A DNA stretch of 58,768 nucleotides from positions 1 to 58,768 of the forward strand of contig JAAZZH010000006.1 of NCBI GenBank assembly GCA_014239265.1, written 5' to 3'. The position numbers and the translations under genes are program-made. The notes beneath the pieces are model-generated. The model was not told where the DNA came from. It was given only the letters and a program-made list of their open reading frames with translations, and searched no databases. Origin of the DNA: Actinomycetota bacterium (GTDB lineage Bacteria; Actinomycetota; Acidimicrobiia; Actinomarinales; Actinomarinaceae). Positions 1-58,768 of this stretch are shown one piece after another; the stretch's first letter is position 1; each line of letters starts with the position of its first letter.

Positions 1-141
1 TAAACTACCAGACTGAGAAATAGTGATGGTTTCATAATTATCGATTCGATTTTTTTTACTTTCTTTTACTTGCTCATGTGCATTAGCTACGGATGGAGTC
101 ATTAAGAGAATAAGGACTAATGACCAAAAATATTTTTTCAT
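1..141 (-). CDS. Exported protein, truncated by window edge
   Basis: Not in ORF track (no stop in window). Minus-strand translation from ATG at 141: MKKYFWSLVLILLMTPSVANAHEQVKESKKNRIDNYETITISQSGSL..., with a clear signal peptide; open to base 1. Confidence 0.65.
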   Translation of the reverse strand, partial: MKKYFWSLVLILLMTPSVANAHEQVKESKKNRIDNYETITISQSGSL

Positions 142-191
142 AGAATTATCATACATGATAGGTAATTTTCAGTAATAGAGTTATTCGAGTT

Positions 192-238
192 ATCTTTGTT
201 TATTAAACCTTAAGGTTTTCTGAGAATTTAACAAAGAT
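192..238. promoter_or_regulatory. Nested inverted repeat / candidate operator in divergent intergenic region
   Basis: ATCTTTGTT (192-200) and AACAAAGAT (230-238) flank the perfect palindrome AAACCTTAAGGTTT (205-218). Confidence 0.45.
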
Positions 239-311
239 TTAATATGAAGTTTCCTCATTAAACAGAAGTTTTATTAGTATGCTTTAAGTTTAAAAATATG
301 GAGAAAATTAA

Positions 312-2906
312 ATGAAAACTCTTACCAACTTTTTTAGTTCAGCTGCAACTAAACGACCAGTAATAACTATATTAGTTGTTCTACTTCTCACAGGTTTTTT
401 TGGCTACATGGCCACCCAAGCAGAAGAACTAAGTACTAGCTTTGGGGGGGAACTAGACACTCCTGAAATACAAGCACAATCTAAATTAGGTGACTATTTT
501 GCATCCTCTGGCGGTCAAAGTGTTTTCCAAGTAATTATGACTGGAGATGATGTTTTAACGGTTGATGGCTATAAAGCATGGCTCGAAATTCAACAAGTAG
601 TTTCGCAGAGTGAAATTTCAAAATATTTAATTAGCCAACAGGGACAAGGTGCCGTGCAAGGTTTTTTTGGTCCTATTGATTTTGCTAGAGCTTTCAACCC
701 TATGTTTAATATTGATCAAATGAATGACGAACAATTTAAACAGGCATATAAAGGTGCCTCTGCACAAATGCCGCCAGAATTTCAAGCTTTCGCATCAGCA
801 TTGCTATCAGAAAACTACGATTCTGAAAATGTAACCTCTACTGCTGGATTAGCAATAATTACAATAGATTCTGCACAAATTGCCGAAGATTTTGGTGGTA
901 GTGATGGGGCTTTCATAGAACAACCTCGTATGGAAGTTCAGTTAAGCGAAGAACTTAATGAGATAAGCAGTAACTATGCATCAATTAAAGTAAGTGGTTT
1001 TTCCTTTGGTTTATTATTAGGAAACGATGGCGACGATTTCTTAGAAGAAATTGGAGTATTATTTGGCAAAGCTTTCTTAATTATTTTAGGTGTACTGGCT
1101 TATATTTTCTTTATAAGACCTAGAAAGGGATATGGTTTTCTTAAGTCATCTAGAAGAACTGTTAGTGATTTACTTTTAAGTCTTGGAACGATACTTCTTT
1201 CAATTGGTTGGATGCAAGGCATGGGCGCTCTTCTAGGCCCCGGCTTTTTAAATGTAATTGGTGCTCCAAATCAAATTTCACAAATTGCCCCTATCTTATT
1301 AATTGGCCTAGGTGTGGATTATGCTATCCACTTTACTGGACGTTATAGAGAAGAATTGGGTGATGGAGCATCTGTTAAAGAATCTACAACTAATACCCTT
1401 AGCTCCGTTGGAATAGCATTGACACTAGCAACATTGGCTACAATAGTCGGCTTTCTTTCTAATGTGGTTTCCCCGTTACCAGAATTTAAAGATTTTGGTA
1501 TAACTGTATCTTTTGGTATTCTCTTTGCGCTTCTATTAGTCATGACTTTTGTACCTGCAATAAGATCATTATTAGACAAAAGGGCTGAAACAAAAGAATC
1601 TATAAGTAGAGAAGCATTCTCTTCATCTGGTGAAAGTGTTTTAAATAAAGTAGCTGGTGCGAGTTCAATAATTCCACGAAAACTAAAAGTAATAAGTATT
1701 GCTTTGCTTATAGGGGTTTCAAGCTATGGATACGTTAGTTTTTCAAACTTGGATACAGTATTTAACTTTACAGATTTTTTACCAGAGGATGATCCAGTGG
1801 TAGCAACACTTTCAGTTTTAACTGATGAGTTTGGCGGCGGTTTTGGGGAGACTACAAGTGTTTTACTTGAAGGTGAAGATTTAGCTACATCTGAAATTCA
1901 TAATGCAATTATTGTTGCTATTAATGATTTGGCTGATGCAGAGAATATTGTAGTATTTGGTGAAAATGTTGCTAATGAGTCTGTTATTGCTTCATTAGGC
2001 GCTCTGCTTGCACCTCAAGATGCAATACCAGGATCTCCACCTCAAGCTCCAGACATGGAGCTTATCTCAGGACTAATGTCCTACGGTGTTGAACTTACGT
2101 CTGGCGAAGGCTTAAATGCTTTGAAGGTTTCAGCTAATGGTGATGTTGATGGTTTGTATAAATCTCTTCTTACCATGGACCCTGCAACATTTGGTGGCAC
2201 TTTGTATCTAGATAATAATGAAGTATTTACTGCACAGCAGATCAAGATTACAACTTCGGCTGGATCTGAGGGTTCAAGGAAGTTAACAGAAGATATCTAT
2301 GCTGCTTTTCAGCCTGTTATAGATCTTGGAGTTGATGTAGCAGCAACGAATGACAGCATTGTAACAAACAGTGTTAGTGATTTAATTTCAGCTTCACAAT
2401 TTCAATCTCTTATCTTTGCAATACTTTCTTCAATGTTTTTTCTAATTATCTATTACTGGATTGATTTAAAAAGACCTTTCCTAGGTGTGGTTACTATATT
2501 TCCAGTTATTGCAATAGTTATGGGAACATATTTAGGGATGAATCTTCTAGATATACCATTAAACCCGGTCACTGCCACATTAACTGGTATAGCTATAGGT
2601 ATTGGAGTTCCATTTGTAATACATGTTACAAATAGATTTAGAGAAGCATTAAGCAACGATTCAAATCCAGTATCTGCGATAACTACCACCCTTAAGACCA
2701 CTGGTGGATCATTATTTGGTTCTGCATTTACAACCATGGCGGGTTTTGGAATTTTAACAACCTCAACACTTAAGCCATTTCAACAGATGGGGCAAGTTGT
2801 ATTAGTTTCTATAGGCTTCGCTTTAGTTGCCTCAATTCTAATTCTCCCTACGCTACTTGTTTTGTGGGCAAATTATCATAATAAAAAAACTGCTAAATCT
2901 TTATAG
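312..2906 (+). CDS. RND/MMPL family transporter
   Basis: 864 aa, two repeated membrane modules with 'GLGVDYAIHFTGRYREEL' and 'GIAIGIGVPFVIHVTNRFREAL' motifs typical of MMPL/RND proteins. Confidence 0.85.
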   Translation: MKTLTNFFSSAATKRPVITILVVLLLTGFFGYMATQAEELSTSFGGELDTPEIQAQSKLGDYFASSGGQSVFQVIMTGDDVLTVDGYKAWLEIQQVVSQSEISKYLISQQGQGAVQGFFGPIDFARAFNPMFNIDQMNDEQFKQAYKGASAQMPPEFQAFASALLSENYDSENVTSTAGLAIITIDSAQIAEDFGGSDGAFIEQPRMEVQLSEELNEISSNYASIKVSGFSFGLLLGNDGDDFLEEIGVLFGKAFLIILGVLAYIFFIRPRKGYGFLKSSRRTVSDLLLSLGTILLSIGWMQGMGALLGPGFLNVIGAPNQISQIAPILLIGLGVDYAIHFTGRYREELGDGASVKESTTNTLSSVGIALTLATLATIVGFLSNVVSPLPEFKDFGITVSFGILFALLLVMTFVPAIRSLLDKRAETKESISREAFSSSGESVLNKVAGASSIIPRKLKVISIALLIGVSSYGYVSFSNLDTVFNFTDFLPEDDPVVATLSVLTDEFGGGFGETTSVLLEGEDLATSEIHNAIIVAINDLADAENIVVFGENVANESVIASLGALLAPQDAIPGSPPQAPDMELISGLMSYGVELTSGEGLNALKVSANGDVDGLYKSLLTMDPATFGGTLYLDNNEVFTAQQIKITTSAGSEGSRKLTEDIYAAFQPVIDLGVDVAATNDSIVTNSVSDLISASQFQSLIFAILSSMFFLIIYYWIDLKRPFLGVVTIFPVIAIVMGTYLGMNLLDIPLNPVTATLTGIAIGIGVPFVIHVTNRFREALSNDSNPVSAITTTLKTTGGSLFGSAFTTMAGFGILTTSTLKPFQQMGQVVLVSIGFALVASILILPTLLVLWANYHNKKTAKSL

Positions 2907-2929
2907 ATTTAGTTATTACTATTAATTGA

Positions 2930-3694
2930 GTGAAAGTATTTGATTTACTCGATGTAGTTAACAAAATCTGTCCTTTTAAGGATGCGTTTGATGATGATAA
3001 AGTAGGTTTACTTATTGGATCTGGAACAAACGAAGTTTCTGGAATCGTTGTTAGTCATGATTTAGAAAAATCTACTCTTGATTACTGCAAAGAAAATAAT
3101 ATTAATACAGTCATTTCATACCATCCAGCAACATATAAAAAATTTGATGATTTAAATGAAGATTTAATGCTTTCAAAGCTATCTCTTGATTATTACAAAG
3201 AAAATATAAATGTCTTATCGATACACACCGCCCAAGATGTTTGCGTAGGTGGAAATGGTGACACTTTAACAAAAATTTTTAATCTAACAGATGTTCAAAT
3301 TTTTGGAGAAACCTCACCAGGAAAAGGAGTTGGAAAAATTGGAAGAATTAAAAATCATGATGCAAATTCTCTAAGCGCGTTAATCGAAAGTGAACTTTCC
3401 ACAAAAATAGTTAGAACAAACAGTCATTATCATAAACTAAATAATATTGAAAAAATTGCTTTTGTTCCGGGTTCAGGCACACAATTTTTAGATGAAATAT
3501 TAGGAAAAACAGACGTCTTTATCACTGGAGATGCTTCACACCATCATTTCCTGCTGACTGATGAATATAACATGGGATTCATACAATTAAATCATATATC
3601 TACTGAAAAACCTGGCATGCAAGCTTTTACTGAAAAACTAAACAAAGTCCTAGAAATAGACATAAAATATTTATACAACAAATATTATGAATGA
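2930..3694 (+). CDS. Nif3-like dinuclear metal center protein
   Basis: 254 aa, GTG start; 'DDDKVGLLIGS', 'ISYHPATYK', 'HTAQDVCVGGNGDTL', 'DVFITGDASHHHFL' motifs of Nif3/YbgI. Confidence 0.85.
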   Translation: MKVFDLLDVVNKICPFKDAFDDDKVGLLIGSGTNEVSGIVVSHDLEKSTLDYCKENNINTVISYHPATYKKFDDLNEDLMLSKLSLDYYKENINVLSIHTAQDVCVGGNGDTLTKIFNLTDVQIFGETSPGKGVGKIGRIKNHDANSLSALIESELSTKIVRTNSHYHKLNNIEKIAFVPGSGTQFLDEILGKTDVFITGDASHHHFLLTDEYNMGFIQLNHISTEKPGMQAFTEKLNKVLEIDIKYLYNKYYE

Positions 3695-4397
3695 ACCATT
3701 TTTACTCAGTAATCTCATAGAGCTTCAAGAAATTGATAACAAGATATACAAACTCGAAGTTGATAAAAAGGGCAGTGAAAGTGTTGAGAAATTAATGGCT
3801 CTAGAGTCTGAGTTTAATGAAGTTAATAAAAAAATTGAATCACAAAAGACCATTATGGGAAGTTACTTTAAAGATATCGAAGAAATCTCAAAAACTAGCA
3901 ACTCTATTCTTCAAAAGATTTCTAGTATAAATATTAAACTTGAAGATAAATCTTTAGATGCAAACGAACTATTGAACTATACAAAACAGAAAGAGTCAAG
4001 TCAATCACAAGTATCTCAATTAGAAAAGAAAAAAAATATTCATGATAGGAATAATGAAGATGAAATTAAAGAAATGCAGTTATTAAATGAATCATTAAAT
4101 GATGTTAAGCAGGATTTAATAAATACTTCTAAATTAGTTAAAGATGAGTGGATGGTTATTGATGAAAAGCTTAGTTTATACGAATTAGAAAAAAAAGAAT
4201 TTCTTACTAACTTTCCATTGAAAATACAAGAACTTTACGATGATCTAAAAACTAGAGGAGTAGATGTCGTGGCTGCTTATAAACTTGAAAATAATCAGTG
4301 TGGCTGTTGCGGTGTAGATTTAACTACTAGTGAATTAGATGCAATATCTGCTACAGAGTTTCAGCAGTGCCCTTATTGTGATGGTGTTCTAGTTTGA
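3687..4397 (+). CDS. C4-type zinc-ribbon, coiled-coil protein
   Basis: Long coiled coil then CGCCGVDL...CPYCDGVLV at C-terminus; location between Nif3 and RNase HI as in actinobacteria. Confidence 0.8.
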   Translation: MNEPFLLSNLIELQEIDNKIYKLEVDKKGSESVEKLMALESEFNEVNKKIESQKTIMGSYFKDIEEISKTSNSILQKISSINIKLEDKSLDANELLNYTKQKESSQSQVSQLEKKKNIHDRNNEDEIKEMQLLNESLNDVKQDLINTSKLVKDEWMVIDEKLSLYELEKKEFLTNFPLKIQELYDDLKTRGVDVVAAYKLENNQCGCCGVDLTTSELDAISATEFQQCPYCDGVLV

Positions 4398-4786
4398 TTC
4401 TAGATGTATATTGTGACGGTGCTTCAAGATCTAATCCTGGAGAAGCTTCAGTCGGAGTTTCAATTAGCAATGAGAATGTTGAAATTAAAGTTATTTCTAG
4501 AAAAATAGGAATAGCTACTAATAATGTTGCCGAATACCAGGCTTTAATAGACGGTTTGCAATACTGTAATGATAACAATATTCAATCAGCTAGGTTTTAT
4601 CTAGACTCAAAACTAGTAGTAGAACAAATAGTTGGTAATTTTAAAGTAAAGTCAGAGCATCTAAAAGAATTACATGGGCATGCAAAAGCCTTAATTTTTA
4701 AAATAGAGAATTTTACAATAGAGCATGTGTACAGAGAAAATAATAAAAGAGCGGATGAACTAGCTAACTTAGCACTGGATAAATAA
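4394..4786 (+). CDS. Ribonuclease HI family protein
   Basis: 'DVYCDGASRSNPGEASVGV', 'NVAEYQALIDGL', 'YLDSKLVVEQI', 'NKRADELANLAL': RNase H fold catalytic motifs. Confidence 0.88.
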   Translation: MILDVYCDGASRSNPGEASVGVSISNENVEIKVISRKIGIATNNVAEYQALIDGLQYCNDNNIQSARFYLDSKLVVEQIVGNFKVKSEHLKELHGHAKALIFKIENFTIEHVYRENNKRADELANLALDK

Positions 4787-5244
4787 TGTTTTTTTGGTTT
4801 ATTGGTGTTGGAGTTATCATTTTTAAATATATTTTTAAAGATAAGAATGCTGACTTAAGGTTTTTGATTGTAGGTCTTTTGATTTTAGATATTATGGATA
4901 TTCTTTTGGCTGTCCAACCTATTGGTAAAGACCAAAAATTTGTAACGCATTCATTATTACTCTCAGTTTTCACTATGTTTTTAATAATGCTTTTAACCAA
5001 GAGAGGTACAAAAACTAGAAAAAACTTATTACTATTTTCAATAGGCACTTACTTACATTTGTTTTTAGATTTTATGTGGCTAGATCAATCTACTTTTTTA
5101 TTCCCTCTTCCTTTTGAAAGCAATGAAATTTTCAACAAGAGCACCACGTTAATTATCATTCAGGAAATTATAGGTCTCGCATATGTCATTTACAAAATCA
5201 AAGATAACTCATTCAAAACTTTTATAAGAAGTGGAATTATCTAG
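4786..5244 (+). CDS. Membrane protein of unknown function
   Basis: 152 aa, multiple hydrophobic segments, start overlaps upstream stop; 'HSLL...GTYLHLFLDFMW' resembles membrane metal-dependent hydrolase-like proteins. Confidence 0.6.
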   Translation: MFFWFIGVGVIIFKYIFKDKNADLRFLIVGLLILDIMDILLAVQPIGKDQKFVTHSLLLSVFTMFLIMLLTKRGTKTRKNLLLFSIGTYLHLFLDFMWLDQSTFLFPLPFESNEIFNKSTTLIIIQEIIGLAYVIYKIKDNSFKTFIRSGII

Positions 5245-6004
5245 AAGTTTTAACGAGCATATTTATGCTCACTAATAATAAAAATATTGCGAATGATGTA
5301 TTCAGAAATTCTTGTGGTAATTCAAATGCTAAATTACCTCCGAGCACCGATCCTAATATGCCAGAAATTCCAACAATACTACCCCTTTTTGCGAATTCTC
5401 GATCATTTTTTAGTTTTGTATATGCTGCCGTAAGAGCAGTGGGAACGGTTGCTATTAATGAAAAGCCTTGTGCAGGTAAATTTCCTAAACCTCCAAAAAA
5501 GATTAACAGGGGAATCCTTACTATTCCTCCACCGATACCGAGTAGACCTGATAGTATTCCAGAAAATACACCTATAAATAAGTATAAGAAAATATTCCCC
5601 TCATATTGTGAAGAGTAGCCTGACGTAGATATCATCTTATACGACACAACTAAAAGTAATATCGCAAATATTCTTTGCAGTGTCTTTGTATCTAATTGAA
5701 ATGTAAGTTTACTTCCAAGATAGCCACCCAGTATTCCACCAAAAATTAAATATAAAATATTGATAGAAAATGACTGACCATTGGAGATATAAGTAATACT
5801 GCTTGTTGTAGCGACGAACACTACTGCCATTGATGAAATTCCTGTATTTATTTTAAAATCTTGGTCTGTAAAGTAAGTTAAGAGAGGGACGAATACAACA
5901 CCTCCACCAATACCTAATACTCCAGAAAGAAAACCACCAATTGATCCAATTATAAATAATGGTAACAATTTAATTCTTGAGCCTTGGCAATAATTCTTTA
6001 CCAA
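5237..6004 (-). CDS. Sulfite exporter TauE/SafE family permease
   Basis: Duplicated 'GGFLSGVLGIGGGVVFVPLL' / 'SGILSGLLGIGGGIVRIPLL' motif. Confidence 0.88.
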   Translation of the reverse strand: MVKNYCQGSRIKLLPLFIIGSIGGFLSGVLGIGGGVVFVPLLTYFTDQDFKINTGISSMAVVFVATTSSITYISNGQSFSINILYLIFGGILGGYLGSKLTFQLDTKTLQRIFAILLLVVSYKMISTSGYSSQYEGNIFLYLFIGVFSGILSGLLGIGGGIVRIPLLIFFGGLGNLPAQGFSLIATVPTALTAAYTKLKNDREFAKRGSIVGISGILGSVLGGNLAFELPQEFLNTSFAIFLLLVSINMLVKTSR

Positions 6005-6953
6005 GTAATCTGATTGTCTCTTCTTGATTAACTGACGATATTTGAATAGTAACTATTTCTGAACCAAAATCATCTACAAGAGGTGCATATATATCAATTA
6101 ATTCTTCTACACTTCCTGCTCGGGAAAATTTGGACATGATTTCTTCTTTTGGTAATGCGTCAGCCTGCTCCCTAAGAGCTTGTGGGTCAATTTCTTGAAG
6201 TCTATTTGGTGCCCTTAGTCCTCTCCATGATTTTAAAGATTCCCATGCATCCTCATCATTATCTGCAAACATAGTCCACCTATATGTGTGAATTCTTAGA
6301 TCTGATTTTCCAAGTTCGTCAGTTTTTATTTTTGCTGGATTGATAACTCTTTCATATGCATCTTCTGGATTTTTTACACTAATCATGAGCCCATCAGCAT
6401 ACTCAGCTGCAAGATGAGAAGACTTTGGACCACCAGCAGCAAGCCAAATTGGAATTTCTTTTAAAGGAGGAGAGTATAATTTTGCACCCTTGGTGTTATA
6501 GAATTCACCCTCAAAGTCAAGTTTCTCACCATTTAGTAGTCTCCTAATAATAGTTAAAGCCTCTTTCATTCTTGAAGCTCTTTCGTCATATTTTGGAAAA
6601 CTATAACCTAATGGTCCTTCGTTCATATTTTCACCTGTACCTACTCCTAGATGAAAAGTTGAACGAGATAATCTGTCGACTGTTGCAGATGCTTGTGCAA
6701 CAACACCTGGATGCATTCTCCATAACGGTGTTGTTACTCCAGTACCTAAATCTAATTCAGGAGTGCTATTAGCTAAAGCACCCAATGTAGACCATGTGAA
6801 GTTTGACGCCGAATAGTCATCAACCCATGGGTGAAAATGTTCTGATATTGTCACCATATCAAAACCAACTTCTTGTGCTAGCTTTGCATGGTCAATTAAT
6901 ATTTCTGGTTGCCACTGTTCTGATCCTAAAAAATATGCAAATTTTGTCATCAC
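5970..6953 (-). CDS. LLM class F420-dependent oxidoreductase
   Basis: 327 aa, 'FDMVTISEHFHPW', 'LDLGTGVTTPLWRMHP', 'RSTFHLGVGTGENMNE', 'PIWLAAGGPKSSHLAAEYADG': F420-dependent G6PDH-like luciferase superfamily. Confidence 0.88.
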   Translation of the reverse strand: MMTKFAYFLGSEQWQPEILIDHAKLAQEVGFDMVTISEHFHPWVDDYSASNFTWSTLGALANSTPELDLGTGVTTPLWRMHPGVVAQASATVDRLSRSTFHLGVGTGENMNEGPLGYSFPKYDERASRMKEALTIIRRLLNGEKLDFEGEFYNTKGAKLYSPPLKEIPIWLAAGGPKSSHLAAEYADGLMISVKNPEDAYERVINPAKIKTDELGKSDLRIHTYRWTMFADNDEDAWESLKSWRGLRAPNRLQEIDPQALREQADALPKEEIMSKFSRAGSVEELIDIYAPLVDDFGSEIVTIQISSVNQEETIRLLGKELLPRLKN

Positions 6954-6982
6954 TTTAGGTTAACAAATAATTAATTTTAGGT

Positions 6983-7005
6983 GGGTGCCTCTAAAAGAGA
7001 CACCC
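6983..7005. other. Strong hairpin between rnpB and LLM gene (3' processing or terminator candidate)
   Basis: + strand GGGTGCCTCT-AAA-AGAGACACCC followed by GGTTTTTT (T-run on the + side). Confidence 0.6.
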
Positions 7006-7014
7006 TGGTTTTTT

Positions 7015-7345
7015 GAGACTATAAGCCGGATTCTGTTTACAAATTAATGTAAGATAATCATCCATCTTGTATATTTGTTACCAAATACATCTAGCTATCT
7101 ACCCGCAATTTTTAGCCGAGCAAGCTAATTGCTTCTTGATATTGCACTGAGAGGGGTTTACAAGCTAATTTAATTACTTAAATTACTGGTAGTCTCTTAC
7201 ACCACCTTTTCACCCTTACTTACTTACGCAAGCGGTATATTTTCTGTTGCACTTTCCGTCAATTACTTGCCTGGGAGTTACCCAGCTCTCTGCTCTATAG
7301 TGTCCGGACTTTCCTCGATAAATCGCGATTATCCATCTCAAAAAT
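7015..7345 (-). ncRNA. rnpB: RNase P RNA (bacterial class A), boundaries approximate
   Basis: Minus strand carries 'GAGGAAAGTCCGGAC', 'GGGTGAAAAGGTGG', 'GTAAGAGACTACC' and terminal 'CAGAATCCGGCTTATAG', the conserved P RNA segments. Confidence 0.95.
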
Positions 7346-7368
7346 AACTCTAGTCAAATATTTATTAC

Positions 7369-7845
7369 TTATGAATATAAAAATATTATTTCTTCAACAT
7401 CCCCAAAAGATAGTGGTCCTAGATACTTTCTGATAATTATTCCATTTTGAATAATATGTGTTTCAGGAACCCCAAACACACCAGAATTAATAGCAAATTT
7501 GCTTTTAAGATCAGTTAAATAAATTAAATTACCATATCCATATTTATTAAGGAATTCCTTTGAGTTAGAAGTATTGTCTTGAAAACTAATTAGTACAACT
7601 TTTCCCTCAAAAGATTTAATTTCGTTAAGAGAAATTAAAAGGTCATGTTCTTCAATACACTCCAAACACCACGATGCCCAGTAGTTAATAATTAAAAAGT
7701 TACTATCTAACTCAGAGTTTTTATTTGTCTCTAAATCGGTAAGTTGTTGAATTTGAAAATCCTGGATTTCAATATTTTTTGATGTAATTTCTGAATTGGA
7801 GCAAAAAGCAAGTAGTAAAAAAAAGATTAAAAATTTAATTTTCAT
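7369..7845 (-). CDS. TlpA/CcmG-like thioredoxin-fold protein
   Basis: N-terminal hydrophobic segment, 'NYWASWCLECIEE' CxxC active site, 'GVFGVPETHII' cis-Pro region; end of ccm cluster. Confidence 0.82.
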   Translation of the reverse strand: MKIKFLIFFLLLAFCSNSEITSKNIEIQDFQIQQLTDLETNKNSELDSNFLIINYWASWCLECIEEHDLLISLNEIKSFEGKVVLISFQDNTSNSKEFLNKYGYGNLIYLTDLKSKFAINSGVFGVPETHIIQNGIIIRKYLGPLSFGDVEEIIFLYS

Positions 7846-8365
7846 AGTTTGATACTATCTCTTTTAAAAAATTTCTATCTTCATCACTGAGAGAATCTAG
7901 CAGAAGTAGATCGGTAATTAACTTCATTCCTAGGTCTTCTGTTTCTGCTTGCTGAAGATAGAGAACGCCAAGATAAGATTTAGAGATCAAAGAATTAGGA
8001 TTGATAGATAAAGATTCATCGAAGTAATTTATAGCTACTTCTTTATTTCCTGACTCATAGACCATCCAACCTATTTGGGCTAGAGCATAACTTTTGAGTT
8101 CGATCTCATCACTATTTTCAGCGACATACATGAAGTGGGGTAGGGCTTTTGAATAATTAACTTCATCAAAATACCTATTTGCTAAAGCAATCCTCATAGC
8201 AAAGATATCAGGATTATCTGATACAACACTTTCCATTTCTTCATTCGTAACATTGTCAAGTTCAGTGTTTGTCCTAATTGATGATTGGGAATTGTCATTT
8301 AGATTTATAAATATTATTAAAAATACACTGAAGGTTGCTAATAACGAAAATATCCATTTATTCAT
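7835..8365 (-). CDS. TPR-containing CcmI-like cytochrome c biogenesis protein
   Basis: N-terminal TM then TPR-like helices; overlaps ccmH and the TlpA-like gene. Confidence 0.7.
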   Translation of the reverse strand: MNKWIFSLLATFSVFLIIFINLNDNSQSSIRTNTELDNVTNEEMESVVSDNPDIFAMRIALANRYFDEVNYSKALPHFMYVAENSDEIELKSYALAQIGWMVYESGNKEVAINYFDESLSINPNSLISKSYLGVLYLQQAETEDLGMKLITDLLLLDSLSDEDRNFLKEIVSNYEN

Positions 8366-8715
8366 TTACGAACCTTCTTTATGAATAAGGCGATAAAAAA
8401 TATTGATAAAAACAGGGGTATGAAAATTATTTCAAAATTTTTGTTTTGAGGATTGGTAATTATTCTTTCACCAAATCTTGATACCCAGTAAGTATAGATT
8501 TCATCATCCGATAAATTGTTATCAATTTGTTCCCTTAGGACTGTTCGCATATCATCTGCATATTCCGAGGGCGAGTCAAAAATAGTTTCACCTTGACATA
8601 CTGGGCATAGTAAATTTTTACTCCAAGACTCAAACCTTGAGTCAGCGTCTTCATAAAGATTTGGAAGTAGCAGCAAAACTATCAACAGTATCCCAAGAGT
8701 ATATTTATTTTTCAT
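8362..8715 (-). CDS. ccmH: Cytochrome c-type biogenesis protein CcmH
   Basis: 'NLLCPVCQGETIFDS' CxxC motif, 'EQIDNNLSDDEIYTYWVSRFGERI', C-terminal TM. Confidence 0.88.
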   Translation of the reverse strand: MKNKYTLGILLIVLLLLPNLYEDADSRFESWSKNLLCPVCQGETIFDSPSEYADDMRTVLREQIDNNLSDDEIYTYWVSRFGERIITNPQNKNFEIIFIPLFLSIFFIALFIKKVRK

Positions 8716-10597
8716 TTGCCCTAATTCTTGGAATTACAGAGAAAGTACTTAGAGATAACCCCAACCACATTATTAATATTCCATAATTTTTTCTAAATAT
8801 TAACTTATAGCTGCTTTCATCAATAAATTTAATTGTTACGTAGGTATCAGATTCTAAATTCCGAAATATTGCTGGCGAACTTATTGCCTGTTGAGATGAA
8901 TTTCTAAATATATTCAATGATGCATTTTTATATTTATCATTTGATTTTATTGGTAAATTAATTACATCTTTTTCATCTTTCCTAACCTCATAAGATTTTT
9001 CAATAATGTAATTATTACTTCCAAAAGTTACTATTGAACCTTCACTAGTTATAAATTCATCAGAGTAGCTTTGGCTTACGTTTAGTAATAAACCTATAGC
9101 AAAAAGACCAATTCCTAAATGCGCAATTTGTCCGGACCAGTAAGATCCCTTAAGTTGATTTAATTTTTTCTTTTGAACAAGGTTTAAAAGAATTGTGATA
9201 ACTAGCATAGTTGACCCAAACAAAGCCAATATACTTAGATAACTTAGTTGGTATACGTATGAGAAGAAGATAGTCAATATTAATGATGAGTTGATATTTG
9301 TAAGATTATTTTGGAGCCATCTATTAAAATTAATATTCTTTATTGTAATTTTAGTCGAAAATATCATCAGAAAAATTAATATAATCAAAATAGGACCAAT
9401 TAAGATATCAAAAAAGGTTCTTCCAATCGTTAGTTGTCTTTGATACAAAGTTTCATAAAATATCGGATAAATGGTTCCAATAAAAACAATTAATGCAGAC
9501 ACAAAAAGTAGTATGTTATTAGCTATAAAAAATGACGATTTTCCAAAAATATATTTAATTTTTTTTGAAGTCGCGAAATATTTAATATTTTTAGATCCTG
9601 AATATACAAAAAATAATGTAAAAAAGGCTAATCCAGAAAGAAGAAAGACACCTATATTTCCATTAGAAAAAGCATGAACCGAAATCAATACTCCTGAGCG
9701 AGTAATAAATGTACCAAATATTGTTGATAAAAACATTAAGCCACCGAGGAAGTAATTCCAATTTAAGAGAGTAGATTCATTTATCTGTGTCTTAGATGAA
9801 TGAAGAAAGGCGGTAGCAAGAAGCCACGGAATGAAAGAAACATTTTCTACCGGATCCCAAGCCCAATATCCACCCCATCCCAGCACCTCATAAGACCAAG
9901 CTGCACCAAGTGTTATTCCGGCAGTTAAGAATAACCAAGGATAAAAAGTTGAGTCGGAGGCTAGTTGGACCCAATTGCTTGAAGTATCTTTTCTAAAGAA
10001 ATAACTCGTTGTAATCACAAAAGGCAGAACTAAGCCTATATACCCAAAATATAAAATTGGCGGATGAATTGCCATCAGGGGATGATTCTGCAGTAGTGGG
10101 TTAGGACCTCTTCCTTCCAGTGAAGAAACAAGGTCTTGAAAGGGCAGTAGTGATGAAGACTGACAACCTAGTGAAGCTAACTCAATACAACCTGCAAATG
10201 GAGACGAACTAAATATCGTGTAGCTTGTAAAAAAGATAATGATCGTTGTAAATATCTTAATGTCTGTATTATTGGAAGTCTTTTTATAATATTTTATGTA
10301 TATTAAAAAATAGGCTCCCAGAACTAGATTCCATAGAAGAATAGAGCCATCTAAGGAACCCCACAAAGATGCAAATTTATAAACGGGAGGTGTACTCTTT
10401 GCGGAATAATTTGCAACATAACTTATTGAAAAATCATCAATAAATAATGCTATCTCTAAGAAGCAAAATAGCAAAAAATTTAAAAGTAGGTTTAGTCTTA
10501 TTAATAACTGAATTCGAAATTTGTTATTGGATACTACAAGTATTATTAGATTTAGTAAGCATAACCAACTTATGATAAGGCCTATACTAGAAATCAT
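8705..10597 (-). CDS. ccmF: Heme lyase CcmF
   Basis: 630 aa membrane protein with WWD domain 'WGGYWAWDPVENVSFIPWL' and 'KFASLWGSLDGSILLW'. Confidence 0.93.
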   Translation of the reverse strand: MISSIGLIISWLCLLNLIILVVSNNKFRIQLLIRLNLLLNFLLFCFLEIALFIDDFSISYVANYSAKSTPPVYKFASLWGSLDGSILLWNLVLGAYFLIYIKYYKKTSNNTDIKIFTTIIIFFTSYTIFSSSPFAGCIELASLGCQSSSLLPFQDLVSSLEGRGPNPLLQNHPLMAIHPPILYFGYIGLVLPFVITTSYFFRKDTSSNWVQLASDSTFYPWLFLTAGITLGAAWSYEVLGWGGYWAWDPVENVSFIPWLLATAFLHSSKTQINESTLLNWNYFLGGLMFLSTIFGTFITRSGVLISVHAFSNGNIGVFLLSGLAFFTLFFVYSGSKNIKYFATSKKIKYIFGKSSFFIANNILLFVSALIVFIGTIYPIFYETLYQRQLTIGRTFFDILIGPILIILIFLMIFSTKITIKNINFNRWLQNNLTNINSSLILTIFFSYVYQLSYLSILALFGSTMLVITILLNLVQKKKLNQLKGSYWSGQIAHLGIGLFAIGLLLNVSQSYSDEFITSEGSIVTFGSNNYIIEKSYEVRKDEKDVINLPIKSNDKYKNASLNIFRNSSQQAISSPAIFRNLESDTYVTIKFIDESSYKLIFRKNYGILIMWLGLSLSTFSVIPRIRANEK

Positions 10598-11001
10598 TCT
10601 GAATAATTTTCAACATCATAACTCTGGCCATCTTCAGAAATATATTCGTTGTCATGTTTAACCAACATATCATCAGAATAAAAAACCTGATTCATGAAGT
10701 ATCCATCGAGGATTACTCCCATTTCTTCTTGAAAAAGTTCTGGTATAAATCCATCAAAAACTATGCCAACTTTTTTATTTCCATCGGTTATCGTAAACTT
10801 TGTCTCGGCATTAGGTGTTTTAGTTATAGAATTAACCACTACAAATCCTCCAAGTTTTATTCTTTCAGATTCAGAAATATCGACGTTTTCAAATGCTTCA
10901 CTTGTTGTGTAGTAAAAAATAGTATTGTTTGAAGCTATTTGAATACTCGAATAAGTTATTAATGATATTCCTAATAGAATTAATATAAAATTTTTGTTCA
11001 C
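10594..11001 (-). CDS. ccmE: Cytochrome c maturation protein CcmE
   Basis: N-terminal TM; 'GVILDGYF...VKHDNEY' containing the heme-binding HxxxY motif. Confidence 0.88.
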   Translation of the reverse strand: MNKNFILILLGISLITYSSIQIASNNTIFYYTTSEAFENVDISESERIKLGGFVVVNSITKTPNAETKFTITDGNKKVGIVFDGFIPELFQEEMGVILDGYFMNQVFYSDDMLVKHDNEYISEDGQSYDVENYSE

Positions 11002-11005
11002 CTTA

Positions 11006-11674
11006 TTAGATTTTAACTCTGTTCTTTGGATTCAGGTAATCATTCCACAAAGTGTCGGCTGTAATTTTAAATCTTTTTAAAAGTGAGAAATGTAATAATG
11101 TGACTAAGAGTACTGACATAAGAAGGGTAGTGAGAATATCTGATGACATTGGCGCGCTTCCTGTAGAAACAGCCTCTTGACTTAAAATAGATGCTTGTTG
11201 GTGAACTGACCTCCACCAAATTACACTAAAGTGTAATATTGGAAGCTGAATGATTCCAAATATACCAATGAAAGCTGAGTTTCTTGATGTCTTACCAAGG
11301 TCGTCAGTAAATTTGCGGGAAGCTAAATAACCTAAATATACAAGTAAAAGTATTGCTGTAAGATTTAATCTTGCATCTCCCCAAACCCACCAAGTACCCC
11401 ATGTTGCTTTTCCCCAAGCTGAACCGGCAATCAAGGTGGTTACTGTAAATAAAACTCCCGATTTTGCATTCGAAGAGGCTAGTACATCATATTTATGATC
11501 TTTTTTAAGTAGATATAGCAATGAATATACAAAAGTGAGTGAGTAGCCTAAATATGCTATCCAAACAGTAGGTACGTGTACATAAAGAAGCTTAGAGGAA
11601 ATACCTTGAGTTACATCATATGGACCAAAAGCCACCGTAAGAGCCCATAATATTAAGGAGCCATAAAATATCAA
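11006..11674 (-). CDS. ccmC: Heme exporter/handling protein CcmC
   Basis: 'KLLYVHVPTVWIAYLGY', 'WGTWWVWGDARLNLTAILLLVYLGY', 'HFSVIWWRSVHQ'. Confidence 0.92.
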   Translation of the reverse strand: MIFYGSLILWALTVAFGPYDVTQGISSKLLYVHVPTVWIAYLGYSLTFVYSLLYLLKKDHKYDVLASSNAKSGVLFTVTTLIAGSAWGKATWGTWWVWGDARLNLTAILLLVYLGYLASRKFTDDLGKTSRNSAFIGIFGIIQLPILHFSVIWWRSVHQQASILSQEAVSTGSAPMSSDILTTLLMSVLLVTLLHFSLLKRFKITADTLWNDYLNPKNRVKI

Positions 11675-12312
11675 TTCAAATCTTTCTGTAAAATCCAGTT
11701 AGTGTACGCAGAAACTAATAAAGTAATTCCTAAATACATCACTAAGTAAATATTAGTTAAATTTGGATTTATACCTAACCAGATTGGGGCAACAAAGAAA
11801 GATAATGACATAAAAACAGGCACTATCAGTATGAATTGAACAAATCTATTACTAAAAGCTGTAAACATTTGAAAAATAATATTTATCATTATTGAATTTA
11901 GTGAAAAGAAAACAATAGAGAGTACAAAGTAGATGGGGTTACTTTTTATACCTGTGTTTGTAAAAACCGAAAATAATGCCAATAAAATCAATGCTTGTGG
12001 GAAATATATTATAAATTCTGATATTGTTTTATATCTAAAAAAATAATGTCGTTCTATATTTGCAAAATTTAATTCCCGACGAAGCTTAGCTTGGTTAAGG
12101 GGATTTCTTATAGAAAACAATGTGCTAAAAAATAGCAAAAACAATAATTGATTGATTATGAAAAAGTCATCGTCAATGACAAATCTATTTTCAGATAAAA
12201 TAGGAAAAACTAAAACTAAAACAGCAATAGTGGGAGTTATTAGAAATAAAGATGTATTGTTTCTGTATTCATTTAGAAGTTCTTTCTTAATTAAAAAATT
12301 GTTAATAAACAT
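11671..12312 (-). CDS. ccmB: Heme exporter protein CcmB
   Basis: Six-TM permease, N-terminal 'IKKELLNEYRNN', between ccmA and ccmC. Confidence 0.82.
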   Translation of the reverse strand: MFINNFLIKKELLNEYRNNTSLFLITPTIAVLVLVFPILSENRFVIDDDFFIINQLLFLLFFSTLFSIRNPLNQAKLRRELNFANIERHYFFRYKTISEFIIYFPQALILLALFSVFTNTGIKSNPIYFVLSIVFFSLNSIMINIIFQMFTAFSNRFVQFILIVPVFMSLSFFVAPIWLGINPNLTNIYLVMYLGITLLVSAYTNWILQKDLN

Positions 12313-12937
12313 TCAAATCAATCAATTCATAGTTATCTTCAAAAATATTTAATGACTCTTGAGAAGCTAAAATATTACTTTTACCTGCTTCGAATCTGCT
12401 TTTTAGTAGTTTTGATAATATTTTTATACCCTCTTTGTCTAGATAATTTAAGGGTTCATCAATACATAGTATTTCTGGATCAATCATTTTAGCTATGGCA
12501 AGCTCTGAACGTTTCACCATTCCACTTGAAAAATTTTTAACTAAATCATGCATGAAACTGTGCATTCCATACTCTGTCAGTAGTGTTTGAATTTCATCTT
12601 CCCGCATTGCTTCCTGCGTAAAATACGAACAGTTTTCAATCAAAGATAAGTTTAAATTTATTGTTGCTTCATTGGAAATCTCTAATATTCGTATTTGTTG
12701 AGAATCGATAATTGAATTGAACGTATTTCCCTGAAAGTTGTTTGAAATAAAACCTAATAGTGTAGATTTACCAACACCGTTACTACCAATTATTTGATAG
12801 TTTTTGTTGCTCTTAAGTGACAAATCAATATTATTTATAACAATATTATTTCCGTAACCAAGAGTTAGGTTCTTTACATTTAAATAATTTATACTCACAA
12901 GATTATTGTATTGAGGATAGTTTTTTATAAACCTCAA
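12302..12937 (-). CDS. ccmA: ABC transporter ATP-binding protein CcmA
   Basis: Walker A 'GSNGVGKSTLL', signature 'FSSGMVKRSELAIA', Walker B 'ILCIDEPLNYLD'; start probably downstream of the ORF-track start. Confidence 0.85.
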   Translation of the reverse strand: MRFIKNYPQYNNLVSINYLNVKNLTLGYGNNIVINNIDLSLKSNKNYQIIGSNGVGKSTLLGFISNNFQGNTFNSIIDSQQIRILEISNEATINLNLSLIENCSYFTQEAMREDEIQTLLTEYGMHSFMHDLVKNFSSGMVKRSELAIAKMIDPEILCIDEPLNYLDKEGIKILSKLLKSRFEAGKSNILASQESLNIFEDNYELIDLNVY

Positions 12938-13418
12938 AAGTTGTCATTACATCGTCTCTAGCAGTATGAGTTGGGCTAACTACATTGAAGTACTCAGCTA
13001 ATGTTATTAATTTATGATTTTTAACTTTATTTCCAAGTTTCGACCTACTGATATTTAAGGTATCAATTGTTCGGTTTGGAAGTTCTTCTTTTAAAAAATA
13101 CCTCAAGAACTTTAAATCGAAATTATCTATGTTGTGTCCAAGTAATATAGATTTTTCAATAAAGCCTAAGATGTCACTAGATTTATCCTCAATAGATGGG
13201 GAATTCTTTACTTTTTCATCAGTAATACCATGAATCTGTGAATTTTTAATTGAAATAGTAGGTTTAAAAAGTGAATAAAACTCATCAATAATTTCTTCAT
13301 TTACAATTTTTAAAATAAACAGTTCAATAATTTCTGCTTCACCTGGTTCAAATCCAGTAGTCTCTATGTCAAGTATGCAAATGGAATTTTCCATGTTTCT
13401 TATTTTAGTAATTCCCAC
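12903..13418 (-). CDS. DnaQ-like DEDD 3'-5' exonuclease
   Basis: 'CILDIETTGFEPGEAEIIEL', 'ILLGHNIDNFDLKFL', 'HTARDDVMTTFEVYK'. Confidence 0.86.
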   Translation of the reverse strand: MGITKIRNMENSICILDIETTGFEPGEAEIIELFILKIVNEEIIDEFYSLFKPTISIKNSQIHGITDEKVKNSPSIEDKSSDILGFIEKSILLGHNIDNFDLKFLRYFLKEELPNRTIDTLNISRSKLGNKVKNHKLITLAEYFNVVSPTHTARDDVMTTFEVYKKLSSIQ

Positions 13419-14194
13419 ATTGAAATTGCGGCAGCAGTAGATGCATTTATGGAATCTACGTCGTTCAGAGAATTTATCTTAAGTTTGGTACATTCAGTCT
13501 CATGCCACTTTTTGGAAAGACCATATTGCTCAGAGCCGATAACCAATGCGAAATTATTTTCTGGCTGGAAATTATTAATGAGTTTATCTGAATCTGGATC
13601 CATTAAAATAATTTGATAGTTATTTTTTTTAAGAAATTTAATTATATTTTCTGTACTATCGCTTACTAAATTTAATGTGAACATGTGACCAATTGAGGCT
13701 CTGACAACATTTGGATTGTAAAAATCAGTAATTTCATCACTACAAAATATATTCTCTATACCTAAAGACTTGGCAGTTCTTATCATCGTTCCTAAGTTTC
13801 CAGGCTTCTCAATTTGATCTGCAATCAAAATTGGTCCCTCGACTGTATCTTCACTCACCATTAAATTTTTCTGAATAAATAGAGAAAGTATGCCATCCGG
13901 TCTGTCTCTATATGAAACTGCTTCGAAGACTCTTTTAGTGAGCGTAACAATGCGAACATTTTTTTTATTAAACAGACTTATCAAATCATAGTTATTTTCT
14001 CCAATAAATAATTCTTCACATATGTAAAGTGTATCTATTTCGTAGTCGGACGAGATTAAGGACCTATTTTCTCTATAACCTTCTGCTAAAGATTTATTCT
14101 CTGATTTTCTATTTTTATTTTTAGTTAGTGAGATTAGAAACTTCAATTCTGGATTGGTTAAAGAACTGATGGATTTATTTGGTGAAATATTCAT
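13400..14194 (-). CDS. TrmH/SpoU family RNA 2'-O-methyltransferase
   Basis: 'IADQIEKPGNLGTMIRTAKSLG', 'ALVIGSEQYGLSKKW', 'INSLNDVDSINASTAAAISMWE'. Confidence 0.88.
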   Translation of the reverse strand: MNISPNKSISSLTNPELKFLISLTKNKNRKSENKSLAEGYRENRSLISSDYEIDTLYICEELFIGENNYDLISLFNKKNVRIVTLTKRVFEAVSYRDRPDGILSLFIQKNLMVSEDTVEGPILIADQIEKPGNLGTMIRTAKSLGIENIFCSDEITDFYNPNVVRASIGHMFTLNLVSDSTENIIKFLKKNNYQIILMDPDSDKLINNFQPENNFALVIGSEQYGLSKKWHETECTKLKINSLNDVDSINASTAAAISMWELLK

Positions 14195-14777
14195 TGTGTA
14201 TTAATTTTTTCCTTTTTGTATTCTTTTTTTTAACATTGGTTGATTTTTCTACTCCAGCAGTTACAAAGCCTAATATTAAGTAATCATTTGGTATAGAGAG
14301 GTGATTTTTAATATTTTCTATATCCATATTATGGGAACCTAAAAACCCACTTTTCAGACCCATTTCTTCAATAAGTAACATACAATTCATCATTGATGCT
14401 CCAGCGTCAACAAACCAGTAGGGTATTGACCAGTCTTCTGAATTCGTTGCATTCTTTTTATCTAATTGACTGTATCTATCGTGATAAGCTTTAGTATTTA
14501 TAATTATTAAAAACAGTGATAGTGATTTTGATATCCATTTTTCGAATCCTTTAGCAACATAGGAATCTTCATTTGAATATTTTGCAATAGCAACGATATT
14601 TTCTTTTTCTGAAATATGAACTATTTCTATTCCTCTGGAAAAACCTGCTGTCGGTATTTTTATTGCATGTTCTGCGACTTCTGAGAGTTGAGGAAAGTCT
14701 AATTCACTGTCTTTATAGTTTCTAACAATTTTACGATTTCTTAGTAAGGATTGAAGAGTAGTTTCTTCATTGACCAT
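14175..14777 (-). CDS. Nitroreductase family protein
   Basis: 'LLRNRKIVRNYKD', 'AGASMMNCMLLIEEMGLKSGFLG': nitroreductase fold pattern. Confidence 0.78.
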   Translation of the reverse strand: MVNEETTLQSLLRNRKIVRNYKDSELDFPQLSEVAEHAIKIPTAGFSRGIEIVHISEKENIVAIAKYSNEDSYVAKGFEKWISKSLSLFLIIINTKAYHDRYSQLDKKNATNSEDWSIPYWFVDAGASMMNCMLLIEEMGLKSGFLGSHNMDIENIKNHLSIPNDYLILGFVTAGVEKSTNVKKKNTKRKKLIHNEYFTK

Positions 14778-14779
14778 AG

Positions 14780-15838
14780 CTATTTATTTTTTATTGATTC
14801 CAGGACAGCGTCCCCAACTTCAGAAGTTGTGAGGCCCATTTTTCCAGCTGAAAGAGAGTCTAAGTTTTGTGCTGTAGTAATTATTGCATTTTCGATATCT
14901 TGACCGTAGTCAGATTCACCCAATTGAGTGACCATCATTGAAGCAGCCGCAATGCAAGCAAGGGGATTGATAATATTTTTACCTGTATATTTAGGTGCAG
15001 AGCCACCAATAGGTTCAAACATAGATACGCCCTCTGGATTAATATTACCTCCAGCAGCTATTCCCATCCCACCCTGGATCATTGCCCCTAAATCAGTAAT
15101 GATGTCTCCAAACATATTATCGGTAACTATAACATCAAACCATTCCGGATTTTTCACCATCCACATACAAACTGCATCAACATGTCCATAATCTGTTTCT
15201 ATTTCAGGGTAATCTTTTGCAATATCGTAAAATATCCGCTCCCACAAATCATGTGCATATGTCAAAACGTTGGTTTTTGCACATAGAGTAATTTTCTTTC
15301 TATTGTTATTTTTGGCATACTCAAATGCATATAAAATACATCGGTGAATAGCTTTGTATGTGTTTATTGACTCCTGAGTAGCAACTTCACTCTCTGTACC
15401 ATAATGGATATATCCTCCAGCTCCAGCATAGAGGCCTTCAGTGTTCTCACGGACTACAGTAAAATTTATATCTTCAGGTTTTTTATTCGCTAGGGGAGTC
15501 TCGACTCCCGGATATAAGACAACTGGACGCAAATTTATATACTGATCAAATTCTTTTCTTAGCTTTAATAGGATTCCTTGTTCTAATATTCCAGGCTTTA
15601 CATCAGGGTGTCCTATAGCTCCAAGAAGAATAGAATCACTGCTCCCAAGTTCTTCGATATCTTTATCAGTGACAAGTTCCTGTGTCTTTAAATATCTTTC
15701 ACCACCAAGATCATTTGCGGTAAAGTTAAAATTGATCCCATAATCTGCTTGAGTTTTTTGTAGAACTTTTACAGCTTCATTGACTACTTCTGGACCTGTC
15801 CCATCACCTGCTAAAAGAGATATATTATATTCTTTCAT
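14780..15838 (-). CDS. leuB: 3-isopropylmalate dehydrogenase
   Basis: 'LLAGDGTGPEVVNEAVKVL', 'VTDNMFGDIITDLGAMIQGGMGIAAGGNINPEG', next to leuA. Confidence 0.9.
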   Translation of the reverse strand: MKEYNISLLAGDGTGPEVVNEAVKVLQKTQADYGINFNFTANDLGGERYLKTQELVTDKDIEELGSSDSILLGAIGHPDVKPGILEQGILLKLRKEFDQYINLRPVVLYPGVETPLANKKPEDINFTVVRENTEGLYAGAGGYIHYGTESEVATQESINTYKAIHRCILYAFEYAKNNNRKKITLCAKTNVLTYAHDLWERIFYDIAKDYPEIETDYGHVDAVCMWMVKNPEWFDVIVTDNMFGDIITDLGAMIQGGMGIAAGGNINPEGVSMFEPIGGSAPKYTGKNIINPLACIAAASMMVTQLGESDYGQDIENAIITTAQNLDSLSAGKMGLTTSEVGDAVLESIKNK

Positions 15839-17328
15839 TATCTATTAAGAGCATTTAAAAAGGATTCAACTGAACCCTGTACAACATCAGTTGACACTGC
15901 CCTTCCTTGTTTCAAATTGTGACCATCATTTATTATTGTTACGATTTCAGCAGTAGCATCAGCTCCTTTGGTTATGCTTTCAACTCTATAATCAATAAGA
16001 GTCGCATCTGTTTCTAATATTTTTTTAACCGCTGTAAATGCTGCATGTATCATTCCGTCTCCTTCAGCTTCCTCAGTCAACTCTTTGCCGTGAACATCTA
16101 GAGTAACTCTAGCAGATGCATATTGATCTTTGCTATTTACGGAAACTGATACTAATTTTATCTCTGAAGAAGATGTTTCAACTTGTCCCACAATTGCACG
16201 AAGTTCATTTTCAACAATTTCACCTTTTCTATCAGCTAGCTTCTTGAAAGTGTCAAAACTTGAATTAAATTCTTCCTCAGCTAATTCTATATTCAATTTA
16301 TCTAATGCATCTTTAAATCCAGCACGTCCAGAATGCTTACCAAGGATAATTTTTGCCTCTTGACCTACAGAATCTGGAGTCATAATTTCATATGTCATAC
16401 TATTTCTTAAATAGCCATGTTGATGAATTCCAGATTCATGACTAAATGCATTCTTCCCAACTACTGCTTTATTATATTGAACTGGATATCCCGTTAATTT
16501 TGATACCAGTCTTGAAGTTTCTAAGATTTCAGTTGTTTCGGCATTAATATCAACTCCATATTGATCCTGTCTAGTTTTCACCGCCATTATTATTTCCTCA
16601 GTAGAAGTATTACCAGCTCTTTCTCCAATACCATTAATAGCACCTTCAATCTGTCTGGCTCCAGCTTTAATTGCTGTTAAAGAGTTTGCAACAGCAAGGC
16701 CTAAATCATTGTGACAATGGGTAGAAATAATAATATCTTCATTTTTACCTTTAACTTTATCGTAAACACCCTTGAGGAGCTCTAAGTAATCAGAAGGTGT
16801 GGCGTAGCCTACTGTGTCGGGAACATTAATTGTAGTCGCCCCTTCTTCAACTGCTACTTTAAGTATTTCTATAAGAAAATCTTTATCAGTTCGTGTTGCA
16901 TCTTGCGCTGAGAATTCAATATCATCACATAAATTTTTTGCATAACGTACTGACTCTTTTGCATCATGGAGGACTTCTTCTTTAGTTTTTCTTAGCATAT
17001 GTTCCATGTGTATATCAGAGGTGGAAGTAAAGACGTGAATTCTTGATTTGTTAGCAACCTTGATAGCTTCCCATGCTTTTTCGATATCATCAGGAACACA
17101 CCTGGCGAGAGAGGCTATTGTTGAATTTTGAATATTTTTAGCGATTAAGTTCACACCATCCCAATCGCCAGGGGATGATGCTGCAAATCCAGCTTCAATG
17201 ACATCAACTTTCAATTTTTCTAATTGTTGAGCAATTAATAATTTTTCAGAGGGAGTAAGAGCTATCCCTGGACTCTGTTCACCATCTCTAAGAGTGGTGT
17301 CAAAAATAATAAGTTGATCTTCACTCAT
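15838..17328 (-). CDS. leuA: 2-isopropylmalate synthase
   Basis: '[23 protein letters not shown]', '[39 protein letters not shown]', C-terminal LeuA allosteric domain. Confidence 0.95.
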
Positions 17329-18341
17329 TTGTCTTTTTTAACATCCTTTGCGCTCAAGAATGGCATCATAGACCTAAGCTCTTTACCAACCGATTCAATT
17401 TGATGTTGCGAAGCTTCTTCTCTTTTTTGATTTAAAAATGGAGAACCTTCTCTTGATTGAGCCATAAATTCTTTTGCAAATGAACCAGATTGAATTTCTT
17501 CAAGAACTTTTTTCATTTCTTTCTTTGTATCTTCATTTACAATACGTGGTCCCCTTGAAAAATCACCATATTCTGCAGTGTCCGAAATTGAATGTCTCAT
17601 CCACTCAAATCCGCCTTCGTACATAAGGTCAACAATCAATTTAACTTCATGTAAAGTTTCAAAATATGCGCTTTCAGGCTGATATCCAGCTTCAACTAAT
17701 GTCTCAAATCCATTTTTGATTAATTCAGTAAGGCCACCACAAAGTACAACTTGTTCTCCAAATAAATCAGTCTCAGTTTCTTCTTTAAAAGTCGTATCTA
17801 GAATTCCAGCTCTTCCACCACCAATTGCTGATGCATATGAGAGTGCAAGCTCATGTGTGTTTCCGTTAGTATCATTTTCTACTGCTACTAAGCAGGGCAT
17901 GCCTGAACCTTCTTCATAAGTTCTTCTTAATAAGTGACCAGGTCCCTTTGGAGCTACCATAGCAACTGAAATATCTTCTCTTGGTTTTATTTCATTAAAA
18001 TGAATGTTAAAACCATGCGCAAAAAATAAAGTTGAATTTTCCTTCATGACTGGGGCTATTGTTTCGTTATAAACATCAGCCATTAATTGATCAGGAAGTA
18101 GCAACATTACTACTTCTGAATTTGAGACAGCATCTTCAACATTGGATACATTTAGACCCATTTCTTTTGCTCTTGTAAAAGTTTCAGAAGTTTCTCTTAA
18201 CCCAACAGTTACGTCTACTCCTGATTCGTGAAGATTTAATGCATGAGCGTGTCCTTGGCTTCCAAAACCAATTACTGCAACTTTCTTTTCTTTTATTAAA
18301 TCCTGATTAATTTGATCATCATAAATAATTTTTGTATCCAT
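17325..18341 (-). CDS. ilvC: Ketol-acid reductoisomerase (class I)
   Basis: '[21 protein letters not shown]', '[23 protein letters not shown]'. Confidence 0.96.
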
Positions 18342-18355
18342 ATAATTTCTCCTTT

Positions 18356-18829
18356 TTATAAATTAGATTGAATAGCTATTCTTCCGCCACGAATCATTTC
18401 AATAATTCCAAACGGTTTCATTAGGTTTTCAAACTTTTTCAATTCTTTAGATGTACCAGTTAGCTCAAAAACTGCATAATCCTGTCCTACATCAACAGAT
18501 TTTGCGCCTGATAAATTTGCTTTTTCTATAACTGATGTTTGAGAATCTTTGTTGATTGAGACTTTCATTAACATCACTTCGGATTCAATCGTGTTGTCAG
18601 GATCTAGTTCTACGATTTTTATGACATTTATTAATTTGTTTAACTGTTTTTTTACCTGCTCTACCGATTCAAGCTCTGTAACAATTGTCATCTTTGATCT
18701 TCCGTCAATATTTGTTGGACCTACGGAAAGTGAATTAATATTAAAGCCTCTCCTTGAAATTGTTGAAGAAATTCTTGCTAATACACCCGGTTTGTCTTCA
18801 ACAAGCACACTCAAGATTCTTTCACTCAT
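18356..18829 (-). CDS. ilvN: Acetolactate synthase small subunit
   Basis: ACT domain '[34 protein letters not shown]'. Confidence 0.95.
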
Positions 18830-20538
18830 ATTTTTTTCAAATCCTCTTCATTTAGGATGATTACATCATTACTACCCCCAGCAGGAACCATAGGAAAAAC
18901 CATATCATCTGGATCAACAACACAGTCAACAAGTACCGGCTTATCATTAATTTCAAGCATTTTTTCAAATACATCTTTTACTTCGGACTTTTGTTCCATT
19001 CTTAGTCCGACAGCTCCCATAGCTTCAGCAAGTTTTACATAGTCAGGGGTGTGATGGGTAAGTTCAGAAGCTGAAAACCGACTTTTATAAAATATTTTTT
19101 GCCACTGTCTCACCATTCCATGATTTCCATTATTGAAAACAACTATTTTCAGAGGGATGTTTTCTGTAGAAGCTGTTATTAGTTCCTGACAAGTCATCTG
19201 AAAACAACCGTCTCCATCTAAAGAAAGAACCTGTCTATCAGGATAGGCTGCTTTTGCTCCTATAGCCGCTGGTAGGGAGTACCCCATGGTTCCTAATCCT
19301 CCAGAATTTAACCAAGTGTTTGGTTTTGTAAATTTCCAATGTAAAGATATCCACATTTGATGCTGACCAACCCCCGAAACTACAATTGAGTCATCCTCTG
19401 ACATTTTTTGAAGTTCTTCAAGTACATAGGGAACTTTTAATGGACCATCTTCATCTTGAGTGAAGGTGAGGGGATAGCTTTCTCTCATTTCATTAATTTC
19501 TTGAATCCAGTTGGAAGTTTCTAGTTTGGTATCTCCAAGCTTATCAATAAGACCTTTGATAACACTTTTTGCATCTCCAACTATAGGTACTTCCGCATCT
19601 CTTACTTTTCCAATTTCAGCAGGATCTATATCAGCATGAATAACTTTTGCATTTTGAGCAAAAAACTCTGGATTTGCTGTTACTCGATCATCAAACCTTA
19701 CACCTATTGCAATTAATAAATCTGAGTTCTGAATCGAAGTTGTGGCGGTATAGTTCCCATGCATACCTGGCATTCCTAAACATAGTTCATGACCATCAGG
19801 AAATGCACCTCTACCCATAAGAGTTGTAACCACTGGAATGTTGAACTTCTCAGCTAGATCAAATAACTCAATATTTGCCTTTGAGTGAATAATTCCTCCA
19901 CCGACATATAAAAGAGGTTTCTTGGAGTCTTTGATTAAGTTTACTGCCTGTTGAATCATTTTTGGATTTGCATCAAGAGTAGGTTTGTATCCTGGTAAAT
20001 CTATCAACTTTGGCTCAATCCATTTTGCTTTTTGGTTAAGAATATCTTTTGGTATATCTACTAGAACTGGTCCTGGTCTTCCGGTAGTAGCAATATGTTT
20101 TGCCTCAAGTAGTACTTGAGGAATCTCACTAGCGTCAGTAATCAGATAATTATGCTTTGTTGCTGCCATTGTGAGACCAACTGTGTATGCCTCTTGGAAA
20201 GCATCATTACCAATAGCTTCAGTAGCAACTTGACCTGTTATAGCTAGAAGAGGGGTTGAATCCATTAAAGCATTGTTTAATGAAGTGATCAAGTTAGTAG
20301 CACCAGGTCCAGAAGTAGCAATTACTACACCTAACTCACCAGTTGCCTGAGCGTAACCTTCAGCCATGTGACCCGATCCTTGTTCATGCCTAGCTAAAAT
20401 ATGTCTTATCGGGCTGTCGTAAAGTGGATCATACGCTGGAAGGATTGCACCACCGGGTACGCCAAAAATGGTAGAGACTTTTAAATGTTCCAAACCTCTA
20501 ATAACAAGCTCTGCGCCTGACAATAATTTATCTTCCAT
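18826..20538 (-). CDS. ilvB: Acetolactate synthase large subunit
   Basis: ThDP enzyme 'GVPGGAILPAYDPLYDSPIRHILARHEQGSGHMAEGYA'. ORF track starts at 20586, but that start lies in the attenuator hairpins; MEDKLLSGAELV (ATG 20536-20538) has an upstream AAGGA. Confidence 0.95.
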   Translation of the reverse strand: MEDKLLSGAELVIRGLEHLKVSTIFGVPGGAILPAYDPLYDSPIRHILARHEQGSGHMAEGYAQATGELGVVIATSGPGATNLITSLNNALMDSTPLLAITGQVATEAIGNDAFQEAYTVGLTMAATKHNYLITDASEIPQVLLEAKHIATTGRPGPVLVDIPKDILNQKAKWIEPKLIDLPGYKPTLDANPKMIQQAVNLIKDSKKPLLYVGGGIIHSKANIELFDLAEKFNIPVVTTLMGRGAFPDGHELCLGMPGMHGNYTATTSIQNSDLLIAIGVRFDDRVTANPEFFAQNAKVIHADIDPAEIGKVRDAEVPIVGDAKSVIKGLIDKLGDTKLETSNWIQEINEMRESYPLTFTQDEDGPLKVPYVLEELQKMSEDDSIVVSGVGQHQMWISLHWKFTKPNTWLNSGGLGTMGYSLPAAIGAKAAYPDRQVLSLDGDGCFQMTCQELITASTENIPLKIVVFNNGNHGMVRQWQKIFYKSRFSASELTHHTPDYVKLAEAMGAVGLRMEQKSEVKDVFEKMLEINDKPVLVDCVVDPDDMVFPMVPAGGSNDVIILNEEDLKKI

Positions 20539-20547
20539 AACATCCTT

Positions 20548-20576
20548 AAAAAAAAACCTCCCTTTTTTTTGGGAGG
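20548..20576 (-). terminator. Intrinsic terminator (attenuator) upstream of ilvB
   Basis: Minus strand CCTCCC-AAAAAAAA-GGGAGG-TTTTTTTTT. Confidence 0.88.
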
Positions 20577-20600
20577 CGCTCATCACAAAAAAGTGAGCGC
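20576..20600 (-). promoter_or_regulatory. Leader hairpin between leader peptide stop and terminator
   Basis: Minus strand GCGCTCA-CTTTTTTGTGA-TGAGCGC, first base shared with the leader stop codon. Confidence 0.75.
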
Positions 20601-20650
20601 TACATAAGCACTAGCACTAATAATGTAATTAAGACATATAGTTTTTTCAT
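20600..20650 (-). CDS. ilv operon leader peptide MKKLYVLITLLVLVLM*
   Basis: Short ORF, 16 aa, 10 of 16 residues Leu/Val/Ile, directly upstream of a hairpin and terminator and ilvB. Confidence 0.82.
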   Translation of the reverse strand: MKKLYVLITLLVLVLM

Positions 20651-20656
20651 TAAATC

Positions 20657-20668
20657 TAACTATAGTTA
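20657..20668. promoter_or_regulatory. Shared palindromic -10 candidate for ilv leader (-) and queG (+)
   Basis: AACTATAGTT palindrome gives TATAGT on both strands; on minus strand TATAGT-TAGATTTA-ATG (leader peptide). Confidence 0.45.
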
Positions 20669-21766
20669 ATGCTGATAAAAATGAAAGAAAAAAACCTATT
20701 TAATTATCTCGAAAGTCATAATATAGACGTTCCAGAAAATATAAATCTAGCTGTAATTTCGCTTCCTTCATTAATAGATAAATCAATTTTAATCCAAGAA
20801 GTAAAATCTAATAACAGACATGCAAACATGAAATTTACATTCTCAAATCCTAAGTATTCTGGACTTGGTGATAAATTTGAATGGGCAAAATCTTGTATAA
20901 TAATTTCATATAACTACTTTCCAGGATCATCAAACAATCACTCTTTTAGAGCTGGTCATGGGGCTATAGCTTTATTTGCTTTAGAAGATAATTACAAACC
21001 ACTAAATAAGTTTATAAATGAACTTACAAATCTATTTAACAATGAAGGGATTCAATCACAACAATTCATTGACAGTCCACAACACTACGACAGAATGTTT
21101 TTTAACTCATCAGGACTAGGATGGCAGGGAAAAAGTACAATGATGTTATCACCGGGAATAGGTCCATGGCAGTTAATCGGCAATCTTTACACTGAGGAAC
21201 AATTTAAAGATACTGAAAAAAAATCATTCTCATGTGGAACCTGTAATATGTGTCAAATCTCATGTCCAACGGGAGCATTAGATGAGGAATATAGACTCGA
21301 CTCTAATAAGTGTCTGTCATATTGGTTACAATCTCCAGATATCATTCCAGAAGATATGAGAATAAATATAGGTAATAGATTCTATGGCTGCGATGAATGC
21401 CTAACTTCATGCCCACCAGGTCAGACCAAGGAGCTTAATATCTCAAAAACGAATACAGTCGATTTAAAAAAAATCCTAACCATGTCAAATGAAGATTTGG
21501 TTGATAAATATTCATGGTTTTATATCCCAAAAAGAAATGGCGACTTTCTTAAAAGAAATGCATTAATAGCACTTGCAAATAATCCAGATGAAGATGCACT
21601 TAAAGTAATTTATACTCTCTTAAAATCTGATTCTGAAATTATTCGCTTTTATGCAATATGGGCTATCTGGAAAATATCTCAATTTAAAGATATTGAAAAT
21701 TATTATGATGTTGATCTTGAAACGAGCGACCTTGTAAAGAACGAATATCTAAGGCTTATAAAATGA
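20669..21766 (+). CDS. queG: Epoxyqueuosine reductase
   Basis: 'CGTCNMCQISCPTGAL', 'CDECLTSCPPGQTKE' two 4Fe-4S clusters, C-terminal HEAT-like repeat; real start may be ATG 20681. Confidence 0.92.
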   Translation: MLIKMKEKNLFNYLESHNIDVPENINLAVISLPSLIDKSILIQEVKSNNRHANMKFTFSNPKYSGLGDKFEWAKSCIIISYNYFPGSSNNHSFRAGHGAIALFALEDNYKPLNKFINELTNLFNNEGIQSQQFIDSPQHYDRMFFNSSGLGWQGKSTMMLSPGIGPWQLIGNLYTEEQFKDTEKKSFSCGTCNMCQISCPTGALDEEYRLDSNKCLSYWLQSPDIIPEDMRINIGNRFYGCDECLTSCPPGQTKELNISKTNTVDLKKILTMSNEDLVDKYSWFYIPKRNGDFLKRNALIALANNPDEDALKVIYTLLKSDSEIIRFYAIWAIWKISQFKDIENYYDVDLETSDLVKNEYLRLIK

Positions 21767-21797
21767 TTTTATACAACAGTTAAACTATTCTTAATTT

Positions 21798-23459
21798 ATG
21801 ACAAAATTTTCAGATGATGTAACACAAGGTCCGGGTCGATCTGCTGCAAGAGCCATGCTTAGAGCAGTGGGTTTAAGCGATGATGATTTTAATAAATTTC
21901 AAGTCGGGATAGTATCTGCTGGTAACGAGGTAACGCCATGCAATGTAACAGGTCCAGAGCTTTCTTTGAAAGCAAAAATTGGAGTCAATGGACCAGATTC
22001 TGCAGGTTTAATCTTTTCTACAATCGCAGTTTCTGACGGTATCTCAATGGGGCATGAAGGCATGAGGGCCTCACTCGTTTCTCGTGAGGTCATTACTGAT
22101 TCTGTGGAATTAGTAATGCACGCTGAAAGATTTGATGGCATGGTTACCATTGCAGGCTGTGATAAATCTCTTCCAGGGATGCTTATGGCTGCAGCAAGAA
22201 TAAACAGACCAGCTATATTCTTATATGGCGGGAGTAGCCTACCCGGTTCTTATAAAGGTAAAGATATCTCAATAGTTGATGTATTTGAGGGTATAGGAGC
22301 TATGGAAAAGGGTCTAATTTCTGAGGATGAACTATATGAGATAGAGTGTGCTGCTTGTCCAGGGCAAGGCTCATGCGCAGGAATGTTTACTGCCAACACA
22401 ATGGCCTCAGTTGGAGAAGCTATTGGAATGAGCTTACCAGGCACAGCCTCACTTCCAGCAGAAGACTCACGTTTACGGATTGAGGCTGAAAAAACTGGTA
22501 AACAATTAAATTATCTTCTAAAAAATGATATTAAACCTAGAGATATTATGACCATTGAAGCATTTAAAAATGCTGTAACAACTGTACTTGCTCTCGGGGG
22601 GAGCACCAATGCCGTATTACACTTAATGGCTATAGCCCATGAAGCAAAAGTAGATTTAACTTTAGACACCTTTGACCAACTTGGAAAAAGTGTTCCCCAC
22701 ATAGCTGACATGAAGCCTTTTGGTAAATATCACATGGTCGATTTAGATAACATTGGTGGAGTTCCTGTCGTCTCAAAAATACTTTTAGAAAATAATTTAA
22801 TTGATGGCGACTGCTTAACAGTAACTGGAAAAACTGTTGGTGAAAATCTTGAGAATGTTCAAATCCCTACAAACCAAGATGTCGTTTCATTTCCAAATAA
22901 TCCAATTTCAGAAGAGGGAGGGATTGCAATACTAAATGGCTCTTTGTCTCCTAATGGATCTGTTGTAAAAGTAGCAGGTATAGAAATTGATACATTTAAA
23001 GGTCCAGCCAATGTTTTTGAAAGCGAACAAGAAGCATTAGAAGCTTTATTTAAAAATCAGATTAAAAAAGGTGAAGTTGTTGTTATACGAAATGAGGGCC
23101 CTAAAGGTGGTCCGGGGATGAGAGAAATGTTACAGATTACCGCTGCAATAAAAGGTGCAGGTCTTGGGAAAGATGTGCTACTTATTACGGATGGTAGATT
23201 TTCAGGTGGAACCACAGGTTTGTGCATTGGCCATGTTGCTCCAGAAAGTGTTGATGAAGGGCCAATAGCTTTATGTCAAAATGGAGATGAGATAGAACTC
23301 AATCTTTCTAAAAGAGAATTGAATCTCAATGTAAATGAAGAGGAAAAACAATCTAGAGCTAAAAATTATAAACTCCCAGAACCAAGGTATACATCTGGAG
23401 TACTTCACAAGTATTCAAAGCTTGTAAAAGGAGCTGATAAAGGGGCAGTGACAGGATAG
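21798..23459 (+). CDS. ilvD: Dihydroxy-acid dehydratase
   Basis: '[26 protein letters not shown]', '[16 protein letters not shown]', '[20 protein letters not shown]'. Confidence 0.96.
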
Positions 23460-23463
23460 TTGA

Positions 23464-24234
23464 ATGTTTTTTATTTCTGACGTTCATCACGGGCTAGCTT
23501 CAATAAAGAATATTCCAGACACTAAAGAACCAGTTGTTATTCTTGGTGATTTAATTAATTGGATTGACTACAGAACTGGTCAAGGAATTGCAGAAGATGT
23601 ATTTGGAAAAGAAATTGTTATAAAATTAGTTCAATTAAGAAAAGATCATAACTTTAAAGATAGACGAAAACTCTGGTCTTCTATGTTTGAGGAAAACCCA
23701 GATTTGATACAGGAAAAATTAGAAATAGCAATCTATAGGCAGTATAAAGAAGTTTTTAATGCTCTTAAGAAGTTTGAAGTTTGGATAATTCCCGGAAATG
23801 TAGACTCCGTAGATATGATCAAAGAGACAATGACAAGTAATGTTAATTATGTGGACGGCAAAGTTCTTGAATATAAAAATCTAAAAATAGGTTTTGCAGG
23901 AGGTGGCGTTCCGACACCGATTAATGCACGAGGTGAAATTTCTGAGGAATCTTTTTCACTAAAACTAAATAAATTAGGCCATGTTGACATAATATGCACA
24001 CATGCCCCACCATTTGTGAGCGAGCTTATAACAGATGTTATAACAAACAAGGAGGAGCAAGGATGGAGCAGCTTAAAAGATTACATTTTAGAGAAAGAAC
24101 CTAGATTTTCTATTTTTGGAGACGTTCACCAACCTCAAGCGTCTAGGTGGAGACTAGGTCATACGGAGTGCATGAATGTTGGTTATTTTAGAGCCAATAG
24201 TAATTATTTAGAATTAACATCTTTGTTACAGTGA
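23464..24234 (+). CDS. Metallophosphoesterase family protein
   Basis: 'FFISDVHHG', 'VVILGDLIN', 'IPGNVDS', 'ICTHAPP', 'IFGDVHQP': calcineurin-like metallophosphoesterase motifs. Confidence 0.85.
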   Translation: MFFISDVHHGLASIKNIPDTKEPVVILGDLINWIDYRTGQGIAEDVFGKEIVIKLVQLRKDHNFKDRRKLWSSMFEENPDLIQEKLEIAIYRQYKEVFNALKKFEVWIIPGNVDSVDMIKETMTSNVNYVDGKVLEYKNLKIGFAGGGVPTPINARGEISEESFSLKLNKLGHVDIICTHAPPFVSELITDVITNKEEQGWSSLKDYILEKEPRFSIFGDVHQPQASRWRLGHTECMNVGYFRANSNYLELTSLLQ

Positions 24235-25142
24235 ATATTTTAGCATTTGATGTTGGCGGTACCTCTATTAAGTATGGAATAGTAAATGAATACTCAGAAG
24301 TCTTGTTAAAAGGGAGTATTACTACCCCTGGGGATGAAAGTAGCTTTTTAGAAACAGTCAATAAAATTATCTCTACAAATCAAAATAGTTTTGATAAAAT
24401 TTCAATCGCGATGCCAGGTTTTGTGAATAAACAAGATTCAAGTTACCTCTGGGGTGCAAATTTAAAATATGCTATAGATTTCACAAAAATAAATGGCTTT
24501 GATTTTTCAAAATTTTCTATTGATAACGATGGGAACGTTGCGGCATATAGTGAATATTTACTTCACTATTCAAATAAATTTTCTAATTTAATAATGCTTA
24601 CCTTCGGTACGGGGGTAGGTGGTGGAATAATTGCTGGAGGAAAACTAATTAGGGGTTCTGGGAGTGCAGGTGAAGTTGGCCATATGCTCACCTCAAAGGG
24701 TAACGAGGAATATTTATGTAACTGTGGAAAAACTGGGTGTTTCGAAGCTAGTACTTCTGCAGCCGCTTGGACAAACGAATGTAAAAGGTTGTCTAAAAAA
24801 TACCCAGAATCAGAACTAGCAATGAAGTTTTCTGAAGAAAAGCTTGGATCAATAATTTTTGATAGATCAATCAACTTAAACAGTGAAGAGTCAGCAACAA
24901 GAGATAAAATAATTGTAAATATTTCAAATGGTTTAGTTAGTCTTTTTGAGATATTCGATAATGAAGCTTTTATTCTCGGAGGTTCTATGGCTGGCAAGCC
25001 TTATGATTTAGTACTTCTAATTGATCAAGATATCAAAAATAGATTTAAGTTTCCATCACGGGTTTTTCCACAAATATTAGTCTCAACTCAAAAAGGAGAA
25101 GCAGGGATAGTTGGTGCTGCACTTATAGCTCGAAATGAATAA
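24231..25142 (+). CDS. ROK family sugar kinase (glucokinase-like)
   Basis: 'LAFDVGGTSIKYGIV', 'LTFGTGVGGGIIAGGKL', 'CNCGKTGCFEASTS' zinc motif. Confidence 0.9.
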   Translation: MNILAFDVGGTSIKYGIVNEYSEVLLKGSITTPGDESSFLETVNKIISTNQNSFDKISIAMPGFVNKQDSSYLWGANLKYAIDFTKINGFDFSKFSIDNDGNVAAYSEYLLHYSNKFSNLIMLTFGTGVGGGIIAGGKLIRGSGSAGEVGHMLTSKGNEEYLCNCGKTGCFEASTSAAAWTNECKRLSKKYPESELAMKFSEEKLGSIIFDRSINLNSEESATRDKIIVNISNGLVSLFEIFDNEAFILGGSMAGKPYDLVLLIDQDIKNRFKFPSRVFPQILVSTQKGEAGIVGAALIARNE

Positions 25143-25818
25143 AAATATTTCTGTACTTCTACCAGGAAGTTTTTTCGAGAAAGATTATCAGTACAAAATA
25201 AGTTATCTATCTAAAAATCAAGTTGACTGTGTTTACTTGTTTGATCATTCCGTAAACCCAGTGGACGAAAATAGGGCTGTATATGACATCAAAAAGGCAT
25301 TGTCATTACTCCAGGAAAGTCACGAAAATAATTTCAAGCTAGGTCTCTGTGTTCTTAATATCAATAGTAGGAAAAAAGATTTATTTTTTTCTAACTTTAT
25401 TAACCCAATTATGGAAATTAAAGATTTTAGACTTGGTCTAGGAACTGGAGACAATAAATATACAAACACAACTCCTAAATATGCATATGACTTAGATTCT
25501 ATAATCTCTGAGTTGATCAGTGAATATACTTTTTCCTTGGATGGAAGAAATTTATTTCTTGGAGGTACCTCACAGAAAAAAATAGAACTAGTATGCAAAT
25601 ACTCCATTGGAATTAACCAATGGCTTGGAAATTCTCAAGATTTAATCAACCTTTCGGAAGATCTTCCTAAAAATGCGCCTATATTTGGTAAATTTAGTCA
25701 ATGTATAAAACCTAGTGATGTTGGTACAAGTTTACCGGATAGTTTTGAAAAAATAATTGTATTAAAAGATACAAATACAAAGAAATTCTACTCTGAGGTA
25801 GATAAAATCTTCACATGA
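25135..25818 (+). CDS. Short, divergent luciferase-like monooxygenase family protein
   Basis: 227 aa; 'FRLGLGTGDNKY' and 'LFLGGTSQKKIELVCKYSIGINQWLG' resemble LLM motifs. Confidence 0.6.
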   Translation: MNKNISVLLPGSFFEKDYQYKISYLSKNQVDCVYLFDHSVNPVDENRAVYDIKKALSLLQESHENNFKLGLCVLNINSRKKDLFFSNFINPIMEIKDFRLGLGTGDNKYTNTTPKYAYDLDSIISELISEYTFSLDGRNLFLGGTSQKKIELVCKYSIGINQWLGNSQDLINLSEDLPKNAPIFGKFSQCIKPSDVGTSLPDSFEKIIVLKDTNTKKFYSEVDKIFT

Positions 25819-26990
25819 GCAATTTTTCAAATAAACTAGTAAATAATTTTCCGGAGTATCTTTTCAATGAAATTAATAAACAGAAACTAGAAGCGAGAAA
25901 AAATGGAAGAGATGTAATTGACCTAGGTTATGGTAACCCAGATATTCCCACCCATACAAGAGTTGTTGACAAGCTTATCGAATCGGCACAGAATAAAAAA
26001 AATCATAAATATTCAGTTTCAAAAGGAATACTAGGTTTAAGAACCGCAATGAAAGACAGGTACAAAAGAATCTATGATGTGGATTTGCACGAGGGTGAAA
26101 ATATCGTGAATACTATTGGCAGCAAAGAAGGTTTGACACATTTACTCATGTCTGTTCTTGATAAGGGTGACAATATTGTAGTTCCTGACCCAAGTTATCC
26201 GATACATCATTATGCCCCTCTAATTGCTGGAGGAAACCCCATAAAAATTAAATGCTTAAATCCTGAAGATTTTCTATCAGAGTTAGTAAATGTTCTGACC
26301 ACAATAGATGTAAAAGTAGTTTTAGTATCTTTTCCTCATAACCCTACAACAATTACAGTCAAACAAGATTTTTACGAGGAACTAGTTTTTCTTGCTCGAA
26401 AGCACAATTTTCTTATAGTAAATGATTTTGCATATTCGGATGTTTATTTTGACGGACCAAGACCTCCATCTCTTTTGCAGTCAGATAAAGAATTAACAAA
26501 CTCCGTTGAGTTGTACTCACTTACTAAGGGATATTCTATGGCTGGCTGGAGAGTAGGATTTGCTATAGGAAACAAGGAAGCTATACAGGCACTAACAAAA
26601 CTCAAGTCCTATATTGATTATGGAACATTTCAGCCAATTCAAATAGCTTCTACAGTTGCAATAAATGACTTAGATGAATATCCATTAGAAGTTTCAGACA
26701 TTTACAGAGAAAGAAGAATACTAGTTACTGAAAGTCTAGAATCTCTTGGATTCGATGTTTATCAATCTAACGCAACAATGTTTGTCTGGGCAAAAATTCC
26801 GCTAGCTTCAAAAAAGACATCTATGGATTTTTCATTAGCTGTTTTAGAAAAATCAAATGTTGCAATTTCTCCCGGTATTGGATTTGGAAGCGAAGGAGAG
26901 GGGCATATCAGAATTGCACTTGTAGAAAATAAACAAAGGATTAGACAAGCTATGAAAAACATGCAAATTTTTTTCGATGATAAAATATAA
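25815..26990 (+). CDS. PLP-dependent class I/II aminotransferase
   Basis: 'VIDLGYGNPDIPTH', 'NDFAYSDVYFDG', 'YSLTKGYSMAGWRVGFAIGN'. Confidence 0.9.
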   Translation: MSNFSNKLVNNFPEYLFNEINKQKLEARKNGRDVIDLGYGNPDIPTHTRVVDKLIESAQNKKNHKYSVSKGILGLRTAMKDRYKRIYDVDLHEGENIVNTIGSKEGLTHLLMSVLDKGDNIVVPDPSYPIHHYAPLIAGGNPIKIKCLNPEDFLSELVNVLTTIDVKVVLVSFPHNPTTITVKQDFYEELVFLARKHNFLIVNDFAYSDVYFDGPRPPSLLQSDKELTNSVELYSLTKGYSMAGWRVGFAIGNKEAIQALTKLKSYIDYGTFQPIQIASTVAINDLDEYPLEVSDIYRERRILVTESLESLGFDVYQSNATMFVWAKIPLASKKTSMDFSLAVLEKSNVAISPGIGFGSEGEGHIRIALVENKQRIRQAMKNMQIFFDDKI

Positions 26991-26992
26991 TC

Positions 26993-28018
26993 ATGATTGA
27001 TTTACGCTCTGACACCGTTACGAAGCCCTCTAAAGAAATGTTAGAAAAAGTATTAGAGGCTGAACTAGGTGATGATGAATATAAAGAGGATCCTACTGTA
27101 AACAGTCTTGAAGACTATTGCTCTGAACTAATGGGATTCGAAAGTGGTCTTTTTGTAACTTCAGGTTTAATGGGAAATCAAATCTCCTTATTAATTCACA
27201 GTAATCCAGGTGAAGAAGTGATAACTACAAAAGACTCACATATCAAAAATTATGAGCATGGTGCAGCGGCCTTCCTGTCTAGAACACAATTTAGAGACAT
27301 TGAGAGCACAAGTGGAGTTTATGACCTGGACAGCCTCTCAGAAACAATAAAGGAGTCTAAAGTTAACAAGCCGCTAATAAAAGTTTTGGCTTCAGAAAAT
27401 ACTCACCTTGCTTCAGGTGGAAGCATACTTCCTTTTGAACACATTAAAACTTTATCTGAAATCTCTAAATCTAATGGATTGAAATTTCATATGGACGGTG
27501 CAAGAATTTGGCATGCGATACTCACCGATCCTCAATCTATAGAATATGGAAAATATTGCGACAGTTTAACTTTTTGTTTTTCAAAGGGGCTGGGTGCGCC
27601 TATTGGCTCGATGCTTATGGGTGATAAAAATTTTATTAATGAAGCTAGGGAGTATAGAAAGAAACTTGGAGGGGGGATGAGGCAAGTAGGTATTATTGCT
27701 TCTGCGGCACGATATGCAATAGAGAATAGAGATCATCTTCTCGAAGACCACAAGAAAGCCTCTGATGTAAACAATTCAATTGAAAAAGATAATAGATCTT
27801 TCCATACTGCCAGCTATAAAGGGACTAATATGTTATTTTTTTCATTTGACACACCTGATAGTGCTGAAATATTCAGAAAAAAACTGGAAGAAAATAATAT
27901 AATTTCTGGATTTATTAAAAAAGATATTATTAGATTAGTTTTCCATAAAGATGTCAGTATTAATGAAGTAAATTCTATAGTTGAAGCTATTAACTATTCT
28001 TCTTCCATTGACATCTGA
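26993..28018 (+). CDS. Threonine aldolase family protein
   Basis: 'MIDLRSDTVTKPSKEM...GDDEYKEDPTVNSLE', 'FHMDGARIWHA', 'FCFSKGLGAPIGSMLMG'. Confidence 0.9.
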   Translation: MIDLRSDTVTKPSKEMLEKVLEAELGDDEYKEDPTVNSLEDYCSELMGFESGLFVTSGLMGNQISLLIHSNPGEEVITTKDSHIKNYEHGAAAFLSRTQFRDIESTSGVYDLDSLSETIKESKVNKPLIKVLASENTHLASGGSILPFEHIKTLSEISKSNGLKFHMDGARIWHAILTDPQSIEYGKYCDSLTFCFSKGLGAPIGSMLMGDKNFINEAREYRKKLGGGMRQVGIIASAARYAIENRDHLLEDHKKASDVNNSIEKDNRSFHTASYKGTNMLFFSFDTPDSAEIFRKKLEENNIISGFIKKDIIRLVFHKDVSINEVNSIVEAINYSSSIDI

Positions 28019-28224
28019 TTCCATTCAGTTATTGATTTTTCAGATAAATTAACTAAAACGAAAACTCCACCTAGTGCAACAGAATTTGAAATTAATACAT
28101 TTAATAAAATATCTGTTAAACAATCAGATGCACAAAAGGCATTACCTAAAACGTAGCCGATATAGCTAGCTAAAAAGGTTGTCAGAAGATAAACAATTAC
28201 TTTAGATCTGTTGCTAAATTTCAT
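27994..28224 (-). CDS. Small membrane protein, unknown function
   Basis: 76 aa, two hydrophobic segments, fills gap between neighbours. Confidence 0.5.
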   Translation of the reverse strand: MKFSNRSKVIVYLLTTFLASYIGYVLGNAFCASDCLTDILLNVLISNSVALGGVFVLVNLSEKSITEWNQMSMEEE

Positions 28225-28247
28225 AAGGATATTAAGTTTAGCTTAAT

Positions 28248-28472
28248 ATGGTTATTGTAAATCCTTGGATCACATTATTGAGCTTTGTTTATTTTATAGT
28301 TGCGGGTTTTGGTGCATTTATTTTTAGTAGGTTTGTAGTTGAAAACTACTTAGAAATATTTAGATCTAAGTTCTTTAAATTTCTTGAACCTGTGGTTGGA
28401 ATTTCTAGTTTCTCATTGTTTTTTGGTGGAGCGTTAACTTTGTTGTACTATCTTCTAACTATGTCTCAATAA
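28248..28472 (+). CDS. Small membrane protein, unknown function
   Basis: 74 aa, two hydrophobic segments; only good ORF in the gap. Confidence 0.5.
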   Translation: MVIVNPWITLLSFVYFIVAGFGAFIFSRFVVENYLEIFRSKFFKFLEPVVGISSFSLFFGGALTLLYYLLTMSQ

Positions 28473-29014
28473 TTATGAGTTAATAGTTCACCATTTTTAA
28501 TTTCTTGTATTCCACAATGCATCGGTTTATTTTCATTGAAAACACTAGATTTAGTTTTGTAGTATGTAAAAGCTCTGATCGTATCTTGATGAGACACAAA
28601 TAATGTATTATTGAAGTTTTCATAAACAACATTAACTCTTTCGAAAACAATTTGTAAATCTTCAGTTGTATTCTCAACCTCAAGCGGATTATTTAAGTAT
28701 TTCGGGTAGTCCTTAGTTACAGAGAATTCATCAAAAGTTGTACCCAACCAACCCGTTACTCCGCTCCATTCGTAAAGATTATAAGAAACTTCAATTCCAA
28801 CTTTTAAAAATTCAGAGACAAGTTTTGAAGTTTCCCTTGCTCTTAAAATAGGGGAGGTGATAATTTTATCTATTTTAAAGTTTTCGTTGATAAATTTTCC
28901 AGCATTTATCGCTTGTTTGATTCCATTTAGACTTAATCGGTATCCCGGAATATCGCCATACATAATATTTTTAACATTATGAACCTCACCATGTCTTAAA
29001 AATAAATTGCTCAT
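28466..29014 (-). CDS. Histidine phosphatase family protein
   Basis: 'LFLRHGEVHN', 'IITSPILRARETSKLVSE', 'LFVSHQDTIRAF'. Confidence 0.88.
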   Translation of the reverse strand: MSNLFLRHGEVHNVKNIMYGDIPGYRLSLNGIKQAINAGKFINENFKIDKIITSPILRARETSKLVSEFLKVGIEVSYNLYEWSGVTGWLGTTFDEFSVTKDYPKYLNNPLEVENTTEDLQIVFERVNVVYENFNNTLFVSHQDTIRAFTYYKTKSSVFNENKPMHCGIQEIKNGELLTHNY

Positions 29015-29052
29015 AATTACAGGGTAGTTTCAATTTATATTAAAATCTAAAC

Positions 29053-29403
29053 ATGGCATTAAACAAAAAAGAAGAAGAAATATTAAAACAGATTGAACTG
29101 GAGCTTTCAAAAGAAGATCCGGATTTGGCTAAGACAGTAGAGACATCAACTCTTTCTAGTTTTTCAAGAACTAGATCTGTTATTTCTTTTGGCACATTTG
29201 TTTTAGGATTACTTACAATGCTAGGAAGCTACATCGTACAACCGGTTATTGCTATGGCTGGCTTCGCATTGATGGCAGTATCTGGATATGTCTTCGTAAG
29301 AAACACCAAAGCATTGCTCAAAGCAGAGAATATAAACGAATGGAATTTTAAACAGGTTTATTCTGTAATAAGAAATAAAGATACTTCTAGACAAACTAAA
29401 TAG
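29053..29403 (+). CDS. DUF3040-like membrane protein
   Basis: 'ALNKKEEEILKQIELELSKEDPDLAKTV' N-terminus plus two TM; upstream of mraZ as in actinobacteria. Confidence 0.75.
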   Translation: MALNKKEEEILKQIELELSKEDPDLAKTVETSTLSSFSRTRSVISFGTFVLGLLTMLGSYIVQPVIAMAGFALMAVSGYVFVRNTKALLKAENINEWNFKQVYSVIRNKDTSRQTK

Positions 29404-29446
29404 ATTTAATTAAATTTAATATACATCACTATTTAGGAGTAAGGTT

Positions 29447-29938
29447 TTGAAAAGAGATGCTTTTACATCAAAGCAAGCGAGTTATTTAACTGGTTGCACT
29501 TCGCACCAATTAAGATATTGGGACAAAGTTAAACTTGTGTCACCAAGTATTCAGTCTTCAAATGGCAAGCCCGGTGTTCCAAAACTTTATTCATTCAGAG
29601 ACATAGTCTCCCTAAGAGTGGTTAAAACTCTCTTAGATAATGGAATGAGCATTCAAAGAGTAAGGAGAGCATGGAAATACTTATCTAAAAATGGAAATCT
29701 TATTTCTGAACTTTCAGAAATAAAGTTAGTTTCCGATGGGGAGACAATATACTCTGTCGAAGAGGACCAAGTTTTTGACGCACTCAAGTCTGGACAACTT
29801 GCATTCTTTGAAACAATTGATGATATAGCTAAAGAAGTAAAAGAAGATGTCTCAAAATTTGAGCTTGATAAAGAAAGATTTTTAAACTTACTAACTAAAG
29901 TTGAAGAAGATGTCATTAATCAAGAAATGCAAGCTTAA
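29447..29938 (+). CDS. MerR family transcriptional regulator
   Basis: 'FTSKQASYLTGCTSHQLRYWDKVKLVSPS...YSFRDIVSLRVVKTLLDNGMSIQRVRRAWKYL'; TTG start with AGGAG upstream. Confidence 0.86.
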   Translation: MKRDAFTSKQASYLTGCTSHQLRYWDKVKLVSPSIQSSNGKPGVPKLYSFRDIVSLRVVKTLLDNGMSIQRVRRAWKYLSKNGNLISELSEIKLVSDGETIYSVEEDQVFDALKSGQLAFFETIDDIAKEVKEDVSKFELDKERFLNLLTKVEEDVINQEMQA

Positions 29939-29958
29939 TCCACTGAGAGCTATTTACT

Positions 29959-30471
29959 GTGGGTAACATGAATACTCACAAGACACTAATATTAAATTCT
30001 ACTTTTCAACCACTTTCTTTAGCTACACCACAACGAGCACTTGCACTTTTGTTTAGTAAAAAAATAAATGTTCTTAAAGAATCAGATATAAAATTAAGAT
30101 CTGTTGGCCAATCTGTTGCTATTCCAAAAGTAGCTGTTTTGACTTATTTTGTAAAAGCTCCATATGCGAGGAGAGTAGCTCTAAATAGGGAAAATATTTT
30201 TATACGGGACTCTTATGCTTGTCAATACTGTAGTAATGCTGCTGAGTCAATAGATCATATAATTCCAAAGTCTAAGGGTGGTTCTCATGAATGGAGTAAT
30301 GTAGTTGCATGCTGTAAAAAATGTAATCTTTTAAAAGCAGACAAATTATTGAATAAAACTAGTTTGAATCTTAAAATTATTCCAAAAATACCTGAGGGAA
30401 ACTTTTGGATCAAAACAATTATTGGTAACAATCCTGACCCGGATTGGAAAGAGTATTTAGTCCTTACATAA
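29959..30471 (+). CDS. HNH endonuclease
   Basis: 'CQYCSNAAESIDHIIPKSKGGSHEWSNVVACCKKCNLLKADK'. Confidence 0.9.
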   Translation: MGNMNTHKTLILNSTFQPLSLATPQRALALLFSKKINVLKESDIKLRSVGQSVAIPKVAVLTYFVKAPYARRVALNRENIFIRDSYACQYCSNAAESIDHIIPKSKGGSHEWSNVVACCKKCNLLKADKLLNKTSLNLKIIPKIPEGNFWIKTIIGNNPDPDWKEYLVLT

Positions 30472-30484
30472 TTTTTTTTATCAT

Positions 30485-30531
30485 TTTGTGTTGCAAGATG
30501 TCATAAAGTGTCATATAATGTCACAGAGTGG
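30485..30531 (+). promoter_or_regulatory. mraZ promoter with five MraZ-box-like direct repeats
   Basis: TTTGTGT-TGC-AAGATGT-CAT-AAAGTGT-CAT-ATAATGT-CAC-AGAGTGG (10-bp period) over TTGCAA (30491) N17 TATAAT (30514-30519). Confidence 0.78.
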
Positions 30532-30980
30532 TTCAAGGCACGAAAGGCGGAAAAGTGTTCCTTGGTGAATATAAACATACAATGGATTCGAAGGGTAGAG
30601 TCGTTATACCTTCTAAGTTCAGGAAAGAGCTTCAACAGGGCTGTGTAGTTACTAAGGGACTCGACAACTGCTTACAAATTCTGACAAAGAAAAACTGGAA
30701 TCAAGAATCTGAGAAGATGGCTTCTCTGCCATCAACTGACAAAACTTCAAGACAGTTAAGAAGAGCATTATTTTCTGGTGCGGTGGATTCCTCTCTTGAT
30801 TCTGCTGGAAGAATTCAAATACCTGAAAACCTAAGAGCTTATAGCTCTATCAAAGAAAATGATGATGTAACTGTTACAGGATCCGGTCCAGTTATTGAAA
30901 TTTGGGCAACCAAAACATGGAAGAAAATCCAAAGTGACTCTGATGATGCATTTGCGAATATAAATGAAGTGAAAGGATAG
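30528..30980 (+). CDS. mraZ: Transcriptional regulator MraZ (start may be GTG 30555)
   Basis: 'FLGEYKHTMDSKGRVVIPSKFRKEL', 'SLDSAGRIQIPENLRAY' two SpoVT/AbrB-type halves. Confidence 0.94.
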   Translation: MVQGTKGGKVFLGEYKHTMDSKGRVVIPSKFRKELQQGCVVTKGLDNCLQILTKKNWNQESEKMASLPSTDKTSRQLRRALFSGAVDSSLDSAGRIQIPENLRAYSSIKENDDVTVTGSGPVIEIWATKTWKKIQSDSDDAFANINEVKG

Positions 30981-31072
30981 GTTCATAGCCAGCTCTCTAG
31001 ACAACTAAATTGGAATACCCTTACTCCGCCCAACTTTCCAATTGGTGCCAGTTCTAGAGAGCTGGGTATGAA
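30981..31072 (+). promoter_or_regulatory. Long mraZ-rsmH intergenic hairpin covering the rsmH start codon
   Basis: TTCATA/TATGAA, CCAGCTCTCTAGA/TCTAGAGAGCTGG (13 bp perfect), ACT/AGT, AATTGGAA/TTCCAATT; 20-nt loop. Confidence 0.82.
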
Positions 31073-31985
31073 TACAAACAGGGCAGAGTATTTACCACAC
31101 AGTGGTGTATTGGTTGGAGAAGTTACTTCAATAGTTAAGGCACTCCCAAAAGGACTATTTATAGATGCTACTTATGGATATGGTTCACATTTTCAAACAT
31201 TTAAAGATTACAAGGATTTAGATTTACTTGGTTTCGATAGAGACCCAGAAGCTATTGCAGCAAAAAAAAATGATGATAATGTAATTAAACTGAATTTTTC
31301 TGAAATCTCAGGCTATCTTAATGACACTGAATCAACACCTATAAGTGGTATTTTTTATGATTTCGGTCTTTCATCTCATCAAATTGATAAATCTGAAAGA
31401 GGTTTTTCGTTTCAGCAAAATGCAGATTTAGATATGAGAATGGATATAGATTCCCATTTAACTGCCAAGGATGTTATTAACGATTACACATTACAAGAGT
31501 TATTGGATGTGTTCAATAACTACAGCGAAGAGAAGTATGCATTCAAAATAGCAAAGAAAATTGTAGAGCTTCGCCCAGTAAATACAACTTTCGAGTTAGT
31601 TAGTTTAATTAAGGATGCAATTCCACGACAAAATCCAATATTCACAAATAAAACTATAAGAAGAATATTTCAAGGTTTAAGGATTGAAGTAAATGATGAG
31701 TTATCAGAGATAAAAAAATCTTTAACTGACATAAAGGGACATATCAGCACTGATGGTGCAATTATATGTATTTCCTATCATTCACTTGAAGACAAAATTG
31801 TAAAAAATTTTATGCAAAACTTAACGATTGATTGTATTTGTGATCCAAAAGCTCCTATATGCAACTGTGATATAGAACAAGAATTTCGTTATCTAAAGAA
31901 GAAAAAATATACACCTAGTCCAGAAGAAATCTCTTCCAACCCACGATCAAAGTCAGCAATTATGAGATCTGTGATAAAGCTATGA
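31068..31985 (+). CDS. rsmH: 16S rRNA (cytosine(1402)-N(4))-methyltransferase
   Basis: 'HSGVLVGEVTSIV', 'FIDATYGYGSH', 'YDFGLSSHQIDKSERGFSFQQNADLDMRMD'. Confidence 0.95.
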   Translation: MNTNRAEYLPHSGVLVGEVTSIVKALPKGLFIDATYGYGSHFQTFKDYKDLDLLGFDRDPEAIAAKKNDDNVIKLNFSEISGYLNDTESTPISGIFYDFGLSSHQIDKSERGFSFQQNADLDMRMDIDSHLTAKDVINDYTLQELLDVFNNYSEEKYAFKIAKKIVELRPVNTTFELVSLIKDAIPRQNPIFTNKTIRRIFQGLRIEVNDELSEIKKSLTDIKGHISTDGAIICISYHSLEDKIVKNFMQNLTIDCICDPKAPICNCDIEQEFRYLKKKKYTPSPEEISSNPRSKSAIMRSVIKL

Positions 31986-32305
31986 GTAGAAAACTAATTT
32001 TTCGTAGTACGTTCATTGCAATTGTATTTTCTGTAATTTTTAATTTATATTTAAATTTAGAAATAAATTCCATTTCTTCAGAACTTAATCAGTTAAATCT
32101 TGAAATAATTGAACTAGAGAGAGAAAAACAAACTACCCACGTGCTCTATATTGAAAATTATTCAATACAAAATATTGATTTACTTTCTAAAAATAATGCA
32201 TATACCAGACTAGATATCCAACAAACAAGTAGAGATTTATTTGCGCCGTATAAATCTATGTCTGAAAATAGAGAAGCTACAACAGTTTTAGGGTTTGGTA
32301 AATGA
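31982..32305 (+). CDS. FtsL-like cell division protein
   Basis: Small single-TM, coiled-coil protein between rsmH and ftsI. Confidence 0.65.
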   Translation: MSRKLIFRSTFIAIVFSVIFNLYLNLEINSISSELNQLNLEIIELEREKQTTHVLYIENYSIQNIDLLSKNNAYTRLDIQQTSRDLFAPYKSMSENREATTVLGFGK

Positions 32306-33978
32306 ACTTTAAAAAAGTGAAGGAGATTCTATTATTCATACTTGTCAATGCAACTTTCCTAACGGGTGCTGCACTTTTTATATCAACTGTTTACGATCTT
32401 CAATTTTCCAAATCTGAATATTTTCAGAACCAAGCTTTGTCATACAGAGAAAGAGTAGAGGTTTTAGAAGCAGCAAGAGGATCTATTTACGACAGAAACC
32501 TTAATGTTATCTCTAGTAGTGTCCAGTCTTATAATATTGGTATCCGGCCAAATGAGGTCTCAGAGAAAGAAGAACTATCTGAAGTACTTTCATTATTTTT
32601 GGACATGGAAGAAAATAAAATTTTAAGTGAGCTTGAATCTAGAAATTCATATTTCTATATTAAAAGAAATGTTGATTTTGAAATAGGAAAAGAAATTAAA
32701 AGTTGGAATTATAAAGGCCTTTACCCAGAGTTATCGTCTAAAAGAATATTACACTCGAATTCGCTACAGAATATTGTTGGAAGAGTAGACCCAGACAATA
32801 ACGGAATCGAGGGCCTTGAGCTATATTACGACACTTTACTTACTGGTAGAAATGGAGAGTTAAGATATGAGGCTGCCCCTAATGGATCGATTATTCCTCA
32901 AGGAGAAATAAGTACAATACAACCTGTCCATGGTGATGACATAATACTTTCTATAGATGGTGATCTACAGTATTTAAGTGAGAATCTTTGCGCACAAGCA
33001 TTATCCGAAACAAAAGCATACAATTGTTCAGTTGTATTTGCTAATGCTCTCAGTGGGGAGATCATTATCTCTGCAGAAAAAAAATCCCCTGAAACTGAAA
33101 AATTTAATATAAATCTCATTAGCGGAAGAGCTAATTATGAACCTGGATCAGCACTGAAAATCTTCACAATTGGCTCAGCAATAGAAAACAACCTAATTCA
33201 AGCAACAACAACATTTGAAGTTGATGATCAAATTGAAATTATCAATGGTTCATGTGCTATAAATTACGAAGGAAAGGATAAAGGTTGTTTTCATGACTTT
33301 CTTAAGCACGAGAAATATATTTTATCTGTAAAGGAAATAATTGAGAGATCATCAAACGTTGGAACAATTCTTGCAACTCAAAGTTCAGATATAAAAGATA
33401 TTGAAGAATTTTTAAAAAGGTTTGGCTTTTCTGAAAAAACCGGAATTGAATTATCTGGTGAAACTAGGGGAGGCTTTACGGAATATAATACTTGTAAAAC
33501 ATGTCTAAGCTCACTTTCAATAGGATACTCAATTGATGTTTCTCAATATCAAATGGTAAAAGCTTATAGCATTATTGCTAATGGTGGAAAAAATGTAGAC
33601 TTAACTTTGACCAGAGGAATAAGTAATAATAAAAGTTCAATTGAGATTATTTCAGAATCAACAGCAATGAAGCTCAAAGAATTATTAATTAACGTAGTCG
33701 AGGGAAAAAATGGTACTGGTAAGTCCCTAAGAATGGATAATTATACAATCGGCGGTAAGACCGGTACAAGTAGGACACACATCGAAGGGATTGGTTATTC
33801 AAATTCTAGATTCAATACATCTTTTACTGGATTTATCGAAACTGATGAAGGACCTGTAGTTGGATCTGTTTTACTATGGGGTGCTGCAATTTCTCCACGT
33901 TCTGAATATGTTACAGGAGGTTCTACAGCTGCTCCGATTTTTAAAACCATCGTGAGTTATCTAGTTCCAGGTGAATGA
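32302..33978 (+). CDS. ftsI: Penicillin-binding protein / FtsI
   Basis: 'ARGSIYDRN', SxxK in 'EPGSALKIF', SxN in 'ERSSNVG', 'GGKTGTSR'. Confidence 0.92.
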   Translation: MNFKKVKEILLFILVNATFLTGAALFISTVYDLQFSKSEYFQNQALSYRERVEVLEAARGSIYDRNLNVISSSVQSYNIGIRPNEVSEKEELSEVLSLFLDMEENKILSELESRNSYFYIKRNVDFEIGKEIKSWNYKGLYPELSSKRILHSNSLQNIVGRVDPDNNGIEGLELYYDTLLTGRNGELRYEAAPNGSIIPQGEISTIQPVHGDDIILSIDGDLQYLSENLCAQALSETKAYNCSVVFANALSGEIIISAEKKSPETEKFNINLISGRANYEPGSALKIFTIGSAIENNLIQATTTFEVDDQIEIINGSCAINYEGKDKGCFHDFLKHEKYILSVKEIIERSSNVGTILATQSSDIKDIEEFLKRFGFSEKTGIELSGETRGGFTEYNTCKTCLSSLSIGYSIDVSQYQMVKAYSIIANGGKNVDLTLTRGISNNKSSIEIISESTAMKLKELLINVVEGKNGTGKSLRMDNYTIGGKTGTSRTHIEGIGYSNSRFNTSFTGFIETDEGPVVGSVLLWGAAISPRSEYVTGGSTAAPIFKTIVSYLVPGE

Positions 33979-35390
33979 TGGATATTTCTAAAGAAATTCA
34001 AATTTTCAATGATTTGGATATAAATCTTGATAATTTAGTAAATAGTACTCTTGATGTGTTTGAAGACTGTGTTTTAATTATTAATTTAAACAATAGAACA
34101 AAATTAAATAAATATGTGACTGAAGCTATTAATAAAAAAGCTAAATTAATAATTACTTCTATAAATTGTGATATTGCATCTGAAAAGGTTGTTAAATTCG
34201 AAAATTATGAAGATGTGTTTAATCATGTCATAAAAAAAATGTACCCAGAATATGTGGATAAAAACTTTTTCGGACTCACTGGCACTAATGGTAAAACTAC
34301 TACTGGATATTATCTCAACCAGCTACTAGGTGAGGACTCTCTCTTTATAGGAACAACAGAGGACTATTTATTCAAGGACATAACGAGAGAGGAACACCTT
34401 ACAACACCAAAGCTTTTTAACATATTTAAATTATTGAGAAAAAAAGAATATACGCATATTAATAATATAGTTTTAGAAGTATCCTCACACGCATTAGACC
34501 AAAATCGACTTAAAGGAATGAAATTCCTAGTTTCAGGATTTACAAACCTTTCACAGGATCACTTTGACTACCACGACAATATCGACACTTATTTTGATGC
34601 TAAGAAAAAACTATTTAATAAAAATTTTTCTAAACAGTATGTATTCATAGACGAACATTGGGGTACAAGACTGAATAAAGAGGTTAATGGAGAATCATGG
34701 AGTATTGGTTTTAAAAAAGAAAATGATATGTTTATTAAGGAAATAAAAAGTTCTGAAAGCAATACTCTTGTCAGCTTTAAGATTGATAATCACGATTACA
34801 GCGTAATACTTCCATTTATAGGTCCTAATTGTGAAATGAATTATTTATTAGCTGTTGGTATGGCGCACTTTTCAGATACATTATCAATAGATAGAATTCT
34901 ATTAGAAACCGTTAATATTAAAAATCCAAAAGGTAGATTCGAAAAATTTTCTTATTTAGATAATGATGTTTATGTTGATTACGCACATACACCCGAAGCA
35001 ATAGATAAAGCAATAGAAGCAGTTCAAGAAAAATATGAAAAAATTATCATTGTCTTTGGAGCGGGGGGAAACAGGGATTCATACAAAAGAGTGAATATGG
35101 GAAAAGCCGCTAACAAAGCTGATCAGATAATCATTACAAATGACAATCCCAGAAAAGAAGATCCAATGACAATCGCAAAAGAAATTCTTGAAGGAGTAGA
35201 TTTAAATAAAAAAGTAGAGATTGTTCTAGATAGAAAGGCAGCTTTAAAGAAAGGTCTGGATTCACTTCTGGGTAAATCTGTTCTATTAGTATTAGGTAAA
35301 GGACATGAAAGTAAACAAGAACTTAACGAGGGGTTTGTAGATTTCGATGATTCTGTAATGATAAGTAATTTAATTGAAGATATGAAATGA
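33975..35390 (+). CDS. murE: UDP-MurNAc-tripeptide ligase MurE
   Basis: 'GLTGTNGKTTTGYYL', 'EVSSHALDQNRL', 'ITNDNPRKEDP' (DNPR, meso-DAP type). Confidence 0.93.
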   Translation: MMDISKEIQIFNDLDINLDNLVNSTLDVFEDCVLIINLNNRTKLNKYVTEAINKKAKLIITSINCDIASEKVVKFENYEDVFNHVIKKMYPEYVDKNFFGLTGTNGKTTTGYYLNQLLGEDSLFIGTTEDYLFKDITREEHLTTPKLFNIFKLLRKKEYTHINNIVLEVSSHALDQNRLKGMKFLVSGFTNLSQDHFDYHDNIDTYFDAKKKLFNKNFSKQYVFIDEHWGTRLNKEVNGESWSIGFKKENDMFIKEIKSSESNTLVSFKIDNHDYSVILPFIGPNCEMNYLLAVGMAHFSDTLSIDRILLETVNIKNPKGRFEKFSYLDNDVYVDYAHTPEAIDKAIEAVQEKYEKIIIVFGAGGNRDSYKRVNMGKAANKADQIIITNDNPRKEDPMTIAKEILEGVDLNKKVEIVLDRKAALKKGLDSLLGKSVLLVLGKGHESKQELNEGFVDFDDSVMISNLIEDMK

Positions 35391-36445
35391 TAGCAACAAT
35401 AGTTTCTGGAGGATTGAGTTTCTTATTTGTTTTATTATTTACTGCAATAGGTACTAATTTATTTAAATCAAAAAATATAGGACAGTCAATTCAAGAAGAG
35501 CTAAATTTTCATGACCACAAAAAAGGGACACCGACCATGGGAGGAGTTTTTATTGCCGCTGGTACTTTTTTTGGTTTTTTAATTGCACATATTAATTTTT
35601 GGACAATTGGTCAAGGATTTAAAGTGGAGATTGATTATATAGTCCCGGAAGTACTTTCTCTATTACTATTTGGGACTTTAATGGCATCAGTAGGATTTAT
35701 AGATGATTTCTTAAAAGTCCAACAAGGTAGAAATTTAGGCCTAAATGCTAAAAACAAAATAATTTTGCAGATTATTGTTGCATCAATAATTAGTTATTAT
35801 TTTTACACTTGGGATTTAAGCACCACTCTCTACCTTTTTAGTGGTTTTGGAGTTGATATAGGTATTGCTAAGTGGTTTATAATTGTACTTTTTATCGTTG
35901 GCTTCACAAACGCCGTTAACTTAACTGATGGTTTAGATGGATTAGTTGCAGGTACTTCAACTGTTTCATTTGGCGGAGTTCTAGTTATGACCTTCTGGAT
36001 ATTTAGACATCAGAATTACTATACGAATTTTATGAACGATGCTTTTCTTTCATTAGATTTGTCAATTTTAGTCTCATCAATAGCAGGGTCGTGTCTTGGT
36101 TTCTTATGGTGGAATACAAATCCTGCAAAAATAATAATGGGAGATGTTGGATCACATTTCATTGGGGCCATGTTTCCAATTATTTTTTTCGCAATTGGCG
36201 CAGATGCACTCATATTTTTTATTTGTATGTTGTATGTAGTAGAGGCTTTGTCAGTAATTATTCAAGTAGCATCATTTAAGATTCGTGGAACAAGGGTTTT
36301 TAAGATGGCTCCTTTACATCACCACTTTGAGATGAACAATTGGGCTGAAACTACAATAATAGTTAGATTTTGGATAGTTAACGGAATCTTTGTTGTGATA
36401 GCGCTCGGTCTCTTCTATGGTGACTGGGTTTTATTTGGTAACTAA
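35387..36445 (+). CDS. mraY: Phospho-MurNAc-pentapeptide transferase
   Basis: 'HDHKKGTPTMGGVFI', 'NAVNLTDGLDGLVAG', 'MGDVGSHFIG', 'APLHHHFEM'. Confidence 0.96.
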   Translation: MIATIVSGGLSFLFVLLFTAIGTNLFKSKNIGQSIQEELNFHDHKKGTPTMGGVFIAAGTFFGFLIAHINFWTIGQGFKVEIDYIVPEVLSLLLFGTLMASVGFIDDFLKVQQGRNLGLNAKNKIILQIIVASIISYYFYTWDLSTTLYLFSGFGVDIGIAKWFIIVLFIVGFTNAVNLTDGLDGLVAGTSTVSFGGVLVMTFWIFRHQNYYTNFMNDAFLSLDLSILVSSIAGSCLGFLWWNTNPAKIIMGDVGSHFIGAMFPIIFFAIGADALIFFICMLYVVEALSVIIQVASFKIRGTRVFKMAPLHHHFEMNNWAETTIIVRFWIVNGIFVVIALGLFYGDWVLFGN

Positions 36446-37657
36446 TTGAAATATTTAATTCTTGGTTATGGTGTAACTGGAAAATCAGTAGAAAATTATT
36501 TAAACAAAATAGGTGCTGACTATCTTATACACGATGATGACGACAGTGAGCTCAAGAAAGTAGAAAACTCGAAAATCTTCAATAAAAAATATTTAGATTC
36601 TATTGACGAGGTAATAATCTCACCTGGGTTAAGACCAGATCATCATCTTGTACAACAATTTCTGGATAAAAAAGTTCCAATTAAGACAGATATTGACATT
36701 TTTGCTATGAACTATACCGGTAAAGTTATTGGTGTTACAGGAACAAATGGTAAAACAACTTTTGTAAGTGAACTTGTAAAATTTTTAAATATTAATGGTA
36801 TTACCTCTTTTTCTGCTGGCAACATAGGAGTGTCTCCTCTGGAAATCTTAGAAAATAAATATGAGTATTTGGTTCTAGAGCTTTCTAGTTACCAGCTACA
36901 TTACACAAATATTTTAAATCTTGATTTAGCAGTCATTCTTAATATTTTCCCAGATCATATTGATTGGCATCAAAATATTGAGAACTATGCAAATTCAAAA
37001 GTAAAAATATTAAGTTTTTTGACTAATAAAACAATGGATAGAAAAATAATTGGATCCAATTATGGAATAATCGAAAAAAACCTTTCTGATGATGCCAATG
37101 TAAATAATCATAATATAAAAATTCACAAGGAACTACTTTCAGCTCTCTCCGAAACAGTAAAGAAAATTGGTGGAAGGGTTTTGTATGAAAGGTTTATTGA
37201 TTATATAAAATATAACGAAATGAACTACGAACATAGAATGGAACAGTTCTTGAGGGTTAAGGGTAAAAATCTTACATTTATTAATGATTCTAAAGCAACA
37301 AATTATCATGCTGTATCTGAAGGAAGTAAGCTATTTTCCGGCTGTGATGAGGAAGGTATTTTAATACTTCATGGCATCACAAAGGAAACAGTACAAAATA
37401 AGTTAAATATTGACCCAACTTTTAAACATATAATAATTCCAAAGGGCATGAATGTTAATCTTGGTAGTCATAATGCTGATATCATTTATATAGATGATAT
37501 TTACCAATTGAAAAAATTATTATCATCAATGATAAGTAGTAATCAGATAGTTTTATTTTCCTGTGGTGGGTCGAGTTTTAATGACTTCGAAAATTATAAA
37601 ATAAGAGGCGATTATTTTAAAAATATAATATTAAGCATGGGGCTTCCAAATGATTAA
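36446..37657 (+). CDS. murD: UDP-MurNAc-alanine--D-glutamate ligase
   Basis: 'GVTGTNGKTTFVSEL', 'ELSSYQLHYT', 'NIFPDHIDWH', 'NDSKATNYHAV'. Confidence 0.93.
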   Translation: MKYLILGYGVTGKSVENYLNKIGADYLIHDDDDSELKKVENSKIFNKKYLDSIDEVIISPGLRPDHHLVQQFLDKKVPIKTDIDIFAMNYTGKVIGVTGTNGKTTFVSELVKFLNINGITSFSAGNIGVSPLEILENKYEYLVLELSSYQLHYTNILNLDLAVILNIFPDHIDWHQNIENYANSKVKILSFLTNKTMDRKIIGSNYGIIEKNLSDDANVNNHNIKIHKELLSALSETVKKIGGRVLYERFIDYIKYNEMNYEHRMEQFLRVKGKNLTFINDSKATNYHAVSEGSKLFSGCDEEGILILHGITKETVQNKLNIDPTFKHIIIPKGMNVNLGSHNADIIYIDDIYQLKKLLSSMISSNQIVLFSCGGSSFNDFENYKIRGDYFKNIILSMGLPND

Positions 37658-38753
37658 TATTAGTAATACTTTTTTTAAGAAAATGAATTTATATGCAATT
37701 TGGTTTCTAGTTACATTCGGTCTACTTTTACAAATATCAGCTTCTTCAGTACAAGGTCTAAATCAATACGACGATAATTTTTATTTTATTAAGCGTCACG
37801 TGGCCTCTTTGGTAATTGGAATAATTATTTTCAACTTAGTGAAAAGCGTCTCATATAAATTCATTTTAAAATTTTCTAACACTTTTATAGTTCTTATAAC
37901 ACTTTCACTTTTTCTAGTACTTGCATATGGCGTAGTAGTAGGCGGAAGTAGGAGATGGATTGACTTAGGGCCCGTATATTTTCAGCCAAGTGAGTTTGCA
38001 AAACCAATAATTATTTTATGGGTTGCCCATAAATTATCTGAATTAAAAAATGAACACTCTCATAGGTACTATTTACAACGCGCAATACTGTTACCAATTG
38101 TCTGTTGTTTCTTAATTTATTTAGAACCCGATTATGGAACAACATTAACAATACTAGGCATTTTTTTTGTTCAGATCGTATTTTCAGATATCAAAGCAAG
38201 ATATCCAGCAGCAATATTATCGCTATCAGTATTTCCTCTTTATTTATTCGCAAATGCTTCAGATTACAGACGTCAGAGAATTGAAACTTTTGTAACTGGT
38301 AAATGTCAAGAAGGTGTTGATTTACTTGGAGATTGTTTTCAGCTAAATCAAAGTTGGATTGCAATTAGTTCTGGAGGACTGACCGGACTAGGGCCAGGTA
38401 CATCTAGAGCTAGGTGGGGGATGCTGCCAAACGCATATACTGATTTTATTGTTTCTATTACTGGTGAAGAATATGGATTTATTGGTATATTAATACTTAC
38501 AATAATATTTTTAATTTTAATAATATCTTTCTATGGCATGGCTTTAACAACAGACAATAGTTTTAAAAAACTAATACTAGTTGGACTTGGAACCTGGGTT
38601 GGTTTACAAACCATCATCAATCTTGGAGGTGCTGTTGGACTTCTTCCAATTACAGGGATAGTACTCCCTTTCATTTCGTATGGAGGAACTGCAATGGTTT
38701 CAATCTTTATTGGACTATCTTTGGCGCATAATGAAACGTTATACAATGAATAA
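37650..38753 (+). CDS. ftsW: Cell division protein FtsW
   Basis: 'VVGGSRRWIDLGPVYFQPSEFAKP', 'EPDYGTTLTI', 'LPITGIVLPFISYGGTAMVS'. Confidence 0.93.
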   Translation: MINISNTFFKKMNLYAIWFLVTFGLLLQISASSVQGLNQYDDNFYFIKRHVASLVIGIIIFNLVKSVSYKFILKFSNTFIVLITLSLFLVLAYGVVVGGSRRWIDLGPVYFQPSEFAKPIIILWVAHKLSELKNEHSHRYYLQRAILLPIVCCFLIYLEPDYGTTLTILGIFFVQIVFSDIKARYPAAILSLSVFPLYLFANASDYRRQRIETFVTGKCQEGVDLLGDCFQLNQSWIAISSGGLTGLGPGTSRARWGMLPNAYTDFIVSITGEEYGFIGILILTIIFLILIISFYGMALTTDNSFKKLILVGLGTWVGLQTIINLGGAVGLLPITGIVLPFISYGGTAMVSIFIGLSLAHNETLYNE

Positions 38754-39780
38754 AAGATATTGTTTTTTTTGTGTAGGTACAGGCGGTCATATATTTCCGG
38801 CTAAAAATCTAATAAAAAGATTATTGGAATCTGGTGTACCCGAGGAAGATATCATCATCGTTTCAGATAAAAGAGGGGTTAAGTACTTCGAAGATATGAC
38901 TGTCGAGATTATTCAAAAAGAATTTTTTATATCCACTAGAGGGATATTTGGATACTTAGTTAATATTGGTCAGTTCATCAGGACAATATGGGAGGTTTAC
39001 AAGGAACTTAAAACTGAAAAAATAAATACGGTATTAACTACCGGTGCATATATTGCTCCATATGCAGCACTAATAAGTTTGATACTTCGTTCGGAGTTTT
39101 ATATTCAAGAGCAAAATCAATATGCTGGCCTTGGCAATAGGGTAGCATCTTATTTTCCAAGTACTGTTTTTGAATCATTCCCTGAAACAAAAAATTTAAA
39201 TAGAAAAAATACTCTTTTTACTGGACCTATTTTGAATATAGATACCAAAAAAGTAATCGAAAAAAATACAAACAGAAACTTTACTATTGGGATACAAGGT
39301 GGAAGTCAAGGTTCAGAAGAAATAAACCAATTTATTTATAAATTTATTGAAGAATTTGATAACTATGATGTAGAGTTTCTTCATATTACTGGACCAATGA
39401 AAGCTAATACTATTAAGTTTGATAAATCTTTTTATCGTCAAGTTGAGTTTTTCTATGACATGAATGATTACTATCAATCTGTTGATTTCCAAATTTCCAG
39501 AGCTGGTGGTGGAATATTAGAAGCCGCGTATCTAAATATTCCTCAGTTGTTAATTCCATTCAAACATGGAACCACTGCAAGCCATCAGACTCTAAATGCT
39601 AACTATCTTGAAAAAAATGGAAATGCTAAAGTAGTAATTGAATACAAAGAATTTTCTGAATTAATACACAATATTTGTAAATATAAATTTGACTACTTGG
39701 ATGAAAACTTTTCATCGTATCAAATCAAGGTTGGAAATGATGATATCTTTAAAATTATCAGCGAAAGTAATAATGAATAG
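38749..39780 (+). CDS. murG: UDP-GlcNAc transferase MurG
   Basis: 'CVGTGGHIFPAKNLI', 'GIQGGSQGSEEIN', 'ISRAGGGILEAAYLNIPQLLIPF'; ORF-track start 38680 is too early. Confidence 0.9.
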   Translation, partial: NKRYCFFCVGTGGHIFPAKNLIKRLLESGVPEEDIIIVSDKRGVKYFEDMTVEIIQKEFFISTRGIFGYLVNIGQFIRTIWEVYKELKTEKINTVLTTGAYIAPYAALISLILRSEFYIQEQNQYAGLGNRVASYFPSTVFESFPETKNLNRKNTLFTGPILNIDTKKVIEKNTNRNFTIGIQGGSQGSEEINQFIYKFIEEFDNYDVEFLHITGPMKANTIKFDKSFYRQVEFFYDMNDYYQSVDFQISRAGGGILEAAYLNIPQLLIPFKHGTTASHQTLNANYLEKNGNAKVVIEYKEFSELIHNICKYKFDYLDENFSSYQIKVGNDDIFKIISESNNE

Positions 39781-41086
39781 TTATAAAAATGTATACATTT
39801 TGGGTATTGGTGGCACTGGTATGAGTTCAATAGCAAAATATATGTCCCAAGCAGGATTTAATGTAGGAGGGTATGATCAAAGAAAATCTTATATAACAAA
39901 TACTCTTGAACAAGAGAATATTAACATTGATTTTGACCTTGAGGATATAACGTACGACAAAGATACTTTATATATTTACTCAACGGCATTTAATTTAGCT
40001 AAAACGAATTTATTATCAAATACTGAAAGTAAAAACATACTCTCTCGGCCGGAGTTTCTTCAGGAATTAACTAAAGATTATTATGTTATCGGAGTAACTG
40101 GCACCCATGGAAAGACCTCCACAACAGCCTTACTTGCACACATATTTCATTACAATAAACGCAATGTTTCATATATCTTTGGGGGAGTCACTTCTTTTAA
40201 TGGAATTGGAGGACACTATGGAGCTGATAATAAAGTATTAATTTTAGAAGCAGATGAAGCATTCAATACTTTTAACAGTTTACATCTCGATGATTTATTA
40301 GTCACCAACATAGATGAGGACCACCTAGATTACTACTTAAATTTTGAAAATTTAATCAATGCGTTTAAAAATGTTATTGAGAATACAAGTAATAATGTAG
40401 TCTTAAATTTAGATAATTTGGAATTGAAAAAGTTAAAAATATCTAAAAAGGTTTATAGTTACTCATCTTCAGATGAATCTGAAATTATAATAAAAAATTC
40501 TGAGATTATTTCACATGACGGTACCGACTTCCTAATTGAAACAAGTATGATTGGAGATCATTTTAAATCAAATATTGCTGGAGCCATTTGTATTGCTTAT
40601 TTAAATGGAATCTCTATTGAAGATTCACTTCTAGCTATTAAACACTTTCCTGGTGTAAGACGAAGAGCAGAGTTTCTTGGATCCACTTCTGGCATAAGCA
40701 TTTACGATGACTATGGCCATCATCCTACTGAGATTGATGCCACAATTACTGCGCTAAAAAGCTACGTTAAAGGTAAGTTATATGTAGTATTTCAACCGCA
40801 CCGATACACAAGAACGCAAGAGCATTTAGAAAGATTCAGAATGTCATTACTAAAGGCAGACGAGGCCATTGTTGTTGACATTTATCCATCTGGTGAATTA
40901 CCTATTCCAGGTGTTTCGAGTAAAAATCTCGAGGATAAGAATATTAAATACATAAAGTCTATGAGGGCTGTGCCAAGTTATTTAAGAGGTAAGGTTAATA
41001 GTGGTGACGTAATCCTCACAATAGGTGCTGGAGATATTACACTATTAGGACCACAAATATTAAAGTATTTAGATGAAAAAAACTAG
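39773..41086 (+). CDS. murC: UDP-MurNAc--L-alanine ligase
   Basis: 'VYILGIGGTGMSSIAKYM', 'GVTGTHGKTSTTALLAHIF', 'YDDYGHHPTEI'; true start ATG 39773. Confidence 0.94.
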   Translation: MNSYKNVYILGIGGTGMSSIAKYMSQAGFNVGGYDQRKSYITNTLEQENINIDFDLEDITYDKDTLYIYSTAFNLAKTNLLSNTESKNILSRPEFLQELTKDYYVIGVTGTHGKTSTTALLAHIFHYNKRNVSYIFGGVTSFNGIGGHYGADNKVLILEADEAFNTFNSLHLDDLLVTNIDEDHLDYYLNFENLINAFKNVIENTSNNVVLNLDNLELKKLKISKKVYSYSSSDESEIIIKNSEIISHDGTDFLIETSMIGDHFKSNIAGAICIAYLNGISIEDSLLAIKHFPGVRRRAEFLGSTSGISIYDDYGHHPTEIDATITALKSYVKGKLYVVFQPHRYTRTQEHLERFRMSLLKADEAIVVDIYPSGELPIPGVSSKNLEDKNIKYIKSMRAVPSYLRGKVNSGDVILTIGAGDITLLGPQILKYLDEKN

Positions 41087-41933
41087 CATAAAACTTTCAG
41101 AGGTTACAACCTATAAATTTGGTGGTTATTGTCATAATTTTTTTGAAATCAATTCATTAAAACAGTTAGAGAATACTGTTTTTAATATCCGAGATAAAGA
41201 CTTAATAATACTTGGAAAGGGTTCAAATATAGTCTTCTCAGATGAAGGTTATGAAGGCACTATTATAAAGCCAGATTTTAATTTCATTGACTTAAATATA
41301 GAAAAGAATATTTTGAGTCTTGGTGCCTCTACTTACCTTCCTGATATTGCACGCTTTTCAAAAGATAACTCAATTAGTAGCCTTGAGTGGCTGATTGGCA
41401 TTCCTGGATCAGTTGGTGGCGCTGTTCAGATGAATGCTGGTGCATATGGATATGAATTTTCTGATCATATAAAATCAGTAACTTTTTACAATTTTGAAAC
41501 GAATAAAATTGAATCAGAAAGTAAAGACTTTTTTGAATTTTCATATAGAACTGCAAAAAATCTAAAGAATAAAATGGTCGTTTCTGTAGATTTCGCAGTA
41601 GAAAAAGGTGATCCTGTTGTGATCCAAAGTCAAGTGAGTGAATATCTTAATCGCAGAAAAAAAACACAACCTCCAGCGATATACAATGCTGGTAGTGTTT
41701 TCAAGAATCCCAAAGATGGATCAGCTGGTTATTTCATCGAAAAAGCTGGTCTTAAAGGCTTCTCAATAGGAGGGGTAGAAGTGAGTCAAAAACATGCTAA
41801 TTTCTTTGTTGCACAGAAAGATTCAAAAGCTCAGTCACTGTATGAATTAGTAAAATATGTAAAAGATATAGTTCATCAAAAATTTGATATTTCCTTAACG
41901 GAAGAGATTATATTTGCCGGTAAATTTAAATAA
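41073..41933 (+). CDS. murB: UDP-N-acetylenolpyruvoylglucosamine reductase
   Basis: 'LGKGSNIVFSDEGYEGTII', 'IPGSVGGAVQMNAGAYG', 'AGSVFKNPKDGSAGYFIEKAGLKG'. Confidence 0.94.
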   Translation: MKKTSIKLSEVTTYKFGGYCHNFFEINSLKQLENTVFNIRDKDLIILGKGSNIVFSDEGYEGTIIKPDFNFIDLNIEKNILSLGASTYLPDIARFSKDNSISSLEWLIGIPGSVGGAVQMNAGAYGYEFSDHIKSVTFYNFETNKIESESKDFFEFSYRTAKNLKNKMVVSVDFAVEKGDPVVIQSQVSEYLNRRKKTQPPAIYNAGSVFKNPKDGSAGYFIEKAGLKGFSIGGVEVSQKHANFFVAQKDSKAQSLYELVKYVKDIVHQKFDISLTEEIIFAGKFK

Positions 41934-41935
41934 AC

Positions 41936-42628
41936 ATGAACGAATTTAATCTCAATCAAATACGTTTTTTTAAATCGTTCCTAACTTTTGCATTGGTAGT
42001 ATTAGTTACTTCCTTAATAATCATTAATAGCTCGTCTCAAAAATTTCGTATTTCTGAAATAGATCACTCAATGGAAGATCAACTTTTTATGGAAAGTTTA
42101 AATTCATTATACGGAAGATCTATTTGGTTTGTTGATGAAAATTCTTTTGACCAGATTTATAAAGACAATCCTGACATTAAAAATCTAAACATAACTAAAA
42201 GATTGCCAAATAAGCTCATCATTTCGATTGATTTATACCAACAGCTTGCAAACTTAATAGATTTAAGGTCATCAGTTGAAACATACGCAATATTATATGA
42301 AAATGCATATATAGTAAGCACACTAAAAATTGATAAAACACTACCAATAGTCAAGATTGAAAATGGCCCAGTTGAAAGTGGTTTTAATGGTGAGTTGATA
42401 TCCCTTTTTAAGACACTAGATAACTATCAATACACCAAACAGTCTTTAGAGATCAAATATGACGGTGATGCATTCAACGCTTATTATGGTAAGACCACAT
42501 TTCAACTAGGAGATGCTGTTGACCTAGGAAGGAAAGCTTCAATACTTGGGACTTATCTCTCAGATAATAGTTGTGATGGTACAGTCAAGTTTTTAACATC
42601 AGAGTCGACAATCGAGAATTGTAAATAA
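41936..42628 (+). CDS. ftsQ: FtsQ/POTRA-domain cell division protein
   Basis: N-terminal TM, POTRA-like region, between murB and ftsZ. Confidence 0.78.
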   Translation: MNEFNLNQIRFFKSFLTFALVVLVTSLIIINSSSQKFRISEIDHSMEDQLFMESLNSLYGRSIWFVDENSFDQIYKDNPDIKNLNITKRLPNKLIISIDLYQQLANLIDLRSSVETYAILYENAYIVSTLKIDKTLPIVKIENGPVESGFNGELISLFKTLDNYQYTKQSLEIKYDGDAFNAYYGKTTFQLGDAVDLGRKASILGTYLSDNSCDGTVKFLTSESTIENCK

Positions 42629-42720
42629 TCTAAACCTAAACTATAGGTATAGATAAAATATTAAATATTTATTTGTTTAAGACGGTATTAATGATATTCT
42701 TTTTTTGAAAAAGGATTTTA

Positions 42721-43788
42721 ATGAAACAAAATAAAAAAAATACTAAACAAAAAGGAGTTAATTTAAACATGAGACCTAAAAATTACACAGCTGTAATCAA
42801 AGTAATGGGTGTTGGCGGTGGAGGTACAAATGCTGTCAATCGAATGATGAAAATGAATATTGGCGGAGTAGATTTTGTAGCTTGCAATACAGACGCACAA
42901 AGCCTACTTGGTTCAAAAGCTGATTTGAAACTTGATCTTGGTAGAAAATCAACAAGAGGCCTTGGTGCAGGTGCTAATCCTGAGGTCGGCCGACAAGCTG
43001 CTATCGATTCTGAAGAATTAATTATTGAAGCACTTAAAGGTTCGGATATGGTGTTTATTGCTGCTGGCGAAGGTGGTGGAACTGGTACTGGAGCTTCACC
43101 TGTCATTGCAAATATCGCACATGAATTAGGTGCATTAACTGTTGGTGTTGTAACTCGACCTTTCGGTTTCGAAGGAAGAAGAAGATCCGTTCAGGCTGAA
43201 GAAGGAATTCAGGCTTTAAGAGATGTAGTAGATACTCTAATTGTAATTCCTAACGATAGGTTATTACAAATAAGCGATAAAGACATAAAAGTAAGCGAAG
43301 CTTACATTAAATCTGATGAAATCTTAGCAAATGGTGTTAAAGGCATTACTGGACTAATAACAAATCCAGGTGTTATAAATGTTGATTTTGCAGATGTTAG
43401 AACAATACTTAAAGATGCAGGAAACGCAGTTCTTGGTATTGGTAGATCTACAGGAGAACAAAGAGCTCCAAATGCAGCACAAGCTGCAATATCTTCTCCA
43501 CTACTAGAAGCAAATATGGACGGTGCTGAAGGTGTTTTGATTACAATAGCAGGATCTGAAGACTTAAAACTTCAAGAAGTGAATGAAGCTGCAAGAGTAA
43601 TTACAGAACGTGCAGATGATAATGCTGAAATTATATTTGGTCACACAGTGGATGAAACCTTAGGTGATGCTGTTGAAGTAACTGTAGTTGCTGCCGGATT
43701 TGGGCCGAGACCAACAAGAAAGCCTAAAGATTTTGATGAAAATCAAGATACCGGAGGTGACGATCTTCCTGACTTCATCAAGGGATGA
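42721..43788 (+). CDS. ftsZ: Cell division protein FtsZ
   Basis: 'VMGVGGGGTNAVNRM', 'GEGGGTGTGASPVIA', C-terminal 'DDLPDFIKG'. Confidence 0.98.
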   Translation: MKQNKKNTKQKGVNLNMRPKNYTAVIKVMGVGGGGTNAVNRMMKMNIGGVDFVACNTDAQSLLGSKADLKLDLGRKSTRGLGAGANPEVGRQAAIDSEELIIEALKGSDMVFIAAGEGGGTGTGASPVIANIAHELGALTVGVVTRPFGFEGRRRSVQAEEGIQALRDVVDTLIVIPNDRLLQISDKDIKVSEAYIKSDEILANGVKGITGLITNPGVINVDFADVRTILKDAGNAVLGIGRSTGEQRAPNAAQAAISSPLLEANMDGAEGVLITIAGSEDLKLQEVNEAARVITERADDNAEIIFGHTVDETLGDAVEVTVVAAGFGPRPTRKPKDFDENQDTGGDDLPDFIKG

Positions 43789-44390
43789 TAGAGTCTTCTC
43801 TTATTGAACAAAGTTACTTTAGTAACAAAATTGATGGAAATAAATTAGCTGACATTTTAAGGAGCCAAAAACCGTCAGGTGAAATGCTCCTTAATGTTGC
43901 TCAAATGAATCAAACTCACAGTAATAAGATTGAGTATATTGAAGAAGAAGGTATTTTCACTTCTGATGGATTGATTACATCAACCAAAAATATATCACTA
44001 GTTATTCAAACGGCTGATTGCATGCCTGTATTAATACAAACAGAAGCATCAATTGCTGCCTTACATGTTGGCTGGAAAGGTTTACAAAATGATATTTTCA
44101 ACTTGGCTTTGAGGAAAATTACCGGAACTAACATTAAAGTCTCAGTTGGACCCCATGCTCAAAGCTGTTGCTATGAGATACAAAATGATGTAGCCCAATT
44201 GTTTCCTGAAAGTGTATTAAAAAGAAACAATAAAATATATTTAAACTTATCTAAACAAATTACAAATTTTTGCCAATTAAACGACATACAGATTCAAGTA
44301 TCAAAAAATTGTACTGTTTGTGATAATAACTTCTGGTCTTTTAGAGAAAATAAAACGACACAAAGACAGTATTCTTTCATATGGATATAA
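43785..44390 (+). CDS. YfiH/PgeF family (laccase-domain) protein
   Basis: 'VIQTADCMPVLI', 'ALHVGWKGL', 'VGPHAQSCCYEI'. Confidence 0.88.
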   Translation: MIESSLIEQSYFSNKIDGNKLADILRSQKPSGEMLLNVAQMNQTHSNKIEYIEEEGIFTSDGLITSTKNISLVIQTADCMPVLIQTEASIAALHVGWKGLQNDIFNLALRKITGTNIKVSVGPHAQSCCYEIQNDVAQLFPESVLKRNNKIYLNLSKQITNFCQLNDIQIQVSKNCTVCDNNFWSFRENKTTQRQYSFIWI

Positions 44391-44995
44391 AAAACTTAGA
44401 AAAAATAGTTGATACAATTTCAAAATTCAATGCAAGGTTATTACCTGTTGTTAAAAATCAGACTATAGAAGACATAAATAAATTAATTAATTTTGGAATT
44501 AAAGACCTGGGTGAAAATAGGTTAGATGAACTTCATCTACACCACAAACATTTCCCAGATAGTAATTATCACTTTATAGCACCACTCCAATCAAGAAAGA
44601 TAACTGAAATATTAAGCAAGTGTCTGACGTTACATTCGGTTTTCAGAGAGAAGGAGTTAGATGTAATTTCCAAAACCCATTCTGGTCAAAACATTTTCAT
44701 ACAGGTAAATATCGACAACGATCCCAATAAGAGTGGTATTAATAGAGATAAGTTAAACGATTTTATTGATTATTCTCTAACCCTTGGATTACAGCCAGTA
44801 GGTTTAATGTGCATACCTAATATGGAATCTGATAGGAAAGAGGTTTTTTCTTCAATGCAAAAATTAAATGAAAAAATAAAAATTCAGTATAAAGACTATC
44901 CAGGTGAACTTTCTATGGGCATGTCTGATGATTATGAGATTGCTCTAGATTACGGTGCTACAATAATCCGTGTAGGTAGTAAAATATTTTTATAA
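44381..44995 (+). CDS. YggS family PLP-binding protein
   Basis: 'LGENRLDEL', 'HFIAPLQSRKI', 'LSMGMSDDYEIALDYGATIIRVGSKIF'. Confidence 0.9.
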   Translation: MDIKNLEKIVDTISKFNARLLPVVKNQTIEDINKLINFGIKDLGENRLDELHLHHKHFPDSNYHFIAPLQSRKITEILSKCLTLHSVFREKELDVISKTHSGQNIFIQVNIDNDPNKSGINRDKLNDFIDYSLTLGLQPVGLMCIPNMESDRKEVFSSMQKLNEKIKIQYKDYPGELSMGMSDDYEIALDYGATIIRVGSKIFL

Positions 44996-45435
44996 TGTTA
45001 GAAAAATTCTTAATAGCAATTGGACTCAAGCAACCACAAAACGTAAGTATTAATGAATCACCTCAACAAAATAGGACAGTAAGACCTTCCACGGAAAACA
45101 GATTTTCTACAGATGAACAAGTTGGAGATGTCAGAATTCATAATCCGAAAGATGAAGTAGAGATTAAAGTACTGAAGTCCTTTAATGATATTCACAATTT
45201 AGGTAATGTTGTAAAAGAAGACTACATTGTTGCTATGGATATTCGAGATATATCCGATCAAACAGACCGCAGAAGAATTATAGATTTTGTAACAGGCATG
45301 GCTTTTATAAGCGATGCAAAAATTAGATCAATTAATAAAGATGGAGTTTATTTATTACTTCCTGCCTCAGCATCACTCCCATCTAGTGAAAGAGAAAGGC
45401 TCCAAACCTTGGGTCTTTACAATATTAATGTGTAG
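44995..45435 (+). CDS. sepF: Cell division protein SepF
   Basis: 'VLKSFNDIHNLGNVVKEDYIVAMDIRDISDQTDRRRIIDFVTGMAF'. Confidence 0.93.
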   Translation: MLEKFLIAIGLKQPQNVSINESPQQNRTVRPSTENRFSTDEQVGDVRIHNPKDEVEIKVLKSFNDIHNLGNVVKEDYIVAMDIRDISDQTDRRRIIDFVTGMAFISDAKIRSINKDGVYLLLPASASLPSSERERLQTLGLYNINV

Positions 45436-45694
45436 CTTACTGATACTTTTTTTCAGATTTTTCTCATATGCTCTATTCGCATGGATAATTTTAAGTTGGG
45501 TTCAAGTGTCGCCCGAGCATCCTCTTGGCCAAGTAAAATATGTATTAGATAAAGGTTTTACAAGAATTTTAGAGCCGATACGTTCAAGAATACCTACCCT
45601 TAGAATAGGTATGGCTGGTTTAGACTTATCACCGCTGGTTTTAATATTTGGAGTTAACCTGTTACAGCCTTATTTATTGAGAGCTGTTTGTTAA
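45428..45694 (+). CDS. YggT family membrane protein
   Basis: 'SYALFAWIILSWVQVSPEHPLGQVKYVLDKGFTRILEPIRSRIP'; start at ATG 45428 rather than 45314 (upstream part overlaps sepF). Confidence 0.85.
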   Translation: MCSLLILFFRFFSYALFAWIILSWVQVSPEHPLGQVKYVLDKGFTRILEPIRSRIPTLRIGMAGLDLSPLVLIFGVNLLQPYLLRAVC

Positions 45695-48600
45695 GACTTT
45701 TCAATTTGTATTGAAATCGTGTAGCTCAATAAATCTTCTATCCCAGGTTTTTTAACAGTAGAAAAACTTACTGAGAGAGTCTCATTTTGTATATAATTTA
45801 CATGCGATTCAATTGCTGAAAGCACTATTTCATCTTCAGAAGAGATAGTAGTAATGATTCTATCAGTGATGTCATAATCACTTTCTTTACGCAACTTCTG
45901 TATTAGGGAAACAATTTCTCTAGAGATTCTTTCTTCAAGCAACTCATCATCTATGTTTGTATCTAATGAAATTAGAAAATCATTAACAATATCTTGATTT
46001 GGCCTGTCAGCTGTCGCAACTAACTGTAAATCTAAACTGAGCAAATCAATTTTTTGGTTATCAAAACTAAAGGATTTAGTCTCAATAATATGTGCGATTT
46101 CATCTTGATTTAGAGAATCTAACTCTGATTTAAGTTTAGTAACATCTTTTCCAAGTTTCGGGCCTAATTCTTGATAGTTTGGTTTACAAACGTATTTAAC
46201 CCATTCAGATATATTGTTTTCAAAAATAATTTCTTTTACGTTTAGTTCGTTAAGTATTATGTGTTCAACATTCTTTATTTCATTTTGCAGGTTTATATCA
46301 TTAGTAACAACTTTTAAACTTCTTAAAGGTTGTTTATTAGGCATTTCTACATTGAGCCTTATATTTCTTGCCGATCTTATAATATCTTTAGCTGTTGAGA
46401 TTTCTTTTTCTAATTGAGTATTTATTAAGTTGTTATTTGCAACGGGATAGTTTTCATAGTGGATACTTGTATCTGCCTCTTCAACTAAGCCCTGATAAAT
46501 TTGCTCACAGATGAAGGGGAGTACAGGAGCCATTGTCTTTGAAAATTCTAATAAAACTTCATGCAAAGTTTTAAATGCATTTATTTTATCAAGATCATCA
46601 ACACCTTTTTCTTTCCAGAATCTTTTTCGGTTTGACCTAACATACCAATTTGTTAATTCCTCGATAAAACTTATTAGTGGTGGGATAACTTCATATAAAT
46701 AATAATTCTCCATTTTTTCGTTCACGGTTTTAATAAGTGATTGTAAAGTCGAAATAATCCACTGATCCATTAACGGCCTATTTTCAACAGGGTCAGCTTT
46801 ACTCAATTCTTCCATTGTAATTTCATCTGCATTTGCATAATTAGAGAAAAATGTAAAACTGTTCCATAGTGGTAAAATTACATTTCTAGTAACTAGCTGA
46901 ACACCTTCTTCTGAAAATTTAAGAGGTTCACCTCTTACAACTGGTGAATTTATTAAATAAGCTCTTAAGCTATCTCCACCATAGTTATTAAGTAATTCTT
47001 CAGGATCTGGATAATTTTTTAAACTTTTACTCATCTTCCTACCATCTTCAGCCAAAATCATTCCTGTAGTTATACAATTCTTAAAAGCTACTGAATCAAA
47101 TAATGCAACTGATAAAATTGTAAGAGTGTAAAACCATCCTCTTGTTTGATCAAGTCCCTCAGCAATAAAGTCTGCAGGAAAACCATCTAAAAAGTTTTCT
47201 TTATTTTCAAAAGGATAATGCTGTTGTCCATACGGCATAGAACCTGATTCAAACCAACAATCAAGAACTTCTGATGTTCTCACATATTTTTTACCTTTTA
47301 TCTCTAATTCAATGTCGTCTAAGTAGTGTTTATGAAGATCGTCTACCTTAACACCACTTAACTCTTCGAGTTCCTCAATAGAACCAATACAGATTTGATC
47401 AGTCGGATCTTCAGTGTTTATCCATACTGGAATACAGCTTCCCCAGTATCTATTTCTACTAATTGCCCAGTCACGAGCATTTCCAAGCCAATTTGAAAAA
47501 CGTTTTTCTCCTATAAAACCCGGTACCCAATGGGTTTCTTCATTTAGCTCAACCATACGATCTCTTATTTTTTCTACTCTCACAAACCAAGTAGGAATTG
47601 CTTTATATATTAAAGGAGTACCAGTTCTCCAACAGAAGGGGTACGAGTGCATTTCTGTCTTTTGGCTGAAAAGAGAACCACGTTCTTTTAGTTGGTTCAT
47701 TATTACTTTGTCTGCATCTTTTACATTTAATCCCTCAATACCATTAATTGAATTATCAAATTTACCTGACAGGGTAACTGGGTCAACAATCACGTCAATA
47801 TTTGCATTTTTAAGTGCATAAAAATCACTTTCACCATATGCGGGAGCTTGGGAAACTAAACCAGAGCCAGCTTCAGTGTTAGTGTCATCGCTATGAATTA
47901 ATCTAAATGCTCCATTGGAGTATTCGTGCTCATACTCACTGTATGCTGGTATGTATTCGGCACCAATCATATCTGCACCAATTGACTCATCTAGTACTTT
48001 ATATTCATAGTCCTTTAACTCTGAAATAAGATTTTTAGCTATCCAAAATATGTCATCTGCTATTTGAATTCTCAGATAGACTATCTCTTTTCCAATAGCT
48101 ATTGCTAAATTTCCTGGAATGCACCATGGGGTAGTTGTCCAGACTAAAAATTTATCTAATTCTTTTATTTTATTAAAGTCACCACGAGCTGTAAGTGTAA
48201 AAAATATTGAGGGGTCTTCAACATCTCTATAGTCCATATTGGCTTCAAAATTTGACAATGGAGTGGCTGCTGACCAAGAGTATGGTAAAACTTTATAATC
48301 TTTATATATTAAGTCATTTTCCCATAAGTTTTTGAATACCCACCAGACACTCTCCATGAAGTCAATATCCATAGTTTTGTAATCATTTTCAAAATCTACC
48401 CACCTACCAATTTTTCTTGTGACTCGTTCCCAATTTTCTGTGTTAGTTTGTACTTGACTTCTACATGCTTCATTGAACTTACCTATACCAAAATCATTAA
48501 TTTGCTGAGGATCATCTAACCCCAATTGTTTCTGTACCTCCATTTCGATAGGCAAACCATGTACATCCCAGCCGAATCGTCTTTCTACATAATATCCTCG

Positions 48601-48822
48601 CATAGTCCAATACCTTGGAACTATGTCCTTTATTACCCCTGCAAGTAGGTTGCCATAATGGGGGCTGCCTGTAGGAAATGGTGGTCCATCGTAGAATCTA
48701 AAAACTTTCTGATCTTTACGATTCTCCATTGAGTTATTAAATGCATTTATTTCATCCCAGTAAGCAGATATATTCTGTTCTTGGGATGCAAGATTAATGT
48801 TATTATTGACTCTTTTGAACAT
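45691..48822 (-). CDS. ileS: Isoleucyl-tRNA synthetase
   Basis: 'FYDGPPFPTGSPHYGNLLAGVIKD', 'RRFGWDVHGLPIEMEV', 'DGRKMSKSLKNYPDPEE'; eukaryote-like (type 2) style. Confidence 0.96.
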   Translation of the reverse strand: MFKRVNNNINLASQEQNISAYWDEINAFNNSMENRKDQKVFRFYDGPPFPTGSPHYGNLLAGVIKDIVPRYWTMRGYYVERRFGWDVHGLPIEMEVQKQLGLDDPQQINDFGIGKFNEACRSQVQTNTENWERVTRKIGRWVDFENDYKTMDIDFMESVWWVFKNLWENDLIYKDYKVLPYSWSAATPLSNFEANMDYRDVEDPSIFFTLTARGDFNKIKELDKFLVWTTTPWCIPGNLAIAIGKEIVYLRIQIADDIFWIAKNLISELKDYEYKVLDESIGADMIGAEYIPAYSEYEHEYSNGAFRLIHSDDTNTEAGSGLVSQAPAYGESDFYALKNANIDVIVDPVTLSGKFDNSINGIEGLNVKDADKVIMNQLKERGSLFSQKTEMHSYPFCWRTGTPLIYKAIPTWFVRVEKIRDRMVELNEETHWVPGFIGEKRFSNWLGNARDWAISRNRYWGSCIPVWINTEDPTDQICIGSIEELEELSGVKVDDLHKHYLDDIELEIKGKKYVRTSEVLDCWFESGSMPYGQQHYPFENKENFLDGFPADFIAEGLDQTRGWFYTLTILSVALFDSVAFKNCITTGMILAEDGRKMSKSLKNYPDPEELLNNYGGDSLRAYLINSPVVRGEPLKFSEEGVQLVTRNVILPLWNSFTFFSNYANADEITMEELSKADPVENRPLMDQWIISTLQSLIKTVNEKMENYYLYEVIPPLISFIEELTNWYVRSNRKRFWKEKGVDDLDKINAFKTLHEVLLEFSKTMAPVLPFICEQIYQGLVEEADTSIHYENYPVANNNLINTQLEKEISTAKDIIRSARNIRLNVEMPNKQPLRSLKVVTNDINLQNEIKNVEHIILNELNVKEIIFENNISEWVKYVCKPNYQELGPKLGKDVTKLKSELDSLNQDEIAHIIETKSFSFDNQKIDLLSLDLQLVATADRPNQDIVNDFLISLDTNIDDELLEERISREIVSLIQKLRKESDYDITDRIITTISSEDEIVLSAIESHVNYIQNETLSVSFSTVKKPGIEDLLSYTISIQIEKS

Positions 48823-48945
48823 ATCTTTAAAATTTTAAAGCTTTTTAGATTAAATATGTCATTAATAAAGATTATTTAAAAGTTTATAAAATACTTAACT
48901 TTTCCTGGAAATTTACTAAGCTATTTAAATTAATAGGAAATATAT

Positions 48946-49323
48946 ATGACAAGAAAACTTTCAGCTAATACGGTTAATAAATTTAAGAAAAAACTTGAAC
49001 AAGAACAAATAAACTTGAAAGCCATTTTAGAAAGACACCAAGAAGAACGTGAAAAAGTCAGGCTTTCTGAAGGTTCAGCAGAAAGAAGTCCAGATCCATC
49101 AGAAGCTGATGGTGGTTCCATGGCTTTTGAATTAGAAAAAGAGTTAACATTAGATGAAAATACAAAATATCTCTTGAATCAAGTTGAGCACGCACTTTTT
49201 CTCATAAAGAAGAAAAAATACGGTATTTGTGAAAATTGTGGAGTTGCTATTCCGGTAGCAAGACTTGAGGCTTTGCCTTATTCATCAAACTGTAAAGATT
49301 GCGCCCTTTTAATTGATTCTTAA
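48946..49323 (+). CDS. TraR/DksA family zinc-finger protein
   Basis: 'YGICENCGVAIPVARLEALPYSSNCKDCA'. Confidence 0.88.
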   Translation: MTRKLSANTVNKFKKKLEQEQINLKAILERHQEEREKVRLSEGSAERSPDPSEADGGSMAFELEKELTLDENTKYLLNQVEHALFLIKKKKYGICENCGVAIPVARLEALPYSSNCKDCALLIDS

Positions 49324-49771
49324 AAAATACTTTTACCCAACTTTTACAGTAATTTCTTTAGCTCTGATAGATAACTTAACAAAGTACTATGTCAGAGTTG
49401 AAAATATTCAAGAGCTGGTCGTAATAGAAAACTTTTTAACTATTGACCTTACTTACAACACAGGCATAGCTTTCGGATTTCTTAGTGATTATACAAACAC
49501 TACGTATGTCGTATCTTTATTAGTACTAGTGTGGTTAGTTTTTCAAATAAAAGATTCTAAAAATACATCGCTTGAACTATATTCTTATATTTTAATACTT
49601 GGAGGTGCGCTAGGAAACTTGTCTGAAAGAGGTTGGAATCTAGTGACCAATAACGGTGGGAAAGTAACAGATTTTGTAGAACTACTGTTTATTCCAAGTT
49701 TTAATTTTGCTGATTCCTTAATAAGCATTGGAATCACCATATTGTTATTTTCGGAGTTTAAAAATAAATAA
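49313..49771 (+). CDS. lspA: Lipoprotein signal peptidase
   Basis: Four-TM; 'YNTGIAFGFL', 'GGALGNLSERGW', 'FNFADSLISIG'. Confidence 0.86.
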   Translation: MILKKYFYPTFTVISLALIDNLTKYYVRVENIQELVVIENFLTIDLTYNTGIAFGFLSDYTNTTYVVSLLVLVWLVFQIKDSKNTSLELYSYILILGGALGNLSERGWNLVTNNGGKVTDFVELLFIPSFNFADSLISIGITILLFSEFKNK

Positions 49772-50438
49772 CATAAAAGTAGTCTACGAAGATGATAATT
49801 TCATTATTTACAATAAACCTAATGGTTTGCTTACTCACCCTACTAATAAATCTACAGAGTTAACTTTACGAGACCATCTTGTGAAGGAGCATCCTAGCAT
49901 TTTGTCTTGGGGTGAGGAAAATAGAGAGGGAATTGTTCATAGATTAGACAGAGTCACATCAGGTCTAATAGTTTGTGCTTTGAATCTAGAATCTTATAAT
50001 CTTCTAAAAAGCAAATTCAAGAATAGAGAAATCAAAAAATCCTATGTTGCTTTAATCGAGGGAGCCCTCCCTTCAGATTCTGGAATTTTAAACCTTCCAT
50101 TAACTCGTTCATTAAAAAATCGTAGTAAAAGAACCGTTGATACTAATGGACGAAATTCTATTACTAACTATGAACTAATAAATTTTTATGAAAATCTAAA
50201 TATCTCAAGAATTGAACTTGACCTCATAACAGGCAGAAATCATCAAATCAGAGCACACATGGAATATATGAAAACACCTATACTTAATGACACACTTTAT
50301 ACCGCATCTAAAAATTATATAATTCCAGAAAATTCAATTGCGCTTCATTCTGCTGTACTAAAATTTACCCTAGATAATGAAAAATATTCTTTCAACTCTG
50401 AGGAACCTTCTTTTTTTAATCAAGTGTTAGATGTGTAA
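49728..50438 (+). CDS. RluA/RluD family pseudouridine synthase
   Basis: 'GIVHRLDRVTSGLIVCAL', 'ELDLITGRNHQIRAHMEYMKTPI'; start likely downstream of 49728. Confidence 0.92.
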   Translation: MESPYCYFRSLKINNIKVVYEDDNFIIYNKPNGLLTHPTNKSTELTLRDHLVKEHPSILSWGEENREGIVHRLDRVTSGLIVCALNLESYNLLKSKFKNREIKKSYVALIEGALPSDSGILNLPLTRSLKNRSKRTVDTNGRNSITNYELINFYENLNISRIELDLITGRNHQIRAHMEYMKTPILNDTLYTASKNYIIPENSIALHSAVLKFTLDNEKYSFNSEEPSFFNQVLDV

Positions 50439-50467
50439 TTATTAAAAAATACTTTTAATATGTTTTT

Positions 50468-53400
50468 ATGAGTAAATCTTTTGTACACTTACACGCCCAC
50501 ACAGAGTATTCAATGCTGGATGGAGCTGCAAAAATACAAACATACATAGATAGAGTAAAAGAGCTTAACCAACCCGCTGCTGCAATTACTGATCATGGAA
50601 ACCTTTATGGTGCTTTGGAATTTCATAACGTGGCCAAAAAAAATGGAGTAAAACCCATTATTGGATATGAAGCCTACATTACAACAGAATCTAGATTTGA
50701 CCGACCAGATAGAAATAAAAACAAACGTTACCATTTAACACTTTTAGCAGAAAATAATGAAGGATACTGGAATCTGGTACAACTTGCTAGCAAAGCCTTT
50801 ACAGAGGGTTATTACTACAAACCCAGGCTTGATTATGAGCTATTAAGAAATCATTCAAAAGGTGTAATAGCTTTATCTGGTTGCCTTGGAGGCGAGATAG
50901 CTCAGCACTTGGCTCCAGATGGCTCAGTAGAAGAGGGCAACAATCAAGGTGAAAGAAGCTATCAGAAAGCCCTCGAAAAGGCAGAGTTGTATCAAAACAT
51001 TTTTGGTAAAGAAAATTTTTATATAGAACTTCATAACCATGGGATTAAACAACAAGAGTTAATACTTCCGGATTTATTAAAAATATCAAATGAGCTTTCA
51101 GCTCCATTAATTGCAACAAATGATTCACACTATGTAAATCCAGAAGATTCTTCCGCTCACGATGCGTTGCTTTGTGTACAAACTAACGCAACAATTGATG
51201 ACGATTCGAGATTTAAGTTTGAAGGTGAAGGATATTATGTTAAATCTTCTGAGGAGATGAGAACACTTTTTAACGACTCGGAGTACCCAGGTGCTTGTGA
51301 TAACACTCTGGAAATAGCTGATAGGGTTGAATACAATTTTGAAGCCGGGAAGTATTACCTCCCAGCTTTTCCGATTGCTGATCCAAACTTAACTGTTGAG
51401 GACTATCTTAAAAATCTTGTGTACGAAGGTGCAAAGTCTGTATACCGGGAAGTAACTGATGAGATCACTGAACGAATTGAGTATGAGCTTGAAGTTATTA
51501 ATTCTATGGGATTCGCTTCTTATTTTTTAATTGTTGGAGATCTTATTCAGTATGCGAAAGAAAATAATATCAGAACTGGTGCAGGAAGGGGATCTGCAGC
51601 AGGTTCTATTGTTTCATATTGTCTTGGGATAACTGGGATAGAACCTTTAAAGTATGGTTTGCTATTTGAAAGGTTTCTTAATAAAGGGCGTAAAGAACTA
51701 CCTGATATTGATATGGATATTGATGAACGTTATCGAAAAGATGTTATTGATTATGTTATTGACAAATATGGAGAAGATAAAGTTGCTCACATAGTTACTT
51801 TTGCAACCATTAAAGCAAAACAAGCTATTCGCGATGCATCAAGAGTTTTAGGTCTTCCATTTTCAGCAGGAGACAAGGTCGCAAAACTCATGCCACCAAT
51901 GATATTAGGAAATACTGCAACATTGAGTGAATGCTTGAGGCTAGATGAGGAAAATAATAGTGGCTACAGTAAAGAGTTTTATACTGCTTCATCTGAATTA
52001 AGAATTCAATATAAAAATGATGAAGAGGTTAAAAAAATAATTGATATAGCACTTGGGCTCGAAGGCTTAAGGAGACAAGATGGAATCCATGCTGCCGCTG
52101 TAGTCATATCTCCAGAAGCTATCACAAATTATTTGCCCGTACAGAAAAAAGGAAAAGATGCAGAGTTAGTAACTCAGTTTGAAATGCACACTGTAGAACA
52201 ACTTGGATTGTTAAAAATGGATTTTTTAGGACTTAGGAATCTTTCAATTATTGATAGAACGGTTGAACTTATCAATAGAGAAGATTTTAATATTGATGAA
52301 ATTCCATTAGATGACAAAAAAACATTCGAGTTATTCTCAACAGGACGCATGATTGGAGTTTTCCAGCTTGAGAGCAGAATAGCTCAAATTACTTCAAGAA
52401 GTTTGAAACCCACTAGGTTTGAAGAAATCGTTGCTTTAGTTGCATTAATAAGGCCTGGGCCATTGGGTGCAAATATGCATATTGAATTTGCTGATAGAGC
52501 AACAGGTAAAAAAGAGATAGAGTTTTTACATAAAGACTTAAAAGAGATATTAGAAGAAACATATGGAGTAATTTTATATCAAGAACAAGTTATGCAAATT
52601 GCTCAAAAAATCTCAGCATTCCAGTTAGATGAAGCTGATGATCTCCGAAAGGCAATGGGAAAGAAAATACCAAAAGTTATGGAGCAACAAAGAAAAAAGT
52701 TTACTGACGGTGCTATTAGTAATGGTTACTCAGAACAGTTTTCAATCGAACTTTTCGATCAAATAGCATTCTTTGCTGGGTATGGATTCAACAAGAGTCA
52801 CTCAGTTCCTTATGCTCTTATTGCTTATCAAACAGCCTATCTCAAAGCCAATCACCCTGCAGAGTATCTATCTGCATGTTTAACTGCTGTTAAGAGGGAT
52901 AAGGATAGAACTGCTATATTCCTTGCTGAAGCAAGGGAGCTTGGAGTCAATGTGAAAACTCCTGACATTAATTTAAGCATTGAAGATTTTTCAGTCGCTA
53001 ATGGAGAAATTTTGTTTGGCTTATCAGCTATAAGAAATGTCGGTGATATAACAGCAGAAAAAATTGTAGCGGAAAGGGAGAGTGGAATATACGAGACAGT
53101 ACAAGACTTTTTAGCACGTACAGATTCCAGATCTTTAAACAAAAGGGGGGTCGAAGCCATGATTCAAGGTGGAGCTTTTGATCAGTTTGGATTTCCTAGA
53201 AGAGGTTTATATGAATCAATAATTGACCTTATTGAAGATGCGAAAGGTTTAAAGAAAGAAAAAGACAACTCCCAAGCATCTCTCTTTGACCTTGACGAAC
53301 AAACTAGTGAGCTAACAACCATAAAAAATGTTGAATGGGAAAAAAAGGAACTTCTTGACAGAGAAAGAGAAATGTTAGGGTTTTTTGTTAGTGAGGACCC

Positions 53401-53962
53401 CTTAGAAGGTTATGGAGAGATATTTAGATCTGAATCTACCCATTCGATTATTGAACTTATGGATATAGAAGAAGACGAAGAAGTCAACGTTGCTATAACT
53501 GGCTTAGTATCAAATGTTCAAAAAAGGGTATCAAGAAGAGGAAATGCTTGGATTCAATTTGACCTTCAAGAGTCTACTGGCTCTCTGGGTGTTCTTGTTT
53601 TTAATAAACTTGTAGAAAAATATAATGCACAGCTAGATGGTGAATTGTATCTGAAAGTTTCTGGTACATATGTTGGAGGAACTGAAAATAATATTAGAGC
53701 TAGAGATTTCGAGCTAATAGAACCATCGAAATTATTGACTGACTTAGATATTACACCATTGAAGATTTCAGTACAGGAAGAAATTATGGATAAGAAAAAT
53801 TTAATCTTATTAAAAGAATTATTGGAAAGGCATCCAGGAGGATCAAAAGTTGAATTGGAAGTCAATAACCAAGAAGGAGTGAAGCTTCTTGAATTAAAAA
53901 ATATAAAAGTTAAAAAAACGACTCAGTTAAGAAATGAAATTAACACATTATTGAAAAATTAA
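50468..53962 (+). CDS. dnaE: DNA polymerase III alpha subunit
   Basis: 1164 aa; PHP 'HLHAHTEYSMLDGAAK', 'GRGSAAGSIVSYCLGIT', 'PDIDMDIDERYR', C-terminal OB fold. Confidence 0.98.
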   Translation: MSKSFVHLHAHTEYSMLDGAAKIQTYIDRVKELNQPAAAITDHGNLYGALEFHNVAKKNGVKPIIGYEAYITTESRFDRPDRNKNKRYHLTLLAENNEGYWNLVQLASKAFTEGYYYKPRLDYELLRNHSKGVIALSGCLGGEIAQHLAPDGSVEEGNNQGERSYQKALEKAELYQNIFGKENFYIELHNHGIKQQELILPDLLKISNELSAPLIATNDSHYVNPEDSSAHDALLCVQTNATIDDDSRFKFEGEGYYVKSSEEMRTLFNDSEYPGACDNTLEIADRVEYNFEAGKYYLPAFPIADPNLTVEDYLKNLVYEGAKSVYREVTDEITERIEYELEVINSMGFASYFLIVGDLIQYAKENNIRTGAGRGSAAGSIVSYCLGITGIEPLKYGLLFERFLNKGRKELPDIDMDIDERYRKDVIDYVIDKYGEDKVAHIVTFATIKAKQAIRDASRVLGLPFSAGDKVAKLMPPMILGNTATLSECLRLDEENNSGYSKEFYTASSELRIQYKNDEEVKKIIDIALGLEGLRRQDGIHAAAVVISPEAITNYLPVQKKGKDAELVTQFEMHTVEQLGLLKMDFLGLRNLSIIDRTVELINREDFNIDEIPLDDKKTFELFSTGRMIGVFQLESRIAQITSRSLKPTRFEEIVALVALIRPGPLGANMHIEFADRATGKKEIEFLHKDLKEILEETYGVILYQEQVMQIAQKISAFQLDEADDLRKAMGKKIPKVMEQQRKKFTDGAISNGYSEQFSIELFDQIAFFAGYGFNKSHSVPYALIAYQTAYLKANHPAEYLSACLTAVKRDKDRTAIFLAEARELGVNVKTPDINLSIEDFSVANGEILFGLSAIRNVGDITAEKIVAERESGIYETVQDFLARTDSRSLNKRGVEAMIQGGAFDQFGFPRRGLYESIIDLIEDAKGLKKEKDNSQASLFDLDEQTSELTTIKNVEWEKKELLDREREMLGFFVSEDPLEGYGEIFRSESTHSIIELMDIEEDEEVNVAITGLVSNVQKRVSRRGNAWIQFDLQESTGSLGVLVFNKLVEKYNAQLDGELYLKVSGTYVGGTENNIRARDFELIEPSKLLTDLDITPLKISVQEEIMDKKNLILLKELLERHPGGSKVELEVNNQEGVKLLELKNIKVKKTTQLRNEINTLLKN

Positions 53963-53975
53963 TTAATATTAATCT

Positions 53976-54185
53976 ATGACATTTAACATTGAAGAATTTC
54001 AAAACCGATTTAAAGAAAGAGCCGAGGCTGTAAAGAATCGTCCTATGCCACCAATTGGAGGAGATGAAAGATTAGCCTTTATAAAACAAGCTGAAAAGGA
54101 TTATCAAGATTATATGATAATTTCTGATTCAGAATTTGAAATCACGGAAGAATTTTTAGTTTTTAAATACAAACTAGATTCTTAG
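53976..54185 (+). CDS. Small conserved-looking protein downstream of dnaE, unknown function
   Basis: 69 aa, 'RFKERAEAVKNRPMPPIGGDERLAFIKQAEKDYQDY'; good coding context. Confidence 0.6.
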   Translation: MTFNIEEFQNRFKERAEAVKNRPMPPIGGDERLAFIKQAEKDYQDYMIISDSEFEITEEFLVFKYKLDS

Positions 54186-54844
54186 TTTAAATCTTTACCC
54201 ATCGGAAAAATAATATTTATAACTTCTGCGCATGCTTTTGCAATTTCCATGTGTTCTTTTTGAGTCCCATTACTTGCTCTCAGTTGAATATAATGTATCC
54301 AACTTCTTAATGTTCCATTCATATACAATCTGCTAACTGTATTACCTTCTGGCAAAACAGATCTAGCTTGTTCTTTAGCAATACCAGCTTCAATAGCCCA
54401 GTTGTAGGCATTCTTTGAAGTTTCGATTACTTCTTCTTGTAGTTCATTCCATTTGGATATAATTTCTTCATTCTCGGTTTCAACAGAATTTTGTCTATTT
54501 TTATCATCCTGTAGTCTTGCCTCTCTAATTTTAAATTCCAAATCCTTAACGGGGTTTGCGTACCTTTGGCTAAACTCCTGAAAACTAAATGACCTATGTC
54601 TTAAAATCTGCCTGGCTATGTCACGCGTTGTCTCTATTTCCAAACAAGCACTAACCATTTCAAGTGGGGACCAATGTGCATTTTTGATTAAATAATTGAT
54701 AAGTTTCTCGCTAGTTTCAGTATTTAACTGATTAGATGGATTTGAAACCCTTGCACAAAAAGCAACCAATTCCTGGGCATCTGTAATACCATCTGAATAG
54801 AATTCTTCAGTAGGTTTGGAATAACTAATTAATTTAACCTTCAT
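54182..54844 (-). CDS. thyX: Flavin-dependent thymidylate synthase ThyX
   Basis: RHRx7S signature 'RHRSFSFQEFSQRYA', 'LPEGNTVSRLYMNGTLRSWIHYIQLR'. Confidence 0.96.
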   Translation of the reverse strand: MKVKLISYSKPTEEFYSDGITDAQELVAFCARVSNPSNQLNTETSEKLINYLIKNAHWSPLEMVSACLEIETTRDIARQILRHRSFSFQEFSQRYANPVKDLEFKIREARLQDDKNRQNSVETENEEIISKWNELQEEVIETSKNAYNWAIEAGIAKEQARSVLPEGNTVSRLYMNGTLRSWIHYIQLRASNGTQKEHMEIAKACAEVINIIFPMGKDLN

Positions 54845-54873
54845 TTATGTAACTATATTAAAATAAAAAAAAT

Positions 54874-55137
54874 ATGTTTTTATTACGAGTAATTGTTTTT
54901 CTGATTTTACTTTCATTAATTCTAATTCTTGCATACCCACTCCTGATTGTATTTAATATTGCCTCTGGTGGGGATGGTTTTGGATTATGTAATGATTTAG
55001 CAACCTGCATTATTCCGGTGTCAGAAGGTCCAAAACTTCTTATTTATTTGATAGGTATTTTCTTTCTTCTTGTTTTGCTGTTGAGGTTAATAATGAAATA
55101 TATGAATTCTCTTCAAAGTAAAAATTCTATTCTCTGA
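54874..55137 (+). CDS. Small membrane protein, unknown function
   Basis: 87 aa, two TM segments with a cysteine-bearing loop. Confidence 0.5.
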   Translation: MFLLRVIVFLILLSLILILAYPLLIVFNIASGGDGFGLCNDLATCIIPVSEGPKLLIYLIGIFFLLVLLLRLIMKYMNSLQSKNSIL

Positions 55138-55954
55138 TTATAAGAAAAATAGATAGTAATACCAGACATACACCTGCCCAATTAGTGAAGTTCAATACTT
55201 CACCGACGTAAAGTATTCCTATAATTAAAGCAAAGATTGCCTCCAAGCTCAGTAGCAACGCAGCGGTTGCAGCGTTTACTTCTTTTTGACCAAATAGTTG
55301 CAAATAAAATGCGGCAAAGTTCACTATGAAGCCTAAGAACAAAATTGGTAAAACATATTCTATTTTGAAACTAAACTGCGAAGGGTTTATAAAAGGTAGA
55401 CAAAGTGCAGCACCTACAAAAGATTGAACAAACATTAACTGTGATATATTTTGATTTCTTATATACCTTTCGACCATAACAATATGTAATGCATACCCAG
55501 TGGCACATACAAGCGTAAAAAGATTGCCAAATAATTGATCGTAACTATTACTAGCTATAAGAAATATTCCCATAAATCCAGCCAATGAAAAAATATAACT
55601 TCTTGGTGAAAGATTAGTTTTATTGATAATTTTTGAAAAAATTGGAGTAAGTACAATATAAAATCCTGTTACAACTCCTGAATTAATTGTTGATGTTGTA
55701 AGTAAACCTTGAGTTTGGGTTACATACCCAATCCAAAGAAATAGTCCCATTAAAATTCCAGGTTTTATCGTTTTTTTAGACGGGATACCTCCAGTTAACA
55801 AAAATAAGAACGAGGCTATTGCATATCTTAAAAAAACGATATTTATGGGAGAAAAGTTATCAAGTAAATTTTTAACGACTATGAAAGTTCCACCAAAAAA
55901 TAAGGCAGAGAGTATTAATGATGTAATAGCCAATGTTCTTTTATTTTTAATCAT
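55127..55954 (-). CDS. EamA/DMT family transporter
   Basis: Ten-TM, 'LSALFFGGTFIVVKNLLDNFSPINIVFLRYAIA', 'AATAALLLSLEAIFALIIGILYVGE'. Confidence 0.87.
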   Translation of the reverse strand: MIKNKRTLAITSLILSALFFGGTFIVVKNLLDNFSPINIVFLRYAIASFLFLLTGGIPSKKTIKPGILMGLFLWIGYVTQTQGLLTTSTINSGVVTGFYIVLTPIFSKIINKTNLSPRSYIFSLAGFMGIFLIASNSYDQLFGNLFTLVCATGYALHIVMVERYIRNQNISQLMFVQSFVGAALCLPFINPSQFSFKIEYVLPILFLGFIVNFAAFYLQLFGQKEVNAATAALLLSLEAIFALIIGILYVGEVLNFTNWAGVCLVLLSIFLIIRE

Positions 55955-55994
55955 GCAGTCTAATGAAGATTAATATACAGATTAAAATAGACAT

Positions 55995-56642
55995 ATGAGC
56001 AATGAATTAAATCAACTAGCTAAAGTATTTCATGCATATCTTCGTAAAGAATACTCTGATATCAAAACAATTCTCAAATACAGAACCCAGTTTCAGTTAC
56101 TTGTTTCGATTGTTCTTTCCGCTCAAACGACTGATGAAAATGTAAATAAAGCAACTAAAGGGCTGTTTAAGGAATATCCAAATGCGAAATCATTAGCATC
56201 TGCAAAATTAAAAAGTATTGAAAAACTTGTATTCTCTACAGGTTTTTATAAAGTTAAATCTAAGAACATACATGCATTATCCAAAATACTTGTAAACGAA
56301 TACAACTCAAGGATTCCTAAAACAATCGAAGAACTTGTAAAACTTCCTGGCGTTGGAAGAAAAACAGCATCAGTTTTTCTTGCAGAAACATTTGATCACC
56401 CAACTATAGCTGTGGATACCCATGTACTGAGGGTGTCTCACAGACTTGGGCTGTCAACTAAAAGACACGATCCAATCCAAACTGAAATAGAATTAAAGTT
56501 GCTTTTTCCTAAAGACTTTTGGCGATATCTTTCAATGAGTTTTGTCCAATTTGGAAGAGACATTTGTGATGCAAAAAAACCATTATGTGAAGTTTGTGAT
56601 TTTAACAATTCTTGTAAGTACTATTTATCTCTTAATACCTAA
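55995..56642 (+). CDS. nth: Endonuclease III
   Basis: 'LLVSIVLSAQTTDENVN', 'LVKLPGVGRKTASVFLAE', 'VDTHVLRVSHRLGL', C-terminal C-x6-C-x2-C-x5-C cluster. Confidence 0.95.
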   Translation: MSNELNQLAKVFHAYLRKEYSDIKTILKYRTQFQLLVSIVLSAQTTDENVNKATKGLFKEYPNAKSLASAKLKSIEKLVFSTGFYKVKSKNIHALSKILVNEYNSRIPKTIEELVKLPGVGRKTASVFLAETFDHPTIAVDTHVLRVSHRLGLSTKRHDPIQTEIELKLLFPKDFWRYLSMSFVQFGRDICDAKKPLCEVCDFNNSCKYYLSLNT

Positions 56643-56661
56643 TCATATATATATTTAGTCT

Positions 56662-57369
56662 ATGGAAGTGAATATTTTTCTATCGTTTGTTTTTGGAATG
56701 CTATCTTTTTTCTCACCTTGTGTGTTACCGTTAGTGCCTGGATACCTCTCTATATTTTCAGGGGCTGAGAACACAATACAAAATAGGTTTAGAGGTTCGT
56801 TAGAATTTTGTTTAGGCTTTTCAATAGTTTTCATATCTCTTGCTGCCATAGCATCCTCAGTGGGTTCTTTCTTCACAAGAAATTCCTCGACACTTGGTAT
56901 GGTCAGTGGGCTAATAATAATATGCTTTGGATTATTATTACTTTTTCCTACATTTAACATGAGATACTTTTACTCAGCTAACTATGTTGATATTAAAAAA
57001 TATTCAACATTTAAAAACTTTGTTTTAGGCTTAACTTTTGCTTTTGGCTTCACGCCATGTATCGGACCTGTGTTGGGGGCTCTATTAACTTTAACTTCAA
57101 ATTCAGCAACTCTATATAGGGGTGTGGGCTTATTGATTAGCTTCTCGTTAGGGCTTTCTATTCCATTTATTCTCATTTCTGTTTTATCAGGAAAATTTAG
57201 TTTTAAAAATAAGATATTTATTGCATTCCAAAAATATTCCTCAAAAATATCTGGTTTAGTTTTAATCTCTATTGGTCTTTTGATATTTACTGATAGAATG
57301 TATATTTTGGCATCGATGTTTCAAGATCTTCTTATTTTCATGAACCTTGATTGGTTGAGTACAATTTAA
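56662..57369 (+). CDS. CcdA-like cytochrome c biogenesis / thiol-disulfide membrane protein
   Basis: 'GMLSFFSPCVLPLVPGYLSIFSG', 'FGFTPCIGPVLGALL'. Confidence 0.9.
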   Translation: MEVNIFLSFVFGMLSFFSPCVLPLVPGYLSIFSGAENTIQNRFRGSLEFCLGFSIVFISLAAIASSVGSFFTRNSSTLGMVSGLIIICFGLLLLFPTFNMRYFYSANYVDIKKYSTFKNFVLGLTFAFGFTPCIGPVLGALLTLTSNSATLYRGVGLLISFSLGLSIPFILISVLSGKFSFKNKIFIAFQKYSSKISGLVLISIGLLIFTDRMYILASMFQDLLIFMNLDWLSTI

Positions 57370-57371
57370 TT

Positions 57372-57935
57372 ATGAACACTGTAATAAGCACCCACTCTTT
57401 AAAAATAGAAGGAGATGATGCAATTAAATTTATTGAATCCCTGATCTCTATAGACCCTATGGACAATATATTTAAAACATCATTTTTACTTAAACCAGAC
57501 GGAAAAGTTAATCACTGGTTTGTTATTAAAAGAGTTAACGATAAATTATTTTTATACCAGAGCGAACAAGAGCTCACCCGTATCAAAGAAAGTTTAGATT
57601 TTTATAAAATCAGAACTAAATGTTCTCTTGAAATTATTAAAGATGAAAAATATTTGGGCCTTGTACTGCAAGATGATAATTTTAAATTTATTGAGAATTT
57701 AGATCAAAAAAATATCATTGACTGGGCTGATCTTTCCTTAATACTAGAGTTACCTTTACCACAAATAACCCTTGATGGTCTCCTCCCAAATGAGACTAAA
57801 TGGTTAGATTTTATGGTTGACTTTAATAAGGGTTGTTTTCTTGGTCAAGAGCAAGCTTCCCGAGTCAAATTTAGAGGAAGACCTAGAAGACTTTTACAAT
57901 CGAACAAAGATTTTCAGGAATTTATAAAAATCTAG
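57372..57935 (+). CDS. YgfZ/GcvT-like folate-binding protein (short)
   Basis: 'DFNKGCFLGQEQASRVKFRGRPRR' (KGC-x-GQE motif); only about 188 aa. Confidence 0.82.
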   Translation: MNTVISTHSLKIEGDDAIKFIESLISIDPMDNIFKTSFLLKPDGKVNHWFVIKRVNDKLFLYQSEQELTRIKESLDFYKIRTKCSLEIIKDEKYLGLVLQDDNFKFIENLDQKNIIDWADLSLILELPLPQITLDGLLPNETKWLDFMVDFNKGCFLGQEQASRVKFRGRPRRLLQSNKDFQEFIKI

Positions 57936-57936
57936 A

Positions 57937-58239
57937 ATGCAGAGATGTGATTATTGCGGAAGGATTCTATATAAAAATGTTTCTGAAAAATACTTTTTAT
58001 GCTCTTCTAAATGCCGAACAAAATATAAAAATAAAAAATACTTATCTAAATTAGAACAATCAGTTACTTCTGTAGTTAAAAATGGAATCCTTGTTAAGGA
58101 GATTGTTAATAAACTAGATTACGATAAATTTGATACGGTATCTGCGATAAGAAGATTAATTTATAAAAAAGGAAGTCTCTTCATTAAAGCTAATAGTGAG
58201 ATAAATTTGAGTGTAGAAATATTTATAGTGAGAAAATAG
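57937..58239 (+). CDS. Small zinc-finger protein, unknown function
   Basis: 'CDYCGRILYKNVSEKYFLCSSKCR' TRASH/MYM-like cysteine pattern. Confidence 0.5.
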   Translation: MQRCDYCGRILYKNVSEKYFLCSSKCRTKYKNKKYLSKLEQSVTSVVKNGILVKEIVNKLDYDKFDTVSAIRRLIYKKGSLFIKANSEINLSVEIFIVRK

Positions 58240-58768
58240 CTCCTCTATCAAATTTTGATAGTGAGTACTGCACAATTGGACCTACAGAGAGAACCATTAC
58301 AACTGTTCCGTAGCCATATGATCCTCCAAGTAAAACTCCAAGCATAAAAGCTGAAAAGTCAATTCCTATTCTTGTGACTCTAATGCTTGGTCCTAGTTTT
58401 GAAATTCCTGTCATAATTCCATCTCTTGGTCCGGGACCCAATCCAGCACCGATATAAAGACCAACTCCCATAGCAAATACTATTGTTCCAAAGTAGAGAT
58501 ATAGATGTCTAACATACATTAATTCAGGAGCAGGCAAATATAACATAGTTAAATCAATAACGTTACCAATCGTCAGTATATTTATAATTGTCCCTATGAA
58601 TGGTACCTGCTTGAGTGGTATCCATCCAAGAAGCAAAATGAAACCCGTTATAACACCTGCAAAACCAATTTTCACATTTACAAGCTTGCTAAATCCATCG
58701 TGAAAAACATCCCAAGAATTTAATAAAGTCTTCAATTGTAGATTTTTTATTAAGAAGATTAGCTTGTT
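58223..58768 (-). CDS. YczE/YitT-like membrane protein, 5'-truncated by window edge
   Basis: 'WDVFHDGFSKL...LLLGWIPLKQVPFIGTIINILTIG', 'GLGPGPRDGIMTG'; frame remains open past the ORF-track TTG start to base 58768 (NKLIFLIKNLQLKTLL...). Confidence 0.78.
   Translation of the reverse strand, partial: NKLIFLIKNLQLKTLLNSWDVFHDGFSKLVNVKIGFAGVITGFILLLGWIPLKQVPFIGTIINILTIGNVIDLTMLYLPAPELMYVRHLYLYFGTIVFAMGVGLYIGAGLGPGPRDGIMTGISKLGPSIRVTRIGIDFSAFMLGVLLGGSYGYGTVVMVLSVGPIVQYSLSKFDRGAIFSL

Follow-up and report, generated by a model that had tools for sequence, protein, structure and literature searches.

A putative leader-peptide attenuator with a hairpin abutting the leader stop codon, upstream of ilvBNC-leuAB in Candidatus Actinomarina and of branched-chain genes in its relatives

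The ilvB upstream region in Candidatus Actinomarina

The stretch of DNA that was analysed (hereafter the window, 58,768 nucleotides) comes from a genome which, judged from its sequence, is Candidatus Actinomarina, of the class Acidimicrobiia. Its nearest relatives by ilvB bear the names Actinomarina or Actinomarinales. On the minus strand, five genes for branched-chain amino acid synthesis overlap or nearly abut one another (Table 1), so that the element described below stands at the head of an apparent ilvBNC-leuAB operon. On its other side, queG and ilvD are divergently oriented on the plus strand, and this gene order is kept at all the Actinomarina loci checked except one, whose contig stops within queG.

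Table 1. Features of the window discussed in the text, in the order of the minus strand.
Feature	Position	Strand	Basis
Palindrome TAACTATAGTTA with the -10-like TATAGT, usable both ways (ilvB leader on minus, queG-ilvD on plus)	20657..20668	.	sequence
Leader ORF ATGAAAAAACTATATGTCTTAATTACATTATTAGTGCTAGTGCTTATGTAG, 16 codons (6 Leu, 3 Val, 1 Ile)	20600..20650	-	sequence; frame conserved
Final five leader codons GTG-CTA-GTG-CTT-ATG (Val-Leu-Val-Leu-Met); regulatory codons -5 to -2	20603..20617	-	family position profile
Hairpin P1, GCGCTCA / 11-nt loop / TGAGCGC	20576..20600	-	sequence; strong family covariation
Hairpin P2, intrinsic terminator CCTCCC-A8-GGGAGG-T9	20548..20576	-	sequence; covariation
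AAGGA, likely ilvB ribosome binding site	20543..20547	-	sequence
ilvB, acetolactate synthase large subunit	18826..20538	-	TIGR00118, 762 bits; ATG at 20538
ilvN, acetolactate synthase small subunit	18356..18829	-	NF008864/TIGR00119
ilvC, ketol-acid reductoisomerase	17325..18341	-	NF004017/TIGR00465
leuA, 2-isopropylmalate synthase	15838..17328	-	TIGR00973
leuB, 3-isopropylmalate dehydrogenase, final gene of the apparent operon	14780..15838	-	NF002898
RNase P RNA, bacterial class A	7006-7344	-	Rfam RF00010, 273.8 bits

An earlier note on this DNA had described a short leader ORF, a first hairpin, a terminator, an AAGGA sequence and the ilvB start codon, and each of these is found in the sequence. 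The leader reads MKKLYVLITLLVLVLM and ends with the stop codon TAG, whose last base is also the first G of P1. The arms of P1 lie at 20600-20594 and 20582-20576 and those of P2 follow directly, C20576 being common to the two hairpins.

Upstream of the leader, the sequence ACTATAGTTA is 99% conserved among 49 Actinomarina loci, and TATAGT is found 7 or 8 nt 5' of the leader ATG in all 49. The palindrome is a putative promoter element. As TATAGT stands so close to the start codon at every locus, the leader mRNA is probably leaderless, or has only a few nucleotides before that codon. The perfect symmetry of TAACTATAGTTA further suggests a single bidirectional promoter, serving ilvBNC-leuAB on one side and queG-ilvD (20669-23459) on the other.

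The element is present at all 49 Actinomarina loci that have an ilvB 5' end; these represent 30 distinct upstream sequences, 19 of them below 95% identity, and encode 16 distinct leader peptides. The leader frame is intact everywhere, with 16 codons at 47 loci and 15 at the two others, which carry a 3-nt deletion. In an alignment that includes identical rows, the P1 arms, the P2 5' arm and the T-run are 98-100% conserved, whereas the P1 loop (67%), the P2 loop (74%) and the adjoining queG coding DNA (74%) drift. In one Actinomarina clade, the P2 stem CCTCCC/GGGAGG has become CCTCCTT/AAGGAGG. No true ilvB was found in five Actinomarina genomes (G017, G023, G004, G025 and G026, one of them about 90% complete); this may point to branched-chain auxotrophy in these species or to gaps in the assemblies.

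Distribution, codon content and geometry of the element

In order to examine more distant relatives, 59 acidimicrobial ilvB loci were collected by ilvB protein similarity alone (57-65% identity), with L062 and L098 counted as duplicates of L028 and L030. The same anatomy, i.e. leader ORF, stop codon, P1, short spacer and P2, was observed at 56 of the 59. A covariance model was trained on 26 of these sequences, all from outside Actinomarina, a first model having been discarded because of its poor automatic structure. This model recovered the Actinomarina copies with E values of 9e-6 to 7e-4 (625 kb searched), and matched the copy of the window with an E value of 3.6e-5 in its own genome. A second match in that genome (C10:900-974, E 0.044) has no fitting gene or leader and is attributed to chance. 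In the model alignment, which is fitted to the structure, standard pairs occupied 93% of the pair cells versus 79% in shuffles, and 155 double changes were counted versus 42.

Within the class, whole-genome searches gave matches in 261 of 296 genomes, which represent 134 of 148 genera; across the phylum, 76 of 247 sampled genomes gave matches, including some from other actinobacterial classes. Further matches (L204, L210-L212 (E 0.019 or weaker) and L238) were regarded as chance, as was L233 (E 1.5e-4), apparently a gene-end terminator, and all chance matches were excluded from the statistics by hand. Other terminators of the same loci were considered as a background control, but were too few for statistics (13 GC-rich and 3 from Actinomarina, two of the latter being attenuators). 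With Rfam 15, no family reached the gathering score for the region, and only chance-level matches appeared at E values up to 10. A conserved YRTAYCC-like stretch (CGTACC, CATATC or GTATCC) lies just 3' of the U tract in many GC-rich relatives (for example L028, L064 and L076); it is absent from Actinomarina, and no pairing partner for it was found. The earlier note had proposed conservation and covariation in related genomes as a check, and both are seen there: the ORF and the hairpins persist at all 49 Actinomarina loci, and P1 and P2 covary in the family. Judged by these comparisons, the module is very probably a real regulatory RNA, and it belongs to a group of predicted amino-acid switches that spans the phylum.

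Second and third copies of the module were read in 27 genomes. Of 40 extra matches retrieved, 36 precede branched-chain genes, and the other four are weak (E 0.019 or weaker). In all, the motif occurs in front of ilvB, leuA, leuS, cimA and leuB, and the residues at the end of the leader change with the gene. The leaders of leuA and leuS end in leucine runs (YLLLLT, ALLLLM or RLLLT before the stop), those of cimA, whose citramalate synthase product belongs to the isoleucine route, in isoleucine runs (NAIIIIF, TTIIIT), those of leuB in isoleucine and valine (SVIIIL), and those of ilvB in leucine and valine. At one locus (L206), cimA directly follows a leuB with an Ile/Val-type leader; this connects that leuB with isoleucine synthesis by way of citramalate and fits the isoleucine codons of its leader.

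By position, leucine, isoleucine or valine accounts for 87-97% of the residues at -2 to -5 of the ilvB leaders and for 16% at -1; leucine occupies all -3 and -4 positions of the leuA/leuS leaders, and isoleucine 93% of the -2, -3 and -4 positions of the cimA leaders. The association between residue and gene gave a chi-square p of 3e-54 over codons, and the comparison of cimA with leuA/leuS leaders a Fisher p of 3e-7 by sequence. Since codons with T as their middle base score better with the model, the mere presence of these three residues in secondary copies is partly selected. The matching of residue to gene is not selected in this way, and much of the ilvB set came from the protein search. 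Thus, leader codon identity follows the operon, which is strong evidence for ribosome-mediated attenuation. The earlier proposal of a branched-chain leader-peptide attenuator of ilvB is borne out by this recurrence of one anatomy, with matching codons, at leuA/leuS, cimA and leuB.

The leader valine codons are mostly the rarest of each group. GTG makes up 7.9% of the valine codons in the genes of the window versus 93% in the leaders of the AT-rich Actinomarina, and in the G+C-richer relatives GTA makes up 9.8% in genes versus 72% in leaders. Such a choice is what one would expect if the sensor is tuned to respond to early depletion, or if the codons share one tRNA. A common reader of GUA and GUG, tRNA-Val(UAC), was not found among 32 tRNA matches in an 84% complete genome (G000), where only tRNA-Val(GAC) was present; this may reflect an assembly gap. 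The stop codon is also biased: TAG ends the leader in 117 of 131 non-redundant copies, versus 92 of 347 long ORFs in distant relatives.

The distances between the parts are equally constrained. In most sequences P1 starts a few bases from the leader stop, most commonly 2 nt after its first base, and, counted from that first base, the 5' arm of P1 extends to 10-14 nt in 113 of the 131 non-redundant sequences (median 12). By established toeprint geometry, a ribosome whose A site holds the stop codon covers the mRNA to about this distance. A terminating ribosome would therefore just cover the 5' arm of P1, whereas one stalled a few codons earlier would leave it free. P1 and P2 are separated by 8 nt or less in 130 of the 131 sequences (median 2), and the four basal pairs of P1 are 84-100% G-C. 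The phylum-wide family, this footprint geometry, the preference for rare codons and the nucleotide common to P1 and P2 are additions to the earlier note.

Pairing tests and possible modes of action

To look for an antiterminator, the complementarity of segment pairs within each of the 131 sequences was compared with that obtained after swaps among sequences. The P1 arms (z -36) and the P2 arms (z -26) stood out clearly. The other 18 pairs, drawn from leader, P1, P2, loops and 3' flank, were unsupported after correction, the energies of short loops being unreliable. In particular, the P1 loop showed no excess pairing with the P2 arms, with the same reserve on duplex energies for short loops, and the 3' flank gave no signal with P1 or P2 apart from P2a-post in the ilvB sequences (z -2.6, not significant after correction). 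An invariant pairing would escape the swap test; shuffling likewise revealed none, and shuffled leaders indicated no excess pairing in the family at large. That leader codons might pair with the 3' arm of P2 as a general antiterminator was suggested by a CUCCUU in leuA leaders; this was rejected, as such pairing did not exceed swaps or shuffles and was absent from the cimA copies.

As a positive control, the trpE leaders of two other Acidimicrobiia genomes (L251 and L252) were inspected. They show tandem Trp codons and a classical antiterminator/terminator arrangement, in which GGTGG or GAGGTGG pairs with CCCACCTC (-10.6 and -14.1 kcal/mol). The approach is thus able to detect classical antiterminators where they are present. 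In the branched-chain family, no strand that would exclude the terminator by pairing, as in trp-type attenuators, was detected, and since only P1 and P2 covary, the missing antiterminator is a property of the family. The suspicion of the earlier note that switching might be non-classical is strengthened by this result.

Sequence comparison shows the conservation, the covariation of P1 and P2, the codons that match the operon, the geometry and the lack of another detectable pairing. From these we propose the scheme below, in which regulation, its direction, the leaderless start and the hindrance between the hairpins are all inferred. The charging of leucine and valine tRNAs would be sensed through leader codons -5 to -2. 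When these tRNAs are charged, the ribosome would arrive at the UAG and cover the 5' arm of P1, so that P2 forms freely and terminates transcription. When leucine or valine tRNA is scarce, the ribosome would stall 2-5 codons earlier and P1 would fold right ahead of it. The folded P1, with its G-C-rich base abutting P2, would then prevent the base of P2 from closing in the RNA exit channel, and the polymerase would read through into ilvB. In Actinomarina, the common base C20576 could allow P1 to take the basal pair or pairs of the terminator directly. Elsewhere, the hairpins mostly just abut, and the hindrance would have to be steric. We assign a probability of about 0.6 to this explanation as a whole. 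Attenuation by translation of the leader is, by itself, very probable. That P1 is the antiterminating element appears likely, and that it acts sterically with no strand exchange has slightly less than an even chance. No paper on an abutting hairpin acting as an antiterminator was found in one narrow literature search.

The first alternative is a classical strand exchange, in which AGUGCU of the leader (region 1), the P1 arms (regions 2 and 3) and P2 are mutually exclusive, P1 being the 2:3 antiterminator. The earlier note had seen that the leader codons GUGCUUAU could pair with AUGAGCGC; this pairing is possible, but the minimum free energy fold of Actinomarina favours instead AGUGCU with AGCGCU, in the 5' arm of P1. 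AGUGCU is kept among the Actinomarina clades despite a shifting register, and leader-P1 complementarity exceeds that of shuffles in this genus (z -5 to -9, values inflated by the kinship of the 11 sequences). In the rest of the family, however, the signal vanishes (z +0.9 to +2.7 for the 5' arm, -0.2 to +1.0 for the 3' arm). The leader-hairpin pairing suggested earlier rises above shuffles in Actinomarina only; it is not general and cannot be the mechanism of the family. A similar restriction applies to the overlap between the hairpins, which amounts to 1-2 bp in Actinomarina. There, a complete P1 brings P2 from -13.0 to -8.6 kcal/mol, a cost of up to 4.4 kcal/mol which speaks for exchange, whereas outside this genus P1 and P2 are mostly without overlap (spacer 0-8). 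Even in Actinomarina, P1 and P2 together (-18.7 kcal/mol) are almost isoenergetic with the fold in which P2 keeps its basal pair (-18.5 kcal/mol); exclusion between P1 and P2 is therefore not strong thermodynamically and would have to be kinetic or steric. As a true classical antiterminator is easily recognized in the trpE leaders of the same class, strand exchange is considered unlikely.

P1 could also be a pause hairpin that holds the RNA polymerase for the ribosome, in which case control would depend on how the two are coupled at the terminator and not on a block of P2 by P1. Attenuators of the trp type contain pausing hairpins as a standard part, each copy of the module has P1 ahead of P2, and P1 would be opened by a ribosome standing at the stop codon. 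Pausing, however, does not alone make starvation raise expression, and it leaves the close spacing of P1 and P2 unaccounted for. This role, too, seems improbable as the basis of control.

A mainly translational control, or a regulatory protein bound to P1 or P2, with a minor contribution of the terminator, is very unlikely. In the ilvB group, the conservation of the GCGC at the base of P1 and of CCTCC in P2 goes beyond what pairing would require, and for the actinobacterial LEU element the involvement of a protein has been suggested (PMC1262725); against this stand the U tract after P2 and leader codons that change with the operon, for which a protein-binding site has no need. An ordinary terminator lying by coincidence behind a chance or small-protein ORF, with no regulation, is hardly credible given the conserved frame, the codons that match the operon and the fixed geometry in the 131 sequences.

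Returning to the proposed hindrance of P2 by P1, we tentatively suggest, with less confidence than for the steric action at the present locus, a phylum-wide class of attenuators devoid of strand exchange, in which a stall-dependent hairpin abuts the terminator and sterically blocks it in or at the exit channel of the RNA polymerase. If true, such a class would account for the unrecognized antiterminators of several actinobacterial ilvB leaders.

Relation to known attenuators

The general kind of element is already known. With the E. coli trp-type attenuator, the present one shares a leader peptide, presumed sensing by a stalled ribosome and an intrinsic terminator; in the trp type, however, a separate antiterminator strand pairs with the 5' arm of the terminator, and none was found in the branched-chain family. 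Leader ORFs with terminators have been predicted upstream of ilvB in Corynebacterium, Mycobacterium and Streptomyces, with the statement that the mode of regulation was unclear and that parts of the attenuator were missing (Seliverstov et al. 2005, PMC1262725). The resemblance to these leaders is close, as they too combine a short Ile/Val/Leu ORF with an intrinsic terminator upstream of ilvB and no recognized antiterminator. In the S. coelicolor ilvB leader, changing the candidate regulatory codons left regulation unaffected (cited in PMC1262725). This result counts against attenuation, although the S. lividans form of the leader extends further past the regulatory codons. The S. lividans IlvL and LeuL leaders are transcribed leaderless, as shown by RNA-seq (PMC8079986).

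Two features separate the present module from those leaders. The ORFs of the 2005 study and of S. lividans overlap the terminator hairpin or run past the regulatory codons (MRTRILVLGKRVG before the stop), whereas the leader stop of the present module lies right against a distinct hairpin, P1, that covaries. In addition, the module is found again at leuA, leuS, cimA and leuB, with codons that match each context.

The Corynebacterium ilvB-II motif, for which attenuation has been proposed, likewise has a P1 and a P2 upstream of ilvB, P2 being a terminator, and a branched-chain uORF (Narunsky et al. 2023, PMC10272879). Its uORF covers most of P1, and its antiterminator is a pairing between the P1 loop and the 3' shoulder of P2 (PMC10272879), whereas P1 of the present module begins at the stop codon and is not spanned by the uORF. 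The ilvB-OMG and Leptospira ilvB motifs, which are reported as distinct motifs of other bacteria, also place branched-chain-rich uORFs upstream of ilvB (PMC10272879); the region studied here shares that placement and matches no Rfam 15 family. The LEU element of actinobacterial leuA is a pseudoknot whose base stem pairs leucine codons with the leuA ribosome binding site (PMC1262725). The leuA copies of the present module resemble it in their leucine-rich leader ORF but, unlike the LEU element as described, end in a terminator and a U tract. The Actinomarinales genome paper makes no mention of attenuation or leader peptides (PMC7771536), and in the literature searched we did not find described a module with a P1 abutting the stop codon, used in five gene contexts and lacking an antiterminator throughout.

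If the predicted function is correct, a highly streamlined group of marine bacteria has retained attenuation of its branched-chain operon. With respect to the known systems, the module offers one anatomy in five gene contexts, with codons matched to the product and a constant geometry relative to the ribosome footprint, and no other pairing was detected; this uniformity reduces the question raised in 2005 about ilvB leaders to a few simple tests.
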